From: Massilia sp. 9I
GTDB lineage: Bacteria > Pseudomonadota > Gammaproteobacteria > Burkholderiales > Burkholderiaceae_D
DNA: 64,000 nt
Direction of reading: 5' to 3'
Assembly: GCF_902506415.1 (NCBI RefSeq)
Contig: NZ_LR733275.1
Location: 1,899,795-1,963,794, forward strand
The number at the start of each line of letters is the position of its first letter. The stretch's first letter is position 1. Both the position numbers and the translations under genes were made by a program. The notes under the pieces are model-generated. The model was not told the origin of the DNA. It worked only from the letters and a program-made list of their open reading frames with translations, and ran no database searches. Below are positions 1 through 64,000 of this stretch, piece after piece.

Positions 1-1
1 C

Positions 2-478
2 ATCGAGTCGCCGGAGATCGCCTATTCGAAGACCGCCGACCTGCTGTGCGAGCAGGGCCGCTTCGGCCAGAAGACCGGCGCCGGCTGGTACGACTACAAG
101 GCGGGCGACCGCAAGGCTTATCCCTCGCAGCTAGTCAACGACATGATCGTCAAGCACTCGGCGGACATCGGCCTGGAGCGCCGTGCCATTTCCGATGCCG
201 AGATCGTCGAGCGCCTGGTCTACGCGCTGGTGAACGAGGGCGCCAAGATCCTCGACGAAGGCATCGCGCTGCGCGCCTCGGACATCGACATGGTCTACCT
301 GACCGGCTACGGCTTCCCGCTGCACCGCGGCGGCCCGATGTTCTACGCCGATTCAGTTGGCCTGTCGAACGTCCTCGACACCATCCGCAAGTACGCGCGC
401 AGCCGTCACGGTGAATCCTGGACGCCGGCGCCGCTGCTGGAGCGCCTGGCAAGCGAGGGCAAAGGCTTCAACGGCTGA
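2..478 (+). CDS. 3-hydroxyacyl-CoA dehydrogenase / multifunctional beta-oxidation protein, C-terminal part (5' end outside window)
   Basis: The open frame enters from the left edge and gives 158 residues. It carries the 3HCDH C-terminal signature GRFGQKTGAGWYDY near its start and GYGFPLHRGGPMFYAD later; both are typical of FadB/FadJ-type multifunctional enzymes, which oxidise 3-hydroxyacyl-CoA in fatty-acid beta-oxidation. A thiolase and two short-chain dehydrogenases lie 4-7 kb downstream, which fits an acyl-CoA degradation neighbourhood. The N-terminal part, including any enoyl-CoA hydratase domain, is not visible, so a stand-alone 3HCDH cannot be excluded. Confidence 0.85.
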   Translation: MESPEIAYSKTADLLCEQGRFGQKTGAGWYDYKAGDRKAYPSQLVNDMIVKHSADIGLERRAISDAEIVERLVYALVNEGAKILDEGIALRASDIDMVYLTGYGFPLHRGGPMFYADSVGLSNVLDTIRKYARSRHGESWTPAPLLERLASEGKGFNG

Positions 479-585
479 CGCAGGGCCGCCCTGACACTGC
501 GCGACGTCAGGGCGACCACATCGGTTGTTGGCATGATAAGATTCTTGGTAATCGTTGCTCTGTCCCCGATCGCCAACGTCTCAAG

Positions 586-2133
586 ATGCCGACTTCGCCC
601 GCCGAGAACCGGTCTGCACAAGCACATGTGCACCAGCTTGCTTCCGCTTTCCATCACACGGCCACCGACAGCCTGACGCAGGACAGCGGTATTGCATTTT
701 ATCGGCGTGTCGCCGAGTGCCTGCCGGGTGGCGTGGTGTTCGTGGTGGACCCGGACCTGCGCTACCAGCTTGCTGCCGGCGCCAGTCTCGACGCAGCCGG
801 TTTCACTCCGTCCGATTTCGAGGGACGGTTGCTGAAGGACGCGGTTCCGGAAGAGGACTATCCCCACTACGAGCGCGATTACCTGACGATCCTCCAGGGC
901 GGTGAGTTCACGCGCGAGCACGAGGTCAACGGCCTGAGTTTCGTTACCCACGGCGTTCCTCTGACTGACAAGGCAGGAGAGATCCTGGGCGCCTTGGTGG
1001 TCTCCTACGATATCAGCGATCGCAAGTCCGAGGAACGGCGGCTGCTCCTGTTCAAGGCCTTGGGCGTCGCGATCCGCGAAGCCGCCACGGCGGCGGACAT
1101 CGAAACGAGCACGATCCGCTTGCTGCGGCAGTATTTCGGGGACGTCGAGTGTGCGCTGCTGGAGGTGGACGAGGACCGGTTGCAGAATATCCCTCCATGG
1201 CTCGACGAAGACTGCCTGGAGCAGCTGCTCGCGGAGCCGGCGCCGCAGGCCGTGTATCCGGCTGCCGGCCGCGCCGTGCTGGGGTGCTCTTTCACCAGTG
1301 ACGGCAGGGTCGTCGGCATCACCGCCGTCTGCAGCGACGTGCCGCGGCCATGGAGCACGGCCGACCGGGAGTTCCTGCGTGAGGTCAGCGAGCGCGCGTG
1401 GGTGCACATGGAGCGCCTGCGGCTGGTCGCGGCGCTGCGCGAAGCGGACCGGCAAAAGGATCGCTTCCTCGCCGTGCTCGCCCATGAACTGCGCAACCCG
1501 CTGGCGGTCGTGCGCAATGGGCTGGACCTTCTGAAGATCGCCGGTCCGGCGGTCCCTCAGGACCGGGTCGTGCAGCTGATGGAGCAGCAATTCACCCATA
1601 TGGGACGCCTGATTGAGGACGTCCTGGACGTCTCGTATATCTGTCACGGTCGCATGTCTCTGCACTTGGAGCGCGTATCGCTGTGGCAGGTGGTGGAGTC
1701 GGCCGTGGAGGCGGCCCGCCCGGCGGCTTCGGCCAAGCACCAGCTGCTGTCATGCAGCGAGGACTGCGACGAGCTCGCGGTGGAGGCCGATCCGGATCGC
1801 CTGACGCAGGCGATCGCCAACATCATCACGAATGCCATCAAGTATTCGCCGGCCCGGACCGACATCCGAGTCGACGTGCGGCGCGAGGGTGACCGCGCAC
1901 TGGTCGCAGTGAGCGACGACGGCATTGGGATGTCCGTGGAAACGCGCCAGCGCCTGTTCGACCTGTTCGCCAGGGGCGACGACGCGGAACTCGCCAGGGC
2001 CGGCGCCGGCGGCCTGGGGGTGGGCATGTGGGTCACGCGCCAGCTGGTCGAAGCACATGGCGGCACGATTCACGCGAGCAGCCAGGGCGTCGGTCAGGGC
2101 AGCACCTTCACCATCGCGCTGCCGCTTCCCTGA
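586..2133 (+). CDS. PAS-domain sensor histidine kinase
   Basis: The protein has 515 residues. A PAS-like domain at about 40-145 ends in VVSYDISDRK. A GAF-like region at about 150-280 follows, then HisKA with the H-box AHELRNPL (phospho-accepting His300), and an HATPase_c domain with N-box ITNAIKYSP (about 414-422), G1 DDGIGM (444-449), F-box LFDLF and G2 GGLGVGMWV. No transmembrane segment or receiver domain is seen, so it is probably a cytoplasmic kinase that phosphorylates a separate regulator. No response regulator gene is adjacent, so its partner is unknown. The start ATG is the first in frame; no strong ribosome-binding site decides it. Confidence 0.9.
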   Translation: MPTSPAENRSAQAHVHQLASAFHHTATDSLTQDSGIAFYRRVAECLPGGVVFVVDPDLRYQLAAGASLDAAGFTPSDFEGRLLKDAVPEEDYPHYERDYLTILQGGEFTREHEVNGLSFVTHGVPLTDKAGEILGALVVSYDISDRKSEERRLLLFKALGVAIREAATAADIETSTIRLLRQYFGDVECALLEVDEDRLQNIPPWLDEDCLEQLLAEPAPQAVYPAAGRAVLGCSFTSDGRVVGITAVCSDVPRPWSTADREFLREVSERAWVHMERLRLVAALREADRQKDRFLAVLAHELRNPLAVVRNGLDLLKIAGPAVPQDRVVQLMEQQFTHMGRLIEDVLDVSYICHGRMSLHLERVSLWQVVESAVEAARPAASAKHQLLSCSEDCDELAVEADPDRLTQAIANIITNAIKYSPARTDIRVDVRREGDRALVAVSDDGIGMSVETRQRLFDLFARGDDAELARAGAGGLGVGMWVTRQLVEAHGGTIHASSQGVGQGSTFTIALPLP

Positions 2134-2213
2134 GGCCCGGCGCGCATGGTGCGCGCACCGGGTGGCCGGCATGCATATACTGTCGGCTGAGCTCAATCAT
2201 TCCAAGCACCGCC

Positions 2214-2747
2214 ATGAAAAGAACATCGCTCGTCGTTGCCGCAGTCGGCATTGCCGCCATCGCCGCTGCCATGTACGCCAGTCCGCACTGGCAGCTCTAC
2301 CGGATGCGCGCTGCCGTCGAGGCGCGTGATGCGCAGGCGCTTTCGCGCTACGTCGACTTTCCTCGCTTGCGCGAGAGCGTCAAGGGCCAGATCATGCGGC
2401 GCTTGGGCGCCCAGGGTGTGGTGCGCGAATCGCGCTCGAACCCGTTCGCGGCGTTTGGCCAGGCGATGGCGCTTGCCGTGATCAATCCGGTAGTGGACGC
2501 GGCGGTGTCGCCGGATGGCGTGGCGACGATGCTGGAATCCGGGGACATCCGCATGCAGCCGAAGCCGCAGGATGGGCCGGCGGCTTCCAACGATGGGGCG
2601 CGCGAGAAGGTGAATTACGACCTGTCCTACCGCAGCTGGAACCAGGTGCTGGTGCAGCGCGCCGACGGCGGTGGTGTCGCCTTCGTGCTGGATCGCGACG
2701 GCCTGTGGAGTTGGAAGCTGGCGGCGGTCGAGCTGCCCGAAGACTGA
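2214..2747 (+). CDS. DUF2939-type membrane-anchored protein
   Basis: A 177-residue protein starting MKRTSLVV, with one N-terminal hydrophobic segment (about 5-21) that is a signal anchor or uncleaved signal peptide. The soluble part contains PHWQLYRMRAAVEARDAQALSRYVDFPRLRES-like sequence, the usual opening of DUF2939 proteins. Function is unknown. I chose the ATG at 2214 because the hydrophobic segment directly follows it; the open frame upstream overlaps the end of the kinase gene and has no such character. A strong terminator follows. Confidence 0.75.
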   Translation: MKRTSLVVAAVGIAAIAAAMYASPHWQLYRMRAAVEARDAQALSRYVDFPRLRESVKGQIMRRLGAQGVVRESRSNPFAAFGQAMALAVINPVVDAAVSPDGVATMLESGDIRMQPKPQDGPAASNDGAREKVNYDLSYRSWNQVLVQRADGGGVAFVLDRDGLWSWKLAAVELPED

Positions 2748-2760
2748 GGCGTCCCCGCCA

Positions 2761-2796
2761 AAAAAAATGCCGCTGTCTCCAGCGGCATTTTTCGTT
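2761..2796. terminator. Bidirectional intrinsic terminator
   Basis: The arms 2763-2775 and 2780-2792 form a 13-bp hairpin with a four-base TCTC loop. It is A-rich on the left and T-rich on the right, so it can end the rightward DUF2939 gene and the leftward MFS gene, which converge here. Confidence 0.9.
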
Positions 2797-2810
2797 CGAC
2801 CGGTTGAAAC

Positions 2811-4511
2811 TCAGTCGTGGGCGTAGATGTTGTTATCCTTGGTCTCGCGGATGAACAGGCCGCCGATGACGACGGTGATCAAGGCGATGATGATCGGATA
2901 CCAGAGGCCGTAGTAGATGTCGCCCTTGAGCGCCACCAGGGCGAAGGTGACGGTCGGCAGCATGCCGCCGAACCAGCCGTTACCGATGTGGTAGGGCAGG
3001 GACATCGAGGTGTAGCGGATCCGCGTCGGGAACATCTCGACCAGCATCGCCGCAATCGGGCCGTACACCATGGTCACGTAGAGCACGAGGATGAACAGCA
3101 GCAGCACCACCATCGGCTTGTTGATTGCGGCCGAATCAGCCTTGGCCGGATAGCCTGCGGTAGCCAGGGCGCCCGTCACCTGCTTCTTCATCGCATCTTC
3201 CTGGCCCTTCGACGCGGCGTCGAAGTTCAGTCCATCCGGCGTCATGACGGCATTGAAGGACTGGAAGGTGGTGTCGCCCACTTTCACCGAGGCCACCGTG
3301 CCGGCCGGGGCTTCCTGGATGGTGTAGCTCACCGAGGCAGCCGTCAGCATGCGGGTAGCGATGTCGCAGGACGACGGGAATTTCTTGGTGCCGGTCGGGT
3401 CCACCTGGAAGTGGCAGGTCGCCGGATCAGCCACCACCACCACCGGCGAGCTCTGGATCGCGCGCTCGAGCGCCGGGTTGCCATAGTGCGTGATCGCCTT
3501 GAAGATCGGGAAGTAGGTCGCCGCGGCGATAACGCAGCCGCCGAGGATGATCCACTTGCGGCCGATCCTGTCCGACAGCGAACCGAAGAAGATGAAGAAC
3601 GGGGTGGCCAGCAAGAGCGCGATCATCAGCAGGATGTTCGCGGTCGGTTCATCGATCTTGAGGGTCTTGGTCAGGAAGAACAGGGCGTAGAACTGGCCGG
3701 TGTACCAGACAACCGCCTGGCCCATGGTCAGGCCGACCAGGGCCAGGAAAGCGATCTTGGCGTTTTTCGGTTTCAGGAAGGCTTCCGACAGCGGCGCCTT
3801 CGAGGTCTTGCCCTCGGCCTTCATCTTGGCGAAGGCCGGCGACTCCGCCATCGACAGGCGAATCCACACCGAGATGCCGAGCAGGAGCACCGAGACCAGG
3901 AAGGGAATGCGCCAGCCCCAGGCCTGGAACTCGTCCTCGCCCATGGCGGTACGGGTGCCCAGAATCACCAGCAGCGACAGAAGCAGGCCGACAGTCGCCG
4001 TGGTCTGGATGTAGGAGGTGAACAGGCCGCGTTTGCCGTGCGGCGCGTGCTCGGCCACGTACGTGGCGGCGCCGCCATACTCGCCGCCGAGCGCCAGGCC
4101 CTGCAGGATGCGCAGCGACACCAGGATGATCGGCGCCGCGATGCCGATCGACGCGTGGCTGGGGAGCAGGCCGACCAGGAAGGTCGAGGCGCCCATGATC
4201 AGGATCGTCACCAGGAAGGTGTATTTGCGGCCGATCATGTCGCCGAGGCGGCCGAACACCAGCGCGCCGAACGGACGCACGATGAAGCCGGCGGCGAAGG
4301 CCATCAGGGCGAAGATGAAGGTGGTGGTGGGGTCGCCGATGAAGAACTGCTTGGCGATGATGGAAGCGAGCGAGCCGTAGAGGTAGAAGTCATACCACTC
4401 GAACACCGTGCCGAGGGAAGAAGCGAAAATGACTTTCCGCTCTTCCTTGGTGATTCCGGCGGAGGAAGATGAAGCGCTCCCTCCAGCGGTCATGCCGGGT
4501 GTGATTGCCAT
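2811..4511 (-). CDS. MHS-family MFS transporter (metabolite:H+ symporter) with large extracytoplasmic insert
   Basis: 566 residues with the metabolite:H+ symporter signatures: FEWYDFYLYG (about 37-46), GRLGDMIGRKYT in the first cytoplasmic loop, LGGEYGGAATYVAEH and SDRIGRK. About 12 membrane segments are visible. Family members move organic acids, proline/betaine or similar solutes with protons; the substrate here is unknown. Between segments equivalent to TM9 and TM10 there is an extra soluble stretch at about 341-466 with two cysteines (366 and 382), where many relatives have a short loop. It is divergent from the thiolase gene across a 279-bp gap. Confidence 0.9.
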   Translation of the reverse strand: MAITPGMTAGGSASSSSAGITKEERKVIFASSLGTVFEWYDFYLYGSLASIIAKQFFIGDPTTTFIFALMAFAAGFIVRPFGALVFGRLGDMIGRKYTFLVTILIMGASTFLVGLLPSHASIGIAAPIILVSLRILQGLALGGEYGGAATYVAEHAPHGKRGLFTSYIQTTATVGLLLSLLVILGTRTAMGEDEFQAWGWRIPFLVSVLLLGISVWIRLSMAESPAFAKMKAEGKTSKAPLSEAFLKPKNAKIAFLALVGLTMGQAVVWYTGQFYALFFLTKTLKIDEPTANILLMIALLLATPFFIFFGSLSDRIGRKWIILGGCVIAAATYFPIFKAITHYGNPALERAIQSSPVVVVADPATCHFQVDPTGTKKFPSSCDIATRMLTAASVSYTIQEAPAGTVASVKVGDTTFQSFNAVMTPDGLNFDAASKGQEDAMKKQVTGALATAGYPAKADSAAINKPMVVLLLFILVLYVTMVYGPIAAMLVEMFPTRIRYTSMSLPYHIGNGWFGGMLPTVTFALVALKGDIYYGLWYPIIIALITVVIGGLFIRETKDNNIYAHD

Positions 4512-4728
4512 GTGTGTCTCCGTATAGGTTTTAGTGTCACCGGAAATGCTGATTGTTTGTCAGCTGTCGCGGAGTGTGTTCCGGTTTCCTTACACGATAA
4601 TTACTCCAAACTTACACGAAGCTTACAGATGAGCTTTGACAAGCTGTCAACTCGGCGCGTAAACACGCTTCTTCACTCTAGAGGGAACTGATGGTGCATT
4701 GCGCAATATGTCTTGCTAATTTATTTAC

Positions 4729-4740
4729 GAACGACCGTAC
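4729..4740. promoter_or_regulatory. Imperfect palindrome, possible TetR-type operator
   Basis: GAACGACCGTAC matches its own reverse complement at 8 of 12 positions. It lies 50 bp before the thiolase ATG in the AT-richer gap between the divergent MFS and thiolase genes. Such GAACG...CG-type palindromes are bound by TetR-type beta-oxidation repressors in relatives, but no tetR gene is present here, so this is a weak call. The rest of the 4512-4790 gap shows no gene. Confidence 0.3.
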
Positions 4741-4790
4741 TTAATTATGCTATTCTCGATCGGTCCAGACCCCACCACCAGGAGACCAAC

Positions 4791-5969
4791 ATGGTAGACG
4801 CCGTCATCGTATCGACCGCCCGCACGGGCCTTGCCAAGTCGTGGAAAGGCGCATTCAACATGACCCACGGCGCCACCCTCGGCGGCCATGTGCTGAAGGC
4901 CGCGATCGAACGCGCCGGCATCGAAGCGGGCGAGATCGAAGACGTGCTGATGGGCTGCGCGAATCCGGAAGGCGCGACTGGCGTCAATATCGCGCGCCAG
5001 ATCGCGCTGCGCGCCGGCTGCCCGGTGACGGTGCCGGGCATGACGATCAACCGCTTCTGCTCGTCGGGCCTGCAGACCATTGCCAGCGCCAGCCAGCGCA
5101 TCCTGGCCGGCGAGGGGGAGATTTTCGCCGCGGGCGGCGTCGAGTCGATCTCCTGCGTGCAGCAGGAAATGAACCGCCACATGCTGTACGAGACCTGGCT
5201 CAAGCAGCACAAGCCGGAACTCTACTGGCCGATGCTGCAGACCGCCGAAACCGTGGCGCGCCGCTACGCGATCAGCCGCGAGCGCCAGGACGAATACGGG
5301 GCGCAGAGCCAGCAGCGTGCAGCTGCCGCGCAGGCCGCCGGACGCTTCGATGCCGAGATCGTCCCGATGACCGTGACCATGGGCGTGGCCGACAAGGCTT
5401 CCGGAATGCTGCTGAGTCGTGAAGTGACCATTAATGCCGATGAAGGCATCCGCGCCGACACCACCATCGAGGGCGTGTCGAAGATCCGCAGCGCGCTGCC
5501 GGGTGGCGTCATCACCGCGGGCAATGCCAGCCAGTTCTCGGACGGCGCGGCCGCGACCATCGTCATGAGCAGCCGCATGGCCGAGAGCAAGGGTTTGAGC
5601 CCGCTCGGCATCTTCCGCGGCTACGCCGTGGCCGGCTGCGAGCCAGACGAGATGGGTATCGGGCCGGTGTTCGCGATCCCGAAGCTGCTCGCCCGCGCCG
5701 GCTTGACGGTGGACGACATCGGCCTGTGGGAACTGAACGAGGCGTTCGCGGTGCAGGTGCTGTATTGTGCTGATCGTCTGGGCATCCCGATGGATCGCCT
5801 GAACGTGAACGGCGGCGCGATCGCGGTCGGCCACCCGTACGGGGTGTCGGGCGCGCGCCTGGTGGGCCACGCGCTCATCGAGGGCAAGCGCCGCGGAGCG
5901 AAATATGTGGTTGCCACGATGTGCGTCGGCGGAGGCCAGGGCGCTGCGGGGCTGTTCGAAGTGGTGTGA
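4791..5969 (+). CDS. Acetyl-CoA C-acyltransferase (thiolase)
   Basis: 392 residues with the full thiolase catalytic set: nucleophile Cys90 in NRFCSSG, His348 in VGHPYG, and Cys378 in MCVGGGQG. It catalyses thiolytic release of acetyl-CoA from 3-oxoacyl-CoA (or the reverse condensation). The start at 4791 has an AGGAG site 6-10 bases upstream. The longer open frame reaches back into the promoter region and is not used. It is followed after 11 bp by the Dabb gene and then two SDR genes, so all four are probably one transcription unit for acyl-CoA catabolism. The specific substrate chain is not determined. Confidence 0.92.
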
Positions 5970-5980
5970 AGGGAATAGAG

Positions 5981-6283
5981 ATGCTCAAGCATATCGTGAT
6001 GTGGAAGTTGAAGGATGAAGCCGAAGGCGCGGACCGCCTGACCAATGCGCGCGAAATGAAGCGCCGCCTGGACGAGTGCGCGAACATCGTGCCGGGCCAG
6101 ATCAGCTTCGAGGTGATGCTGGCCCAGCCGGGGCTGGAAGCGACTTACGACGTCGTGCTGTATTCGGAGTTCGAAGACAAGGCGGCGCTGCAGGCATACA
6201 TCGACCACCCGACGCACAAGGCGGTGGTGCCTTTCATCGGGGCGATCCGGGAAGGGCGGCAGTGCATGGATTACGAGGTGTGA
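5981..6283 (+). CDS. Dabb (stress-responsive alpha/beta-barrel) domain protein
   Basis: 100 residues, beginning MLKHIVMWKLK and containing YDVVLYSEFEDKAALQAY and HPTHKAV. This is the dimeric alpha/beta-barrel pattern of the Dabb family (PF07876). Some members are small cyclases or hydroxynitrile lyase-like enzymes, but most bacterial ones have no assigned function. It begins 11 bp after the thiolase stop, preceded by GGGAATAGAG as a ribosome-binding site. Confidence 0.85.
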   Translation: MLKHIVMWKLKDEAEGADRLTNAREMKRRLDECANIVPGQISFEVMLAQPGLEATYDVVLYSEFEDKAALQAYIDHPTHKAVVPFIGAIREGRQCMDYEV

Positions 6284-6307
6284 TTCTGTAGGCCGTGGAA
6301 TTATGCA

Positions 6308-6338
6308 CGTCGTCCCGGCGCAGGCCGGAACCCAAGTT
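6308..6338 (+). repeat. REP-like dispersed repeat, half element
   Basis: The segment reads CGTCGTCCCGGCGCAGGCCGG followed by AACCCAAGTT and closely matches the left arm of the element at 8119-8206. This GC-rich palindromic type is common between genes in Oxalobacteraceae. Read as protein it gives the artefactual VPAQAGTQ start that is often mis-annotated. Confidence 0.75.
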
Positions 6339-6389
6339 CCCATCCAAAGTCGCCTAGCGGGACAACATACAAGAACTAACGGAGACAAC

Positions 6390-7172
6390 ATGCGCACCAC
6401 CCAGGAACTCTTCTCACTCAAGGACAAGACCGCCATCATCACCGGCGGCTCGCGCGGCCTCGGCCTGCAGATGGCCGAAGCGCTCGGCGAGCAGGGCGCG
6501 AAGGTCGTGATCTCCTCGCGCAAGCAGGAAGAACTCGACCAGGCCGTCGCGCACCTAGCGGAACGCGGCATCGACGCGTCCGCCATCGCCGCCGACCTGT
6601 CGGACGAAACCCAGGTGCAGGCCTTCGTGCAGGAAGCCATCAATCGCCTCGGCCACGTCGACATCCTGGTCAACAATGCAGGCGCCAGCTGGGGGGCGCC
6701 GGCGGAAGACTATCCGCTGGAAGCCTGGGACAAGGTGATGGACCTGAACGTGCGCAGCATTTTCCTTGTCACCCAGGCGGTCGCCAAACTGTCGATGATC
6801 CCACGCCGCTACGGGCGTATCATCAGTATCTCCTCGATCGCCGGCCTGGCCGGCAATCCGCCGGGCACGATGCAGACCATCGCCTACAATACCTCCAAGG
6901 GCGCGGTGGTGAACTTCACCCGCGCGCTGGCGGGCGAATGGGGCCGCTACGGCATCACGGTGAACTCGATCGCACCCGGCTTCTTCCCATCGAAGATGAC
7001 CAAGGGCGTGCTGGCTGCGTTCGGCGCCGAGAACCTGGCCAAGGATGCGCCGCTGAACCGCCTGGGCGACGACGAGGACTTGAAAGGCGCGGTCGTGCTG
7101 TTCGCTTCCGACGCCGGCAAGCACATCACCGGGCAGACGCTGGCCGTCGATGGCGGCGTGTCCGCCGTCTGA
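6390..7172 (+). CDS. SDR family NAD(P)-dependent oxidoreductase
   Basis: 260 residues of a classical short-chain dehydrogenase: cofactor motif TGGSRGLG (18-25), NNAG (95-98) and active-site YNTSK (Tyr166, Lys170) with SISS before it. The ATG at 6390 follows ACGGAGAC as a ribosome-binding site; an in-frame start further upstream lies inside the REP-like repeat and is rejected. The C-terminus GKHITGQTLAVDGGVSAV is typical of FabG-like enzymes. It lies between the thiolase/Dabb pair and a second SDR and probably oxidises or reduces a hydroxyacyl or alcohol intermediate; substrate unknown. Confidence 0.9.
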   Translation: MRTTQELFSLKDKTAIITGGSRGLGLQMAEALGEQGAKVVISSRKQEELDQAVAHLAERGIDASAIAADLSDETQVQAFVQEAINRLGHVDILVNNAGASWGAPAEDYPLEAWDKVMDLNVRSIFLVTQAVAKLSMIPRRYGRIISISSIAGLAGNPPGTMQTIAYNTSKGAVVNFTRALAGEWGRYGITVNSIAPGFFPSKMTKGVLAAFGAENLAKDAPLNRLGDDEDLKGAVVLFASDAGKHITGQTLAVDGGVSAV

Positions 7173-7194
7173 CCGTACACAGGGGAGAGCGAGC

Positions 7195-8103
7195 ATGAAG
7201 GATTTTCGCGGCAAGGTAGCCGTCATCACCGGCGCGGCCAGCGGCTTGGGACGCGAGTTCGCCAACACGGCGGCCGGCCTTGGCATGAAGCTGGTGCTGG
7301 CCGACGTCCAGGCCAAGGCGCTCGAACACGCCACCGAGGAGCTGCTGCTTGGGGGCGCCGAGGTGCTGTCGATGGTGTGCGACGTCAGCAAGGGTTCGCA
7401 CGTGCAGGAACTGGCCGACTCGGCGATCGCCCGCTTCGGCCAGGTGAACCTGGTCTTCAACAATGCGGGCGTCGGTTCCGGTGGCCTGATCTGGGAGAAC
7501 TCGGAGCAGGACTGGGAATGGGTGCTCGGCGTGAACCTGTGGGGCGTGATCCATGGCGTGCGCGTGTTCACCCGCGTGATGCTGGAATGCGCGGCGCGCG
7601 ACGGCGATTTCGAAGGACATATCGTGAACACGGCCTCGATGGCTGGCCTGCTGACGCCGCCGGCGATGGGCGTCTACAACGTGTCGAAGCACGCGGTGGT
7701 GGCGCTTAGCGAGACGCTGTACCAGGACCTGCGCCTGGTCGATGCGCCGATCAAGGCGTCGGTGCTGTGCCCGTATTTTGTGCCGACCGGGATCGCGCAG
7801 TCCCACCGTAACCGCCCGGATGAACTGGCGGCCGATGAACGGATCACGCCTAGCCAGATGGCGGCGCAGTTGTTGACGGAGAAGGCGGTGGAGTCGGGCA
7901 AGGTGACGGCGGCTGACGTGGCGCGGATCACCTTCGATGCGATCCGAGACGGGCGTTTCTACATCTACTCGCATCCGCAGGCTTTGCAGGCGGCGGAGGA
8001 GCGGTTTGAGGCGATCGTGCAGGGAAGCCAGCCGGCCGATCCGTATGCGGCGACGCCGCAGGTGACGGACATGCTGAGAGCCGGGATCAAAGGCAGGCGT
8101 TAA
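7195..8103 (+). CDS. SDR family oxidoreductase
   Basis: 302 residues with TGAASGLG (12-19), NNAG (89-92), Ser148 in NTASMAG and YNVSK (Tyr161, Lys165). It is longer than the classical 250-residue type, with a C-terminal extension. It starts 22 bp after the previous SDR with GGGGAGAG as ribosome-binding site, so the two are co-transcribed. Sequence between the two SDRs differs throughout, so they are not a recent duplication. Substrate unknown. Confidence 0.9.
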   Translation: MKDFRGKVAVITGAASGLGREFANTAAGLGMKLVLADVQAKALEHATEELLLGGAEVLSMVCDVSKGSHVQELADSAIARFGQVNLVFNNAGVGSGGLIWENSEQDWEWVLGVNLWGVIHGVRVFTRVMLECAARDGDFEGHIVNTASMAGLLTPPAMGVYNVSKHAVVALSETLYQDLRLVDAPIKASVLCPYFVPTGIAQSHRNRPDELAADERITPSQMAAQLLTEKAVESGKVTAADVARITFDAIRDGRFYIYSHPQALQAAEERFEAIVQGSQPADPYAATPQVTDMLRAGIKGRR

Positions 8104-8118
8104 ACGAAGCCCTTAGCC

Positions 8119-8206
8119 CGTCGTTCCGGCGCAGGCCGGAACCCAAGTTCTGCATGCGTTATCGGTGCGCCAGCAAAATTGGGTCCCGGCCTTCGCCGGG
8201 ACGACG
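8119..8206. repeat. REP-like paired palindromic element
   Basis: Two inverted copies of a GC-rich arm flank a short AT-richer centre. The left arm starts CGTCGTTCCGGCGCAGGCC and the right arm ends CCTTCGCCGGGACGACG. The left arm repeats the half element at 6308-6338. It sits between two convergent genes (the SDR and the chitinase) and could form a long hairpin that acts as a transcription end on both strands. No T-run follows. Confidence 0.75.
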
Positions 8207-8238
8207 GTCGTACTGCTAATTAACTAATCGGGATCGAA

Positions 8239-10083
8239 TTAACGCGCCGCGCAGAACCCCGCATCATCATTGGTCGCCCCCGGCGCCAGATCCGGATTCC
8301 AGTCCGCACCCGACAGGCTCATGATGCCGTTCTCCAGCGTGTACTTGCCGTTCCACAGGCCGCTCGGCGTGCCCTGCACCGGTAGCTGCACGGTCCAGCG
8401 CACCGCTTTCACCGCACTGGTATTGGTCACCGCCACCTTGGCGCAGTAACCGCTGCCCCAGTCGCCGGTGATGACCAGCTTCGCGGTGAGCGCACCTGCC
8501 GGCAGTGGCGGCGGCGGTTCCACCGGCTTGGCCGGGCGCGTCGCGCACAAGCCGATCTCGGTCGAGTCGCCCGGACGCAGCATCTTGTTCCAGTTCATGC
8601 CCTTCACGACGAGCTTCTTGTTCTCGAGCGTGTAGCTGCCGTTCCACAGCGCGGTGATGGTATCCGGGAAGTCGGTCTCGGCCACGAACCAGCCGGCCAC
8701 GTCACCCACGTTTTTCACCGTCATGGTGCCGCACCAGCCGCTGCCCCAGTCGTTCGGCTTATCGAAGGTGACCGACACGGTCGGCCTAGGGGCCGGCGGC
8801 AGCGGGTTCGGGTACGGGCCCGGCTCGACCGCGTTCGGATCCAGGAAGGCTTTCTTGGTCGCGGTCAGCAGCGGATTGTTGACGCCGTCGGTGGTGCCGT
8901 AGTTGACCAGCCAGATGATGGTGCCGGCCGCGCCTTCGCCGGCGCGGTTCGAATGGGCCCAGGCGCCCTTGGCGGCGATGGTGGCAGGCTCCTCGTAGCT
9001 CAGGTAGCCGGTGGCCCAGTCGGTACGGGTGGCCGGGGTGTAGCCGCCCGGGTAGGTGCGGTAGCTGGTCTGGGTCGCGGCGTCCCAGGCATAGATGCCC
9101 TTGTCCAGGTAGCCGTGCTTGTACAGCTGCGCGTAGTTCCAGCGCACGTCGAACACGGACCACTGGCTCAGGTCGCCGTCGGTCTCCTGGTCCGGCCCGG
9201 TGTAGGGCGGCGCGTAGTTCATGCCGTAGAAGCCCAGGCCCATGCCCAGCTTGGAGCGGGGGATGCCCTGGTCCTCGTACATCTGGATCGTGCTGGCGAT
9301 CGACATCGGGCGCGAGCCCTTGTGGCCGGTCAGCGGCGCGAAGGTGGTCGAGGTCCAGCCCTGGCCGAACCAGCCCATGCCATAGCTCATGAAGTTGTAC
9401 TGGTCGACCAGGTTGGCCACGCGCTTGTGGTGGTCCAGGACCTTGTCGATATTGGTGTTCAGCATGCCGGCCGGGAAGGTGATGATCACCGGCTGCGCCT
9501 GATAGCGCGGGCGCGAATTGGCCTCCACACGGATATCGGCGATCAGGGCTTCCAGCAGGGCCTGCTCTTCGACGGCTTTGTCGGCGATGCCTTCCCAGTC
9601 GACGTCCACGCCGTCGTAGCCCTTGGCGACCATGTAGTCGACCAGGTTCTTTACAAACGTGGCGCGCACGCCCGGCTGCGAGGAGGCGATGAAGCCGGCG
9701 TTGTCGCCTTCTCCGCCCAGCATGATCAGGGCCTTGGTGCCCACCTGGTGGGCGCGCATGATCATGTACTCCTCGACCGTCTTGTCCCATGCCGCGCCGG
9801 GACCGAGGTCGCGGCGGTCATGAGCGCTGCCGGCGCCGAGGACGATCTCGCCCGGTTTCCCGCTCTTGCCGCCGCCCGGACCGATGCGCGCGAACACGAA
9901 GTGTGTCATCGCGGTCATGTCAACATGCTCGGGAGCCTGGTAGTCGCCGTTGTCCCAGAAGTAGCCGCCGTAGTAGCCGGTCACCCATTTGGTCGCGGGC
10001 TCGGCCGCCTGCACCGTCCATGGCGTGTGCGCGGCTGCGGCCAGCAGGGAGAGCACTGCCAGGCGCTTGAATGAAGTTTTCAT
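8239..10083 (-). CDS. Secreted GH18 chitinase with two C-terminal CBM2-like modules
   Basis: 614 residues. Residues 1-26 are a signal peptide ending VQA. The GH18 barrel spans about 30-410 and contains the catalytic signature DGVDVDWEG with acid/base Glu164. After a proline-rich linker, two tandem modules at about 433-515 and 530-614 share WGSGWC/WGSGYC, LWNGxYTLEN and a closing Cys, the pattern of CBM2-type carbohydrate binding modules with a terminal disulfide. It hydrolyses extracellular chitin, and the modules would hold it on chitin or cellulose. It is transcribed alone; a REP-like element lies downstream. Confidence 0.93.
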   Translation of the reverse strand: MKTSFKRLAVLSLLAAAAHTPWTVQAAEPATKWVTGYYGGYFWDNGDYQAPEHVDMTAMTHFVFARIGPGGGKSGKPGEIVLGAGSAHDRRDLGPGAAWDKTVEEYMIMRAHQVGTKALIMLGGEGDNAGFIASSQPGVRATFVKNLVDYMVAKGYDGVDVDWEGIADKAVEEQALLEALIADIRVEANSRPRYQAQPVIITFPAGMLNTNIDKVLDHHKRVANLVDQYNFMSYGMGWFGQGWTSTTFAPLTGHKGSRPMSIASTIQMYEDQGIPRSKLGMGLGFYGMNYAPPYTGPDQETDGDLSQWSVFDVRWNYAQLYKHGYLDKGIYAWDAATQTSYRTYPGGYTPATRTDWATGYLSYEEPATIAAKGAWAHSNRAGEGAAGTIIWLVNYGTTDGVNNPLLTATKKAFLDPNAVEPGPYPNPLPPAPRPTVSVTFDKPNDWGSGWCGTMTVKNVGDVAGWFVAETDFPDTITALWNGSYTLENKKLVVKGMNWNKMLRPGDSTEIGLCATRPAKPVEPPPPLPAGALTAKLVITGDWGSGYCAKVAVTNTSAVKAVRWTVQLPVQGTPSGLWNGKYTLENGIMSLSGADWNPDLAPGATNDDAGFCAAR

Positions 10084-10201
10084 ATCGTTTCCTTATGTGG
10101 TTGCCACAGGGAAACAATGTAACATCGGGCCTGGCTGTAAATATGTCGCGTAAATGTAATGCCCCCACGGGTGGGGGGATCGGGGCGCTCGCTGAGTTAG
10201 C

Positions 10202-10960
10202 TCAAGCCGCTTTGCTATCTGGCTGCACCACGCGCTCGTGCAGCTCCGGCTCGCCCTCGCGGTACAGCTTCACCACGGTGGAAGTGCGGGTGCCATAGCC
10301 TTCCATCTCGATGCAGACCGGCGAGAGCATGCGCTCGACTTCGATCGGCATGCCGGTTTCCGGCAGGCGCAGGTCGGGCGCGCGGGTGGTGTCGGCCAGC
10401 ATTTCGAAATAGGCGTCTTCCGGCGCGCCCTGGCACAGCAGGCTGGCGAACTGCGCCTTGGTGCGCAAGACCTTGGGCCAGGGCGCGTCCAGCAGGCCGT
10501 TCGAGATGCCGTAGATGCGGCCCGGCTCGAGCGGCTTGCCGTTGCGTGGGTCTTCGCCGCCGCGGTTCGAATACCAGTACAGGGTGTCGCGGTCGCCCAG
10601 CACCAGGTTGTAGCCGTTGTAGACGTCGCCGCGCGCGATCACCTCGTCCAGGTAATCGGCCGCCGACAGCCCGCCGGTCAGGAAGCCGGCCACCAGTTCG
10701 CCGCGCGAAGGGGCGTTCTCGCGGCGTTCGAGCGGGCCGCGGATATTCGTCAGGGCCGCGAACTTCGGGCCGTTGGGGCCAGTGGTGGTGACGCCCATCC
10801 AGCTGCCGCCACCCTGCAGGTCGCGCCCCGCGATCACATGCGGATGCTCGGGCCAGGGGGCGGCCGGGGTGGCCGGGCGGTCATAGAATTCGTCGCGGTT
10901 GGCCGCGGCGATGACGGGCACGCCCGGCAGCACCTGCCAGGCTAAGACGATCAGGCACAT
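10202..10960 (-). CDS. NRDE (TANGO2-like) family protein
   Basis: 252 residues starting MCLIVLAW with the family motif AANRDEFYDRP at about 19-29 and a later NGxNGPKFAALTN-type segment. NRDE/TANGO2 proteins are widespread and have been linked to haem or lipid handling in eukaryotes; the bacterial role is unsettled. The start at 10960 overlaps the stop of the DUF4936 gene by 10 bp, so the two are translationally coupled. A longer open frame upstream is out of family and is not used. Confidence 0.9.
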   Translation of the reverse strand: MCLIVLAWQVLPGVPVIAAANRDEFYDRPATPAAPWPEHPHVIAGRDLQGGGSWMGVTTTGPNGPKFAALTNIRGPLERRENAPSRGELVAGFLTGGLSAADYLDEVIARGDVYNGYNLVLGDRDTLYWYSNRGGEDPRNGKPLEPGRIYGISNGLLDAPWPKVLRTKAQFASLLCQGAPEDAYFEMLADTTRAPDLRLPETGMPIEVERMLSPVCIEMEGYGTRTSTVVKLYREGEPELHERVVQPDSKAA

Positions 10961-11229
10961 AGGTCCAGGTCCGTAAAGATTTCGGACCGGCGCGGCCCCT
11001 CGATGTATGCAAGCAGGCCGGCATCCTGCGCCGCCTGTTCGACGGCGGCCGCGAAGCCGCCCGGTACGGATGGATAGACTTCCATCCAGGTCTGCAGGCC
11101 GTCGCGCGCTTCGGGGCGGCGCTTCAGCTGTGCAGGCAGGCCCAGCTGCGCCTGCATGGCGCGCACCCGGGGTGCAAGGCTGGCGGCGTTGGGCTCGCTC
11201 ACCTTGTAGTAGACGTACAGGTCGATCAT
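10951..11229 (-). CDS. DUF4936 family protein
   Basis: 92 residues, MIDLYVYYKVSE at the start and TWMEVYPSVP in the middle, matching the small DUF4936 family of betaproteobacteria. Function unknown. It begins 2 bp after the ygfZ stop codon and ends inside the start of the NRDE gene, so it is the middle gene of a tight three-gene operon. Confidence 0.8.
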   Translation of the reverse strand: MIDLYVYYKVSEPNAASLAPRVRAMQAQLGLPAQLKRRPEARDGLQTWMEVYPSVPGGFAAAVEQAAQDAGLLAYIEGPRRSEIFTDLDLCA

Positions 11230-11231
11230 TG

Positions 11232-12302
11232 CTAAATGTCGATCGCGTCGAGGTGGTAGGGCATGTGCTGGAAAGCCAGGGCCGGTCCACCGGCCACACC
11301 ATGGCGCACATCCTCGCCAAGCGCGTCGAGCTTCATCTCGACCAGCAGGTCGGCGCCGCCCAGGCCGTTGGCGGCCGCATTCACGACCATGCCGCAGGGC
11401 TGGCCCGGATCGACCATCGAGAACACCTCGTCGCCGGCGCGCGCCGCCGGGTTGGCGACGGTGGCGAGCGCGGTGCGGCGCTTGAGCTTGCCCAGGTACT
11501 GGCTGCGCGCGACGATCTCCTGGCCCGGATAGCAGCCCTTCTTGAAGTTGACGCCGCCCAGCAGCTCGAGGTTCACCATCTGCGGGACGAACTGTTCCTG
11601 GGTGGCCGCGGTCACTTGCGGGACGCCTGCATGAATAGCTGCCAGGTGCCAGGCCTGGTTTCCGCCCAGGGCCAGCTCGCCGGACAGACCGGGCAGGGCC
11701 GCGGTCGCGGTCTCTGCGCTCGTGAACCACAGGTAACGCGGTGCGCCGAAGACATCCGCCAGGCGGATCACGGTGCCGAATTCTCCACTGACCTTGCCAT
11801 AGGGCGCGTCGGGCAGCGTATTGACATGGCGACGCAGCGCGGTCTCGCCCTTGGCGCCGCCCAGGCCGAGCACGGCCGCAAACGGCGCTTCCTCGGTGGC
11901 GTCGCGCAGCTTGGCCTTGGCCCGCAGGACGAACATGGTCAGGCGTTTTTGCAGCGGAGGCTGGATCGTGCGCGGCAGCTGCAGGTACACTGCGTCCCGA
12001 TTTTCTTCACTGCTACGCCAGTAGAGGAAGGTGGCCTGCAGGCGGCCCTTCGGAGTGCAGTAGCCGGCCAGCCGGGCTTCAGCCTGGCCGAGGTGCTCGA
12101 CGTCGTTGGTCAGCTGGTTGTGCAGGAAACTGGCGGCATCTTCGCCGGCGACGGCGATGATGCCGAGGTCGGTGACGGTCGCCACGAAACCATCGGCCAG
12201 CTCGGCGGCGCTCAAGGCGCGGCCGAAATCTTCCACCTGGGCGGCTTCGTCAATATGGAAGCGGGCGCCGAGCGAGGAGAGGGTATCTGTCCAGTTACTC
12301 AT
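11232..12302 (-). CDS. ygfZ: Folate-binding protein YgfZ (Fe-S cluster assembly/repair)
   Basis: 356 residues. The C-terminal half contains the diagnostic KGCYPGQEIVAR motif of YgfZ/GcvT-like folate-binding proteins. YgfZ uses tetrahydrofolate to support assembly or repair of certain Fe-S enzymes such as MiaB. I chose ATG 12302 (MSNWTDTL) over the in-frame start at 12323 because relatives begin at this point. It is divergent from mltG across 136 bp, a conserved arrangement in betaproteobacteria. Confidence 0.92.
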   Translation of the reverse strand: MSNWTDTLSSLGARFHIDEAAQVEDFGRALSAAELADGFVATVTDLGIIAVAGEDAASFLHNQLTNDVEHLGQAEARLAGYCTPKGRLQATFLYWRSSEENRDAVYLQLPRTIQPPLQKRLTMFVLRAKAKLRDATEEAPFAAVLGLGGAKGETALRRHVNTLPDAPYGKVSGEFGTVIRLADVFGAPRYLWFTSAETATAALPGLSGELALGGNQAWHLAAIHAGVPQVTAATQEQFVPQMVNLELLGGVNFKKGCYPGQEIVARSQYLGKLKRRTALATVANPAARAGDEVFSMVDPGQPCGMVVNAAANGLGGADLLVEMKLDALGEDVRHGVAGGPALAFQHMPYHLDAIDI

Positions 12303-12438
12303 AAATCCAGTTAGTATTAGCAATTCAGTAGCAAATAAGCTTTATCATTACGGGCTCATTATAAAGATGTCGGCAAAATCGCGCCCGAAGAGGTCAAACT
12401 CGGGGCAAAACCCAAGGCGAAAACCAAAAAAACAATCC

Positions 12439-13437
12439 ATGGCATTCATCAAAAAATTACTGGTCACCGGCGTCATCGTCTCGGTGGCCGCGGTTGCCGG
12501 CTTCTCGTACTGGGCCAAGAGCCCGCTGACGACGGAAGGCCCGGCAATCGAGTTCAGCATCAACCCGGGCAGCGGCGTCGGCGCCGCCGCCCAGCAGATG
12601 GTCAAGGCCGGCGTGCCGGTCCAGCCGCAGCTGTTCAACATCCTGGCGCGCGTGACCGGCGAAGCGGGCCGCATCAAGGCCGGCAGCTACGAGCTCAAGC
12701 CGAACACCTCGCCGCGCCGCCTGCTGAGCCAACTGGTGCGCGGCGAATTCGCCCAGGAAGCCGTCACCATCGTCGAAGGCTGGACCTTCAAGCAGATGCG
12801 CGCCGCCCTGGCCGCCCACGACCGCCTGCGCCATGACACCGTCAAGCTCACGGATGAAGAGCTGATGAAGAAGATCTCGAACGAGTACACCACGCCCGAA
12901 GGCCTGTTCTTCCCGGACACTTACCTGTTCGCCAAGGGCTCGTCCGAGCTGGCGATCTACAAGCAGGCGCACCAGGCCATGCTGAACCACCTGAAGGCTG
13001 CCTGGGAAGCGCGCGATCCGAGCCTGCCCTACAAGACACCGTACGAGGCCTTGACCATGGCCTCGATCATCGAAAAGGAAACCGGTCAAAAGAGCGAGCG
13101 CAACATGATTGCCGGCGTGTTCGTGAACCGCCTGCGGGTCGGCATGATGCTGCAAACCGATCCGGCCGTGATCTACGGCATGGGCGAGCGCTTCGGCGGC
13201 GACATCCGCAAGAAGGACCTGCAGACCGACACGCCCTACAATACCTATACCCGGGTGGGCCTTCCGCCGACCCCGATCTCGCTGCCGGGCGTGCAGTCGC
13301 TGTCGGCCGCACTGGCGCCGGCCAAGACCCAGGCCCTGTACTTCGTCTCGCGCGGCGACGGCACCAGCCAGTTCTCGGACAACCTGAACGACCACAACCG
13401 GGCAGTCAACCAGTTCCAGCGACGGACCACCCAATGA
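12439..13437 (+). CDS. mltG: Endolytic murein transglycosylase MltG
   Basis: 332 residues with an N-terminal membrane anchor (about 6-26) and a YceG domain. The catalytic motif ASIIEKETG places the active-site glutamate at about 212, and [17 protein letters not shown] with [14 protein letters not shown] is the usual family context. It cleaves nascent glycan strands in the periplasm and so ends peptidoglycan chain growth. The stop overlaps the tmk start (ATGA). The chosen ATG is directly before the membrane anchor; the longer upstream frame covers the promoter region shared with ygfZ. Confidence 0.94.
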
Positions 13438-14048
13438 CGCAGTGCGGGAAGTTCATTACCTTCGAAGGCATCGACGGCGCCGGCAAATCGACCCACATCG
13501 GCTTTGTCGCCGAGTTCCTGGCATCGCGCGGCAAGACGGTCGTCTCATCGCGCGAACCGGGCGGCACGCCGCTGGGCGAGAAGCTGCGCGACCTGCTACT
13601 GCACGAGAAGATGCACCTGGAAACCGAGGCGCTCCTGATGTTCGCCAGCCGCCGTGAGCACATCGCCCAGGTGATCGCGCCCGCGCTGGAGCGCGGCGAC
13701 TGGGTGCTGTCGGACCGTTTTACGGACGCCAGCTTCGCTTACCAGAGCGGCGGCCGCGGCCTCGATCGGGCCAAGATGGAAGCGCTGGAGCAGTGGGTCC
13801 ATCCGACCCTGCAGCCGGACCTGACCCTGCTGTTCGACGTGCCCTTGGCGGTGGCGCGCCAGCGCCTCGACGCCACCCGCACCCTCGACAAGTTCGAGCG
13901 CGAGCAGGCCGATTTTTTTGAGAAATGCCGTAACGAATACCTGCGCCGCGCAGCGGAGCATCCGGAGCGCATCGTGGTGGTCGATTCGACCCAGACGATC
14001 GAGGCCATCCAGTTGCGCCTGGCAGAAGTGTTGGAGAAATTGTTGTGA
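13434..14048 (+). CDS. tmk: Thymidylate kinase
   Basis: 204 residues with P-loop [11 protein letters not shown] near the N-terminus, the DRF motif in [17 protein letters not shown], and a REPGGTPLG segment. It phosphorylates dTMP to dTDP for DNA synthesis. It overlaps mltG by four bases at its start and holB at its end, so the three are translationally coupled. Length is normal for the family. Confidence 0.96.
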
Positions 14049-14050
14049 CG

Positions 14051-15070
14051 ATGTACCCCTGGCAGCAAGCGGCGTGGGAACGCCTGCAGCAGATGCGCGA
14101 ACGCCTGCCGCATGCCATCCTGTTCCACGGCCCGGCCGGCGTTGGCAAGGCCGACTTCATGGAAACCTTCGCGCAGTCCCTGCTGTGCGAGAACGTGCGC
14201 CCCGACGGCCATGCCTGCGGCGAATGCGCATCCTGCGGCTGGTTCCTGCAGAATAATCACCCCGATTACCGCCGCGTGCGCCCCGAGGCGCTGGAAGACG
14301 AGCCGGCGGGCGAGGGCGAGGAAGGCGCGGAGTCCACCACCAAGTCCAAGTCGACCAAGGCGCCCTCGAAAGAGATCAAGATCGAGCAGGTGCGCGCGCT
14401 CGCCGACTTCATGAACATCTCGACCCACCGGCAAGGCCTGCGGGTGGTGGTGCTGTACCCGGCCGAGGCGCTGAACATGCCGGCCTCGAACGCGCTGCTC
14501 AAGACCCTGGAAGAACCGCCTCCCGGCACCGTGTTCCTGCTCGCCTCGAACAGCCTGGACCGGCTGCTGCCGACGATCCTGTCGCGCTGCCGCAAGTTCG
14601 CGCTGCCGATGCCGGGTCACGACGAAGCGCTGGCCTGGCTGAAGGCGCAAGGCGTGCAGGATGCGGACAGCTGGCTGCGCGAGCAGGGCGGTGCGCCGCT
14701 GGCCGCCCTGGCGGAAGCCGAGGCTGGCAGCCGCGAAGACATGGACGCGCTGCTGCATTTCCTGGCGAACCCCGCCGTGGACGGCGCCCTGCGCGCGGCC
14801 GAGAAGCTGGCCAAGGCCCAGCTGTCGGCGCTGGTCGCGTGGCAGCAGCGCTGGCTGTACGATGTGCTGTCGATGAAGCTGTCCGGCCGGATCCGCTATT
14901 ATCCGCGCTACCAGAAGGAAGTTGCGGCCTTGGCGGGTCGGGTATCGAGTGCCAAGCTGAACCGGGCGATCAAGGCCGCCAACGAGCGCCGCGCCGTGGC
15001 CGATCACCCGCTTTCGGCAAAATTATTTGTCGAAGATATGTTGCTTGAGTACACTTCGTGCTGTGCATGA
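14051..15070 (+). CDS. holB: DNA polymerase III subunit delta'
   Basis: 339 residues from ATG 14051 (MYPWQQAAW); a GTG at 14045 that overlaps the tmk stop is the alternative start. It has a P-loop HGPAGVGK, a zinc module with CGECASC, and the AAA+ segments NALLKTLEEPP and LPTILSRCRK. Delta' is a non-ATPase or weak ATPase subunit of the clamp loader that helps load the sliding clamp. Between the zinc module and the next helix lies a charged Glu-rich then Lys/Ser/Thr-rich insertion (about residues 83-108) that many orthologues lack or have shorter. Confidence 0.93.
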   Translation: MYPWQQAAWERLQQMRERLPHAILFHGPAGVGKADFMETFAQSLLCENVRPDGHACGECASCGWFLQNNHPDYRRVRPEALEDEPAGEGEEGAESTTKSKSTKAPSKEIKIEQVRALADFMNISTHRQGLRVVVLYPAEALNMPASNALLKTLEEPPPGTVFLLASNSLDRLLPTILSRCRKFALPMPGHDEALAWLKAQGVQDADSWLREQGGAPLAALAEAEAGSREDMDALLHFLANPAVDGALRAAEKLAKAQLSALVAWQQRWLYDVLSMKLSGRIRYYPRYQKEVAALAGRVSSAKLNRAIKAANERRAVADHPLSAKLFVEDMLLEYTSCCA

Positions 15071-15080
15071 AAGGAATCCG

Positions 15081-15458
15081 ATGAGCGCCAACCCCGTAGA
15101 GCCGAACGCCCCGCAGCAGCCGCGGCCGTCCGTGCTGTCGCTGGCGATCAAGGAAAAGGCGGCGCTGTACGCGGCCTACATGCCTTTCCTGAAGAACGGC
15201 GGCATGTTTGTGCCGACCACCAAGCCCTACAAGATCGGCGACGAGATCTACCTGATCCTGTCGTTGATGGACGATCCGAACAAATACCCGATCGCCGGCA
15301 AGGTTGCCTGGATCACCCCGGCGGGCGCGAACAACAACAAGGCGCAGGGCATCGGCGTGCATTTTCCGGCCGACGAAGCCGGGCAGCGCGCCAAGCTGCG
15401 CATCGAAGAAATCCTCGGCGCCGCGCTGCGATCGTCGCGCGCGACCCATACCCTCTGA
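15081..15458 (+). CDS. pilZ: PilZ domain protein (type IV pilus PilZ type)
   Basis: 125 residues. LYAAYMPFLKNGGMFVPT and KVAWITPAG...GIGVHFP match the small PilZ proteins encoded next to holB and tatD in beta- and gammaproteobacteria, which are needed for type IV pilus assembly and twitching. The classical RxxxR c-di-GMP motif is not evident at the N-terminus, as in other proteins of this subtype. The ATG at 15081 is preceded by AAGGAATCCG; the longer frame overlaps holB. Confidence 0.9.
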   Translation: MSANPVEPNAPQQPRPSVLSLAIKEKAALYAAYMPFLKNGGMFVPTTKPYKIGDEIYLILSLMDDPNKYPIAGKVAWITPAGANNNKAQGIGVHFPADEAGQRAKLRIEEILGAALRSSRATHTL

Positions 15459-15506
15459 TTCAATATTTCTAATCTTTGCTGGTCCTTGTATCAGCTGCGC
15501 TTAATT

Positions 15507-16028
15507 ATGCCGTCCTACGTCCACCGCCTGGCCACCCGCGACGACCTGCCGCTCATCGTCGACATCTATAACTCCACCGTCGCCTCGCGTGAAGTCACCG
15601 CCGATACGGAACCCATCACGGTCCAGTCGCGCGAACAATGGTTCGCTGACCATACGCCGGAGCGCCGGCCCCTGTGGGTGATCCATGACGCCGACGACAA
15701 GAGCGAGCACCCGGAAGTGCTGGGCTGGCTGTCGTATTCCAACTTTTACGGCCGCCCGGCCTATTCGGGCACGGCCGAGGTGTCGATCTACATCGCCGAA
15801 CAGGCGCGCGGCAAGGGCATCGGGCGCTACTGCCTGGAGCTGGCCATCGCCTTTGCCCCGAACGTGAACGTGCACACGCTGCTGGGCTTCATCTTCGGTC
15901 ACAACGCGCCCAGCCTGGCCCTGTTCGGCAAGTACGGCTTCGAGAAGTGGGCGCATTTCCCACGCGTGGCCAACCTGGACGGGATCGAGCGCGACCTGAT
16001 CATCCTGGGCAAGCGCGTCGCCGGATAA
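15507..16028 (+). CDS. GNAT family N-acetyltransferase (phosphinothricin acetyltransferase-like)
   Basis: 173 residues with acetyl-CoA-binding motif A around EQARGKGIGRYCLE and the Pat-like TVQSREQWFADHTPERRPLWV and HNAPSLALFGKYGFEKW segments. Family members N-acetylate small amines such as phosphinothricin, methionine sulfoximine or amino acids; the true substrate is not known. It is inserted between pilZ and tatD and may be part of the same transcript (48-bp and 58-bp gaps). Confidence 0.88.
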   Translation: MPSYVHRLATRDDLPLIVDIYNSTVASREVTADTEPITVQSREQWFADHTPERRPLWVIHDADDKSEHPEVLGWLSYSNFYGRPAYSGTAEVSIYIAEQARGKGIGRYCLELAIAFAPNVNVHTLLGFIFGHNAPSLALFGKYGFEKWAHFPRVANLDGIERDLIILGKRVAG

Positions 16029-16086
16029 GCCCGTGGCGCAGGGCAGGCGTCATGCCTGCCCCCACTCCTCCGGGTACAATACCCGG

Positions 16087-16869
16087 ATGTTTATCGATTC
16101 CCACTGCCACATCAATTTCCCGGAGCTGGCTGCCCGGATGCCCGAGATCCTGGCCAAGATGGCCGAGAACAAGGTCACGCACGCGCTGTGCGTGTCGGTC
16201 GACCTGCCGGACTTCCCGCAGGTGCTCGCCCTGGCCGAACAGCATCCACATATCTTTGCCTCGGTCGGTGTCCATCCCGACTACGAAGACACTCCCGAGC
16301 CGACCGTGCAGCAGCTGGTCGAGCTGGCCGACCACCCGAAGATCGTCGCCATCGGCGAAACCGGACTCGACTACTACCGCCTCGAGGGTGACCTCGAATG
16401 GCAGCGCGAGCGCTTCCGCACCCATATCCGTGCGTCGCGCGAGACCCGCAAGCCGCTGATCATCCACACCCGCTCCGCTTCCGCCGACACGATCCGCCTC
16501 ATGAAGGAAGAGGGCGCCGGTACCGATGCGGGCGGCGTGGCGGGCGTCATGCACTGCTTCACCGAATCGCTGGAAGTGGCCCAGGCCGCGATGGAGCAGG
16601 GCTTCTATATCTCCTTCTCCGGCATCGTCACCTTCAAGAGCGCCAAGGAACTGCAGGAAGTGGCGCGACACGTGCCGCTGGAGCGCATGCTGATCGAGAC
16701 CGATTCGCCTTACCTGGCGCCGGTGCCCTTCCGCGGCAAGATGAACGAGCCGGGCTACGTGGCCCACGTGGGCGAGTTCATCGCCAACCTGAAGGGCGTG
16801 TCGCTGCGCGACGTCGCGGCGCAGACCAGCGAGAACTTCTTCAAGCTATTCCAGACTGCGAAAGCCTGA
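16087..16869 (+). CDS. tatD: TatD family metal-dependent hydrolase
   Basis: 260 residues with metal ligands in MFIDSHCHINFPE, ExGLDYYR in IGETGLDYYR, and LIETDSPYLAP near the C-terminus. TatD-type enzymes are Mg-dependent nucleases/phosphodiesterases of the amidohydrolase fold. The position between pilZ and the ankyrin gene is conserved in betaproteobacteria. The ATG at 16087 starts directly at the metal-binding motif; the longer frame adds unrelated residues. Confidence 0.93.
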   Translation: MFIDSHCHINFPELAARMPEILAKMAENKVTHALCVSVDLPDFPQVLALAEQHPHIFASVGVHPDYEDTPEPTVQQLVELADHPKIVAIGETGLDYYRLEGDLEWQRERFRTHIRASRETRKPLIIHTRSASADTIRLMKEEGAGTDAGGVAGVMHCFTESLEVAQAAMEQGFYISFSGIVTFKSAKELQEVARHVPLERMLIETDSPYLAPVPFRGKMNEPGYVAHVGEFIANLKGVSLRDVAAQTSENFFKLFQTAKA

Positions 16870-16872
16870 GCC

Positions 16873-17529
16873 ATGACCCTATCGCGCCGCGCCATCTCCT
16901 TGTTCGCAGCCTTCCTGACTGCCGCCTCCGCAGCGGCGGCAACGCCCGAGCAAATCGCGGAGTTCTTCCGCGCGGTGCAGGTCGATAACGTGTCCGCGGT
17001 CCGGGACATGGTTGGCAAGGAAGTCAACGCCAACGAGATCAACCCGGTCGGCGGCGAGCCGGCCCTGGTGCTGGCGGTGCGCGAAGGCGCGATGCGGGTG
17101 TTCGATGCGCTGCTGGCGCATCCCGGCACCGACCTCGAAGCCAAGGCCATGAATGGCAACACGGCCCTGATGATGGCCGCCTACAAGAACAACAAGCGCG
17201 CCGCCGAGGCGCTGCTGGCCAAGGGTGCACAGGTCAACCGCGCCGGCTGGACCCCCTTGCACTACGCCGCTGCCAGCGGCAGTGAGGACATCGCGCGCCT
17301 CCTGATCTCCCGCAAGGCCAAGCTGGACGCCGTCTCGCCACGCGAAAGCGGCTCCTACACACCCCTGATGATGGCCGCGCGCGAGGGCCAGCCCGGCCTG
17401 GTACGCCTGCTGCTGGAGCAGGGCGCCAATCCGCTGCTCAAGAATACCGAAGGGCTGACGGCCGCCCAGATTGCCGAACGCGCCGGCCAGACCGACATTG
17501 CGGCGAGCATTTCTTCCTTCAAACGCTAA
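16873..17529 (+). CDS. Secreted ankyrin-repeat protein
   Basis: 218 residues with a signal peptide (about 1-23, ending ASAAAA). About four to five ankyrin repeats follow, recognisable as GNTALMMAAYKNN, GWTPLHYAAASG and YTPLMMAAREGQPG. It is probably periplasmic and acts through protein-protein contacts; no partner is apparent. It starts 3 bp after the tatD stop, so it belongs to the same operon. The tatD-ankyrin pairing is seen in related genomes. Confidence 0.9.
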   Translation: MTLSRRAISLFAAFLTAASAAAATPEQIAEFFRAVQVDNVSAVRDMVGKEVNANEINPVGGEPALVLAVREGAMRVFDALLAHPGTDLEAKAMNGNTALMMAAYKNNKRAAEALLAKGAQVNRAGWTPLHYAAASGSEDIARLLISRKAKLDAVSPRESGSYTPLMMAAREGQPGLVRLLLEQGANPLLKNTEGLTAAQIAERAGQTDIAASISSFKR

Positions 17530-17645
17530 CGTTTTTACATTTCCACGGGGAACTGGACGGTAAACACCCTCCAGCTCCGCGCTTGGACGGCATGCATCCT
17601 TGGCCATAATGGCTTCACTGTACAAACCGTACGTCGAGGATACCG

Positions 17646-18560
17646 ATGCTGAACGAACGCGAAATCGAAAGCTGCTACCTGGGGCAGTTCATTCCAGTGC
17701 ACTACCATCACAACATGCTGATGGACCAGAACCGGATGCACAGCTTCAAGTCTGCCATCCATTACGCTGTCAAGCCGGGCGCCAAGGTGCTGGAACTGGG
17801 CGGCGGCACCGGGGTGCTGTCCTTCTTTGCGGCTCAGCAGGCTGCAAAGGTCTACTGCGTCGAGTTCAATCCCGACATGGTGCGCGAGGCGCGCAAGTTC
17901 CTGGCGATCAACCAGAACGGCCACAAGGTCGAGGTGATCCACGCCGACGCCTTCGATTACCTGCCGCCCGAGCCGGTGGACGTCGTCATCTGCGAGATGA
18001 TCCACGTCGCCATGCTGCGCGAGAAGCAGGTCGAAGTGATCGAATCCTTCAAGCGCCGCTACCTGGCCAAGTTCGGCGGTCCGCTGCCGATCTTCCTGCC
18101 GGAAGCGGTGATCATGGCGGCCCAGCCGATCGAGCAGGAATACGATTTCGAAGGCTTCCACGCGCCGATCGTGCAATTCCAGGAAACCGGCGTGGTCTAT
18201 CCGGGCACCGTCGAGCTGGGCCAGCCGGCCGTGTACAGCCTGATCGACTTCAGCCAGCCGGTCGACAGCATCTTCGCCTGGGAAGGCGGGATCGTGGCGG
18301 AGAAGAGCGGTACGCTCAATGCCATGCGTTTCATTACCAAGAACGTGCTGGCCATCGTCCAGGAAGAATCGAATACGATCGACTGGCTCAATCACTACAT
18401 GACCCTGCCCCTGGCCGAGCCGGTGAAGGTGCAGGCGGGTGACCTGGTGCACGTGGCCTTCCAGTACCGCGCCGGCGGGTCGATCCCGTCGCTGCAGGCC
18501 TCGCTGCGGGCGCAGGTGGTGAACCAGCGCGTGACGGAGCAGGTCGCGGCCTTCGCGTAA
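17646..18560 (+). CDS. Class I SAM-dependent methyltransferase, PRMT-like
   Basis: 304 residues. The SAM-binding motif I is VLELGGGTGVLSFFAA, followed by VYCVEFNPDMV and the acidic CEMIHVAML segment. The last is reminiscent of the double-E region of protein arginine methyltransferases (SEMIGY-type), as is the beta-barrel-like C-terminal half. It may methylate a protein or a small molecule. It stands alone with a 116-bp leader after the ankyrin gene. The arginine methyltransferase idea is inference from general layout. Confidence 0.75.
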   Translation: MLNEREIESCYLGQFIPVHYHHNMLMDQNRMHSFKSAIHYAVKPGAKVLELGGGTGVLSFFAAQQAAKVYCVEFNPDMVREARKFLAINQNGHKVEVIHADAFDYLPPEPVDVVICEMIHVAMLREKQVEVIESFKRRYLAKFGGPLPIFLPEAVIMAAQPIEQEYDFEGFHAPIVQFQETGVVYPGTVELGQPAVYSLIDFSQPVDSIFAWEGGIVAEKSGTLNAMRFITKNVLAIVQEESNTIDWLNHYMTLPLAEPVKVQAGDLVHVAFQYRAGGSIPSLQASLRAQVVNQRVTEQVAAFA

Positions 18561-18727
18561 CTCCCATGGGGTAGGCGGCAATCCGCCTACCCTGCAAAAT
18601 CTCCCATTTACCCCGCCTTTTGCCCCGTCCGTCGCACACGGATTGTGGCGCCCACCTGGGTAACTTACAGTTCTCCTACCCGTCATCTCTGCCACCGGCA
18701 GAAATAACTCTCAAAGGAACGAGAACA

Positions 18728-18928
18728 ATGTTAGGTTTCCTGCTATGGTTGGTCCTGCTGTTCCTGTGCTGGCCCATTGCCCTGCTTGCCCTGGTGCTGT
18801 ATCCGCTGGTCTGGCTGCTCCTGCTGCCGTTCCGGCTGCTCGGCATCGGCGTCGAGGCCGTATTCGAGCTGCTGCGCGCCATCGTCATGTTGCCGGCGCG
18901 CATACTCGGCGCCTCGCCTGGCCGTTGA
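18728..18928 (+). CDS. Small very hydrophobic membrane protein (66 aa)
   Basis: Sixty-six residues starting MLGFLLWLVLLFLCW. Two closely spaced hydrophobic helices at about 3-38 are followed by an amphipathic GVEAVFELLRAIVMLPARI segment. A ribosome-binding site AAAGGAACGAG precedes the ATG. No function is known; its size and composition suggest a small inner-membrane protein. A hairpin lies about 65 bp downstream. Confidence 0.65.
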   Translation: MLGFLLWLVLLFLCWPIALLALVLYPLVWLLLLPFRLLGIGVEAVFELLRAIVMLPARILGASPGR

Positions 18929-18994
18929 ACCGGTGTCCGGCTGAGTGTGGGTCAATTAACAGACGACAGCGCTTAGATCTTCTACTGTGGAAAT

Positions 18995-19019
18995 GCCCGC
19001 TTTCATCGGGAAAGCGGGC
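18995..19019 (+). terminator. Hairpin between small genes, terminator or attenuator-like
   Basis: Arms GCCCGCTTT (18995-19003) and AAAGCGGGC (19011-19019) pair perfectly over 9 bp, with a 7-base loop and TTTGACTTT after. It may end the preceding small membrane gene. It also lies only 21 bp before the next start codon, so it could affect that gene's translation. Confidence 0.55.
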
Positions 19020-19040
19020 TTTGACTTTGAGGAAACGACT

Positions 19041-19268
19041 ATGCGCCTGGATATTTACCGCCGACCCGAAAGCGACGGCAAACTGTCTTACCTGGCAGTA
19101 CCGGAAGCCCGCAACATCCCTGAAGAAGCCACCAATACCGACTGGGAAATCGAAGTTCGCGCCATCGAGGTGGCCGACGACGCCGACCAGCTGGAAGACT
19201 ACGATATTGACAACGTGGCAGGCCAGATCAGCGAAAAAGGGTATGCGATCACCTCGGTCCAGCACTGA
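19041..19268 (+). CDS. Small DUF6139-like protein
   Basis: 75 residues, MRLDIYRRPESDGKLSYLAV at the start and NTDWEIEVRAI in the middle. It resembles a short conserved family of Oxalobacteraceae (DUF6139). Acidic, soluble, no signal peptide, function unknown. The ATG at 19041 follows TTGAGGAAACGACT (ribosome-binding GAGGA); an earlier in-frame start would cover the hairpin. Confidence 0.7.
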   Translation: MRLDIYRRPESDGKLSYLAVPEARNIPEEATNTDWEIEVRAIEVADDADQLEDYDIDNVAGQISEKGYAITSVQH

Positions 19269-19277
19269 GTTTCCCTG

Positions 19278-19298
19278 AGTCCGGCCCTATGCCGGACT
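19278..19298. terminator. Hairpin downstream of small gene
   Basis: AGTCCGGC (19278-19285) and GCCGGACT (19291-19298) form an 8-bp perfect stem with a 5-base loop, 10 bp after a stop codon. There is no T-run, so it may be an RNA 3'-end stabiliser rather than a strong terminator. Confidence 0.45.
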
Positions 19299-19447
19299 GC
19301 CTGTAGCGATCCAGCGCCGGTTTCGGCCCAGTGCCTAACCGGCGCAACATAGTTCCGCGGAATAAGGCCCCGGCCTTCGACGGCTGACTGGGCGTTGTGG
19401 TATCCTGCGTCCCTTATCAAGGCAAGCCAGCAAGGGCGGAGGACGCA

Positions 19448-20347
19448 ATGAAGTGGTTAGTGGTCGGGTTTTATTTTCTGTCGATCCTGCACATTCACTT
19501 CCGCGGCCGTGTGCGCCTGCCTTTCCGTCGCCAGATCTTCGACCACTCGTCGTTCATGGCGCCGATCAACATCTTCATGCACAAGTTCTCGCGGGTCCCG
19601 AGCACACCCTTTATTCCGGTGAGCGAGTTCCCTGAACTGTCGCGCCTGCAGGAAAACTGGCCGATCATCCGCGCCGAAGCGGAGAACCTGCTGGCCCTCA
19701 AGAAAATCAAGGCCGCCGAGCAGAACGACGACGCCGGCTTCAATTCCTTCTTCAAGAACGGCTGGAAACGCTTCTACCTGAAATGGTATGACGCCAGCCA
19801 TCCCTCGGCCGAGCGCCTGTGCCCCCAGACCTATGCGCTGCTGCAATCGATTCCCTCGGTCAAGGCGGCGATGTTTGCCGAGCTGCCGCCGGGCGGCAAG
19901 CTCAACCCGCACCGCGACCCGTTCGCAGGTTCGATGCGCTACCACCTGGGCCTGGCCACGCCGAATGACGACCGCTGCTTCATCGAAGTCGACGGCGAAC
20001 GCCACAGCTGGCGCGACGGCCAGGGCGTCGTGTTCGACGAGACCTTCATCCATTGGGCGATCAATGGCAGCGACAGCGACCGCATCATCCTGTTCTGCGA
20101 CGTCGAGCGTCCGATGCGCTACCGCTGGATGGGCGCCTTCAACCGCTGGTTCGGCCGCACCGTGATGACCGCCGCCGCTTCGCCCAACGAAACCGGCGAC
20201 CAGGTCGGCCTGGTGAGCAAGCTGTTCCGCATTTCCTTCTACATGGGCCAGTACCGCCGCCGCCTCAAGGCCTGGAACAAGACTGTCTATAACATCACCC
20301 GCGTGGCGCTGGTCGTCGCGCTGGCTGCCCTGATCTACTGGATCTGA
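19448..20347 (+). CDS. lpxO: Aspartyl/asparaginyl beta-hydroxylase family protein, LpxO-like lipid A hydroxylase
   Basis: 299 residues with hydrophobic segments at the N-terminus (about 1-18) and C-terminus (about 280-298). The core has the iron-binding pattern LNPHRDPFAGSMRYHLGL and VFDETFIHWAINGS, typical of Fe(II)/2-oxoglutarate-dependent LpxO. LpxO adds a 2-hydroxyl to a secondary myristate of lipid A at the inner membrane. The ATG at 19448 follows GGCGGAGGACGCA. It is monocistronic. Confidence 0.88.
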   Translation: MKWLVVGFYFLSILHIHFRGRVRLPFRRQIFDHSSFMAPINIFMHKFSRVPSTPFIPVSEFPELSRLQENWPIIRAEAENLLALKKIKAAEQNDDAGFNSFFKNGWKRFYLKWYDASHPSAERLCPQTYALLQSIPSVKAAMFAELPPGGKLNPHRDPFAGSMRYHLGLATPNDDRCFIEVDGERHSWRDGQGVVFDETFIHWAINGSDSDRIILFCDVERPMRYRWMGAFNRWFGRTVMTAAASPNETGDQVGLVSKLFRISFYMGQYRRRLKAWNKTVYNITRVALVVALAALIYWI

Positions 20348-20428
20348 CGGGGTCTTTCCTCTCGCGTGCCGCAAAAAACCTGTTCGCCGCAGAATAGGGG
20401 TTTTGCCGATCACCACAGGGAGGAAGAC

Positions 20429-21028
20429 ATGGCGAAAGTGCTGGTGCTGTACTACTCGACGTACGGCCACATCGAACAGATGGCCAATGCGGTGGCCGAA
20501 GGCGCACGCGCGGCCGGCGCCACGGTGACCGTCAAGCGGGTGCCGGAAACCGTGCCGGAAGAGATCGCGAAGAACGGCCACTTCAAGCTGCAGCAGGCCG
20601 CGCCGATCGCCACCGTGGACGAGTTGCCCGACTATGACGCCATCATCATCGGTGCACCGACCCGCTACGGCCGCATGCCCTCGCAGATGGCGGCCTTCCT
20701 CGACCAGACCGGCGGCCTGTGGGCGCGCGGTGCGCTGAACGGCAAGGTCGGCGGCGCCTTCACCTCGACCGCGACCCAGCACGGCGGCCAGGAAACCACC
20801 CTGTTCTCGATCATCACCAACCTGCTGCACTTCGGCATGACGGTGGTCGGCCTGCCGTACAGCTATGCGGGCCAGATGACGCTGGACGAGATCGTCGGCG
20901 GCAGCCCCTACGGCGCCTCGACCATCGCCGGCGGCCAGGGCCAGCGCCAGCCGAGCGAGAACGAACTGGGTGGCGCACGCCACCAGGGCGAACTGATCGC
21001 GAAGACCGCCGCCAAGCTGTTCGGGTAG
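20429..21028 (+). CDS. wrbA: NAD(P)H:quinone oxidoreductase WrbA
   Basis: 199 residues, the normal WrbA length. The flavodoxin-type FMN loop is [13 protein letters not shown] near the N-terminus. [21 protein letters not shown] and [15 protein letters not shown] are WrbA signatures. It reduces quinones by two electrons and protects against redox stress. AGGGAGGA precedes the ATG. Confidence 0.95.
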
Positions 21029-21110
21029 AAAGGCAAAACCGGGCCGCCCCCGGCGGGATTGTAGGAAGTTTGCTATCGTTGGCAGTCCATCAATTCGTGT
21101 GGACGACACC

Positions 21111-21809
21111 ATGAACGAGCTCAGCGCTTTCGACATCACCGCCAAGTGGCCCGCGCAACACCCCGACCGTATCCAGCTGTATTCGCTGCCCACGCCGAAC
21201 GGCGTGAAGGCCTCGATCATGCTAGAGGAAACCGGCTTGCCCTACGAAGCACACAAGGTCAGCTTCGAGACGGGCGACCAGATGTCGCCGGCCTTCCTCT
21301 CGCTCAATCCGAACAACAAGATCCCGGCCATCCTCGATCCGAACGGTCCGGGCGGCAAACCGCTGCCCCTGTTCGAATCCGGCGCGATCCTGATCTACCT
21401 GGCGGAGAAGAGCGGCAAGTTCCTCCCACAGGACCCGGCCGGGCGCTATCAGGCGATCCAGTGGCTGATGTTCCAGATGGGCGGGATCGGGCCGATGTTC
21501 GGCCAGCTGGGCTTCTTCCACAAGTTCGCCGGCCGTGAGTATGAGGACAAGCGGCCGCGCGACCGCTACGTGGCGGAATCGAAGCGCCTGCTGGGCGTGC
21601 TGGAAAGCCAGCTGTCCAGGCACCAGTGGCTCGCGGGCGAGGAATACAGCATCGCGGACATCGCGACCTTCCCCTGGGTGAACAACCTGGTCGGCTTCTA
21701 CGACGCGGGCGAGCTGGTGGGTTTCAAGGATTTCCCGCGGGTGCAGGCGGCGCTGGAAGTCTTCCGCGCCCGTCCAGCCGTGGCGGCCGGGCTCAAGATC
21801 CCAGGGTGA
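21111..21809 (+). CDS. Glutathione S-transferase (YfcG/YghU-like)
   Basis: 232 residues. The N-terminal thioredoxin-like half contains LYSLPTPNGVKASIMLEETGLPYE and the glutathione-binding NPNNKIPAI and ESGAILIYLAEK. The C-terminal helical half ends with SIADIATFPWV. This is the disulfide-bond-reductase-like GST class. A GTG at 21099 is an alternative start in the same frame. Its last 17 bp overlap the 3' end of the convergent PEP-CTERM gene. Confidence 0.92.
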   Translation: MNELSAFDITAKWPAQHPDRIQLYSLPTPNGVKASIMLEETGLPYEAHKVSFETGDQMSPAFLSLNPNNKIPAILDPNGPGGKPLPLFESGAILIYLAEKSGKFLPQDPAGRYQAIQWLMFQMGGIGPMFGQLGFFHKFAGREYEDKRPRDRYVAESKRLLGVLESQLSRHQWLAGEEYSIADIATFPWVNNLVGFYDAGELVGFKDFPRVQAALEVFRARPAVAAGLKIPG

Positions 21810-23136
21810 TCCGGGCGCGGCGACGCAGCGCCACGAGCACAGCCAGCGCGCCGCCGAACAGCCAGATGCTGGCCGGCTCCGGCACGTCGGCCGGGGCTTG
21901 CGGTTCCTCGACGCTTTCCTGGGGCGGCGGCGGGTTCAGGTCCGGCTTCGGAATGAAGGGGCCGGTATCGCCGCCCGGTTGCGGGAACAGCGGACCGGGG
22001 CCGGCAGGCGGCGTCAGCGGCGGCTGGCCTTCGGTGCTGCCGCCGCCGCTTTGCGGCGTACCCGGCTGCGGCAGGGGATTCGGCGTGAACACCGGTAGCT
22101 CCGGTTCCGGCTGGGGCGCCGGGTCAGGATTGCCCATGACCGGCGGCGTGGTGACCGGCGGCAGGCCAGTGTCGGGCATGGGCTCGGGAGGCGTCACCGG
22201 TACCACGGTTTCCGTCTCGGGGACGGGAACCGGGTCCGCGCCGCCGCTCACGGGTGGCTGGGCGCCGGACGAGCTGCCGCCGCTGCCGTCGGAGCCCGAG
22301 GTATTCGGGTTGGTCGTCGTCGATGGCGAAGTGGCGGCCGGGCGCGGACGGTTGCTGGTACTGCTCGACGATCCGGACATGCCCATCGCCGAACTCATGC
22401 CGGCGCTTGGCGAGGAAGCACTGCTCGCCAGCATGGTGTCAGCCTGGCCGGTGGCGGCTGGCGCGCTGATGCCGCTGGCGCCGCCGCGGCCCGGCCCGCG
22501 CTGGCCGGTGTGGCGCGGGATGCCGCCGCTGGTCGAGACGGGCAGGCCGTCCGGGCCGAGCGCATATTCCTCGCCTTCGTCGAGGTCGGCTGCGTCGTCG
22601 AGTTCTTCCATCGCCGGGCGGTGCGGCTCCACCGGGTACTGGGCGACGTCCGAAATGCGGTTGGCGCAGCGCGCGCGCATTTCGTTGCGGCCGTCGCTCA
22701 GCAGGGTCTCGCCCTCGGCCAGCTTGACCTTGTGCGCGGTCCAGAACACCTGGCCGCCCTTGCGGTAGGACACGTAGACTTCACGCGCTTTCCCGACCGC
22801 GACGGGGCGCGCCTTGTCGACGTCGAATTCGGCGTAGTGGGCAGCGACCACGCGGTCGGTGCGGATTACGCGCTTGAGTTCGGCCTGCCCCGAGACGCCG
22901 CCGGGAACCACGGAATACGGATAGATGCGGCGCACGCCGCGCACGGTCGCCGGGCCGTCAGCCAGGGCCAGATGGACTGCCGCCGGTTCCATCGCGCTGG
23001 CGATCGGGTCGGGCTTCCAGCTCAACATGAATGCAACAGTGGAGCCCACCATAACCGTCGCAGCGACGGCAGCCATGCGCTTGTGAAGGCGGGCTCGTGC
23101 TAGCAGGCGGCGGCTGTAGGGGTAGCTGCGGTCCAT
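21793..23136 (-). CDS. Proline-rich PEP-CTERM sorting-domain protein
   Basis: 447 residues. An N-terminal membrane/signal segment (about 20-40) precedes a small globular part (about 45-165). A long Pro/Ser/Gly/Thr-rich disordered region follows (about 200-410). The C-terminus is a PEP-CTERM tail: VPEPASIWLFGG, a hydrophobic helix, and RRRAR. PEP-CTERM proteins are exported and sorted by exosortase, usually with exopolysaccharide; no exosortase gene is in this window. ATG 23136 was chosen because the basic MDRSYPYSRR and the membrane segment follow; the upstream frame covers the AT-rich promoter region. Confidence 0.85.
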   Translation of the reverse strand: MDRSYPYSRRLLARARLHKRMAAVAATVMVGSTVAFMLSWKPDPIASAMEPAAVHLALADGPATVRGVRRIYPYSVVPGGVSGQAELKRVIRTDRVVAAHYAEFDVDKARPVAVGKAREVYVSYRKGGQVFWTAHKVKLAEGETLLSDGRNEMRARCANRISDVAQYPVEPHRPAMEELDDAADLDEGEEYALGPDGLPVSTSGGIPRHTGQRGPGRGGASGISAPAATGQADTMLASSASSPSAGMSSAMGMSGSSSSTSNRPRPAATSPSTTTNPNTSGSDGSGGSSSGAQPPVSGGADPVPVPETETVVPVTPPEPMPDTGLPPVTTPPVMGNPDPAPQPEPELPVFTPNPLPQPGTPQSGGGSTEGQPPLTPPAGPGPLFPQPGGDTGPFIPKPDLNPPPPQESVEEPQAPADVPEPASIWLFGGALAVLVALRRRARITLGS

Positions 23137-23357
23137 TATTGATCGGAAAGTAGGAGAGTTCCTACAGCGTAGTATATTTCCAATAATAAATCTACATTTC
23201 TTTTGCGGAAATTGACGATAGCGTTGTAATTCGCCTAACGGGCGCGGGGCGGCGCTCGTTCGCCGATGCAAACACGTACGTAATAGCCGCTGTGTTGCGC
23301 TGCCCCGAATGCGCTACACTGTCCACTCATGCCAATTCATTAACAAGGACGGAGACT

Positions 23358-24338
23358 ATGCGACTACTTCTTGGCACCGCCAAACAACTTGCCTGCGCCG
23401 TGGCGGCATCGGTGATTTCCTGCAGCGCCCTGGCGCAAGCCTGGCCAAGCTCGACGGTGACCGTGGTCGTGCCGTGGCCACCGGGCGGTCCGTCGGACAT
23501 CGCGGCGCGTCCGCTGGCCAAGGGGCTGACCCAGGGACTGGGCCAGACCTTCATCATCGATAACCGCGCGGGCGGCGGCGGCAACATCGGCACGGCGGCG
23601 GTGACCCGCGCCAAGCCGGACGGCCAGACCCTCCTGATCACCTCGAGCGCACCGATCGTGATCAACCCGAGCCTGTACAAGAACATGAACTTCGACCCGC
23701 TGAAGGACCTGGCGCCGGTCACCAACCTGCTGCGCGTGCCGCTGGTCTTGGTCGCCCACCCCTCGGTGCCGGCCAAGAATCTGAAGGAACTGATGGCCTA
23801 CATCCAGTCGAAGAAGGGCCAGTTCTCCTACGGCTCTTCGGGCAACGGTACGCCCCAGCACCTCACCAGCGAGCTGTTCTCCAGCGTGACCAAGCTCGAA
23901 ATGACGCACGTGCCGTACAAAGGTTCGGCGCCGGCCATTTCCGACCTGCTGGGCGGCCATATTCCGATCATGTTCGACAGTACCATCGCGATCATGCCGC
24001 ACATTAAGAGCGGCAAAGTCAAAGCGATCGCGATCTCGAGCGCCAAGCGCTCGCCGCTGCTGCCGGACGTGCCGACCTTCGCCGAAGCGGGCCTGCCGCA
24101 GATCGAATCCTATGCCTGGTACGGCATGTTCGCACCGGCCAAGACCCCGAAGGCCGTGGTCGACAAGATCAACGCCGAGGCGATCAAGGTCATGAAGGGT
24201 CCGGAGTTCCAGAAGGTGCTGGCCGATACCGGTTCGGACTTCGTGGGCGACACGCCTGAGAACTTCGGCAAGTTCGTCGCTGCCGAGCACGATCGCTGGG
24301 GCAAGGTCGTGAAGCAGAGCGGCGCCACGGTCGACTGA
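23358..24338 (+). CDS. Bug-family tripartite tricarboxylate transporter substrate-binding protein
   Basis: 326 residues with a signal peptide ending SALAQA (about 1-27). Typical Bug sequence follows: VVPWPPGGPSDIAARPLA, NRAGGGGNIGTAAV, YGSSGNGTPQHL and LPDVPTFAEAG. Bug proteins bind carboxylates in the periplasm. No TctA/TctB membrane genes are adjacent, so this is an orphan receptor, as most Bug genes are. A strong terminator follows. Confidence 0.93.
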   Translation: MRLLLGTAKQLACAVAASVISCSALAQAWPSSTVTVVVPWPPGGPSDIAARPLAKGLTQGLGQTFIIDNRAGGGGNIGTAAVTRAKPDGQTLLITSSAPIVINPSLYKNMNFDPLKDLAPVTNLLRVPLVLVAHPSVPAKNLKELMAYIQSKKGQFSYGSSGNGTPQHLTSELFSSVTKLEMTHVPYKGSAPAISDLLGGHIPIMFDSTIAIMPHIKSGKVKAIAISSAKRSPLLPDVPTFAEAGLPQIESYAWYGMFAPAKTPKAVVDKINAEAIKVMKGPEFQKVLADTGSDFVGDTPENFGKFVAAEHDRWGKVVKQSGATVD

Positions 24339-24355
24339 CAGGCGCTCGCTGCAAT

Positions 24356-24397
24356 GAAAAACGCCGCCTCGGGCAACCGGGCGGCGTTATTTTTTTA
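24356..24397. terminator. Bidirectional intrinsic terminator
   Basis: AACGCCGCC (24360-24368) pairs with GGCGGCGTT (24380-24388) around an 11-base loop, with ATTTTTTT after it on the plus strand and AAAA before it. It separates the convergent Bug and rlhA genes. Confidence 0.9.
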
Positions 24398-24412
24398 CCG
24401 AACGGTAAAAAA

Positions 24413-26383
24413 TCAGGCGCGTGGACGCTGCTTGTGGAAGACCAGCGGGCTGTAAGGCACGGCCGACGGCGGCGGCGACTTCAGGATGTTGTCCTTCATC
24501 GCGCCCACCACGTGCATCTCGCAAGGCTTGCAGTCGAAGCGCAGGGTATAGCGCTCGTTGCCGCTGACCAGGGTCATCGGCTCGGCGCGGACCTGGCCCT
24601 GCACGCCCTGGACACCCTTGGCCTGTTTCGGGCACAGGTTGAAGGAGAAGCGCAGGCAGTGCTTGGTGATCATCAGGGACACTTCGCCCGGCTCTTCGTG
24701 CGACTCGTAAGCCGCGTCGATCAGCTGCACGCCGTGCTTTTGATAAAACGCGCGCGCCTTTTCGTTGTAAACGTTGGCCAGGTAGCTCAGGTGCTCCTCC
24801 GGATACACGGCAGGCGGTTCCACCGGCGCCTTGCGCTCCGGACGGTCCCAGGCGGCCAGGCGCGCCGCTTCGTGGGCGGCGACGGCGTCGCGGCGCAGCG
24901 CATTGATGGCGGCAGCCGGTACGAACCAGGGCTGGGACAGCTGCAGTTCCACCGCACCCGCTTCGAACATGGTGTTGCCGAGCTTGGCGATATTGGTGCG
25001 CAGCGCGCTTTCCGCCTGCGCCGCCTGCTGGGCCGGCTGCAGGGCGATGTCGGCGCCGAGTACCGTCTCGATGCCGTCCTCGTCGCGGATCGTCAGGCGC
25101 AGGCCGCCCGGCTGTTCGGCAAGCAGCAGGTCGATGCGTACCTTGCGTTCGGACGACTTCTTGTTCAGCGCCGATTCCCACTGGCGGTCGCGGTTGCGGT
25201 GGACGATGGTGCCGACCTTCAGGCCGGCCAGGCTTTTTACCATCTCGTTCGGGAACACGCGCCAGCGCTGGCCGTCGGCGTCTTCGCCCAGTTTTTCCAC
25301 GGTGTTGGCCTGGATGCCGACGGTCTCGCGCTTGTTCATGTAATTCAGGCCGTCGCCATTGGCCATGGCTGCATTCGCGGCCAGCTCGATGAAGTCCGGA
25401 CCGATGCGCGTCACGGTGCCCAGCTCGACGCCGATGTACTTGGGCGAATCGAAGGCACCGATGTCTTCCTGGCGGCCGAGCGCGAAGTAGTCGGTGTGGC
25501 CGCGGTGGAAGTTCTTGTCGACGTCCGGGGTGAACAGCACGCGCGTGTTGCCGCTGGCGGCGCGCGCGAATTCCGGGCGGCGCTCGAGCAGCTCGTCCAG
25601 CAGCAGGCGGTAGTGAGCCGTGATGTTCTTCACGTAGCCCATGTCCTTGTAGCGGCCCTCGATCTTGAAGGAACGGATGCCGGCGTCGACCAGGGCTTCC
25701 AGGTTGCGGCTCTGGTCGTTGTCCTTCATGGACAGCAGGTGCTTTTCGTAGGCCACCACGCGGCCCTGGCCGTCGCTCAGGGTGTAGGGCAGGCGGCAGG
25801 CTTGCGAGCAGTCGCCGCGGTTGGCGCTGCGGCCGGTGTCGGCGTGCGAGATGTAGCACTGGCCCGAGAAGGCCACGCACAGCGCGCCGTGCACGAAGTA
25901 CTCCAGCGGGGTGTCCACCTCGGCCTTGATCTTGCGAATCTGCTCGACGGTGAGCTCGCGCGCCAGCACCAGTTGCGAGAAGCCGACGTCGCCCAGGAAT
26001 TTCGCCTTTTCCACGGTGCGGATGTCGCACTGGGTGCTGGCGTGCAGCTGGATCGGCGGCAGGTCCATCTCCAGCAGGCCCATGTCCTGGATGATCAGGG
26101 CGTCCACGCCGGCTTCGTACAGCTGCCAGATCTGCTTGCGCGCGAGCTCGAGCTCGCTGTCGTGCATGATCGTGTTCATGGTCACGAAGATGCGCGAACG
26201 GTAACGATGCGCGAACTCGACCAGGCTGGCGATGTCTTCCAGTGGATTGCTGGCATTGTGACGCGCGCCGAAGGCCGGGCCGCCGATGTACACCGCGTCG
26301 GCGCCGTGGAGAATCGCCTCGCGGCCGATCTCGGCGGTTTTGGCGGGCGACAGCAGTTCAAGCTGGTGGTCGAGCAGTGACAT
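24413..26383 (-). CDS. rlhA: U32-family protein RlhA-like (23S rRNA C2501 hydroxylation)
   Basis: 656 residues, close to E. coli RlhA/YdcP. It begins LELLSPAKTAEIGREAILHGADAVYIGGP. The U32 signature EYFVHGALCVAFSGQCYIS is followed by a cysteine-rich NRGDCSQACRLPY, with further cysteines near the C-terminus (FNLCP and FDCKPCEMH). In E. coli RlhA makes 5-hydroxycytidine at 23S position 2501, probably with an Fe-S cluster. ATG 26383 (MSLLDHQ) fits relatives; an upstream in-frame start at 26422 adds 13 residues. The family match is strong; identity as RlhA rather than another U32 member is inferred from length. Confidence 0.85.
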   Translation of the reverse strand: MSLLDHQLELLSPAKTAEIGREAILHGADAVYIGGPAFGARHNASNPLEDIASLVEFAHRYRSRIFVTMNTIMHDSELELARKQIWQLYEAGVDALIIQDMGLLEMDLPPIQLHASTQCDIRTVEKAKFLGDVGFSQLVLARELTVEQIRKIKAEVDTPLEYFVHGALCVAFSGQCYISHADTGRSANRGDCSQACRLPYTLSDGQGRVVAYEKHLLSMKDNDQSRNLEALVDAGIRSFKIEGRYKDMGYVKNITAHYRLLLDELLERRPEFARAASGNTRVLFTPDVDKNFHRGHTDYFALGRQEDIGAFDSPKYIGVELGTVTRIGPDFIELAANAAMANGDGLNYMNKRETVGIQANTVEKLGEDADGQRWRVFPNEMVKSLAGLKVGTIVHRNRDRQWESALNKKSSERKVRIDLLLAEQPGGLRLTIRDEDGIETVLGADIALQPAQQAAQAESALRTNIAKLGNTMFEAGAVELQLSQPWFVPAAAINALRRDAVAAHEAARLAAWDRPERKAPVEPPAVYPEEHLSYLANVYNEKARAFYQKHGVQLIDAAYESHEEPGEVSLMITKHCLRFSFNLCPKQAKGVQGVQGQVRAEPMTLVSGNERYTLRFDCKPCEMHVVGAMKDNILKSPPPSAVPYSPLVFHKQRPRA

Positions 26384-26464
26384 GGCGGGGATCCTGGATG
26401 CGAAGGCCGAAATTATAGCCAAATCAAGGTCTTAAGTCATTGCCCGGGTGGCAGCAATCCCGGT

Positions 26465-27196
26465 TTATTCGAGATTCTCGTGGTGATCGGCAACACCTTG
26501 CTTCCAGTAGGCCGAGACCCGCAGCGCCCCCTTGGGCATGCCTTTCTCGTCGAGCAGCAGGGCGCGCACCTGTTTGGCGGTGGCCGCCTCGCCCCCGAAC
26601 CAGGCGAAACCTTCGCCCGCGGGCAGCTTCAGGCCACGCAGCGCGCCGAGCAGCGCCGCGTCGCTGTCGACCCAGTGCACCTCGACATCCGCCTGCGTCG
26701 ACAGCGGCAGGCGATCGGCGCCCTGGGCGGCGATGACGGCGATCACGCGGCTCCCCACGGGCAGCTCGGCCAGGCGCCGCCGGATGGCGGGCAGGGCGGC
26801 GCGGTCGCCCGTCAGCAGGTGCCAGTCGACGTCCTCCGGAATGATCATCGAGCCGCGCGGACCTGCGATAATGGCCGGCTGGCCGAGCGTGGCGCTGCGG
26901 GCCCAATCGGAAGCGCCACCGCTGTCGTGCAGGGCGAATTCGAGGGTCAGTTCGCGCGTGGCGGCGTCGTACCACAGCGGCGTGTAGTCGCGCCGGACCT
27001 GCTGGCCGTCCGGGCCGTCGAACATGAACTTGACGTGGTCGTCGAAGGAGCTAGACACGAAGTTGGCCAGGCCCTCGCCCTGGAAGCTAATGCTGAGGAA
27101 GCTGTCGCCCAGAGGCTGGATGTTGCTGACGGCGACGTCGCGGATGTGCAGCTCGCGGCGGACGCGCTGGACGCCCTTGCGGTGTGCGTGTTCCAT
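26465..27196 (-). CDS. Siderophore-interacting protein (SIP/ViuB family flavoprotein)
   Basis: 243 residues. An FAD-binding half contains RRDYTPLWYD and FALHDSGGASDWARSATLG, and an NAD(P)H-binding-like half contains WHLLTGDRAALPAIRR and FAWFGGEAATAKQVR; all are SIP signatures. SIP enzymes reduce ferric siderophores in the cytoplasm. It is divergent from the MarR gene with only 33 bp between start codons, so the regulator probably controls it. Confidence 0.92.
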   Translation of the reverse strand: MEHAHRKGVQRVRRELHIRDVAVSNIQPLGDSFLSISFQGEGLANFVSSSFDDHVKFMFDGPDGQQVRRDYTPLWYDAATRELTLEFALHDSGGASDWARSATLGQPAIIAGPRGSMIIPEDVDWHLLTGDRAALPAIRRRLAELPVGSRVIAVIAAQGADRLPLSTQADVEVHWVDSDAALLGALRGLKLPAGEGFAWFGGEAATAKQVRALLLDEKGMPKGALRVSAYWKQGVADHHENLE

Positions 27197-27205
27197 ACTG
27201 ATCCA

Positions 27206-27254
27206 AATTAGTTGATAATGTCACCCATTATGGAAAAATTAGTTGATGATGTCA
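27206..27254. promoter_or_regulatory. Two near-identical operator-like repeats in the SIP/MarR divergon
   Basis: An 18-bp sequence starting AATTAGTTGATAATGTCA occurs at 27206 and again at 27237 with a single change (A to G). The spacing is 31 bp, about three helical turns. The second copy contains TTGA-N5-TCAA, a short inverted repeat like MarR operators; the first has TTGA-N5-TCA. One copy covers the intergenic promoter and the other the first codons of marR. Autoregulation and repression of the SIP gene are inferred. Confidence 0.65.
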
Positions 27255-27736
27255 ACCAGAGTGCGGCCATCCTTGACGGCGGCGTGTTCGAAGCGATCCA
27301 CGAGATCATGCATTTGTACCGCGCCCAGCAGTACCGTTCGCTGCGCGCAACACAGCACGAACTGACCCACATGGAAAACCGGGCGCTCGGCTACATCGCC
27401 CGCCACCCGGGTGCGACCCAGCGCGACCTGGTGCAGCGTTCCGGGCGCGACAAGGCGCAGGTGACGCGCCTGGTGCAGGGTTTGCGCGAGAAGGGCCTGG
27501 TGGAGGCGCGGGCCGATGAGCTCGACCGTCGCAGTACGCGTCTGTATCTCAGCGCCGACGGCCAGGCGGTGCACGCCGAGCTGCACGGGCATGGGGTTAC
27601 TCTCGCGGCCCAGGCACTGGCGGGACTTGACGCGGCGGAGCGAGCCCAGCTCGCATCCCTGCTGGAGCGCGTGCAGGAAAGCCTGCGCGCCGGCGCCGCT
27701 CATGGCGTATCGAGCCGGGCGAACAGCGAGGGGTAA
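27230..27736 (+). CDS. MarR family transcriptional regulator
   Basis: 168 residues from ATG 27230. In-frame alternatives are ATG 27218 and TTG 27212. The winged-helix core is NRALGYIARHPGATQRDLVQRSGRDKAQVTRLVQGLREKGLVEARADELDRRST, with flanking dimerisation helices. It probably senses a small ligand or oxidant and represses the divergent siderophore-reductase gene and itself through the repeats at 27206-27254. Its last 37 bp overlap the convergent glycolipid-binding gene. Confidence 0.9.
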   Translation: MEKLVDDVNQSAAILDGGVFEAIHEIMHLYRAQQYRSLRATQHELTHMENRALGYIARHPGATQRDLVQRSGRDKAQVTRLVQGLREKGLVEARADELDRRSTRLYLSADGQAVHAELHGHGVTLAAQALAGLDAAERAQLASLLERVQESLRAGAAHGVSSRANSEG

Positions 27737-28251
27737 CGCAGGACCAGGCCGTCGGCGTCGACTTCCAGTTCGGATTCGAAGCTGCCGTCGGCGTTTTCGT
27801 ACAGGTAGCGGCCCGCTGCGAGCCGGGTGTACGCCTGCTCGGCGCGCTCCACCTTCAGCGAGGGAAGTGGAACGTAGGCGACCGCGATGATGCTGCGCTG
27901 CGCCAGCGCAGCGCCCAGGCGCCGGATGGGCAGGGTATTGGTGAAGGGCGTGGCGGCGATGTCGACGTCGATGCAGCCGTCCAGCTGCGGCTGCCTCCGT
28001 CCGTCGCCGTCGTGCCAGTGGCCGTTGCCGTCGCTGGTGAGCACGAGGGAGGCGCCGCCGGCCGCGTGCACTTCGAGCGAGCGCACCCGCCAGCCCAGGT
28101 CGCAGCAGATGCGGTAGCTGCAGCCGAAGGCGCCGTCACCACGGTCGCCGATGACGACGGCGTCGGCGACGATCACGTCTTCACGGTAGGCCAGGTGCAG
28201 GTGTTCGAGTCCGGGCCCTTCCTCGGGCCGCCAACGGTAGGATTGCTGCAT
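27700..28251 (-). CDS. Putative glycolipid-binding family protein (PF06475-like)
   Basis: 183 residues beginning MQQSYRWRPEEGPGLEHLHL, with VIGDRGDGAFGCSYRICCDLGWRVRSLEV and GCIDVDIAATPFTNTLPIRRL. This matches the pattern of the putative glycolipid-binding family. No signal peptide is seen. The true ligand is unknown. It converges on and overlaps marR by 37 bp. Confidence 0.75.
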   Translation of the reverse strand: MQQSYRWRPEEGPGLEHLHLAYREDVIVADAVVIGDRGDGAFGCSYRICCDLGWRVRSLEVHAAGGASLVLTSDGNGHWHDGDGRRQPQLDGCIDVDIAATPFTNTLPIRRLGAALAQRSIIAVAYVPLPSLKVERAEQAYTRLAAGRYLYENADGSFESELEVDADGLVLRYPSLFARLDTP

Positions 28252-28317
28252 GGGCGAGTCCTCCTCCAGCAGCTAAAGGTAGCACGGAGCCGGAGAAAGG
28301 GCAGGACGCTTGGGGAG

Positions 28318-28515
28318 TCAGTCGTTGCGGGGATACTTGCGCCGTTCCGTGCGCCGGCGATGCTCGGGCTGGTCGACGCTGCGCAGCAAGACGTCGCGCG
28401 GGATGTGGCAGTTGTCGAGGTAATCGAGGGCGAAGCGCAGGCCGCGGGTCTCCGCCAGGAAGAAGGCGTACTCGGCAGTCACTGCGGTGTCGTCGTCTCG
28501 TCGTCGTTGCGGCAT
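28318..28515 (-). CDS. Small hypothetical protein (65 aa)
   Basis: From ATG 28515 the frame gives 65 residues, starting MPQRRRDDDTAVTAEYAFFL and containing GLRFALDYLDNCHIPRDVLLR, with an Arg-rich C-terminus. A GCGGAAAG site lies about 8 bp upstream. The central Tyr/Leu-rich helix resembles short conserved hypothetical proteins of Burkholderiales. An upstream in-frame start at 28689 would add a poorly coding stretch. Confidence 0.5.
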   Translation of the reverse strand: MPQRRRDDDTAVTAEYAFFLAETRGLRFALDYLDNCHIPRDVLLRSVDQPEHRRRTERRKYPRND

Positions 28516-28717
28516 TGTTCGCTTTCCGCGGGGATGTGCGCCCGCTTGTCCAGTCGGCGGAAGTTGCCCTCCGCCTGGCCGATACCCCCGATGCTGTCGT
28601 ACCGGCTTGTTGTCAATATTATATCCGTTGGCAGTAGGGCACTCGTCGATTATGTTAGCGTTTGTTACAACAGAACGACTTTCATGCACTTCGGGTTGAC
28701 CGACGCCGCAAATGATA

Positions 28718-28754
28718 GCGGCAGCGCGGGGAGTTTCCCCCCAGGCGCTGCCGC
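28718..28754. terminator. Strong GC-rich hairpin downstream of cheV
   Basis: GCGGCAGCGC (28718-28727) and GCGCTGCCGC (28745-28754) are perfect 10-bp arms, and an inner GGGG/CCCC can extend the stem. It lies 27 bp after the cheV stop on the minus strand. No T-run follows, so it could be a Rho-independent-like end, an mRNA stabiliser or both. The remaining 28516-28717 gap shows no gene. Confidence 0.6.
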
Positions 28755-28781
28755 ATGGCCGACCGTTGTTTGACGCGAGAT

Positions 28782-29741
28782 TTACTGGCGCAGGACGCGG
28801 CGGATGGTGTTCGCCAGGTCTTCCGCCGAGAACTTGGCGACGTAGGCATCGGCCTGGACGTTCTTGACGTGCTCTTCGTTGGTGGTGCCCGACAGCGAGG
28901 AGTGGATGATCACCGGCAGGCCGGTGAAGCGCGCGCTCTTCTTGATGTTGCGGGTCAGGGTGAAACCGTCCATTTCCGGCATCTCGAGGTCGGTCAGCAC
29001 CAGGGCGACCTTGTCGTGGATGCTCTTGCCTTCGGCTTCGGCGCTGCTGGCGATGCTGTTGAGCTGGTCCCAGGCGTCCTTGCCGCTCTTGGCCATGATG
29101 AAGGGCAGGCCCATCGCTTCGAAACCCTGCTCGATCAGGGCGCGTGCGACCACCGAATCGTCGGCGGCCAGCACGACCGAACCCGGACGGATCTGGATCT
29201 TGGAGCCGACCATCTGCTGGTTGATCTCCGGACCCGAATCCGGATTCATGTCGCGCAGGATGGTCTCGACGTCGAGCACCTGTGCCAGGCGGCCCGGCTG
29301 GCCGGCTTCTTCCGGCAGGCGCGCGATGCTGGTGACCATGCCGCTGGCGGCGGTGCGCTCGGCCGACATCACCTGGTTCCAGTCCAGGCGCACGATTTCC
29401 TCGACGCTCTCGACCGCGAAGGCTTGCGTGGTGCGCGCGAACTCCGTCACCAGCATGATGTTCAGGCCGGTCTTGGGCTTGACGCCGGCGATCGCCGGCA
29501 AGTCCAGCACCTGGATGATCTGGCCGCGCAGGTTGACGACGCCCAGCACGTGCGGCATCGAGCCGGCCACGGCCGTGATTTCGGGCATGGCCACGATCTC
29601 GCGGATCTTGAATACGTTGATGCCGAACAGTTCGCTGCGCTCGCCGTTTTCGTCGCCGCCGAGGCGGAACAGGAGGAGCTCGAACTTGTTATTGCTGGTC
29701 AGGTTGCTGCGTTCGTCGACTTCTTGTTGAACCGATTTCAT
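28782..29741 (-). CDS. cheV: Chemotaxis coupling protein CheV (CheW-REC)
   Basis: 319 residues. A CheW-like domain at about 18-165 contains ELFGINVFKIREI and VLGVVNLRGQIIQVLDL. A receiver domain at about 185-319 has acidic pair DD (194-195), phospho-acceptor Asp251 in LTDLEMPEMDG, and IHSSLSG. CheV couples receptors to CheA and is tuned by phosphorylation. No other che gene is adjacent, so it acts with a chemosensory array encoded elsewhere; the flagellin gene lies 5.3 kb away. Confidence 0.92.
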   Translation of the reverse strand: MKSVQQEVDERSNLTSNNKFELLLFRLGGDENGERSELFGINVFKIREIVAMPEITAVAGSMPHVLGVVNLRGQIIQVLDLPAIAGVKPKTGLNIMLVTEFARTTQAFAVESVEEIVRLDWNQVMSAERTAASGMVTSIARLPEEAGQPGRLAQVLDVETILRDMNPDSGPEINQQMVGSKIQIRPGSVVLAADDSVVARALIEQGFEAMGLPFIMAKSGKDAWDQLNSIASSAEAEGKSIHDKVALVLTDLEMPEMDGFTLTRNIKKSARFTGLPVIIHSSLSGTTNEEHVKNVQADAYVAKFSAEDLANTIRRVLRQ

Positions 29742-29882
29742 ATTCCGCCACGAGAAAGATTAATGCCGATAGGAAAGCATTTTACGTGGGAAAGATCGTC
29801 AACCGTAAAGACTGCCGCAAAAAGGCCGTGATTTTTCACATCAACACGGCCGGAAAACAACAAATTTGATTACCCAGCTCGC

Positions 29883-31769
29883 TTAACGCGCGAGTTCCGG
29901 CGTCCCGGCTGCCTTGACCGCCGCGCCGCGGTCCGGCGCCACGAAGGCCAGGCCTTCCTCGAAGGAGCGCAGGATCATGTCGACATAGGCCTCGACCAGC
30001 GCCCGCTTCGGCAACTGCTCGTCATAGGGCAGCAGCACCGTGACCATCAGGGCCTCCGGCAGGTCCTGCCGCAGTTCCGCCACCGCGGCGCGCCAGGCGT
30101 CGAAGTTGTCCTGGCGCGGATAGGTGATGAAGACGGTCGAAACCAGCTCCGGGGTGCTGCCTTCCGGGCGCTCCAGCTCGGCGCCGACCACCAGGCTGCG
30201 CGCGTCGACGTCGCCTTCGCGCAGCGCGCGCACCAGGAGTTCGGTCAGGAATTCGTCGCGCTCCGACGGCAGGCCGGCGCACAGCACGATCGAACCGAGC
30301 GGCACGTCGAGCGATCCCTGCCAGCGGCCGAAGCGCGCTTCGCGCATCTGGCGCAGGTGGGCGCCGATGTTCGCGTCCAGCAGCGGCACCGGTTTGCGCC
30401 GGTTGCGCACGCTGCCGCTCGATGCCGAAGCGACCGTCTCCGCGATGTTGGCGATCACGGCGCGCATGCGCGCCTCCTGCGCCTTGTCGATGGTGCCCGT
30501 GCCCAGGTCCGACACCGCCATGCGCAGGCCGGGCAGCAGCACGTGGTCGCAGTAGCGCGCGAAGCTGTAGCGGCGCACGTAGGTGCGCGCATCCTTGGTC
30601 AGTTCATCGGCTTCGCCCGCCAGCACGCGCTGGTGGAAGCGCTCGGCGTCTGACATATCGGGGGCGTCGCCCAGCAGGATCGTGATCGGCGCCAGCGCGC
30701 GCACGTGGCGGCCCGCCACCACCAGGCACAGGGTCAGTGGCGTGGACAGCAGCAGGCCGACCGGGCCCCACAGCGCGCCCCAGAACAGGGCCGAGACGAT
30801 CACCGCCAGCGGCGACAGGCCCGAACTGTGGCCGTAGACCTTGGGCTCGATGAAGTTTGCCAGCACCAGTTCGAAAGCGAGGAACATCGCCATGCAGGTG
30901 ACGGCCAGCGACCAGCCGGGATCGATGGCGGCTACGAACACGGCGATGATCGCGCCGGCCAGCAGCACGCCCAGGTAGGGCACGAAGCGCAGCGCCCCGC
31001 TCAGGACGCCCCACAGTACCGCGTGGGGCACCCCGGCCAGCCATAGCGACACACCCATCACTGCCCCGAAGGTCGCGTTGACGATGAACTGCGAGAAGAA
31101 GAAGCGCGACACGCCCTGGGCGGCGTCGCCCAGGGTGCGGATGGTGCGGCTCACTTCGGCCTGGCCGGCCAGGCGCACCAGGCGGTCGCGCAGCGAGCCT
31201 TGTTCAAGCAGGATGAAGACCAGCAGGATCAGCACCACGCCGGCTTCGCCGATCGGTCCCCACACCAGGTTGATCACGCGTCCCAGCGTGTCCTTCATGG
31301 TGCGCGGCGTGCGCACTTCCACCGGCAGCGGCTGGTTCGGATTGACCACCAGGTTGCCGCGCCTCACGCGCGCCGCCTCCGCCGCCGTGACGGGCGATAC
31401 CGCGCTCAGTTCCGCCTCGATGCGGCTGATCGGGCGCTCCACCAGTTCACGCACCTTGGCCACCTTGGTCTTGATCGCGGCCCGATACTGCGGCAGGTCG
31501 CGCGTGATCGTCACCAGCTGGTCGAACAGCACCGCGCCGACCCCGCCCACGCAGGTGGCAACCAGGGCCACCGACAGCAGCACTGCCGGCATGCGCGCCA
31601 GGCCGATCCGGGTCATGCTGCGCACCAGCGGCGCCAGGACCAGGCTCAGGATCAGCGCGAGAGCCAGCGGCTCGAGCACTTCACGACCGAAATACAGCAG
31701 GGCGACGACGCAGGTGGCGCTGACGACGGTGCTTGCCGTCAGGCGCAGGGAAGGGGGCTGGAGATTCAT
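29883..31769 (-). CDS. AI-2E family permease with an additional C-terminal domain
   Basis: 628 residues from ATG 31769. An upstream in-frame TTG at 31835 is rejected. The first about 360 residues are an eight-helix AI-2E/PerM-type membrane domain (FGAVMGVSLWLAGVPHAVLWG, GPVGLLLSTPLTLCLVV). About 270 soluble residues follow, absent in ordinary family members of 350-400 residues. They include GSIVLCAGLPSERDEFLTELLVRALREG and VFITYPRQDNFDAW, an alternating beta/alpha pattern that loosely recalls a B12-binding or Rossmann-like fold. Transported solute unknown. Similar long forms occur in related bacteria. Confidence 0.8.
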   Translation of the reverse strand: MNLQPPSLRLTASTVVSATCVVALLYFGREVLEPLALALILSLVLAPLVRSMTRIGLARMPAVLLSVALVATCVGGVGAVLFDQLVTITRDLPQYRAAIKTKVAKVRELVERPISRIEAELSAVSPVTAAEAARVRRGNLVVNPNQPLPVEVRTPRTMKDTLGRVINLVWGPIGEAGVVLILLVFILLEQGSLRDRLVRLAGQAEVSRTIRTLGDAAQGVSRFFFSQFIVNATFGAVMGVSLWLAGVPHAVLWGVLSGALRFVPYLGVLLAGAIIAVFVAAIDPGWSLAVTCMAMFLAFELVLANFIEPKVYGHSSGLSPLAVIVSALFWGALWGPVGLLLSTPLTLCLVVAGRHVRALAPITILLGDAPDMSDAERFHQRVLAGEADELTKDARTYVRRYSFARYCDHVLLPGLRMAVSDLGTGTIDKAQEARMRAVIANIAETVASASSGSVRNRRKPVPLLDANIGAHLRQMREARFGRWQGSLDVPLGSIVLCAGLPSERDEFLTELLVRALREGDVDARSLVVGAELERPEGSTPELVSTVFITYPRQDNFDAWRAAVAELRQDLPEALMVTVLLPYDEQLPKRALVEAYVDMILRSFEEGLAFVAPDRGAAVKAAGTPELAR

Positions 31770-31954
31770 GCGGGACGTCGTCGCCTGGAGAGATGAAAAC
31801 CGGGTATGTATAAAGGAAAAAGTCGTGTTCGCCAAGTAGGCGGCGCTGTGACCCGCCTCCGACGCGCGCTTGGCGTGCCGCGCGTGCCCGCTCCATTCCC
31901 TCAGCGCAGGTGTTACATTAACATGATAGCAACTATCTCGACAATGGAGTTCCC

Positions 31955-31978
31955 ATGAAGCAAATGCGCGCCGGATGA
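31955..31978 (+). CDS. Putative seven-codon leader ORF upstream of the ECF sigma gene
   Basis: ATG at 31955 reads MKQMRAG then TGA. A good ribosome-binding site TGGAG lies 6 bp upstream. Its stop overlaps the ATG of the sigma gene (ATGA) in another frame. The sigma gene has no strong site of its own, so its translation may depend on this leader. It may instead be the remnant of a frameshifted N-terminus. Confidence 0.4.
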   Translation: MKQMRAG

Positions 31979-32535
31979 GCGTGACCAGCGAGTTCGACTA
32001 TGAAGCGGCCCTTGCCGGATGTGCGCGCGGCGACCAGCACGCGCTGCGCCGCATTTATGACCGGGACGGCCGCCGGCTGCTCGGCGTTGCGCTGCGCATT
32101 GTGCGCCATCGCCAGATCGCCGAGGATGTCCTGCACGACGCCTTCCTGAACATCTGGACCCGCGCCGCCAGTTTCGACCCGGCGCGCGGCGCAGGGCGCG
32201 GCTGGATTTATAGCGTGGTGCGCAACCAGGCGCTCAGTCTGGTGCGCGGCGGCGAACGCGAAATCGCGGTCGACGACGAGGTCCTGGAAGATCTGGCCGC
32301 GGATGGGGCGGCGCATGCCGGGGGAGTCGATGAGACGATTGCGCTGCGCCAGGACATCGGCCGCCTGCACGATTGCCTGGTCGGGCTCGATCCCGCCAAA
32401 CGGCGCAGCATCCTGTACGCCTATCTCGACGGCTGTTCGCATAGCGAGATCGCGCAGCGCCTGAGCTCGCCACTCGGCACCGTCAAGGCCTGGATCAAGC
32501 GCGGGCTGACTGCCCTGAGGGAGTGCATGGGATGA
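31975..32535 (+). CDS. ECF-type RNA polymerase sigma factor
   Basis: 186 residues with sigma region 2 (ALRRIYDRDGRRLLGVALRIV, AEDVLHDAFLNIW, GRGWIYSVVRNQAL) and region 4 (SILYAYLDGCSHSEIAQRLSSPLGTVKAWIKRGL). It directs RNA polymerase to stress promoters when released from its anti-sigma factor. It overlaps the next gene by ATGA, so sigma and anti-sigma are translationally coupled. The trigger is unknown; relatives of this type respond to envelope or oxidative stress. Confidence 0.92.
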   Translation: MSVTSEFDYEAALAGCARGDQHALRRIYDRDGRRLLGVALRIVRHRQIAEDVLHDAFLNIWTRAASFDPARGAGRGWIYSVVRNQALSLVRGGEREIAVDDEVLEDLAADGAAHAGGVDETIALRQDIGRLHDCLVGLDPAKRRSILYAYLDGCSHSEIAQRLSSPLGTVKAWIKRGLTALRECMG

Positions 32536-33230
32536 GCGGCTTACAGAATCGAGACCCGCAGGAGCTGGCCGGCGAGTATGTGCTCGGCACCTTGCCCGCC
32601 GGCGTACGCCGGGAAGTCGAACAGGCGATGGCGCGCGACCCCGCGCTGCGCATCGCCGTCGGAGAATGGGAAGCCCGGCTGCTGCCCTTGACCGACCTGG
32701 TCGCGCCCGAGGAACCATCGGCGCAGCTGTGGCCGCGCATTGCAGGTTCCGTCGCGGCGCAGCGCGAACGCGGGGACGCGCGCACGCGCTGGTGGGACAG
32801 CCTGTGGCTGTGGCGCGGGCTCGCCACGGCCGGCGCAGCGGCTGCGATCCTGCTCGCAAGCGTTCCGATCCGGCCGTTACAGGCGCCGGCGCCGCGCTAC
32901 ATGGTGGTGCTGGCGGCGCCGGGGTCGATGTCGCCCGGCTGGATCCTGCAGTCGGCCGACGACGGGCGCCTGCGCCTGCAGCCGCTGCGTGCGACGAGCG
33001 TGCCTGCCGCGGGCGCCCTGCAATTGTGGACCAAGGCGGACGGCTGGACCGGTCCGGTGTCGCTCGGCCTGGTGGAACAGGGCAAGGCGGTCGACGTCGC
33101 GCTCGATCGCCTCCCGCCCTTGCAGCCGAACCAGCTGTTCGAAATCACCCTCGAACCGCCGGCCGGCTCGCCGCTCGGCCGGCCGACGGGCCCGATCCTC
33201 TTCATCGGACGCGCCGTGAAGCTGATCTAG
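32532..33230 (+). CDS. Membrane anti-sigma factor (RskA-like)
   Basis: 232 residues. The N-terminal cytoplasmic part (QELAGEYVLGTLP) is the usual sigma-binding opening. One membrane helix spans about 95-113, and a periplasmic RskA-type C-terminal domain contains LQLWTKADG and NQLFEITLEPPAGSPLGRPTGPI. It should hold the preceding ECF sigma factor at the membrane until a signal triggers release. ATG 32532 overlaps the sigma stop codon; a GTG 9 bp earlier is the alternative. Confidence 0.9.
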   Translation: MSGLQNRDPQELAGEYVLGTLPAGVRREVEQAMARDPALRIAVGEWEARLLPLTDLVAPEEPSAQLWPRIAGSVAAQRERGDARTRWWDSLWLWRGLATAGAAAAILLASVPIRPLQAPAPRYMVVLAAPGSMSPGWILQSADDGRLRLQPLRATSVPAAGALQLWTKADGWTGPVSLGLVEQGKAVDVALDRLPPLQPNQLFEITLEPPAGSPLGRPTGPILFIGRAVKLI

Positions 33231-33246
33231 CCCGCGGCGCCGCTGC

Positions 33247-34890
33247 TTAGCGCAGCGAGATCGCGATGTCGCGCAGGCCCAGCCCGGCGCCGACGACCGA
33301 ATTGGCCGGCGTCGCCGCGGCGCCCACCAGGGTCGCGGCGCCGGTGGCGAGGTCGATCCGGTACAGCGACGACGGCCCGCCCGCTGCCGTGCGCAGTGCG
33401 GCGAGTGCGATGCCGTTGGCGCCGCCGCCGATGTCGAAGGCAGCGTCGCCCGCCACCGCCACACCCAGCGGGCCGACATTGGCCAGGGTGCCGTCGTTCG
33501 GCGGGTTCTGCAGCGCCAGGTTGTCGCTGTCGATATCGATGTCGAACAGCTGGGTCGAGGCCGCGTTCGGGATGCTGTTGGTGTAGGCGGCGGCCGTCAC
33601 CACGGGCGTCGCACCGGCACGGTTGATGGTCCCGTCGGTCGTGGTGGCGCCGGTGTCCACGTTGATGCGCAGGCTCTGGCCGCGGTCGCTGATCACGCGC
33701 AGCCGGTCGGCCGCCGGATTGAAGTCGACGGCAAACATGGTGCCGACCAGGCCCGCATAGGGCTGGCTGGTGTCGGCCGGATCGGCGGCCAGGGTGGCCT
33801 TGACCGTCGTGACGCCAGTGGCGGCGTCGATCGTGACGATCCGTGCGGCCGACGTAATCCCGTACAACATGTTGTCGCGCGGACGGAAGTCGAAGCCGAC
33901 CAAGGTCTCGTTCGCATTCAGTCCCGCCAGCCCGATATCGAGCGTCAGCACGTTCGGCGTGGCTGGGCGGAAGGCGACGATGCGGCCGGCGTCGGTGAGT
34001 CCGAGCACTACCGGCGCCGGCGCGGCGCGCAGGGCGAGGCCGCGCACATCTTCGCTCACGGCCAGCGCGCCGGCCGGGCTGGCGGCATTGGCCGTCGCCG
34101 CAAGGTTGATCGTATACAGGGTCCGGGCGCCGCCCACGTTCAGTACCGCATAGCCCACGTTGGTCTGCGCGTCGATGTCGAAGCCGTTGGCCGCGCCCGC
34201 ATCCACGCCCAGCGCCACCGGCGAGGCCAGCGTACCGTTGTTCGGCGGGTTCTGCACGTATAGGGTGTCGGTTGCGCTGTCGAGGGCGTACAGGGTCGTG
34301 CTGGCCGTGCCGGCGAAGGCATTGGTATATGCGGACGCGGTAATGGCGCTATTCGCGGCGCCGCCGTTGATATTGCCGTCGGTCGTCGTCGTGCCCGTGT
34401 CGACATTGATGCGCAGGCTTTGGCCTGTGTTGCTCACTACACGCAGCCGGTCCGCCATCGGATTGAAGTCGACCCCGAAGTCGGTGCCGGCAAGGGCGGT
34501 GTACGGGGCCGTGGTGTCGGTGGCGTCGGCGCTCAGGGTCGCCTTGAAGCTCGCAGCGCCGGTATCCGGATTCAGGGTGTAGATGCGGCCGCTGCTGCCG
34601 ACGCCGTAGAGCAGGCCGTCCGCCGGCCGGTAGTCGATGCCCACCAGGTTCTCGCCGGCCTGCAGGCCGGTGACCGCCACTGAGGTCCGCACCGTGCCGG
34701 GCGTCGCGCGGTCGAACGAGACCAGGCGGTTGCTCGCGGTGAGCACGACCACGTCGCCGGCCGTGGCGACGGGAGGAGGCGGCGTCGTCACCGGCGCCAT
34801 GGCAGAAGGATCGTCGTCACCGCCACAGGCGGCCAGCAGGGCCGTGAGGGTGGCGGCGAGGAAAAGCCTGGAAGGAGTGCGTGCGTTCAT
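33247..34890 (-). CDS. DUF4394 lipoprotein with two tandem domains
   Basis: 547 residues. The signal peptide ends in a lipobox, LLAAC (Cys21), so it is probably anchored by lipid. A spacer rich in Pro follows. Two DUF4394 units at about 45-290 and 300-545 repeat the pattern LVGIDYRP..LYGV, ADRLRVVSNTGQSLRINVDTGTTTTDG and ALQNPPNDGTLA, like a beta-propeller. It converges on the sigma/anti-sigma pair with only 16 bp between stops. Such proteins often lie beside ECF/anti-sigma genes, so it may be the regulon's surface product. Start ATG 34890 gives the clean signal peptide. Confidence 0.85.
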   Translation of the reverse strand: MNARTPSRLFLAATLTALLAACGGDDDPSAMAPVTTPPPPVATAGDVVVLTASNRLVSFDRATPGTVRTSVAVTGLQAGENLVGIDYRPADGLLYGVGSSGRIYTLNPDTGAASFKATLSADATDTTAPYTALAGTDFGVDFNPMADRLRVVSNTGQSLRINVDTGTTTTDGNINGGAANSAITASAYTNAFAGTASTTLYALDSATDTLYVQNPPNNGTLASPVALGVDAGAANGFDIDAQTNVGYAVLNVGGARTLYTINLAATANAASPAGALAVSEDVRGLALRAAPAPVVLGLTDAGRIVAFRPATPNVLTLDIGLAGLNANETLVGFDFRPRDNMLYGITSAARIVTIDAATGVTTVKATLAADPADTSQPYAGLVGTMFAVDFNPAADRLRVISDRGQSLRINVDTGATTTDGTINRAGATPVVTAAAYTNSIPNAASTQLFDIDIDSDNLALQNPPNDGTLANVGPLGVAVAGDAAFDIGGGANGIALAALRTAAGGPSSLYRIDLATGAATLVGAAATPANSVVGAGLGLRDIAISLR

Positions 34891-35033
34891 GTCGGTTCCT
34901 GTCGTAGAGTTTGGATGGATACTGCTGCCGACCTGCCGGCTGCCGCGGGTCGATACAGGCTCTACGCTGGAGAGAGCGAATTGGATGCACCTTCGACAAA
35001 ATTTATTTTTATCCAAGCTGCGTCGCGCGCACG

Positions 35034-35064
35034 AAAAAAAGCCAGCCCCTTAGGGCTGGCTTTT
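35034..35064 (-). terminator. Intrinsic terminator of flagellin gene
   Basis: GCCAGCCC (35041-35048) and GGGCTGGC (35053-35060) form an 8-bp stem with a CTTA loop. An A-run at 35034-35040 becomes a T-run on the minus strand directly after the stem, as expected for ending the flagellin transcript. The gap from 34891 to 35033 holds the upstream region of the DUF4394 gene. Confidence 0.9.
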
Positions 35065-35084
35065 CAGGGTGAAGCGAAAGCCGA

Positions 35085-35936
35085 TTACTGCAGGAGCGAC
35101 ATGACCATCGAGGACATGCTGTTCGACTGCTTGAGCATCGCGGTACCAGCTTGCAGCAGCATCTGGTTCGAGGTCATGTTCGCGCTTTCGGTCGCGAAGT
35201 CCACGTCCATGATCAGGCCGGTAGCAGCTTTGCTGTTGGTGCTGATGTTCGACAGGTTGTTGTACACGTGTTCCAGGCGGTTCGCTGCAGCGCCCAGGCC
35301 CGAACGCACCTTGTTGACGCTGTCCAGTGCGGTTTCCAGCTTGCCGATGGTGGCGTTGGCGCTGGCGGTCAGTTCGGTACCGGTGGTGGTGGTGGTGTAG
35401 TTCGCGGTTGCAGCGCTGACCTGCGATGCCATCGAGGTCATGTCGGTCGACAGGTTGACCGCCATGGTCTCGCTCGACGAAGCGCCGATCTGGAAGGTCA
35501 TCGACGAAGCGACGGTGCCGCCGACCAGCAGCTTGGTGCCGCCGAAGGTGGTGTTTTGCAGGATGTTCTTCAGTTCCAGGCCCAGCGCGTCGAATTCCGA
35601 CTGCATGGCGGTCTTGTCGGCGGCGGTCGACGAAGCGTCAGCCGACTGGGTTGCCAGGTCTTTCATGCGGACCAGCATGTTGCCGACTTCGTCCAGCGCG
35701 CCTTCGGCGGTCTGCAGCATCGAAGTCGAGTTCTGGGTGTTGCGCATGGCGACGGCCATGCCCGAGGTCTGCGATTTCAGGCGCGAAGCGATCTGCAGGC
35801 CGGCAGCGTCGTCCATTGCCGAGTTGATGCGGTAGCCGGTCGACAGGCGGGTCATCGAGGTCGACAGCGAGCTCTGGGTGCGGCTGATCGAATTCTGTGC
35901 GGACAGTGCAGCGTTGTTGGTGTGAAGGCTCAGCAT
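35085..35936 (-). CDS. fliC: Flagellin
   Basis: 283 residues. The N-terminal D0/D1 sequence MLSLHTNNAALSAQNSISR with RLSTGYRINSAMDDAAGLQIA, and the C-terminal NSKAATGLIMDVDFATESANMTSNQMLLQAGTAML, are classic flagellin ends. The middle is short (about 100 residues), giving a small filament protein without large surface domains. It is exported by the flagellar system and forms the filament. It is a single gene with its own promoter and terminator. Confidence 0.95.
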   Translation of the reverse strand: MLSLHTNNAALSAQNSISRTQSSLSTSMTRLSTGYRINSAMDDAAGLQIASRLKSQTSGMAVAMRNTQNSTSMLQTAEGALDEVGNMLVRMKDLATQSADASSTAADKTAMQSEFDALGLELKNILQNTTFGGTKLLVGGTVASSMTFQIGASSSETMAVNLSTDMTSMASQVSAATANYTTTTTGTELTASANATIGKLETALDSVNKVRSGLGAAANRLEHVYNNLSNISTNSKAATGLIMDVDFATESANMTSNQMLLQAGTAMLKQSNSMSSMVMSLLQ

Positions 35937-36023
35937 GATGTCAGTTCCGTTAAGAGTGTTGTTCTGGTGGCGAGTACCTCACTCGCGCTCACAAGTACAA
36001 GGCGACATTCGCGGAAACTTCAT

Positions 36024-36049
36024 TAAGTGCCGTACGGAAATTTTTTTAA
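36024..36049 (-). promoter_or_regulatory. Sigma-28-like promoter upstream of flagellin
   Basis: Read on the minus strand, TAAA is followed after 14 bases by GCACTTAA, close to the flagellar sigma-28 pattern TAAA-N15-GCCGATAA (5 of 8 in the second element). It is about 90 bp before the flagellin ATG, leaving a leader of normal length. The second element is a weak match. Confidence 0.45.
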
Positions 36050-36093
36050 ATATTTTGTTTTGGTGCCAGAAACATCACAGAATGGGTCTCTAT

Positions 36094-36129
36094 ATATGCA
36101 TTTAGCGTAGTCCCCGCGCCAATGCATAT
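36094..36129. promoter_or_regulatory. Inverted repeat between flagellin and NTF2-like gene
   Basis: ATATGCATT (36094-36102) and AATGCATAT (36121-36129) are exact inverted copies separated by 18 bp. The region is AT-rich and lies between two divergent genes. Spacing suits a dimeric regulator binding two sites. No candidate regulator gene is adjacent. Confidence 0.4.
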
Positions 36130-36194
36130 CCATTTTCCGTAGTCATCCACGCAAGTCACCGCTAGAATCGGCGCTTTCCCCCACGAGGACCACC

Positions 36195-36680
36195 ATGCGC
36201 CAACTGCTGATCGCCTTGAACCTCGCCGCCGTGCTTGCCATGCCCGCGGCCTCCGCTATTGCCCAGAGCCTGCCATCGGTACCGGTGCCGGCCGAGGTCG
36301 ATCAGATCCTGCGTCAATACGAGCGCGCCTGGGCCGCCAACGATGCCGCCGCCCTGGCCGCGCTGTTCGCCCCGGACGGCTTCGCACTGCCAAGCAGCCA
36401 GCCGCCGGCGCGCGGCCACACTGCGATCGAACAGGCATATTCCGGCGGCGGCGGCCAGCCGACCACGCTACGCGCTCTCGATTACCGCGCCGCCGGCGAC
36501 CTGGCCTATGTGGTCGGCGCCTACGGCCCGGCCGGGCAGCAGCGCGATCACGGCAAGTTCGTGCTGGTGCTGCGCAAGGTCGACGGCCGCTGGCTGATCG
36601 CCGCCGATATCGAGAACGGCAACCAGCGCATGGGGCCGCCTCAGCGTCCCGCCACGAAGCCGGTTGGGAACGCCGGCTGA
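36195..36680 (+). CDS. Secreted SnoaL/NTF2-like (DUF4440-type) protein
   Basis: 161 residues with a signal peptide (about 1-24, ASAIAQ). The rest begins VDQILRQYERAWAANDAAALAALFAPDG, the typical NTF2-like cone-fold opening, and ends WLIAADIENGNQ. Family members bind or turn over small hydrophobic ligands; no function can be assigned here. CACGAGGACC provides a ribosome-binding site. Confidence 0.8.
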   Translation: MRQLLIALNLAAVLAMPAASAIAQSLPSVPVPAEVDQILRQYERAWAANDAAALAALFAPDGFALPSSQPPARGHTAIEQAYSGGGGQPTTLRALDYRAAGDLAYVVGAYGPAGQQRDHGKFVLVLRKVDGRWLIAADIENGNQRMGPPQRPATKPVGNAG

Positions 36681-36712
36681 CGAAAGCCGCTTCTATATAG
36701 AAGCGGCGTGCA

Positions 36713-37088
36713 TCACCGGCGCCGCTTGCGGCGCAGAGCGCCCATCCCGGCAAGCGCTGCGCCTACCAGGAAAATCGACGCCGGTTCCGGCACCTGCGCC
36801 GGCATGCTGACGCGCCGCAGCACGACGGCCTGCCCGTGCTACGTGTCAGTTCAGGCCGCCGCCCACGACGCCGAGCCTATTGAAGCTCGCGGACTGGGCA
36901 GCCGTACTGCTGCCGGACGAGACGGCCATGCCCACGCACAGGGTTGGCGCGGTCACGTTGGTGCTGGCGGCTTCGGTCCAGCTCAAGCCCTCGCGCGCAC
37001 TACCATCGATAGGTGGCCAGACCAAATTCGTGCAGGACGATGAGCCCGCGGCGACGGAAGATCGTCTTTCAGCTTCCGGCAAAAGCAC
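36713..37088 (-). pseudogene. Degraded PEP-CTERM protein gene
   Basis: On the minus strand the last 23 codons before the stop at 36713-36715 read VPEPASIFLVGAALAG and end in RRKRRR, a perfect PEP-CTERM tail. Going upstream, this frame meets a TAG after about ten more codons. A second minus-strand frame (36846-37088) carries a Ser/Thr/Gly-rich stretch ending VVGGGLN. The two are in different frames, and no start with a signal peptide is present. It therefore looks like a frameshifted and 5'-truncated exosortase substrate gene. A sequencing error could produce the frameshift but not the missing N-terminus. Confidence 0.7.
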
Positions 37089-37131
37089 GGATAATGGCGG
37101 GTCTTCTACTTAGCACTGGTTTGGAAACTCC

Positions 37132-39327
37132 ATGGAAATTAAGGTCAATTTTCTCGACAAGCTTCGCCTCGAAGCCAAGTTCGACGATTTCACGGTCATT
37201 GCCGACCAGCCGATCCGCTACAAGGGCGACGGCTCGGCGCCGGGCCCCTTCGATTATTTCCTGGCCTCGTCCGCCCTGTGCGCAGCGTATTTCGTGAAGC
37301 TGTACTGCTCGTCCCGCGATATCCCGACCGAGAACATCCGTCTTTCGCAGAACAACATCGTCGACCCGGAAAACCGCTACAAGCAGATCTTCAAGATCCA
37401 GGTCGAGCTGCCGGCGGATATTTCTGAAAAAGACCGCCTGGGCATCCTGCGTTCGATCGACCGCTGCACCGTCAAAAAGGTCGTGCAGACCGGGCCGGAA
37501 TTCGTGATCGAGGAAGTCGAGAGCATCGACGCCGACGCCCAGGGCCTGCTGCTGGCCAAACCGGATGCCTCGCACAGCACCTATATCGCGGGCAAGGACC
37601 TGCCGCTGGAGCAGACCATCGCGAACATGTCGAAGGTCCTTGCTGACCTGGGCATCAAGATCGAGATCGCTTCATGGCGCAACATCGTGCCGAACGTCTG
37701 GTCGCTGCATATCCGCGACGCGCACTCGCCGATGTGCTTCACCAACGGCAAGGGCGCGACCAAGGAAAGCGCGCTGGCGTCCAGCCTGGGCGAATACATC
37801 GAGCGCATCAACTGCAACCACTTCTATGCCGGTTCCTACTGGGGCGAAGAGATCGCCCAGGCGCCCTTCGTGCATTATCCGAACGAGCGCTGGTTCAAGC
37901 CGGGCAAGAAGGATGCGCTACCAAGCGAGATCCTCGATGCCCGTACCCGCGACATCTACGATCCCGATCGCGAACTGCGCGCCTCGCATCTGGTCGATAC
38001 CAATTCCGGCAATGCCGAGCGCGGCATCTGCTCGCTGCCTTTCGTGCGCCAGTCAGACGGCGAGACCGTGTACTTCCCGGTGAACCTGGTGGAAAACCTG
38101 TTCGTCAGTAACGGCATGAGTGCCGGTAATACGCTGCCGGAAGCGCAGGTGCAGTGTCTGTCGGAGATTTTCGAGCGTGCCGTGAAGCGTGAGATCCTGG
38201 AAGGCGAAATCGCCTTGCCGGACGTGCCGCAGGAAGTGCTGGACAAGTACCCGAGCATCGTCGCCGGCATCAAGGGCCTGGAAGAGCAGGGCTTCCCGGT
38301 GCTGGTCAAGGATGCCTCGCTGGGCGGCACCTACCCGGTCATGTGCGTGACCCTGATGAATCCGCGTACCGGTGGCGTGTTCGCCTCCTTTGGCGCTCAC
38401 CCGAGTTTCCAGGTCGCCCTCGAACGCAGCCTGACAGAACTGCTGCAGGGCCGCAGTTTCGAAGGCCTGAACGATCTGCCGCGTCCGACCTTCGCGAGCG
38501 AGGCCGTGACCGAGCCGTACAACTTCGTCGAGCACTTCATCGATTCCAGCGGCATCGTGTCCTGGCGCTTCTTCAGCGCCAAATCGGACTACGAATTCGT
38601 CGAATGGGATTTCTCCGGCGAAGGCGAGAATTCGAACGCCGACGAGGCGTCCGCGCTGTTCGGCATCCTCGACGAACTGGGCAAGGAAGCCTATATGGCC
38701 GTGTACGAGGACCTGGGCGCGACCGCCTGCCGCATCCTGGTGCCGGGCTATTCCGAAATCTATCCGGTCGAGGATCTCATCTGGGACAACACCAACAAGG
38801 CGCTGCTGTTCCGCAGCGATATCCTGAACCTGCACCGGCTCGACGACGAACAGCTGGAAGCCTTGCTGGAGCGCCTGGAGAACAACGAGCTGGATGAATA
38901 CGGCGATATCGCGACCCTGATCGGGATCGAGTTCGACGAGAACACGGTATGGGGGCAGCTGACGGTCCTGGAACTCAAGCTCCTGATCCGCCTGGCGCTG
39001 GGCGACCTGGAGGAAGCCCAGGAGCTGGTGGGCGCCTTCCTGCAGTACAACGACAACACGCTCGAACGCGGCTTGTTCTACCAGGCCGTGAGCGCGGTGC
39101 TGGAAGTGGAGCTGGACGACGACATGGACCTGGACGACTACATCGTCAATTTCCGCCGCATGTTCGGCGCCGAGCGCATGGACGCGGTGGTCGGTTCGGT
39201 GGACGGCAGTGTGCGCTTCTACGGTCTCACGCCGACCAGCATGAAGCTCGAAGGGCTCGACCGTCACGCGCGCCTGATCGACAGCTACCGCAAGCTGCAC
39301 GCGGCGCGGGCGAAAGCCCCGCGCTGA
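37132..39327 (+). CDS. ycaO: OsmC domain/YcaO domain fusion protein
   Basis: 731 residues. Residues 1-135 are OsmC-like: FDYFLASSALCAAYFVKLYC with Cys50, and IDRCTVKKV with Cys112 at the two positions where OsmC/YhfA proteins carry redox cysteines. Residues about 150-560 are a YcaO domain with the Sx3Ex2E nucleotide-binding motif (Ser217, Glu221, Glu224), QCLSEIFER and ERSLTELLQGR. The C-terminal about 150 residues are helical and acidic. YcaO enzymes use ATP to activate amide backbones; E. coli YcaO is linked to methylthiolation of ribosomal protein S12 but lacks an OsmC part. No peptide-natural-product genes are adjacent. Flanked by two gene remnants. Confidence 0.92.
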   Translation: MEIKVNFLDKLRLEAKFDDFTVIADQPIRYKGDGSAPGPFDYFLASSALCAAYFVKLYCSSRDIPTENIRLSQNNIVDPENRYKQIFKIQVELPADISEKDRLGILRSIDRCTVKKVVQTGPEFVIEEVESIDADAQGLLLAKPDASHSTYIAGKDLPLEQTIANMSKVLADLGIKIEIASWRNIVPNVWSLHIRDAHSPMCFTNGKGATKESALASSLGEYIERINCNHFYAGSYWGEEIAQAPFVHYPNERWFKPGKKDALPSEILDARTRDIYDPDRELRASHLVDTNSGNAERGICSLPFVRQSDGETVYFPVNLVENLFVSNGMSAGNTLPEAQVQCLSEIFERAVKREILEGEIALPDVPQEVLDKYPSIVAGIKGLEEQGFPVLVKDASLGGTYPVMCVTLMNPRTGGVFASFGAHPSFQVALERSLTELLQGRSFEGLNDLPRPTFASEAVTEPYNFVEHFIDSSGIVSWRFFSAKSDYEFVEWDFSGEGENSNADEASALFGILDELGKEAYMAVYEDLGATACRILVPGYSEIYPVEDLIWDNTNKALLFRSDILNLHRLDDEQLEALLERLENNELDEYGDIATLIGIEFDENTVWGQLTVLELKLLIRLALGDLEEAQELVGAFLQYNDNTLERGLFYQAVSAVLEVELDDDMDLDDYIVNFRRMFGAERMDAVVGSVDGSVRFYGLTPTSMKLEGLDRHARLIDSYRKLHAARAKAPR

Positions 39328-39345
39328 AGCAAGCAGCCCCGGGCC

Positions 39346-39462
39346 TCAGCCCGGAAAGCCGGGCTCAAGCGCATAGCGTGTCAGTTCGGCACGGCTCGTC
39401 ATTCCGATCTTTTCCAAGACCCGCGCGCGGTACATCTTTGTAGTGGATTCACTACAAATCCC
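39346..39462 (-). pseudogene. LuxR/FixJ-type regulator, C-terminal remnant
   Basis: The minus-strand frame from 39462 to the TGA at 39346-39348 reads GICSESTTKMYRARVLEKIG, then MTSRAELTRYALE. This is the recognition helix and following helix of a LuxR/NarL-type HTH domain. The receiver domain and first HTH helices are missing: upstream sequence shows no such pattern and no suitable start. It is a truncated gene in the 203-bp gap between ycaO and the DUF5335 gene. Confidence 0.7.
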
Positions 39463-39530
39463 GGGAGTCCACCTTCCAGGCCGCCGCGTTCTCCACCGCG
39501 CTGGCCCGGAGCATCAGCTGCGGGTGGCGC

Positions 39531-39878
39531 TCATGTCGGGCCGGAGTAGGGCAGCATGAGGGGATCGCGCAGCCGAATAATCTGGCGCACGTCATCGGCG
39601 TCGATCACTTCCATGCTGACCAGTCCGGCGGGACCGTGCTCGACCCAGACTTCGCGCGGCCGGGAAATGAGGTGGTCGAGACCTTCGACGAGAACTTCGA
39701 TGCGCTCGTTCCTGGGGTCGTAGGCGATGCCGAGCAGCTGGATCCACTCCTGCTCGATCTGATCGCCGATACTCAGCCCTGTCACCTCGATTTCGACCTG
39801 TTTGCCGGCCAGCTGTGTTTTCGACAACTGGTCAAAGGTGTTCTGCCAAGCCGCTCTATCAAGTTTTGTCGTAGCCAT
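39531..39878 (-). CDS. DUF5335 family protein
   Basis: 115 residues, MATTKLDRAAWQNTFDQLSK at the start, then VEIEVTGLSIGDQIEQEWIQLLGIAYDPRNERIEVLVEGLDH. This fits the DUF5335 family of small soluble proteins. Function unknown; related genes are often near stress-associated PRC-barrel genes, as here. Confidence 0.75.
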   Translation of the reverse strand: MATTKLDRAAWQNTFDQLSKTQLAGKQVEIEVTGLSIGDQIEQEWIQLLGIAYDPRNERIEVLVEGLDHLISRPREVWVEHGPAGLVSMEVIDADDVRQIIRLRDPLMLPYSGPT

Positions 39879-39925
39879 AGTGTTCGCCCTTACTCTTGCG
39901 CTGCCCGCAAGGCCACGGGACAGCC

Positions 39926-40369
39926 TTACTTTTTCCGGTACTCGAAAGCCGGCATGGCCTTCAGCGCATCCTTCGTCGCACCAGGCAGGCTCAACTGCCT
40001 ATTCTGGACCTTGAACTGCGCCATCGGAATGGCGACGTCGTGTTTGCCCATGCCCAGGAAGCCACCCACGCCGACGATCGCAAACGGGGCCGCGGGCGCG
40101 CTGCCCTTGCTTGGAGAAACGATCAGGTCGTCGATCTTGCCGATCTTTTCATTCTTGTCATTGACCACGGTCTTGCCAAGCAGGTCGCGCTTGGCGCTCC
40201 AGCCAACGACAATTGCCTCCATCTCGATCACGGTGACGCCGACCGGCGCTCTGCCGGCGACCGGAGCGGAGGGGGCCTGTGCGCTCGATTGCGCCGATGT
40301 TTGCGCCGCTGCAAGGCCGCCCCAGAGCGGCGCAGCCGACATCGTCAAGACAGCGATCATGCGTTTCAT
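39926..40369 (-). CDS. Exported PRC-barrel domain protein
   Basis: 147 residues from ATG 40369, with a signal peptide (about 1-22, GLAAAQ) and a PRC-barrel core (LLGKTVVNDKNEKIGKIDDLIVSP, FAIVGVGGFLGMGKHDVAIPM). The start has CGAAAAGGAGACGTC upstream. PRC-barrels act as small adaptor modules; here it is probably periplasmic and of unknown role. It lies 47 bp upstream of the DUF5335 gene on the same strand, so the two may be co-transcribed. Confidence 0.85.
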   Translation of the reverse strand: MKRMIAVLTMSAAPLWGGLAAAQTSAQSSAQAPSAPVAGRAPVGVTVIEMEAIVVGWSAKRDLLGKTVVNDKNEKIGKIDDLIVSPSKGSAPAAPFAIVGVGGFLGMGKHDVAIPMAQFKVQNRQLSLPGATKDALKAMPAFEYRKK

Positions 40370-40481
40370 GACGTCTCCTTTTCGGTTAACCAATCCGTCC
40401 ACTATAGGATCGCCGGCGGCGCGCACAGTTCGCGGTTTCGCGAATTTTGATCTGGCTTAAGCCCGCGCAGAGCTGGATTGC

Positions 40482-43298
40482 TCACGGCTTGCAGACGACC
40501 GCGGCCGCTGCATCGGCCGGCAAGGCGCTGGCGCACAGGTAGCCCTGGTAAGCGTCGCAGCCGTGCTCGAACAGGAAGTCGCGCTGGGCAACCGTTTCGA
40601 CGCCTTCGGCCAGTACCCGCAAGCCCAGGCTGCGCCCCAGCGCAATCATCGTGCGCGCTATCGCCGCGTCGTTTTGATTGGTCAGGAGATCCAGCACGAA
40701 AGAGCGGTCGATCTTGAGCATGTCCAGCGGCAGTTGCCTGAGATAGGCGAGCGAGGAGTAGCCGGTACCGAAGTCGTCCAGCGCAAAGCTCACACCGTGC
40801 GTGCGCAGCACGTTCATCTTGGCGATGGTGTCGGCCAGATTTTCCAGCAGCGAGGTTTCGGTCAGTTCGAGCTTGAGCAGGCGCGCATCGATCCCGGCCG
40901 CCGCCACCACGTCCAGCACCTGGGCGGCGAACTGCGGGTGGTGGAACTGGCGTGCGCTGACATTGACCGCTATCTCGATCCGGGCCGTCGCCGGGTTGGC
41001 GGCCCAGGCCAGCAACTGCCCGCAGGCCTTTTTGAGCACCCACTGGCCGAGCGAGAGCACCAGCCCGGTTTCCTCGGCGAGCGGGATGAACTCGGCCGGC
41101 GAGATCATGCCGCGCGCCGGATGGCGCCAGCGCACCAGGGCTTCGACGCCGGTGACCAGGCCGTGGCGGTCGATCTGGGGCTGGTAGTGCAGCTCGAATT
41201 GGGCGTCGCACTGGCGCACCGCCTGGCGCAGGTCGTTCTCGAGCGCCATGCGCGCCGACAGCGCGGCCTGCATGCCGGGGTTGAAGAAGCGCAGCGTGTT
41301 GCGCCCCGAGGCCTTGGCCTCGTACATCGCCATGTCTGCGCGCTTGAGCAGCTCGCCGATGTCGTCGCCGGCGCCGCTGAACAGCACGATGCCGATGCTG
41401 GCCGTGCTGTGGTGGCAGTTCTGGTCGAGCTTGTAGGGCTGGCGCAGGGACTTCAGCATGCGCTCGCCCACCGTCCGGGCCTGGGTGGTGGCCTCCACCA
41501 TGTCGGTGCTCATCTCCTGCAGCAGCACCACGTACTCGTCGCCGCCGAAGCGCGCGATGGTGTCATCGTGGTTGACGCAGCCGCTGAGGCGCTGCGCCAC
41601 CTGCTTGAGCATCTGGTCGCCCACCGCATGCCCGAGGGTGTCGTTGAGCGACTTGAAGTTGTCCAGGTCGATGAAGAACAGCGCGTTGGCATGGCGCCGC
41701 TGCGCACTGTCGTCGACCGCCTGCTGCAGCCGGTCCATCAGCAGCTGGCGGTTGGGCAGCTGGGTCAGCGAATCGTAATAGGCCAGGTATTCGATGCGGC
41801 GTTCGGCCTGGCGGCGCTCGGTCATGTCGACCATCGCGCCGATCATGCGCAGGGCGCGTCCGGAGGCGTCGCGGATAATGTAGCCGCGGTCCAGCACCAG
41901 GGCGAGCGAGCCGTCCTTGCGCATGAAGTGGTATTCGTCGATCCACTGTTCCTCGCCGCCCTCGATGGCCGATTTGATGTGCTTGACGACGCGCTCGCGC
42001 TCGTCCGGGTGGATGTGGTCCGACCATGCACGGATCGGCCCGGAAAAATCGACCGTGGTGTAGCCGAACACCGACTCGATGCTGTCGCTGGTCCACAGGC
42101 TGTCGTCTTCCAGGTTCCAATCCCATACCACGTCGGTGGTGGCGCGGGCGATAGTGCGGAAGCGCTGCTCGCTGATGCGCAGCGACTCCTCGGTCTTGCG
42201 CGCCTCGGTGACGTCGCGGAAGTAGACACTGAGGCCGTCTTTGGTAGGATAGGCGCGGACCTCGGACAGCGCCTGGTGGGGCGCGTAGTATTCCTCGAAC
42301 ACGACGCTGCGGTTTTCGCGCAACGCTCGGTGGAATTCGCAGTAGCCGATCTGGCCCTTGAGCGCGGCGAACTCGTCCCACAGCACCTCGCCGAGCAGCT
42401 GCGCGCGTGGGCGCTTGAACAGCCGCTCGGCTTCCCGGTTCAGGTAGGTGAAGCGCCACTCCCGGTCCAGGGTATAGAAGGCGTCGCCGATCGACTCGAG
42501 CGTGTCCGACAGCAGTGCGCCGATGCGGGCGGTTTCCTGTTCCGCCTTGCGCTTGTCGTTGATGTCCTGGAACGCGCCCTGCAAGCCCGTGACCGCACCA
42601 AGCGCGCTGCGCACCGCTTCGCCGATCGCCCGTACCCATACGCTGCGCCCGCGCGCGGTGATCAGCCGCAGCTCTTCGTCGTAGGGCGTGCCCTCGCGCA
42701 GGCAGGTCTCGACCAGGCGGCGCAGCCTGTCGCGCGATTCCGGCGCAAAATAGGCGATCGCTTCCTCGGCCGTGGGCCTGGTCCCGGGCGGCACCTCGTG
42801 GATGCGGCACACTTCGTCCGACCAGATGACGCGGTCCTGCTCCCTGTCGTAGATCCAGCCGCCGACGTGGGCGACCGCGCTTGCCATCTGCAGCAGACGC
42901 GCTTTCAGCCCGGCCTCGGCTTCGCGCCGCACCACTTCGGTCACGTCCTGTACTGTGCCCAGGTAGCGCACGCTGCCGTGGTCCGCACGCAGGGGCTCGG
43001 CGCGCATGCGGACGTGCCGCTCCTGGCTGTTAGCGCGAAAGATCCGGTAGCCGACATCGAGCCGCGCCCCGGCGTGCAGCGTCGCCAGCATCGTGTCGGT
43101 GACCCGCTGCCGCTCGTCCGGGTGTACGTGTTGCAGCAGCTCGCCCAAGCGACACGCGCCCGGCGCAAGGCCGTAGACGACGCGCGTCGCGTCCGACAGG
43201 GTGAGCGCCATGTCGCGCAAGTCCAGCTCCCAGAAGCCAAATTGGCCTGGGGATTCGCCGACGGACGGCAGAGCATCTGGACGCTGGTCTTCGGGCAT
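40482..43298 (-). CDS. Multi-PAS GGDEF-EAL protein (c-di-GMP turnover)
   Basis: 938 residues with no membrane segment. About four PAS/PAC units span 15-495 (PAC ends at LGTVQDVTE, LQGAFQDINDK, VYFRDVTEA and GAMVDMTER). A GGDEF domain has FGGDEYVVL (585-589) preceded by FIDLDNFKSLNDTLGHAVGD. An EAL domain has VEALVRWRHP (Glu719) and DDFGTGYSSLAYLRQLPLDMLKIDRSFV. Both catalytic motifs look intact (GGDEY is a conservative variant), so it may make and degrade c-di-GMP under PAS control. ATG 43298 is used; the extra 124 upstream residues of the open frame overlap the aldo-keto reductase gene antisense. Confidence 0.92.
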   Translation of the reverse strand: MPEDQRPDALPSVGESPGQFGFWELDLRDMALTLSDATRVVYGLAPGACRLGELLQHVHPDERQRVTDTMLATLHAGARLDVGYRIFRANSQERHVRMRAEPLRADHGSVRYLGTVQDVTEVVRREAEAGLKARLLQMASAVAHVGGWIYDREQDRVIWSDEVCRIHEVPPGTRPTAEEAIAYFAPESRDRLRRLVETCLREGTPYDEELRLITARGRSVWVRAIGEAVRSALGAVTGLQGAFQDINDKRKAEQETARIGALLSDTLESIGDAFYTLDREWRFTYLNREAERLFKRPRAQLLGEVLWDEFAALKGQIGYCEFHRALRENRSVVFEEYYAPHQALSEVRAYPTKDGLSVYFRDVTEARKTEESLRISEQRFRTIARATTDVVWDWNLEDDSLWTSDSIESVFGYTTVDFSGPIRAWSDHIHPDERERVVKHIKSAIEGGEEQWIDEYHFMRKDGSLALVLDRGYIIRDASGRALRMIGAMVDMTERRQAERRIEYLAYYDSLTQLPNRQLLMDRLQQAVDDSAQRRHANALFFIDLDNFKSLNDTLGHAVGDQMLKQVAQRLSGCVNHDDTIARFGGDEYVVLLQEMSTDMVEATTQARTVGERMLKSLRQPYKLDQNCHHSTASIGIVLFSGAGDDIGELLKRADMAMYEAKASGRNTLRFFNPGMQAALSARMALENDLRQAVRQCDAQFELHYQPQIDRHGLVTGVEALVRWRHPARGMISPAEFIPLAEETGLVLSLGQWVLKKACGQLLAWAANPATARIEIAVNVSARQFHHPQFAAQVLDVVAAAGIDARLLKLELTETSLLENLADTIAKMNVLRTHGVSFALDDFGTGYSSLAYLRQLPLDMLKIDRSFVLDLLTNQNDAAIARTMIALGRSLGLRVLAEGVETVAQRDFLFEHGCDAYQGYLCASALPADAAAAVVCKP

Positions 43299-43375
43299 GG
43301 CAGCAGGTAATTGCGAGACGCCTACATGGTAGATGGTAGACCGCCAGCCCACGAGTCTGTTCCCGGGATCACGCC

Positions 43376-44209
43376 TCAGATCACTTCCAGCGGCCGCTTC
43401 CGCTTCGGCGGCGGGAAGGCGGCATCCAGCGCAGCCAAGTCCTGCGTCGACAAAGGAATGTCGAGCGCGCTGCGAAGCTGCTCGACGTGGTCGGGTGTAC
43501 CGGCCTTCGGTAGCGCGATCGTCAGGTCGTCCCGCAGCACCCAGCGCAATGCGATCTGGGCGGGCGTGGCGGAATATTCCGCGGCCAGGCGCTGCAGCGC
43601 GGAATTGCCGAGCAGGCGGCCCTGCTCGAGGGGAGAATAGGCCATGACCGGGATCTTGCGCTGCCGGCACCAGGGCAACAGGTCGAACTCGATGCCGCGC
43701 CGCGTCAGGTTATATAGCACCTGGTTGGTCGCGACCGCGTCCCCTCCTTGCAGGGAGAGCAATTCCTCCATGTCGGAAGTATCGAAATTGCTGACGCCCC
43801 AATGACGGATCTTCCCTGCGCGCCGCAGGGCGTCGAAGGCCTCCAGCGTCTCGTCGAGCGGCACCGGGCCAGGCCAGTGCAACAGGTACATGTCGAGGTA
43901 ATCGGTGCCAAGCCGGCGCAGGCTGTCCTCGCAGGCGACCACTGTTCCCTGCCGGGTCGCATGATGGGGCAACACCTTGCTGACGATGAACGCTTCGGGC
44001 CTGCGGCCGGCGAGGGCCTCGCCGATCAGTGCCTCGGCCGCGCCGTCGCCATACATTTCCGCGGTGTCGATCAGCGTCATCCCGTGGTCGATGGCGTAGC
44101 GTATCGCACCGATTTCGTCCTGGCGCTTCTGCGGACGTTCGCCCATGTGCCAGGTACCCAGGCCAAGCACCGGTAGTTGTTCTCCAGACGGTAATTGCGT
44201 GTTGCGCAT
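43376..44209 (-). CDS. Aldo/keto reductase
   Basis: 277 residues starting MRNTQLPSGEQLPVLGLGTW. The AKR tetrad is visible: Asp and Tyr in LIDTAEMYGDG, Lys in VSKVLP, and His in YLLHWPGP. It reduces aldehydes or ketones with NADPH. The start at 44209 has AGGAGC 6 bp upstream. An in-frame ATG at 44254 overlaps the LtrA stop codon (ATGA) and would add 15 residues; the internal ribosome-binding site favours 44209. It is co-transcribed with the LtrA gene. Confidence 0.92.
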   Translation of the reverse strand: MRNTQLPSGEQLPVLGLGTWHMGERPQKRQDEIGAIRYAIDHGMTLIDTAEMYGDGAAEALIGEALAGRRPEAFIVSKVLPHHATRQGTVVACEDSLRRLGTDYLDMYLLHWPGPVPLDETLEAFDALRRAGKIRHWGVSNFDTSDMEELLSLQGGDAVATNQVLYNLTRRGIEFDLLPWCRQRKIPVMAYSPLEQGRLLGNSALQRLAAEYSATPAQIALRWVLRDDLTIALPKAGTPDHVEQLRSALDIPLSTQDLAALDAAFPPPKRKRPLEVI

Positions 44210-44250
44210 GAATGCTCCTGTCGTATTCGGGCCCGCCACAAGCGGGTCGC

Positions 44251-45411
44251 TCATGGCCGGTCTCCTGCGATGGCCGTGTTGCGCGGCTGTTCGTGACGCG
44301 CGGAAGTGTCCTTCTGGTACCTGAGGCTGAGGAGAGCATAACAAATCACCGATGCGGTCATGCCCATCAGCATGTGATCGGTTCTCGGCAACAGCAGGGC
44401 AAGCCCCATCAGGACAAAGACCACGAGGGTGTTGACGACCAGTCGGGAGCGCAGCTCGGGACGTTGCTTGAAATAGGCATATTGCTTGCCGAGGAAAAAG
44501 CTGACCGCGCCGATGACGGATAGTACGCGGAAGTCGGCTGGCGCCATGTCGTCCACGATTGCGTGCCGGACCAGACTCGCCAGGATCGACAGGCCGATGA
44601 AGACGAACAGGTGCGAGTACAGGATCGAGTGTCCGGTCGCGAACTTCTGTTCGGACAGCAGGTTGAAACTGTCGAAATAGACCCACCAGATGCTCGTGAT
44701 CATCACGAACCCCGTGGTCGCGGTCATCAGCTTTTCCGCGGTCCACTCGAAGTCGGCGAGTCCGGATGCCAGGCTGCTGATGGATTCACCGAGGATGATG
44801 ATCGTGAGCAGGCCCACACGTTCGATCAGGTGCTTGGTATGCGCCGGGATGACGCGCAACCGGTGCTTCAGGAAGACGATGAACGCAAGCAGGTCGAACG
44901 CGATGCCAAGGTAGAACACCGCATAGCGCTGTGGCGCCGCGAACAGGACCGAAGCGAGGCTGATTGCGGCGCCGCCGAGGACCGTCCAGCCGACCACCGT
45001 CGTCAGGGCGCCGCTTTCCTTGTGCCGCTGCCTCGACACGAAATACATGATGGCAATGATGAACTTGGCTCCTGCGTAGCAGGCCACGATGAGCTCGAAA
45101 TTGGCCAGGAAGCGCTTGCCGATCAAGCCCGAGATGATCAGCAACAGGAACATGATCAAGAGGGTGGCCAGCCGGTGCTTGCGGTCATCCGCGTCGAAGC
45201 GGTTGGCATACATCGTGTGGCTCACCCAGATCCACCACAAGGGTATGAAGATCAATACGAACTTCAAGAACTGAAGCGGGTCGAGATGGCCCTCGTGCGT
45301 TTCGCTCAGGATTTCCGTGAGGTCACCGATCGCCACCACGAAAATCAGGTCGAAGAACGCCTCGAGCCAGGTGGAATGCCGATGGGGGTCGAAGTATTTG
45401 GTATTGTGCAT
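44251..45411 (-). CDS. Low temperature requirement protein A (LtrA) family membrane protein
   Basis: 386 residues with about ten membrane segments. The first cytoplasmic motif HRHSTWLEAFFDLIFVVAIGDLTE and the mid-protein ERVGLLTIIILGESISSLA are the LtrA signatures. The family is named from Listeria cold growth, but its biochemical activity is unknown. It is followed by the AKR gene with a 42-bp gap (or ATGA overlap). Confidence 0.88.
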   Translation of the reverse strand: MHNTKYFDPHRHSTWLEAFFDLIFVVAIGDLTEILSETHEGHLDPLQFLKFVLIFIPLWWIWVSHTMYANRFDADDRKHRLATLLIMFLLLIISGLIGKRFLANFELIVACYAGAKFIIAIMYFVSRQRHKESGALTTVVGWTVLGGAAISLASVLFAAPQRYAVFYLGIAFDLLAFIVFLKHRLRVIPAHTKHLIERVGLLTIIILGESISSLASGLADFEWTAEKLMTATTGFVMITSIWWVYFDSFNLLSEQKFATGHSILYSHLFVFIGLSILASLVRHAIVDDMAPADFRVLSVIGAVSFFLGKQYAYFKQRPELRSRLVVNTLVVFVLMGLALLLPRTDHMLMGMTASVICYALLSLRYQKDTSARHEQPRNTAIAGDRP

Positions 45412-45440
45412 ATCGCCTCTAGGAGGTCGTTCCGGCGATC

Positions 45441-46244
45441 CTAAGGGGCGAACACCGCGCGCACGCAGCCGTCCTTCTTGTACTTGAACATGTCGTAGCC
45501 GCGCGGGCCGTCCTCGAGCGAGAACCGGTGCGTGGCGAGGTAGGCCGGGTTGAGCTCGCCTTTCTGCGCATGCGCCAGCAGCCGCTCCATATAGGCTTGC
45601 CCGTGCTGCTGGGCGCTGCGCACCGTCATGCCCTTGTTCATGATGACGCCCATGGGGAACTTGTCGATCAGTCCGTAGACGCCGAGCACCGACAGCGTGC
45701 CGCCCTTACGGCAGGCCATGGTGGCCTCGCGCAAGGCCTGGCCGCGGTCCGTCTCGAGCCGCAAGGCCTGCTTCACGAGGTCATACGCGTATTGCGGTCC
45801 GGTGCCGTGCGCCTCCATGCCGTCGACGGCCGGGGCGGCCGGGTCCACGACCCATACACTGCCGCGACCGTCGGCAACCACGCTCTGCACGCAGACCCAG
45901 TGGTCCGATGGATCGACCTCATCGCGCCGTACGTTGCGCCAGGCATTCCATTGTTCGTTGGGATAGGGGCGCAGGCTTCCATCCTTCATGAGTTCGGCGA
46001 CCGAGACGGGAGAGTCTTCCGTCCAGCGCGGAAAATTGACGAAGATGCGGCCCCGTTCGCTGACGGTCACACCGGTGACCTGGTGTTCGAACTGGGCCGC
46101 CTGCTGCAGCGCCGTATCGCCCCGGCGATGTGTTGATTCTGCGGTCGGTACGGCACGTGCAGCCTGCGTTTGCGGCGGCGCCAAGCCCGAGGACAAGCCG
46201 GCTGCTGCGAAGGCGAGTGCCAGAAACATCGGTGGGATTCGCAT
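45441..46244 (-). CDS. Chimera: exported royal-jelly (MRJP/yellow)-like N-terminus fused to C-terminal part of a zinc alcohol dehydrogenase
   Basis: 267 residues. Residues 1-28 are a signal peptide. Residues about 50-138 match MRJP/yellow-type proteins (VTGVTVSERGRIFVNFPRW, SDHWVCVQSVVADGRGSVWVVDPAAPA). From residue 140 (VDGMEAHGTGPQYAYDLVKQAL to the end GCVRAVFAP) the sequence is that of glutathione-independent formaldehyde dehydrogenase-type alcohol dehydrogenases, C-terminal third. The zinc-binding domain and most of the Rossmann fold are missing, so it cannot be a normal dehydrogenase, and the propeller is truncated. The join, near 45825-45830, is in frame. It is probably a deletion product, perhaps non-functional. 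Confidence 0.8.
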   Translation of the reverse strand: MRIPPMFLALAFAAAGLSSGLAPPQTQAARAVPTAESTHRRGDTALQQAAQFEHQVTGVTVSERGRIFVNFPRWTEDSPVSVAELMKDGSLRPYPNEQWNAWRNVRRDEVDPSDHWVCVQSVVADGRGSVWVVDPAAPAVDGMEAHGTGPQYAYDLVKQALRLETDRGQALREATMACRKGGTLSVLGVYGLIDKFPMGVIMNKGMTVRSAQQHGQAYMERLLAHAQKGELNPAYLATHRFSLEDGPRGYDMFKYKKDGCVRAVFAP

Positions 46245-46630
46245 GACTCTTCCTTTCGAAAAGCGACAGCAATCCACTACGGGGACGCCATTCTGGCACG
46301 GTAAAAACGATGTATGTGTAGGCGCACATCCCGAACCGCACAAGGACACGCAAATACCTTGTACTGGCGCCGCGTGTTCAATGTCTTCGCGGGAAGAAGC
46401 GCACTGCAGGCTATTTGAATAGGTGGACTAATAAAGAAAAAAAATCGAACACTGCCCTTGTTATCGGACGGCTTGCGTTCACTGTGAATGAATGCTTTCG
46501 CGGTGGGCCGACGCTCACGCGCCGGCACATACGACTGTGGGCCTTCCCGCGGTTTCACCAACAACTGCCAGGAGATGCCGCGTCCTGTCGTGCGGGGCAG
46601 GTGCGTCCTGGGAGATCACAGGAGCAGATT
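46245..46630. other. Intergenic region between divergent chimera and fdhA
   Basis: 386 bp without a convincing gene. It is the shared upstream region of the leftward chimera and the rightward dehydrogenase. An AT-rich stretch at about 46425-46455 (including a run of A) is the likeliest promoter zone. The fdhA ribosome-binding site is ACAGGAGCAG just before 46631. No clear operator or hairpin is seen. Confidence 0.5.
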
Positions 46631-47779
<1,149 letters not shown>

Positions 47780-47912
47780 TGGAGCAGGGCGCTCATCCGC
47801 AAGGAGGGCCCGCGTCCTGAGGACGAACGTGCCGCCATCGCTGGTGTCCAACTTTTTGCGCCCCATGGCGGCCGATGCGGGAGCGCGAAGACAATCTTGA
47901 CAGGAGGCTTTT

Positions 47913-49097
47913 ATGCTAGCAACTAACTATCGTGGACCATACCGTATCCGCGCTTCCCAGAAGCCGGATCCCGTGATCGAGCACCCGGGCGACGCCATCG
48001 TCCGCGTGACACGCGCCTGCATCTGCGGCTCGGACCTGCACCTGTACCACGGCCTGGTGCCCGATACCCGCATCGGGCACACCTTCGGACATGAGTTCGT
48101 TGGTATCGTGGAAGAGGTCGGATCGGCCGTCGAGACGCTCAAGCCGGGCGACCGTGTGCTGGTACCGTTCAACCTATTCTGCGGCAACTGCTTCTTCTGC
48201 CAGAAAGAGTTGTACAGCAACTGCCACAACACCAATCCGGAAGCGACGGCGGTGGGCGGCATCTACGGTTACTCGCACACGACCGGCGGCTACGACGGCG
48301 GCCAGGCCGAGTATGTGCGCGTCCCGATGGCCGACGTGGGACCATACAAGATCCCTGAAGACATCGTGGATGACGACGCGGTGCTGCTGACGGACGCGCT
48401 GCCGACCGGCTACCAGGCTGCGGAGATGGGCGACATCCAGCAAGGCGACACCGTGGTCGTGTTCGGCGCTGGCCCGGTGGGCATTTTCGCCGCCAGATCC
48501 GCCTGGCTGTTCGGCGCCGGCCGCGTGATCGTGGTCGACCATGTCGACTACCGGCTCGACTTCGTGCGGCGTTACGCTCCCTGCGAAATCATCAATTTCC
48601 GCGAAGTGAGCGACGTGGCCCTGCACATCAAGAAGATGACCGACTGGCTCGGCGCGGACGTGTGCATCGATGCTGTCGGCTGCGAAGCCTCGGGCAGCCT
48701 GACCCAGACCCTCACCGGGCGCTGGACCATGCTGCAGGCGGGCGCCGCGACCGCGCTGTTCTGGGCCATCAACTCGGTGCGCAAGGGCGGCAACGTGTCG
48801 ATCGTCGGCGTCTACGGGCCGACCTTCAACGCGGTCCCCATCGGCAACGCGCTGAACAAGGGCCTCACGATGCGCATGAACCAGGCCAGCGTCAAGCGCC
48901 ATGTGCCGCACCTGATCGAGCACATCCGCCAGGGGCACCTGAACCCGAAAGAAATCATCACCCACCGGGTGCCGCTGGAGGAGGTGTCGGACGCGTACCA
49001 CATCTTCTCGAGCAAGTATGACAACTGTATTAAAACCGTGCTGATTCCTCCACGCGCAGGCTCGGCGCGCGCGACGGCGACCAGCGTCATCCATTGA
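47913..49097 (+). CDS. Zinc-dependent alcohol dehydrogenase
   Basis: 394 residues. Ligands Cys38, His60 and Glu61 form the catalytic zinc site; Cys90, 93, 96 and 104 the structural one. Cofactor motif GAGPVGIFAAR. It is a paralogue of the preceding FdhA-type enzyme and closer in the C-terminal half to the dehydrogenase part of the chimera at 45441-46244 (GGNVSIVGVYG, NKGLTMRMNQA). ACAGGAGGC is a strong ribosome-binding site. Substrate unknown; aldehyde or polyol oxidation is likely. Confidence 0.9.
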   Translation: MLATNYRGPYRIRASQKPDPVIEHPGDAIVRVTRACICGSDLHLYHGLVPDTRIGHTFGHEFVGIVEEVGSAVETLKPGDRVLVPFNLFCGNCFFCQKELYSNCHNTNPEATAVGGIYGYSHTTGGYDGGQAEYVRVPMADVGPYKIPEDIVDDDAVLLTDALPTGYQAAEMGDIQQGDTVVVFGAGPVGIFAARSAWLFGAGRVIVVDHVDYRLDFVRRYAPCEIINFREVSDVALHIKKMTDWLGADVCIDAVGCEASGSLTQTLTGRWTMLQAGAATALFWAINSVRKGGNVSIVGVYGPTFNAVPIGNALNKGLTMRMNQASVKRHVPHLIEHIRQGHLNPKEIITHRVPLEEVSDAYHIFSSKYDNCIKTVLIPPRAGSARATATSVIH

Positions 49098-49107
49098 AGG
49101 AGCAGCC

Positions 49108-49698
49108 ATGGACACAGAAATCGCCAAGCGCGACCTTGCCGAGCAGCGGCGCGACCCGCACCACCACGGCCACGTCGGCTACGAAAGGCAGATGGACTAC
49201 GACCTGAACCGGCATAGTCCACCCGTCGAACAGCTTCAGCGCATCCCGGGCTGGGGTTCGGATCTCGACAAGAAGAACCGGCCGGCTGTGCCGATGGAAC
49301 GCACCCCGCCGCGCTTCATCCACGTGCCGCAGGGACAGCCGGTGCAGCAGGCGCAGACCGTCGAAGTGTTTTGTTCGCCTGAACGGCCCGGCATCACGCC
49401 GATCTTCGGCACGGCGGAGCCGCCCAAGTGGCTGTCCGGCGCCATCCGGCGCCTCGCGTACAAGCTGCCCGAGAACGACATTCGCCACTGGCTGATGCTG
49501 ATTGCCGCGGACCGCGTCAACATGGTCGAGGGCGTCGTCGAGGACCTGGCGCACGGCCACGTACCCAACGTGCTCGGGGAGATGGGCATCCGCTCCGAGC
49601 TGCGCTACAACCCGGCCGGCCTGGTACGCAAGGCCCTCATTGCCACGGTAGTCGTAGGCGGCATCATGGCCCTGCGCAACCGCCGCAGGCGCTACTGA
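49108..49698 (+). CDS. Conserved hypothetical protein, C-terminal membrane anchor
   Basis: 196 residues. The N-terminal half is polar with HHHGH and Pro-rich segments. The middle (PPKWLSGAIRRLAYKLPENDIRHWLMLIAADRVNMVEGVVED) is helical. The C-terminus is one membrane helix (about 172-188) followed by RNRRRRY. It starts 10 bp after the dehydrogenase stop with AAGGAGCAGCC, so it is in the same operon. Function not recognised. Confidence 0.75.
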   Translation: MDTEIAKRDLAEQRRDPHHHGHVGYERQMDYDLNRHSPPVEQLQRIPGWGSDLDKKNRPAVPMERTPPRFIHVPQGQPVQQAQTVEVFCSPERPGITPIFGTAEPPKWLSGAIRRLAYKLPENDIRHWLMLIAADRVNMVEGVVEDLAHGHVPNVLGEMGIRSELRYNPAGLVRKALIATVVVGGIMALRNRRRRY

Positions 49699-49763
49699 AC
49701 CACAACGCCCGGCCCGCCGGGCGCATCTCCCCATCCACAATTCTTTTCGCCCGGAGGCAGACC

Positions 49764-50912
49764 ATGAGCCCGGATAGTGTCCAACCCACGCACGGTGCGA
49801 TGGCCGGCGCCGCGCACGACCAGGAAGTGCCGGAAGTCGACTTGCTTAGCCCCTTAACGCTGCGAAGTCTGACCGTGCGCAACCGCATCGCCATGGCGCC
49901 GATGTGCCAGTATTCAGCCGAAGAAGGCATGGCCAATGACTGGCATCTGGTGCACCTGGGCAGCCGCGCCGTGGGCGGCGCCGGACTCGTGATTGTCGAG
50001 GCGACCGGCGTCACCTGGGACGGCCGCATCACCCCGGGCGACCTCGGCATCTGGAGCGACGATCACATCGAAGCTCTGGCCCGCATCGCCCGCTTCGTGA
50101 ACAGCCAGGGCGCGATAGCGGGCATCCAGCTCGCGCACGCCGGGCGCAAGGCCAGCACCGCCGCGCCATGGACAGGCGGCGAGACCTTGAAGACCGAGGA
50201 GGAGGGCGGTTGGCCGGTCGTCGCGCCAAGCGCGATTCCGTTCCATCCGAACGATCCGGCACCGATCGCCCTCACCGAAGCCGGCATCGACGGCATCGTC
50301 GACGCGTTCGAAGCAGCCGCGCGGCGCGCGCTGGCGGCCGGCTTCAAGGTCCTGGAGATCCACGCCGCGCATGGCTACCTGCTCCACCAGTTCCTGTCTC
50401 CGCAGAGTAACCAGCGGGAGGATCAGTACGGCGGCAGCCTGGAGAACCGGATGCGCTTCACGCTGCGCGTGACCGAGCGCTTGCGGGCAATCGTTCCCGC
50501 CGAGCTGCCGCTGTTCGTGCGCATATCCGCCACTGACTGGGTTGCCGGCGGCTGGGACATCGAGCAGTCGGTCGAACTGTCGCGACGCCTGAAGGACCTC
50601 GGCGTCGATCTGATCGACGTGTCAACCGGCGGCAATCTGCCGACCGCTCGCATTCCCGTCGCCAAGCGCTACCAGGTGCCATGCAGCCGCCGCATCCGTG
50701 ACGATGCCGGCATCCTGACCGGTACGGTGGGGCTGATCACGGATCCGAAAGAGGCCGACGAGATCGTCACCGGTGGCGACGCCGACCTTGTGCTGGTCGG
50801 GCGCGAACTGCTGCGCGAGCCGTACTGGGCGCTGAAGGCCCAGCATGCGTTCGAGGAGGAGCCGGATTGGCCGGTGCAATATGGCTATGCCGTCAAGCGG
50901 CGCGCGAAATGA
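49764..50912 (+). CDS. NADH:flavin oxidoreductase / Old Yellow Enzyme (YqjM-like)
   Basis: 382 residues with the FMN-binding OYE barrel: NRIAMAPMCQYSAEEG, IQLAHAGRKAS, the catalytic pair in EIHAAHGYLLHQFLSPQSNQR, and LVGRELLREPYW. This is the thermophilic-like YqjM class with the MCQYS flavin-site cysteine. It reduces electrophilic enones and related compounds. With the AKR and alcohol dehydrogenases it suggests a reactive-carbonyl detoxification island. CCGGAGGC precedes ATG 49764. Confidence 0.93.
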   Translation: MSPDSVQPTHGAMAGAAHDQEVPEVDLLSPLTLRSLTVRNRIAMAPMCQYSAEEGMANDWHLVHLGSRAVGGAGLVIVEATGVTWDGRITPGDLGIWSDDHIEALARIARFVNSQGAIAGIQLAHAGRKASTAAPWTGGETLKTEEEGGWPVVAPSAIPFHPNDPAPIALTEAGIDGIVDAFEAAARRALAAGFKVLEIHAAHGYLLHQFLSPQSNQREDQYGGSLENRMRFTLRVTERLRAIVPAELPLFVRISATDWVAGGWDIEQSVELSRRLKDLGVDLIDVSTGGNLPTARIPVAKRYQVPCSRRIRDDAGILTGTVGLITDPKEADEIVTGGDADLVLVGRELLREPYWALKAQHAFEEEPDWPVQYGYAVKRRAK

Positions 50913-50991
50913 CTGTGCAGTGAATCATCCGACATCCGCGCGGCCCTAGCACGGACCAAGGTAGCGCAACCACTACCGCAGACCGCTAGGA

Positions 50992-51825
50992 ATGTGCCTT
51001 GCTACTAGCCACAGCGTCTCGTCCAGGTATGAGGTGCTGCAAGTGCTTCATGCGAAAATGAATCCTTTGGGAATGCCGCGGCACGCAAGTCGCGACCTAA
51101 ACTGGAGCCTTTTCGTGCTGAATGAAGCTGTGGCAGAAGTACTGGAGATGTTGCATCAGAAGCGCGAAGCACCGAGCGAGTTACTTGAAACGGGCTTCGA
51201 AAGGAGAGTGAGGAAGCTCAGCAAAGGTTTGTGCATATTTTCCGTTTCCTGTTTTCCTGTAATGGGATTTGCTGGATGGTGCGTCGTGCAAAGCCAGCAC
51301 CCATCGAGGGAATTATTCATTTTGGTGCAATACATCGGCTTGATGCAGATCCTTTTGGCCTTGTCGTGGATGTTCGTAGACACCGTGCCGGTGGCGGTCA
51401 GTGTAATGCGGTTTGACACCTATGCGTATCAGCGTCGGAAGCGTGAGATCGAATACGATCTGGGGCATCTTGAGGGACTGGTAGGGTTTGATCCGGCTAT
51501 CCTCAAACTGACGGATAAATGGCTCGCATTGAAGATCGAACGAATGAAGATGCGAATCGGGAACTATCTGGGTGGGTCGGATAAGGTGGCAGTGTTCGCG
51601 CTTGTCAGTGCGGGATGGACCGTCTGGAAGAATTTTCCTCAATCGAGCTTGTCATGGCAAGGCCAAGCGTACTTGCTTGGATTAGCGATGCTCGTTGGCT
51701 TGGCAACAGGCGGCATGCTCGTGAACCGTGCTATCAGGCTGCTGACATATCAGCGGGATCTATTGGCGCTGGCCATGCTGAAAAGGCAGGAGTTTCAATG
51801 GCCGACCGGGACGGTGTCGAGCTAG
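50992..51825 (+). CDS. Hypothetical membrane protein beside dif, lower GC than neighbours
   Basis: Up to 277 residues. Possible starts are ATG 50992, ATG 51058 and GTG 51115; the last has GGAG 7 bp upstream and begins VLNEAVAEVLEML. Four membrane segments appear in two pairs (about 80-125 and 198-245). Between them is a charged region (YQRRKREIEYDLGHLEGLVGFD). The base composition looks near 50 percent GC, clearly below the flanking genes, and codon use is mixed. No family recognised. It ends 25 bp before the dif site, a place where foreign DNA often collects. Confidence 0.65.
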   Translation: MCLATSHSVSSRYEVLQVLHAKMNPLGMPRHASRDLNWSLFVLNEAVAEVLEMLHQKREAPSELLETGFERRVRKLSKGLCIFSVSCFPVMGFAGWCVVQSQHPSRELFILVQYIGLMQILLALSWMFVDTVPVAVSVMRFDTYAYQRRKREIEYDLGHLEGLVGFDPAILKLTDKWLALKIERMKMRIGNYLGGSDKVAVFALVSAGWTVWKNFPQSSLSWQGQAYLLGLAMLVGLATGGMLVNRAIRLLTYQRDLLALAMLKRQEFQWPTGTVSS

Positions 51826-51850
51826 CGGGCACAGATAGGAAATCGTCCAA

Positions 51851-51878
51851 TGTACGCATAATCTATATTATGTTAAAT
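51851..51878 (+). other. dif: dif site (XerCD recombination site, chromosome terminus)
   Basis: The 28 bases match the E. coli dif core at 25 positions. The right (XerD) arm TTATGTTAAAT is identical. The left (XerC) arm TGTACGCATAA differs at two positions. The centre is TCTATA in place of TGTATA. XerC and XerD resolve chromosome dimers here at cell division under FtsK control. The site lies in a 191-bp gap between the hypothetical membrane gene and the phosphatase gene. The dif match was made from memory of the E. coli sequence. Confidence 0.9.
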
Positions 51879-52016
51879 GCGCTATCTGTAGATGAACGCC
51901 TTTAGGGCCTGCTGCAGGGATCGGCTTCTCACCGGCTCCAATCCTAGGCCCCTGTCCAGCGCGGCCGATGCGGCATTGTCCCCGGGTGCACGTTCTTTTG
52001 CTCTGTGTGGGCTGAT

Positions 52017-52871
52017 CTAGGCGCGCCACAGGATCGCCGACGCATCGTCTGCCCGCTTGACGGACTTCGACGCCGTGGCCTGCACCGCCTCAAACGCGCG
52101 CAGCTCGTCCAGCGCTTCCTGCAAGCCTCGCTCGACGCACAGCGCGAACAGGCTCTCCGGCGTGTGCAGCCCGTAGGTGTCGACCAGCCGGTAAAAGCCG
52201 TCCGTCATTGCGAGCACGGCAGAACCTGCCGGCGCATTAAACGCAAACGTACGCGCGCCAAACGGCCCGTTTGGGCGCAGGCACAGGGAGTTCGTGTCGA
52301 CCGTCGTGTTCTGGAATTCGCGCCGTGCGCGCAGCATCGGGAGCAAGCGCGCCTGCCTGGCGACCGGATCGCTGACGGCTTCGGCCTGCAGCCTGGCGAT
52401 TTCAGCGCGCAGAATGCCTTCCTGCGGATTCACGAAGGGATCGAGGTCGTGGACCTTGCCGTCCGGCGTGCGCATCAGCGCCTTGCAGTCGCCCAGGCAG
52501 TACAGCTCGAGCCGGCTGCCTTGTCCCACCTTGCTTGCGCGGATCCACGTCAAGGCCGCAATCGGCCACGCGTACACGGGCACGTCCTGGCCGGCGCTGC
52601 GCGCCTGGAATGCGGCGTACACGGATTCGACCGCCGCATGCACCGCGCTCTGCTGGTCCAGACCAGCATCGATGCGCGCGCCGAGCGCCGCAGCAAAGCT
52701 GGTGACGAACCAGACCACGTCGCCGTTCTCCGGATCGATGTAATCGCGGTCGGCGACCGAGGTGCCGCCGTCGATGATGACGAGGTCAAGGCGCTCGGGC
52801 GCCTGGAAGCTTCCTGCCCAGTCTTCGTTGTGATGCGGCTTTGCGCCGGATGAAACAAGCTCGATCTGCAT
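52017..52871 (-). CDS. PP2C-family serine/threonine phosphatase-like protein
   Basis: 284 residues from ATG 52871 (alternative ATG 52877). Metal-binding positions are NED at 15-17, DGG at 34-36, LAMTDGFYR, and the terminal ADDAS (275-276), which fits a reduced PP2C fold. It would remove phosphate from Ser/Thr residues. No kinase gene is nearby, so its target is unknown. A long inverted repeat lies about 80 bp upstream. Confidence 0.75.
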   Translation of the reverse strand: MQIELVSSGAKPHHNEDWAGSFQAPERLDLVIIDGGTSVADRDYIDPENGDVVWFVTSFAAALGARIDAGLDQQSAVHAAVESVYAAFQARSAGQDVPVYAWPIAALTWIRASKVGQGSRLELYCLGDCKALMRTPDGKVHDLDPFVNPQEGILRAEIARLQAEAVSDPVARQARLLPMLRARREFQNTTVDTNSLCLRPNGPFGARTFAFNAPAGSAVLAMTDGFYRLVDTYGLHTPESLFALCVERGLQEALDELRAFEAVQATASKSVKRADDASAILWRA

Positions 52872-52953
52872 GAACATTCTTCCAAACGATACGTTCGTGA
52901 CCACTGACCCCTTCGGAAGCCGAATTCCCATCCAAAGACTCAGTTTGAAGTGA

Positions 52954-52982
52954 ACTCGACATTATATATGCTAATGTCGAGT
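52954..52982. promoter_or_regulatory. Perfect 11-bp inverted repeat upstream of phosphatase gene
   Basis: ACTCGACATTA (52954-52964) and TAATGTCGAGT (52972-52982) are exact inverted copies around a 7-base TATATGC centre. It is upstream of the leftward phosphatase gene and about 150 bp before the rightward membrane glycosyltransferase-like gene. It could be an operator or an RNA hairpin. The rest of the 52872-53129 gap shows no gene. Confidence 0.55.
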
Positions 52983-53129
52983 GAAATTTGGAAGAAAATC
53001 TCTTGTCAGCAGCGCCTTTAGGGAAAGACATACTTTCAATCCCTGACAGGTAAATCGGGCGGCATCGTTCCTATTGTAGAGATAGCAAGCTAGAATCTCG
53101 GCCGTTCCCAAAACGTTTCCAAGGATTCG

Positions 53130-54641
53130 ATGCAGCGCTTTCTGCCCGCCCGGCCCGCTGGCCGCGTCGCACTGTTCATTGTCCTGCTGTCGCTCGCGAC
53201 CCTGCTGTTGACCCGCCCTTCGAAGAGCGGCGACTTCCAGGAGTACGCGCTGATGACGATCGCCCTCGCCAGCCACGCGACACCCGATCTCCGCCTGTCC
53301 GACGTCGACACCGCCTCTCGCCTCTCGCCCGAGCCAGGTTTCGAACTGATACACGACCAGCTCCGCGTCGGCATGCGCCAAGCTGCCGAATATCCCTTCC
53401 CGGGCTTCGTGCGCGGCCACGATGGCAGCTATTACGCGATCCACTTCTTTGCCTATCCTGCCCTGGCGGCGATTCCCTTCAAGCTGATCGACGCTGCCGG
53501 CGGCAAGCCGTTCAAGGCATTCCAGCTGCTGAATCTCGGCGCCCTCGCCCTGCTGACAATTGCCCTGTACCGTTTCACCGGCACGCCGCGGCGCGCGATC
53601 TTCGGCACCGTGTTCTTCCTGCTGTCGGGCGGCCTGCTGTATGCGAACTGGGGCAGCCCGGAATTCTTCAGCGCCTGCGCGCTGTTGTCCGGCCTTTTCT
53701 TTGTGCTGGCCGGCAGTCCGTATGCTGGCGCCCTATTGGCCAGCGTCGCCGCGATGCAGAATCCGCCGCTGGTCGCCTTCGGACTGTTCGCGCCGCTGAT
53801 CCGGCTCACGTACGTCCATGCGCAGGAAAACCTGTCGTGGGCCGCGGCGTGGCGCAAGGTCGTCACGCGCCACACAGTGCTGGCCTCGATACTGCTGGTG
53901 GCGCTTGCCGCGCTGCCGGTCATGTTCAACCTGGCGAAGTTCGGCGTACCGAGTGTGATCGCGGTGCTGTCGACCGATCGCTCCCTGATGACGCTCGGAC
54001 GGCTCGTGTCCTTTTTCTTCGACCTGAACCAGGGCGCCATCGTGGGCCTCCCGGTGGCGATGCTGCTGGTGCTGGCCCAGCTGGCGGCGCAGGACCGTCT
54101 GCGCTGGCTGCCGCACCTGCTCGTGGCCATCCTGTTCAGCGTAGCGATGGCGATCCCCACGCTGTCGACGGTCAACTGGAATTCGGGCGCCTCCGGCATG
54201 ATGCGCTACGCCCTCTGGGGCGGCATGCCGCTGCTTTACCTGGGTTTGGTCTACCTGCAGCGCCTGCCGCGTTGGCCGCCCGCGCTGGTGGCCGCCATCC
54301 TGCTGGCACAGGCCGGCGCCATGACGTTCGCGCGCAGCTATGACTACCTCGAGTTCAGCCCGGCCGCGCGATTCATGCTGGCGCGCTTCCCTGCCCTTTA
54401 CGCGCCCGAGCCGGAAATCTTCATCGAGCGGACCTTGCACCAGGACGGCGCCGTCCACGCCGACGTGGTGGCGCCCTATCCATCGCCGCAGCATCCGGTG
54501 AAAATCCTGTTCAAGGCCGATAGCCGGACGGCGCATACTAGCCTGTGTGGCGCGGGAGGCCAGGTCAGGATTGAGCATGCGACTGGCGGCTGGGTCTACC
54601 TCGATGGTCCGCCTGCCTGCCTCCCGGGCGCGCACGACTGA
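53130..54641 (+). CDS. Polytopic GT-C-like membrane protein
   Basis: 503 residues with about ten to twelve membrane helices. After the first helix an acidic motif, SGDFQEY (Asp35, Glu38), sits where GT-C glycosyltransferases hold their catalytic acid. The C-terminal about 90 residues are soluble (HVKILFKADSR-like region). GT-C enzymes move sugars from lipid carriers outside the membrane. No sugar-polymer genes are adjacent, so the role is open. Confidence 0.65.
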   Translation: MQRFLPARPAGRVALFIVLLSLATLLLTRPSKSGDFQEYALMTIALASHATPDLRLSDVDTASRLSPEPGFELIHDQLRVGMRQAAEYPFPGFVRGHDGSYYAIHFFAYPALAAIPFKLIDAAGGKPFKAFQLLNLGALALLTIALYRFTGTPRRAIFGTVFFLLSGGLLYANWGSPEFFSACALLSGLFFVLAGSPYAGALLASVAAMQNPPLVAFGLFAPLIRLTYVHAQENLSWAAAWRKVVTRHTVLASILLVALAALPVMFNLAKFGVPSVIAVLSTDRSLMTLGRLVSFFFDLNQGAIVGLPVAMLLVLAQLAAQDRLRWLPHLLVAILFSVAMAIPTLSTVNWNSGASGMMRYALWGGMPLLYLGLVYLQRLPRWPPALVAAILLAQAGAMTFARSYDYLEFSPAARFMLARFPALYAPEPEIFIERTLHQDGAVHADVVAPYPSPQHPVKILFKADSRTAHTSLCGAGGQVRIEHATGGWVYLDGPPACLPGAHD

Positions 54642-54716
54642 ACTCCAGCCGTTTGCGTCACGATGCTTAGGTGGGTAAGAATGCGCTATGCGAACTGATC
54701 ACTCGAAAGGAAGAGC

Positions 54717-54995
54717 ATGGGCATCACCGTGAAGAACACGACACCGGACACGGCCAAGGTCACCCTGGTGGGCGAAATGATGGACGGGAAGTTCGACGCC
54801 AAGGTCATGGCGGAGACCGACGTCCCGTACACGAAGTACTGGGACAACGAACTCGAGCAACGCATCATTTACCTGAATCCTGACCCGGAACAGCTCACGT
54901 CGATCGTCGCAGCGCTGAACGATGGCCGCCTGTCGCTGGACGCCTTGCAGGAATTCGGCAGCTCGGACGGCGGCACCTCCGAACTGCCGATCTGA
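54717..54995 (+). CDS. Small hypothetical protein (92 aa)
   Basis: 92 residues starting MGITVKNTTPDTAKVTLVGE, soluble and acidic, with no signal peptide. AAAGGAAGAGC precedes the ATG. No family recognised. It is followed closely by the convergent recombinase gene. Confidence 0.6.
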   Translation: MGITVKNTTPDTAKVTLVGEMMDGKFDAKVMAETDVPYTKYWDNELEQRIIYLNPDPEQLTSIVAALNDGRLSLDALQEFGSSDGGTSELPI

Positions 54996-55010
54996 TCGCC
55001 AACCAGCTTT

Positions 55011-56171
55011 TCAAGGCAGCAGATCCTTCTTCGAGCCTACGATTTCGTCGTGGCGTTCGTGGTCCTGCTTGTGCAGGTAGCCCGCCGTCGTCGCGATGTT
55101 CGCATGGCCGGCGGTGTCCTGCAGGGTCTTGAGCTGCACTCCGCTGTTGGCGTGGTTGGTCAGCATGCTGTGGCGCAGCCAGTGGGTCGAGGCCTGGCGC
55201 AATGCCGCGGCGCTGTCGCCATCGCCCTGCGCTTCGGCGCGGTCGGCCGCTGCCACGAACACCGCTTTCAGCGCTTCCGACGCCGCTTCGTCCGTAATGC
55301 GCACCGCTTCCTTGCTGCGGCTCGAGAGCACGAGCGGCGTGCGGTCGGCGCGGCTGGCCTGCGGCAGCAGCCCGAAAGCCTGGCGATAGTCGCGGTAGGC
55401 GGCCAGCATCGCCGGCGGCACCGGCAGGCGGCGCGGCTTGGCGCCCTTCCCCATCACGTCCAGCCACCAGCGGCCGTCGCCCTCGTCGTAGATGGCGCCC
55501 ATGCTGGCACCCACGATCTCGTTGAGGCGCGCCCCGGTCTGGGCAAAGGCGATCAGCAGGAAGCGGTCGCGTTCGCGCTGGCGGATCGCCGCCGGGGTAT
55601 CGGCCGCGCGGTTCGACACTGCATCGAGCGCGTGTGCAATCGCCTGCGGCGTGAGGTAGCGCGAGATGCGTTTGGCCTGGTTCGCGCGCACATTGCGCAC
55701 CAGGCGCGCCGGGTTGCGCCGCAGGTAGCCGGTCTGCTCCGCGTAGCCGAGCAGGCCCTTCACCGCGATCATGGCCTGGCGCCGGCTGGCGTCGGACAAG
55801 GGCCCCGAAAATGGCCGGTAGCGCGGATCGTTGCGCGGCCATTTGGTGGTCGAGATCCATTCCGGCGGCGGATTGCGGATGAATTCCTTGTAGGCGTTCA
55901 GGTCGGCGACCGTCAGCTGCTGGAAAGTCTTGCGCGCCTCTTCCCGGCACCAGGTCAGGAAACGGTACAGCTCCTTCTGGGTGTTGGCGACCGATTTCGG
56001 ACTCAGTTCACCCTGGCCGATGTACTCGCGCGCCAGTTCGGCGTCGCTTTTCGCGTCCGTGACCGGCTCGTCGTTCACCCTGCGGAAAACCGCGCCGCGC
56101 GCGCTCGCAGCCAGCCGCTGCGGCGAATCTTCCGGCAGCGGGTCGAGGTCGATCGGGATGAAGGTCGGCAT
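55011..56171 (-). CDS. Tyrosine recombinase / integrase, LexA-box controlled
   Basis: 386 residues. A SAM-like core-binding domain spans about 45-160 (NTQKELYRFLTWCREE). The catalytic domain has Arg215 (TGARLNEI), Lys in GKGAKPR (242-245), His330 and Arg333 (HWLRHSM), His356 (GHANIATT) and nucleophile Tyr365. All residues of the RKHRHY set are present, so it should cut and rejoin DNA. It is longer than XerC/XerD (about 300). No phage, transposon or excisionase gene is adjacent. A canonical SOS box sits 11 bp upstream of the start and the dif site is about 3.1 kb away. ATG 56171 is used; a longer frame runs through the box. Confidence 0.9.
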   Translation of the reverse strand: MPTFIPIDLDPLPEDSPQRLAASARGAVFRRVNDEPVTDAKSDAELAREYIGQGELSPKSVANTQKELYRFLTWCREEARKTFQQLTVADLNAYKEFIRNPPPEWISTTKWPRNDPRYRPFSGPLSDASRRQAMIAVKGLLGYAEQTGYLRRNPARLVRNVRANQAKRISRYLTPQAIAHALDAVSNRAADTPAAIRQRERDRFLLIAFAQTGARLNEIVGASMGAIYDEGDGRWWLDVMGKGAKPRRLPVPPAMLAAYRDYRQAFGLLPQASRADRTPLVLSSRSKEAVRITDEAASEALKAVFVAAADRAEAQGDGDSAAALRQASTHWLRHSMLTNHANSGVQLKTLQDTAGHANIATTAGYLHKQDHERHDEIVGSKKDLLP

Positions 56172-56182
56172 GTTGCTTTCTG

Positions 56183-56204
56183 ATACTGTGTTTTTATACA
56201 GTAT
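56183..56204 (-). promoter_or_regulatory. LexA (SOS) box upstream of tyrosine recombinase
   Basis: ATACTGT (56183-56189), eight bases, then ACAGTAT (56198-56204) form a perfect 7-bp inverted repeat. It matches the beta/gammaproteobacterial LexA consensus CTGT-N8-ACAG and the longer TACTG-N10-CAGTA. It lies directly before the recombinase start on the minus strand and 75 bp before the divergent DUF411 gene, so it most likely represses the recombinase. Confidence 0.85.
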
Positions 56205-56278
56205 AGCAGCTTCGACAACGGGCACCAAGCGTACGGCTGCGGCATAATGCGTTTTTTTCTGTCGCCCTTGGAGCTCAC

Positions 56279-56722
56279 ATGTTGCTGCGTTTTCTTACCC
56301 AGGCGGCGTCCGCCGTCCTGCTCGCATTGCCCCTCGCGGCCAGCGCCGCCCAACCCGTGATCGAGGTCTACAAAAGCGCGACCTGCGGCTGCTGCAAGGA
56401 GTGGGTCAAGCACCTGGAGGCCAATGGCTTCACCGTGAAAACCCAGGACGTCCCCAATACCTCCGACTACCGCGAAAAATTCGGCATCCCGAACGAGTAT
56501 GGCTCCTGCCACACGGGCCGCGTGAACGGCTATGCGATCGAAGGGCACGTGCCGGCCAGTGACATCAAGCGCCTGCTGGCCACGAAACCGAAGGCGCGCG
56601 GCCTGGCGGTGCCGGGGATGCCGATGGGTTCGCCGGGCATGGAAGGACCGCGCAAGGATCCCTACGAGGTGCTGCTGGTGCAGGACGGCGGCAAGACCAG
56701 CGTCTACAAGCGCTACCCGTAA
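56279..56722 (+). CDS. DUF411 metal-binding protein
   Basis: 147 residues with a signal peptide (about 1-23, ASAAQ). The DUF411 motif TCGCCKEWVKHLEANGF and GSCHTGRVNGYAIEGHVPA follow. Members are periplasmic and often linked to copper handling. No copper genes are adjacent. It is divergent from the recombinase. Confidence 0.88.
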   Translation: MLLRFLTQAASAVLLALPLAASAAQPVIEVYKSATCGCCKEWVKHLEANGFTVKTQDVPNTSDYREKFGIPNEYGSCHTGRVNGYAIEGHVPASDIKRLLATKPKARGLAVPGMPMGSPGMEGPRKDPYEVLLVQDGGKTSVYKRYP

Positions 56723-56783
56723 GCCTGCGCCGGCCCCGCGGGATCGTCGGCATAATGGGTTCTCAGTTTCGATGGAGCCAGAG

Positions 56784-57122
56784 ATGAGCACACAGCAGAA
56801 CGATCCCTCGACGACGCTTGGCGTCGGCGGCGTCACCAGCGGCCAGCAAGGCGCCACCCCCACCCATGAAACCCAGCAGGAAACCGGCGGCAGCGGCGGC
56901 GATGGCCTGACCCGCAACCAGGCGGGCGAAACCACCAACGCACCCGACGGCGCCGTAGCCGGCGAGCGCCAGCACGTGGAGGCCGAAGGCAGCGCGATGA
57001 CGAACGTCGGCCGCGGAGCGCAGGACACGCGCCCGAACCAGGCCAGCCCCACGGGCACCGGCCTCGGTACGCCGGAAACCGGCGGCAACCAGGACGAAAG
57101 CGACCTGCCGCCCGGCCGCTAG
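56784..57122 (+). CDS. Gly/Thr/Gln-rich disordered hypothetical protein
   Basis: 112 residues starting MSTQQNDPSTTLGVGGV, almost wholly low-complexity (Gly, Thr, Gln, Asn, Glu), with no hydrophobic segment. It resembles small stress-associated hydrophilic proteins in composition only. GGAGCCAGAG precedes the ATG. Its stop overlaps the convergent pnuC stop by four bases. Confidence 0.55.
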   Translation: MSTQQNDPSTTLGVGGVTSGQQGATPTHETQQETGGSGGDGLTRNQAGETTNAPDGAVAGERQHVEAEGSAMTNVGRGAQDTRPNQASPTGTGLGTPETGGNQDESDLPPGR

Positions 57123-57712
57123 GCCGTCTCGATCACCGGCGCCGCCTTTGCGGTGGCGTCGCGCGCGGCCAGCTTGCGCCACCAGATCCAGGACACGATC
57201 GCGTTCACCCAGAAGGCGCCATACAGCACCGCGGTCAGATAGAGTTCGCGGCTGGCGTAGAGGGGAACGGCGATCGTGTTCACCAGCAGCCAGACCGGCC
57301 AGTTCTCGATCCGGCGCTGCATCATCAACAGCTGGGCGATCACGCTGAACACCAGCACGGCGGAGTCGATGAAAGGCGCGTAGGCGTTGGTGAAGTGGTG
57401 CAGCAGCGCGCCGTAGATGGCGGTGGCGGCAAGCCCTGCCGGCGCTATCCAGCCAAGCGTGCGCCAGCCCGCATGGGTGACCGGCAGTGGCGCGCCCTGC
57501 CTGCCGTGCAGCCAACGCCACCAGCCCAGTATGCTGGTCCCCACGAAGAACACCTGCAGCACAACGTCGGCATACAGCCGGCTTTGTGCAAACAAGATGC
57601 CGAACAGGGTGCAGCCGATGATTCCGGTCCACCAAGTGTGGACGCTATTGCGCCCGGCGAGGAAGATCGCCACGGCGGTGAAGGCGTTGGCCGCGATTTC
57701 GAGCGGGGTCAT
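57119..57712 (-). CDS. pnuC: PnuC family nicotinamide riboside (or related vitamin) transporter
   Basis: 197 residues with about seven membrane helices. The family core is QSRLYADVVLQVFFVGTSILGWWRW, which holds the conserved WxxW, and the end is AFWVNAIVSWIWWRK. PnuC proteins take up nicotinamide riboside by facilitated diffusion, trapped by phosphorylation inside. Nearby nadB, a sirtuin and nadC support an NAD-precursor role. Thiamine or riboflavin specificity cannot be excluded. Confidence 0.88.
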   Translation of the reverse strand: MTPLEIAANAFTAVAIFLAGRNSVHTWWTGIIGCTLFGILFAQSRLYADVVLQVFFVGTSILGWWRWLHGRQGAPLPVTHAGWRTLGWIAPAGLAATAIYGALLHHFTNAYAPFIDSAVLVFSVIAQLLMMQRRIENWPVWLLVNTIAVPLYASRELYLTAVLYGAFWVNAIVSWIWWRKLAARDATAKAAPVIETA

Positions 57713-57772
57713 GCAGGCTCCCTGTCAATAAGGGAGCACTGTAAGCGAGCCGGGGCGACCCGGCAAGCTGAC

Positions 57773-58273
57773 TTACATGCGGATGGTGCCGTGATCGGCG
57801 TCGACGTCCGGCGTCGAACCGGTGACGGCCGCCTTGGCCATCGCGAACATGCGCACCATCTTGCTGTCGTTCGAATCCCAGTACTCGGCCGCGTGCGGCA
57901 TTACCCGCACCAGCACCACGTGCTCGTCCTCGGGGCCGGCCGGGAACCAGGCCTGCACCATCGGATTCCACAGCGCGTGGATCTGGTTGCGGTCGACCAC
58001 GCGCTCAGCATGGCCGCTGACCGAGACGTAGGTGCTGTCATCGTTGTTGGCGAAGCTGACGTTGACCTCGGGCTCGTGGGCGATGTTGTCCCACAGTTCG
58101 GTGGTAGTACGGGTGTAGAACCACAGGCCGCCTTCGGCGTCGACCTGCTGGTTGGTCATCGGCTGGCTGACCAGGTGGCCATTCTGGTCGCGCGTGGTGA
58201 ACATGGCGAAGCGCATCGAGCCGATCTTCTCGGACAGGGCGGCCGCGTGCGCTTGGGCGTTATGGTCTGGCAT
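57773..58273 (-). CDS. Pyridoxamine 5'-phosphate oxidase-like general stress protein
   Basis: 166 residues of the split-barrel flavin-binding type: RFAMFTTRDQNGHLVSQPMTNQ, GLWFYTRTTTELW, VNVSFANNDDSTYVSVSGHAE and MVQAWFPAGPEDEHVVLVRV. This is the general stress protein 26-like class that binds FMN/FAD. It lies 60 bp upstream of pnuC on the same strand. Confidence 0.88.
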   Translation of the reverse strand: MPDHNAQAHAAALSEKIGSMRFAMFTTRDQNGHLVSQPMTNQQVDAEGGLWFYTRTTTELWDNIAHEPEVNVSFANNDDSTYVSVSGHAERVVDRNQIHALWNPMVQAWFPAGPEDEHVVLVRVMPHAAEYWDSNDSKMVRMFAMAKAAVTGSTPDVDADHGTIRM

Positions 58274-58432
58274 GGCATTCCTCGCTGATTGGTTGAATCC
58301 CGATCCTAGCCTGCGCCAGGCCGCCCATCCGTGCGTCGGCGTACACTGACCCGGCCTTGACCTTGCGCCCAGCCCTCACACGCTCTAGCCAAATCGTCTA
58401 TAGTGATGCCTCTGTACAAAACTTAACTCGCC

Positions 58433-60061
58433 ATGAAATTTGACGTCGCTATTGTCGGCAGCGGTCTGGCCGGCCTGTCGGTGGCCCTCCACCTGGCGCA
58501 GACGCGCAAGGTTGCAATCATCTCCAAACGCGCGCTGCTGGACGGTGCCAGCAACTGGGCCCAGGGCGGCATCGCCGCCGTGCTCGACTCGGGCGACAGC
58601 CACGACCAGCATATCGCCGACACCCTGGTGGCCGGCGCCGGCCTGTGCGAAGAAGCGGCCACCCGCTACATCGTCGAGAACGGCCGCGCCGCGATCGAAT
58701 GGCTGATCGAACAGGGCGTGCCCTTCACCCGCGACGCCTCGGCCGAGCTGGGCTTTCACCTGACCCGCGAGGGCGGCCACAGCCAGCGCCGCATCATCCA
58801 CGCCGCCGACGCCACCGGCCACGCGGTGCAGGTGACGCTGGAGCAGAAAGTGCGCGCGCATCCGAACATCGCTTTGTTCGAGCACCACTGCGCGATCGAC
58901 GTCATCACTTCCGACAAGCTCACCGGCAAGGGTGTGCACGGCGGCGCGCCGCACCTGGTTGGGCAGCCACGCTGCTACGGCCTGTACGTGCAGGACGAAG
59001 AGAGCGGCCAGGTGCTCACTTTCGAAGCCGAGCACACGGTGCTGGCCACCGGCGGCGCCGGCAAGGTCTACCTGTACACCACGAATCCCGACACCGCCAC
59101 CGGCGACGGCATCGCAATGGCCTGGCGCGCCGGCTGCCGCGTGTCGAACATGGAATTCATCCAGTTCCACCCGACCTGCCTGTACCACCCATATGCGAAA
59201 TCCTTCCTGATCACGGAAGCAATCCGCGGCGAAGGCGGCCTGTTGAAACTTCCGCCGGAAGCGGGACCCGCTGCCGGCACCCGCTTCATGCCGGCCCATG
59301 ACGAGCGCGGCGAACTGGCCCCGCGCGACGTGGTCGCGCGCGCGATCGACTTCGAGATGAAGAAGCGCGGCCTGGACTACGTCCACCTCGACATCAGCCA
59401 CCAGGACCCGGAATTCCTGAAGGAGCACTTCCCGACCATTTACGCGCGCTGCCTGGAGCTGGGCATCGACATCACCAAGGAACCGATTCCGGTGGTGCCG
59501 GCGGTGCACTTCACCTGCGGCGGGATCGTCACCGACCTGGCCGGCCGCACCGATATCCCGGGCCTGTACGCCGTGGGCGAGACCGCCTGCACCGGCCTGC
59601 ACGGCGCCAACCGCCTGGCCAGCAACTCGCTGCTCGAATGCGTGGTCATCGGGCGCGCCTGCGCGCACCAGATCGCGGCGGCGCCAAAGATCGAGAATCC
59701 GGTGCTGCCGCCCTGGGACGAATCGCGCGTGACGAATGCGGACGAGGAAGTGGTCATCGCCCACAACTGGGACGAGCTGCGCCGCTTCATGTGGAACTAC
59801 GTCGGCATCGTGCGCACCACCAAGCGCCTGGAGCGGGCGCAGCACCGCATCAAGCTGTTGAAGGAAGAGATCGACGAATACTACCGCAACTTCCGCATCA
59901 CCCACGACCTGCTGGAGCTGCGCAACCTGGTCGAGGTGGCGTCCCTGATCGTCAACAGTGCACTCTCGCGCCACGAGAGCCGCGGCCTGCATTATTCTCG
60001 CGACTTCCCGGATACCCTGCCGAAGGCGCTGCCGAGCGTGCTGACGCCGGAACGCCGCTAA
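58433..60061 (+). CDS. nadB: L-aspartate oxidase
   Basis: 542 residues, the normal NadB length. The FAD motif is VGSGLAGLSVALHLA (Gly9, 11, 14). NWAQGGIAAVL, HPTCLYHP, and the ThrCysGlyGly region HFTCGGIVTDLAGRT are NadB signatures, with the catalytic Arg in DVVARAID. It oxidises L-aspartate to iminoaspartate for quinolinate and NAD synthesis. nadC lies 3.3 kb downstream on the other strand. nadA is not in the window. Confidence 0.95.
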   Translation: MKFDVAIVGSGLAGLSVALHLAQTRKVAIISKRALLDGASNWAQGGIAAVLDSGDSHDQHIADTLVAGAGLCEEAATRYIVENGRAAIEWLIEQGVPFTRDASAELGFHLTREGGHSQRRIIHAADATGHAVQVTLEQKVRAHPNIALFEHHCAIDVITSDKLTGKGVHGGAPHLVGQPRCYGLYVQDEESGQVLTFEAEHTVLATGGAGKVYLYTTNPDTATGDGIAMAWRAGCRVSNMEFIQFHPTCLYHPYAKSFLITEAIRGEGGLLKLPPEAGPAAGTRFMPAHDERGELAPRDVVARAIDFEMKKRGLDYVHLDISHQDPEFLKEHFPTIYARCLELGIDITKEPIPVVPAVHFTCGGIVTDLAGRTDIPGLYAVGETACTGLHGANRLASNSLLECVVIGRACAHQIAAAPKIENPVLPPWDESRVTNADEEVVIAHNWDELRRFMWNYVGIVRTTKRLERAQHRIKLLKEEIDEYYRNFRITHDLLELRNLVEVASLIVNSALSRHESRGLHYSRDFPDTLPKALPSVLTPERR

Positions 60062-60102
60062 TCGTTGTTCTCCGGCCCGCTCGCGTGGGCCGGATCCCCG
60101 CC

Positions 60103-61002
60103 ATGAACCGCCCTGCCCTCACACCATCCACCATCGCCCTCTTGAGCGTGCCGCCCATCCTCTGGGCCGGCAACGCCATTGTCGGCCGGCTGGTGCGCGA
60201 CGCCGTGCCGCCGATGACCCTGAACCTGATCCGCTGGTCGATCGCGCTCTTGGTGCTGGTGCCGCTCGGGCGCGCGGCGCTGCGGCACGGCAGCGGCGTT
60301 CTGACCAACTGGCGCCGCTACGCCATGCTCGGGCTGCTCGGCGTGGGGCTCTACAATTCACTGCAATACCTGGCGCTGCAGAGTTCAACGCCGATCAACG
60401 TCACCCTGGTGGCCTCCGGCGTGCCGGTCTGGATGCTGCTGGTTGGGCGCCTGTTCTACGGCGTGCCGGTCAAGCGCAAGCAGATCGTCGGGGCGTTGCT
60501 GTCGATCCTGGGCGTACTGGTGGTGCTGTGCCGCGGCGACATCCACCAGCTCTTGCAGCTGCGCCTCGTGATCGGCGACCTGTACATGATCCTGGCCACC
60601 ATCGCCTGGTCCTTCTACAGCTGGATGCTGATGCAGCAGAAGGATGTGCCGGGTCTGCGCGCGGACTGGGCGGCGTTCCTGCTGGCCCAGGTCGGCTACG
60701 GGGTGCTGTGGTCGGCCGCGCTGGCCGGTGGCGAATGGGCGCTGCGCGACACGCACATCGCCTGGAGCTGGCCGCTCGCGGCAGCCCTGCTGTACGTGGC
60801 GATCGGCCCCGCGATCCTGGCAATGCGCTGCTGGGGCGCCGGCGTGCAGCGCGCCGGCCCGAGCATCGGCGCCTTCTTCATCAACCTGACGCCGCTGTTC
60901 ACGGCGCTGCTGTCCTCCGCCTTCCTGGGCGAGGCGCCCCACCTCTACCACGTGCTGGCCTTCGGCATGATCGTGGGCGGGATCGCCGTCTCCGCGCGCT
61001 GA
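60103..61002 (+). CDS. EamA/DMT family transporter
   Basis: 299 residues with about ten membrane helices in two EamA repeats (PPILWAGNAIVGRLVRDAVPP and AFFINLTPLFTALLSSAFLGE). Members export amino acids, purines or other metabolites; substrate unknown. It begins 41 bp after nadB and may be co-transcribed. The longer open frame overlaps nadB and is rejected. Confidence 0.9.
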   Translation: MNRPALTPSTIALLSVPPILWAGNAIVGRLVRDAVPPMTLNLIRWSIALLVLVPLGRAALRHGSGVLTNWRRYAMLGLLGVGLYNSLQYLALQSSTPINVTLVASGVPVWMLLVGRLFYGVPVKRKQIVGALLSILGVLVVLCRGDIHQLLQLRLVIGDLYMILATIAWSFYSWMLMQQKDVPGLRADWAAFLLAQVGYGVLWSAALAGGEWALRDTHIAWSWPLAAALLYVAIGPAILAMRCWGAGVQRAGPSIGAFFINLTPLFTALLSSAFLGEAPHLYHVLAFGMIVGGIAVSAR

Positions 61003-61086
61003 CGCCTGGCGGTCGTTCAGGCCGGAAAGGTGTGTCCATGCGCCGGGAGGGGATGTTACGATCCCATCCAATGGAGGTACCGTAAC

Positions 61087-61980
61087 ATGGCAGAAGGTTT
61101 CACCGTTCAAGACCAGGCCGAGGCGCTGGCGGAATTCCTCGAACGGTATCCGCGCGCGCTGGTCCTGACAGGCGCCGGCCTGTCGACCGCGTCGGGCATT
61201 CCCGATTACCGCGACCGTGATGGCACCCGCCGCGGCCGCATGCCGATCCAGGGTCCGGAATTCCGGCGCTCGATCGACGTCCAGCGCCGCTACTGGGCGC
61301 GCAGCATGGTCGGCTGGCCGATCATGGCGAAGGCCCGGCCGAATCACGGGCACCGGGCGCTCGCGCGGCTGGAAAAACACGGCCGCTTTGGCCACCTGCT
61401 GACCCAGAACGTCGACGGCCTGCATCAGCAGGCCGGCAGCCTGGCGGTCCTCGAACTGCATGGCAACGTCCACAGCGTGGTCTGCATGCACTGCAAGGCA
61501 CAGTTTCCGCGCGCCTTCGTGCAAACGCTGCTGAACGAGGCCAATCCCGAACTGGCGAACGTGCTGGCGACCCCGCTGCCCGATGGCGACGCCGCGATCG
61601 AGCCGGATGCGCTCGAAGACTTCCATTTGCCCTTCTGCGTCCATTGCGGCGGCGCGCTGTCGCCGGATGTCGTATTCTTCGGCGATGGCATCCCGCCGCC
61701 GCGCACCGCCTGCGCGCTGGCCCAGATGGAAGCGGCCGACGCGCTGCTGGTGGTGGGTTCGTCGCTGATGGTGTATTCGGGTTTCCGCTTCTGCCGCATG
61801 GCGAATGCAGCGGGCAAGCCGATCGCCGCGGTCAATCTCGGTCGCACCCGCGCCGATGAGCTGATCGCACTCAAAATAGAAGAGTCGGCCGAGCGGTTGC
61901 TGCCGCGCGTCGCCGACCTGCTCCACGCGGAGGAGCCGGAGGAGTCACATCCAACAATCGACCACAGGGGGATTTTGTGA
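61087..61980 (+). CDS. NAD-dependent protein deacylase (sirtuin)
   Basis: 297 residues. NAD-binding motif LTGAGLSTASGIPDYRD near the N-terminus. QNVDGLHQQAGS and catalytic His in LELHGNVH. Zinc cysteines in CMHCKA and CVHCGG. It removes acyl groups from lysine with NAD, so it links to the NAD-related genes on both sides. The longer spacer between the two zinc pairs (about 45 residues) is of the class II/III bacterial type. Its stop overlaps the next gene's GTG start (GTGA). Confidence 0.92.
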   Translation: MAEGFTVQDQAEALAEFLERYPRALVLTGAGLSTASGIPDYRDRDGTRRGRMPIQGPEFRRSIDVQRRYWARSMVGWPIMAKARPNHGHRALARLEKHGRFGHLLTQNVDGLHQQAGSLAVLELHGNVHSVVCMHCKAQFPRAFVQTLLNEANPELANVLATPLPDGDAAIEPDALEDFHLPFCVHCGGALSPDVVFFGDGIPPPRTACALAQMEAADALLVVGSSLMVYSGFRFCRMANAAGKPIAAVNLGRTRADELIALKIEESAERLLPRVADLLHAEEPEESHPTIDHRGIL

Positions 61981-62981
61981 CCACACGCTACCGCACTACC
62001 GCAATCCTGGCCGGCATCGGCCTGGCCGCCTCGTTTCTTTACGTGCGCGCCAAAACGCGACAAGCGGAGCAGGAGAACCCGCCGCAGGGCAAGTTTGTCG
62101 ACGTGGACGGCGTGCGCCTGCACTACCTGGAGCGCGGCACCGGGCCGACGCTCGTGCTCCTGCACGGCAATGGCGTCTATTCGAAAGATTTCGAAACGAG
62201 CGGCCTGTTGCAGCAGGCCGCCGCACATTACCGCGTGATCGCTTTCGACCGCCCCGGTTTCGGCTACAGCGAGCGGCCGCGCAGCACGGTGTGGACGCCC
62301 GAGAAGCAGGCGGCGCTGCTGCACCGCGCGCTGGCGCAAATCGGGGTCGAATCGGCGATCGTGCTCGGCCACTCCTGGGGCACGATGGTCGCCCTGGCCA
62401 TGGGGCTGCAGCAGCCTGATGTCGTGCGCGGACTGGTGCTGCTGTCGGGTTACTACTATCCGAGCGTGCGCCTCGACGTGGCGCTGTCCACACCCGCCAT
62501 TCCGGTCATCGGTGACCTGCTGCGCTACACGGTGTCACCCGTGCTGACGCGGCTGATGTGGCCGGCCCTGGCCAAGCGCACCTTCTCCCCGCTGCCGGTA
62601 TCCAAACGCTTTGATGCCTTCCCGCGCTGGATGGCCCTGCGGCCCAAGCAGTTGCGCGCGAGCGCGGCGGAGACGGCGCTGATGATTCCCTCTGCGCTTG
62701 CGCTCTCGACACGTTATGCGGAGCTGAAGGTGCCGGCGATCGTCGTCGCCGGAACGCGCGACAAGATCGTCGACTGCGGGCACAACTCGGAACGCCTCAG
62801 CGAACGCCTGCCGGACAGCCAGCTGCAGCTGCAAGCGGGCGTCGGCCACATGACGCACTACGCGCATCCGGAAAAAGTGATGGCCGCAATCGGCGAGATC
62901 GCGGCGCAGGTCGGGGAACCGGTGCACATGCGCACACCGGAAGCGGAAGCGCTGGCACAGGCCAGCGAAAGCGGGGTCTAA
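61977..62981 (+). CDS. Alpha/beta hydrolase with N-terminal membrane anchor
   Basis: 334 residues with a GTG start overlapping the sirtuin stop (GTGA) and AGGGGG upstream. A hydrophobic anchor (about 7-22) is followed by the hydrolase fold: oxyanion LLHGNGVY, nucleophile Ser133 in GHSWG, acid in AGTRDKIVDCG, and His in GVGHMTH. It likely hydrolyses an ester, lactone or amide at the membrane; substrate unknown. Translational coupling links it to the sirtuin. Confidence 0.9.
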   Translation: MTTRYRTTAILAGIGLAASFLYVRAKTRQAEQENPPQGKFVDVDGVRLHYLERGTGPTLVLLHGNGVYSKDFETSGLLQQAAAHYRVIAFDRPGFGYSERPRSTVWTPEKQAALLHRALAQIGVESAIVLGHSWGTMVALAMGLQQPDVVRGLVLLSGYYYPSVRLDVALSTPAIPVIGDLLRYTVSPVLTRLMWPALAKRTFSPLPVSKRFDAFPRWMALRPKQLRASAAETALMIPSALALSTRYAELKVPAIVVAGTRDKIVDCGHNSERLSERLPDSQLQLQAGVGHMTHYAHPEKVMAAIGEIAAQVGEPVHMRTPEAEALAQASESGV

Positions 62982-62991
62982 GCCGGGCGAA

Positions 62992-63315
62992 TCAGCCCTT
63001 GATGACGTACTTGATGACGATCCCCGCCGTCAGCGCGGCGAAGATCACGAGCGACAGACCGCCATGCAGCATCGGCGAGCCGATCGACACCTGGGCCGTG
63101 CGCGGATCCATCTCCATGCGCACGGCCTTCCCGAACATCACCGGCCGCAGGAAGCCGCGCACGCCCACCAGCAGCATGCCGATGCCGAAGCACACGTCGG
63201 CGGTGCCGCCCGTTTGCAGGCCGTTCACCAGGGTCGGGCCGCCCAGCAACAGGCCAAAGGCCAGCCACAGGATGCGCGCGCCCGTCGAAATACGCAGTCT
63301 GGTCCAGTCCATCAT
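62992..63315 (-). CDS. Small membrane protein (107 aa)
   Basis: 107 residues with about three hydrophobic helices (about 13-32, 40-60 and 82-104). No family recognised. It lies directly after nadC on the same strand with a 3-bp gap, so it is probably co-transcribed with nadC. Two consecutive ATG codons (63313-63315 and 63310-63312) are possible starts. Confidence 0.65.
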   Translation of the reverse strand: MMDWTRLRISTGARILWLAFGLLLGGPTLVNGLQTGGTADVCFGIGMLLVGVRGFLRPVMFGKAVRMEMDPRTAQVSIGSPMLHGGLSLVIFAALTAGIVIKYVIKG

Positions 63316-63318
63316 GGT

Positions 63319-64000
63319 TCAGCCTACGATGCGAAGCGAGTAATCGGTCGCGCGCACGTCCTTGGTTAGGCTGCCGATCGAGATGCGGTCGACACCCGTC
63401 TCGGCAATCGCACGCACGGTCTGCATGTTGATGCCGCCCGAGGCTTCCAGCAGCGCCCGGCCCGCATTCACGCGCACCGCTTCACGCATCATCTCCAGGT
63501 CGAAGTTATCGAGCAGGACCGATTTCACCCCAGCGCCGAGTGCTTCTTCCAGCTGGGCGATGGTCTCGACTTCGATCTGCACCGGCGCGCCGGAGCCGAG
63601 CGCCTCGGCCGCAGCCAGGGCTTTGCTCACGCCGCCAGCGGCCGCGATGTGGTTTTCCTTGATCAGGATGCCGTCGTACAGCGCCATGCGCTGGTTCTTG
63701 CCGCCGCCGACGCGCACCGCGTATTTCTGCGCCAGGCGCAGGCCCGGCAGGGTCTTGCGGGTGTCGAGGATCGCCGCCTTGGTGCCCTCGATCACATCGA
63801 CGTACTTGCGGGTGGCGCTGGCCACGCCCGACAGCAGCTGCATGAAGTTCAGCGCCGCGCGTTCGGCGGTGAGCAGCGAGCGTGGATTGGCCTCGATGGT
63901 GCACACCACCGAATCGGCGGCCATCAGGTCGCCCTCGGCGTATTGCCAGGTAATCTCGGTGTCCGTATCGATGGCCAGCATGACGCCTTCGAACCAGGGC
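63319..64000 (-). CDS. nadC: Quinolinate phosphoribosyltransferase (carboxylating), 5' end outside window
   Basis: About 227 codons are visible. AERAALNFMQLLSGVASATRKYV, DTRKTLPGLRLAQKYAVRVGGGKNQRMALYDGILIKENH and GVDRISIGSLTKDV are NadC signatures with the substrate-binding Arg and Lys residues. At the right edge the frame continues as PWFEGVMLAI, typical of NadC about 50-60 residues after its start. It makes nicotinate mononucleotide from quinolinate and PRPP, following NadB and NadA. The gene runs off the window. Confidence 0.95.
   Translation of the reverse strand, partial: PWFEGVMLAIDTDTEITWQYAEGDLMAADSVVCTIEANPRSLLTAERAALNFMQLLSGVASATRKYVDVIEGTKAAILDTRKTLPGLRLAQKYAVRVGGGKNQRMALYDGILIKENHIAAAGGVSKALAAAEALGSGAPVQIEVETIAQLEEALGAGVKSVLLDNFDLEMMREAVRVNAGRALLEASGGINMQTVRAIAETGVDRISIGSLTKDVRATDYSLRIVG

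Follow-up and report, generated by a model that had tools for sequence, protein, structure and literature searches.

The question raised by this locus is whether the 28 bp at positions 51851 to 51878 (plus strand) of the window, the whole analysed stretch of 64,000 nucleotides of Massilia sp. 9I (C7:1,899,795-1,963,794), are the dif site of the chromosome, and whether dif is the only recombination site of its terminus. The sequence, TGTACGCATAATCTATATTATGTTAAAT, is located at C7 1,951,645 between a plus-strand 277-aa open reading frame (ORF; 50992-51825), which ends 25 bp before it and has no match in Pfam, NCBIfam, or PHROGs, and a minus-strand gene for a PP2C-like protein (52017-52931) scoring below the Pfam cut-off. 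Two 11-bp inverted arms and a 6-bp centre were recognized on the plus strand, namely, the XerC-side arm TGTACGCATAA (51851-51861), the central hexamer TCTATA (51862-51867), and the XerD-side arm TTATGTTAAAT (51868-51878), with boundaries that follow the known architecture of dif. Against E. coli dif, the reference for the mismatch counts, the agreement at 25 of 28 positions claimed by the first-pass annotation was confirmed, with mismatches at positions 1, 4, and 13, and the XerD-side arm was identical to the reference arm. Its judgement that such a match would hardly arise by chance held as well. At ≤3 mismatches, the 64 kb contained this match only, the runner-up 28-mer had 9 mismatches over 26 compared positions, and 0 of 100 dinucleotide shuffles of the window reached ≤3 mismatches, so that a chance origin was ruled out.

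Across the 9 contigs of the genome (5.53 Mb; 5,533,669 bases), the core pattern was found once at ≤3 mismatches, as had been expected of one copy per chromosome, and a reversed control pattern was absent from the same contigs at the same threshold. All 62 genomes of the genus carried a site at ≤3 mismatches from CATAATNTATATTATGTTAAAT, and in the wider family 255 of 294 genomes matched a slightly looser dif pattern. A second, weaker dif-like site distant from its dif was observed in one relative, G197 (L246, C1:4,601,564).

The proposal that the site resolves dimers and marks the junction of the two replichores was supported by its single copy, its presence in 62 of 62 genus genomes, a switch in KOPS orientation, a skew peak, and the genes for XerC, XerD, and FtsK-gamma. 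Orientation was scored with GGGNAGGG, words that function as KOPS in E. coli. Left of dif, the sampled part of C7:1,713,795-2,220,000 contained 27 plus-strand and 3 minus-strand KOPS-like words, compared to 2 plus-strand and 20 minus-strand ones right of it (Fisher p 2.7e-9). Within the window, the last plus-strand word left of dif was located at 31748-31755 and the first minus-strand word right of it at 53394-53401, with further minus-strand words at 54389, 55444, and 60111; the minus-strand word occurred left of dif too, at 18403 and 46997. The same words serve as KOPS in V. cholerae according to PMC5357621. The best bracket for the switch (1,931,542-1,946,791) ended at least 4.9 kb left of dif, which counts against the dif reading. 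A GC-skew turn had been predicted near 51.85 kb; a cumulative peak was indeed present, but at 1,970,439, 18.8 kb right of dif. In PMC2731167, the median distance from dif to the skew peak is 7,277 bp, with 21,445 as the third quartile. The site lies at the junction of both signals, with skew in single samples being noisy and, taken alone, weak evidence here. In relative G180, 53 plus-strand and 8 minus-strand KOPS-like motifs were counted in the 400 kb left of its dif.

On the scale of the scaffold, KOPS polarity and synteny with G180 both flipped at the N-gaps C7:1,713,719-1,713,794 and near 5,292,379-5,292,478, where the genome's one complete 16S gene adjoins the second gap. DNA right of the first gap was collinear between G180 and the genome under study, and the DNA preceding it in G180 matched 5.30-5.44 Mb here in the opposite orientation. 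Provided that the contig ends join, about 1.93 Mb of the scaffold appears reversed relative to G180; as the block has a gap at each end, joining during assembly is a more likely cause than a true inversion. The two arms between dif (1,951,645) and dnaA (3,729,798) measure 1.78 and 3.73 Mb, and they remain unequal when the block is flipped.

The machinery expected for dif is encoded in the genome. Six integrase-family matches were found, namely, XerD at C7:4,304,908 (362.4 bits, NCBIfam cut-off 329.6), XerC at C7:3,128,308 (348.3 bits, cut-off 335.15), a gene inside the window, and three others, and FtsK_gamma was matched at C7:227,498 (E 1.5e-28). FtsK, steered by the strand-biased GGGNAGGG, would bring two dif copies together at the septum and activate XerD, whereupon XerD and XerC would exchange strands within TCTATA and turn a chromosome dimer into monomers. 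Taken together, these analyses make 51851-51878 almost certainly an ordinary chromosomal dif that resolves dimers via XerCD and FtsK by the established mechanism, and its position is a useful annotation.

That the 28 bp serve a Xer-dependent element for attachment, in place of being the dif of the chromosome itself, is very improbable. In favour of such an element, PMC2731167 reports mobile ORFs next to about a quarter of dif sites. Integration of a Xer-dependent element requires two flanking dif-like sites, however, and was rejected as one site only was found in the genome and the window. Further, a PHROG match was absent in four of five neighbouring ORFs, and one or more of ten window genes recurred in the dif regions of 15 of 19 relatives, in every case on the XerD side. 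The left flank (about 46600-51830) comprises two zinc alcohol dehydrogenase-like ORFs (assigned by eye), an old-yellow-enzyme-type oxidoreductase, and the 277-aa orphan, and these genes were unmatched left of dif in the 20-kb regions of the 19 relatives. In one relative, an old-yellow-enzyme-type oxidoreductase was located on the opposite side of dif. Searches of the window for Rfam families and tRNA genes returned no matches.

The suggestion that TCTATA is a departure from the usual hexamer that matters for strand exchange was not supported. TCTATA is held by 58 of 62 genus genomes, and position 13 is the most variable of the dif centre according to PMC2731167, so the hexamer is ordinary, and its reading as unusual was rejected. 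The other hexamers in the genus were TTCATA (G113), TTTATA (G166 and G168), and TTTGTA (G195), and the exact 22-mer with TCTATA occurred in at least 119 stretches of the genome collection. A connection between the dif hexamer and the further recombinase gene described below was also considered, as another hexamer was present in 3 of 6 genus genomes without the gene versus 1 of 56 with it (Fisher p 0.002). It was set aside because lineage may explain it and, among the matches listed, TTTATA or TTTGTA is likewise seen in genera that have the recombinase.

Beside the XerD-side arm, a conserved extension, GCGCTATCTGTA (51879-51890, plus strand), was recognized from 50 genus sites, in which the 12 bases right of the arm trend to RCGMTATNTGTA, with T at position 33 in 39 of 50 and at position 35 in 41 of 50. 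The preference for TAT was weaker in 65 sites of other organisms. Six genus genomes have no recombinase gene; five of these were read, and the extension was retained in one.

What is new at this terminus is a second site and its probable recombinase, while dif itself is ordinary. The putative second recombination site, ACTCGACATTA-TATATGC-TAATGTCGAGT (52954-52982, plus strand), has perfect 11-bp inverted arms around a 7-bp centre (11-7-11) and is located 1,077 bp from dif, between the PP2C-like gene, which starts 22 bp away, and the next ORF. The palindrome was first seen upstream of the recombinase gene in nine copies. Its pattern had 0 matches in 100 shuffles of the window, shuffled arms gave 0.01 matches on average in 124 kb, and one copy only was present in 1.25 Mb sampled from the same genome.

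The dif regions of all 62 genus genomes were read, and 55 (36 + 19) had the second site. It was present in 55 of 56 genomes with the recombinase and in none of the 6 others (Fisher p 1.1e-7, with no correction for kinship); the six may share ancestry. The genomes without the site were exactly the six recombinase-less ones (G145, G113, G154, G168, G185, and G195) and G148, in which the recombinase is on another contig and the site was absent from the 12 kb to the right and the 2 kb to the left of dif. The scanned stretches covered 10-12 kb on the XerD side where the contig allowed (4.3 kb right in G113) and, in 24 of the 62 genomes, 2 kb or less left of dif. At ≤3 mismatches in 20 arm bases, each positive region had a single site, which was always located on the XerD side, at a distance of 662-4,559 bp from dif. 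Among 58 second sites, the arms were nearly invariant, the eleventh arm base (A before the centre, T after it) was the same in 58 of 58, and 30 different centres were found. Inverted arms of about 11 bp with a centre of 6-8 bp, the arms conserved and the centre freely varying, are the features of a tyrosine recombinase core site, and both were observed. Conserved arms, a variable centre of fixed length, one copy by dif, and co-occurrence with the recombinase are together the look expected of its recombination site.

Outside the genus, the site was present in 3 of 3 genomes, from two other genera, with a recombinase at least 71% identical (G003, 75%; G111 and G138, 71-72%). These arms were absent near dif in eight genomes, also from two other genera, whose recombinase is 53-60% identical, and 0 of 7 family genomes without a recombinase match had the second site near dif. 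A scan of 2.18 Mb of other DNA gave nine more sites, all about 1.1 kb or less from dif on the XerD side of Massilia-type loci, and the pattern was absent from the loci of other organisms in that DNA; of 12 Massilia-type loci, the three without the site extend no more than about 1 kb beyond dif on the XerD side. In the viral collection, one contig (L333, 88 kb) carries the arm pattern at 2359-2385. Phage matches to the palindrome covered <80% of the query.

Dyads of fixed length with variable spacers are typical of operators, and the palindrome precedes the PP2C-like gene in the window and the recombinase gene in nine genomes. It could therefore be read as an operator or a terminus-binding-protein site, with dif alone mattering and the recombinase an unrelated neighbour by synteny. 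The linkage control described below, a gene about as dif-linked as the recombinase, agrees with this explanation. The co-occurrence of site and recombinase speaks against it. So does the presence of the site in 17 of 19 relatives' 20-kb regions, compared to 7 of 19 for the PP2C-like gene, by which the site is independent of that gene. In addition, where the recombinase gene is 27-116 kb away (G018, G177, G150, G188, G197, and G180), the second site is still 0.7-2.8 kb from dif. On balance, the operator explanation is unlikely.

The candidate enzyme for the second site is a further tyrosine recombinase, neither XerC nor XerD, encoded at 55011-56171 on the minus strand, with a probable ATG at 56171 (386 aa) in an open frame extending to 56228. 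It matched Phage_integrase (E 7.8e-17), scored 80.8 and 66.9 bits on the XerC and XerD models (cut-offs 335 and 330), and had a generic integrase as its best PHROG. Matches to solved structures covered only 41-45 residues (XerD, a XerC-like protein, and one chain labelled RaiA). In 30 copies, 185 of 405 positions were invariant, including R234, K261, H349, R352, H375, and Y384 (counted from 56228), to which we assign the roles of the R-K-H-R-H-Y catalytic set. In the 25 closest pairs, dN/dS was 0.06-0.17 (near 0.1), and by these sequence comparisons the gene is under purifying selection. In-frame stops were present in four genus copies (G150, G146, G187, and G156).

The recombinase was found in 56 of 62 genus genomes, in a single copy each at E 1e-60, on the contig of dif in 52 and on another contig in four. 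All 52 same-contig copies were located on the XerD side and transcribed towards dif. The distance from dif to the matched part of the gene was 61-70 bp in seven genomes and 3,135 bp in the window, and reached 116 kb. As a linkage control, the gene for a conserved 92-aa protein (54717-54995, plus strand) was used, which was on the dif contig in 52 of 60 carriers, 46 on the XerD side and 43 within 30 kb. Within 30 kb of dif, there were 48 of 52 recombinase copies versus 43 of 52 control genes, and since the recombinase is hardly more closely linked than the control, there is nothing special about the proximity of the gene itself to dif.

Outside the genus, 28 genomes had a recombinase match of at least 53% identity. 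Thirteen of these were among the dif matches listed, with the gene on the dif contig in 11, 75 bp to 53 kb away, always transcribed towards dif; the XerD side carried 7 of these copies and the opposite side 4. In G096 and G071, it was on a contig other than that of dif. In eight genomes, dif, the gene, the SOS box, and the second site form a compact set within about 1.3 kb, as they do in G003. In a tree of 29 of the 30 copies, with outgroups on long branches, G003, from another genus, branched before the other carriers, and the compact layout needed at least 2 changes.

Before the recombinase gene, a LexA/SOS-type box, TACTGTATAAAAACACAGTA, was recognized at 56184-56203 on the minus strand, for which 0.02 matches would be expected at ≤2 mismatches. 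CTGT-N8-ACAG was found shortly before the start in 30 of 30 copies read (29 from the genus and G003 from another), out of forty stretches, nine of which did not contain the gene and one of which (L266) was missed by the search word. A weight matrix built from sixteen boxes was run over 1.25 Mb sampled from the same genome. It ranked the window box first, a circular result, and next the box before the LexA gene, so that the motif at the recombinase promoter was also present at lexA. Among its 12 matches were sites upstream of genes for a Y-family polymerase and a UvrD-type helicase and of a Cas2-like ORF, and the rest were located before other ORFs or on the opposite strand of the same boxes. 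Judged from these motifs, LexA probably represses the recombinase gene.

The SOS box could be the usual damage control of an integrase, and an old mobile element that came to rest next to dif could have left recombinase and site behind as its integrase and attachment site, its other parts having been lost. The generic-integrase PHROG agrees with such an origin, and the family is common on plasmids (1687 records, all <60% identity); in three plasmid relatives that were examined, the recombinase adjoins parA/parB or is one gene away. Similar palindromes, with 1-2 mismatches in 20 arm bases, were observed on plasmids of M. putida, M. forsythiae, and M. litorea (L290, L291, and L292, at about 4003-4029), two of them within 1.8 kb of a 26-28% identical recombinase. 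Each region has one site and no pair flanking an element, however, and the gene is maintained as a single copy under purifying selection, which makes a mere remnant somewhat unlikely. Plasmids may nevertheless be the source of recombinase and site, given the relatives beside parAB and the similar arms on Massilia plasmids.

The reading preferred here is a terminus with two sites, dif and a putative second recombination system probably under SOS control, for which we put the probability at about 0.68 from comparative sequence data. The recombinase of 55011-56171 would bind and recombine 52954-52982, and that this site is its substrate is probable. The LexA box at its promoter would lead to damage-induced expression, and the second system would offer another way, induced by damage, of resolving dimers or unlinking termini at times when recombinational repair produces many of them. 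This role is the likeliest because only one copy of the second site was present in the sampled DNA and its position beside dif is maintained; dimer resolution as its job has slightly less than an even chance. More tentatively, Massilia and near genera may use a plasmid-type, SOS-induced lone recombinase on an 11-7-11 site as a second chromosome-resolution system, which would either resolve dimers and unlink termini after damage or let Massilia plasmids carrying the arms use the chromosomal enzyme. In the titles and abstract openings examined from the open-licence literature, no such second SOS-linked system was named. If the two-site reading is true, these bacteria have, in addition to XerCD, a pathway of chromosome unlinking that is induced by damage. 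The second site and its probable recombinase are a small, directly testable pair of parts.

Among known systems, Cre/lox consists of a single tyrosine recombinase acting on a symmetric site. The window system resembles it, and the plasmid relatives beside parAB, in its single tyrosine recombinase, and differs from both in being chromosomal, next to dif, and conserved in the genus. With the proteobacterial dif/XerCD/FtsK system, as described in PMC2731167 and PMC3025954, the window's dif shares the 28 bp, the 11-bp arms and 6-bp centre, the single copy, the skew and KOPS junction, XerC, XerD, and FtsK-gamma, and is essentially no different; the second site differs from that system in its arms, its 7-bp centre, and its putative recombinase. 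The xerS-difSL and xerH-difH systems, described in PMC2731167 and PMC5357621, likewise have one recombinase near one inverted-arm site at the terminus, comparable to the seven genus genomes in which the gene is 61-70 bp from dif. In contrast to those systems, which replace XerCD and of which the first type is the sole Xer system of its chromosome, here XerC, XerD, and a classical dif coexist with a further recombinase that has different arms at its putative site and a LexA box before its gene.
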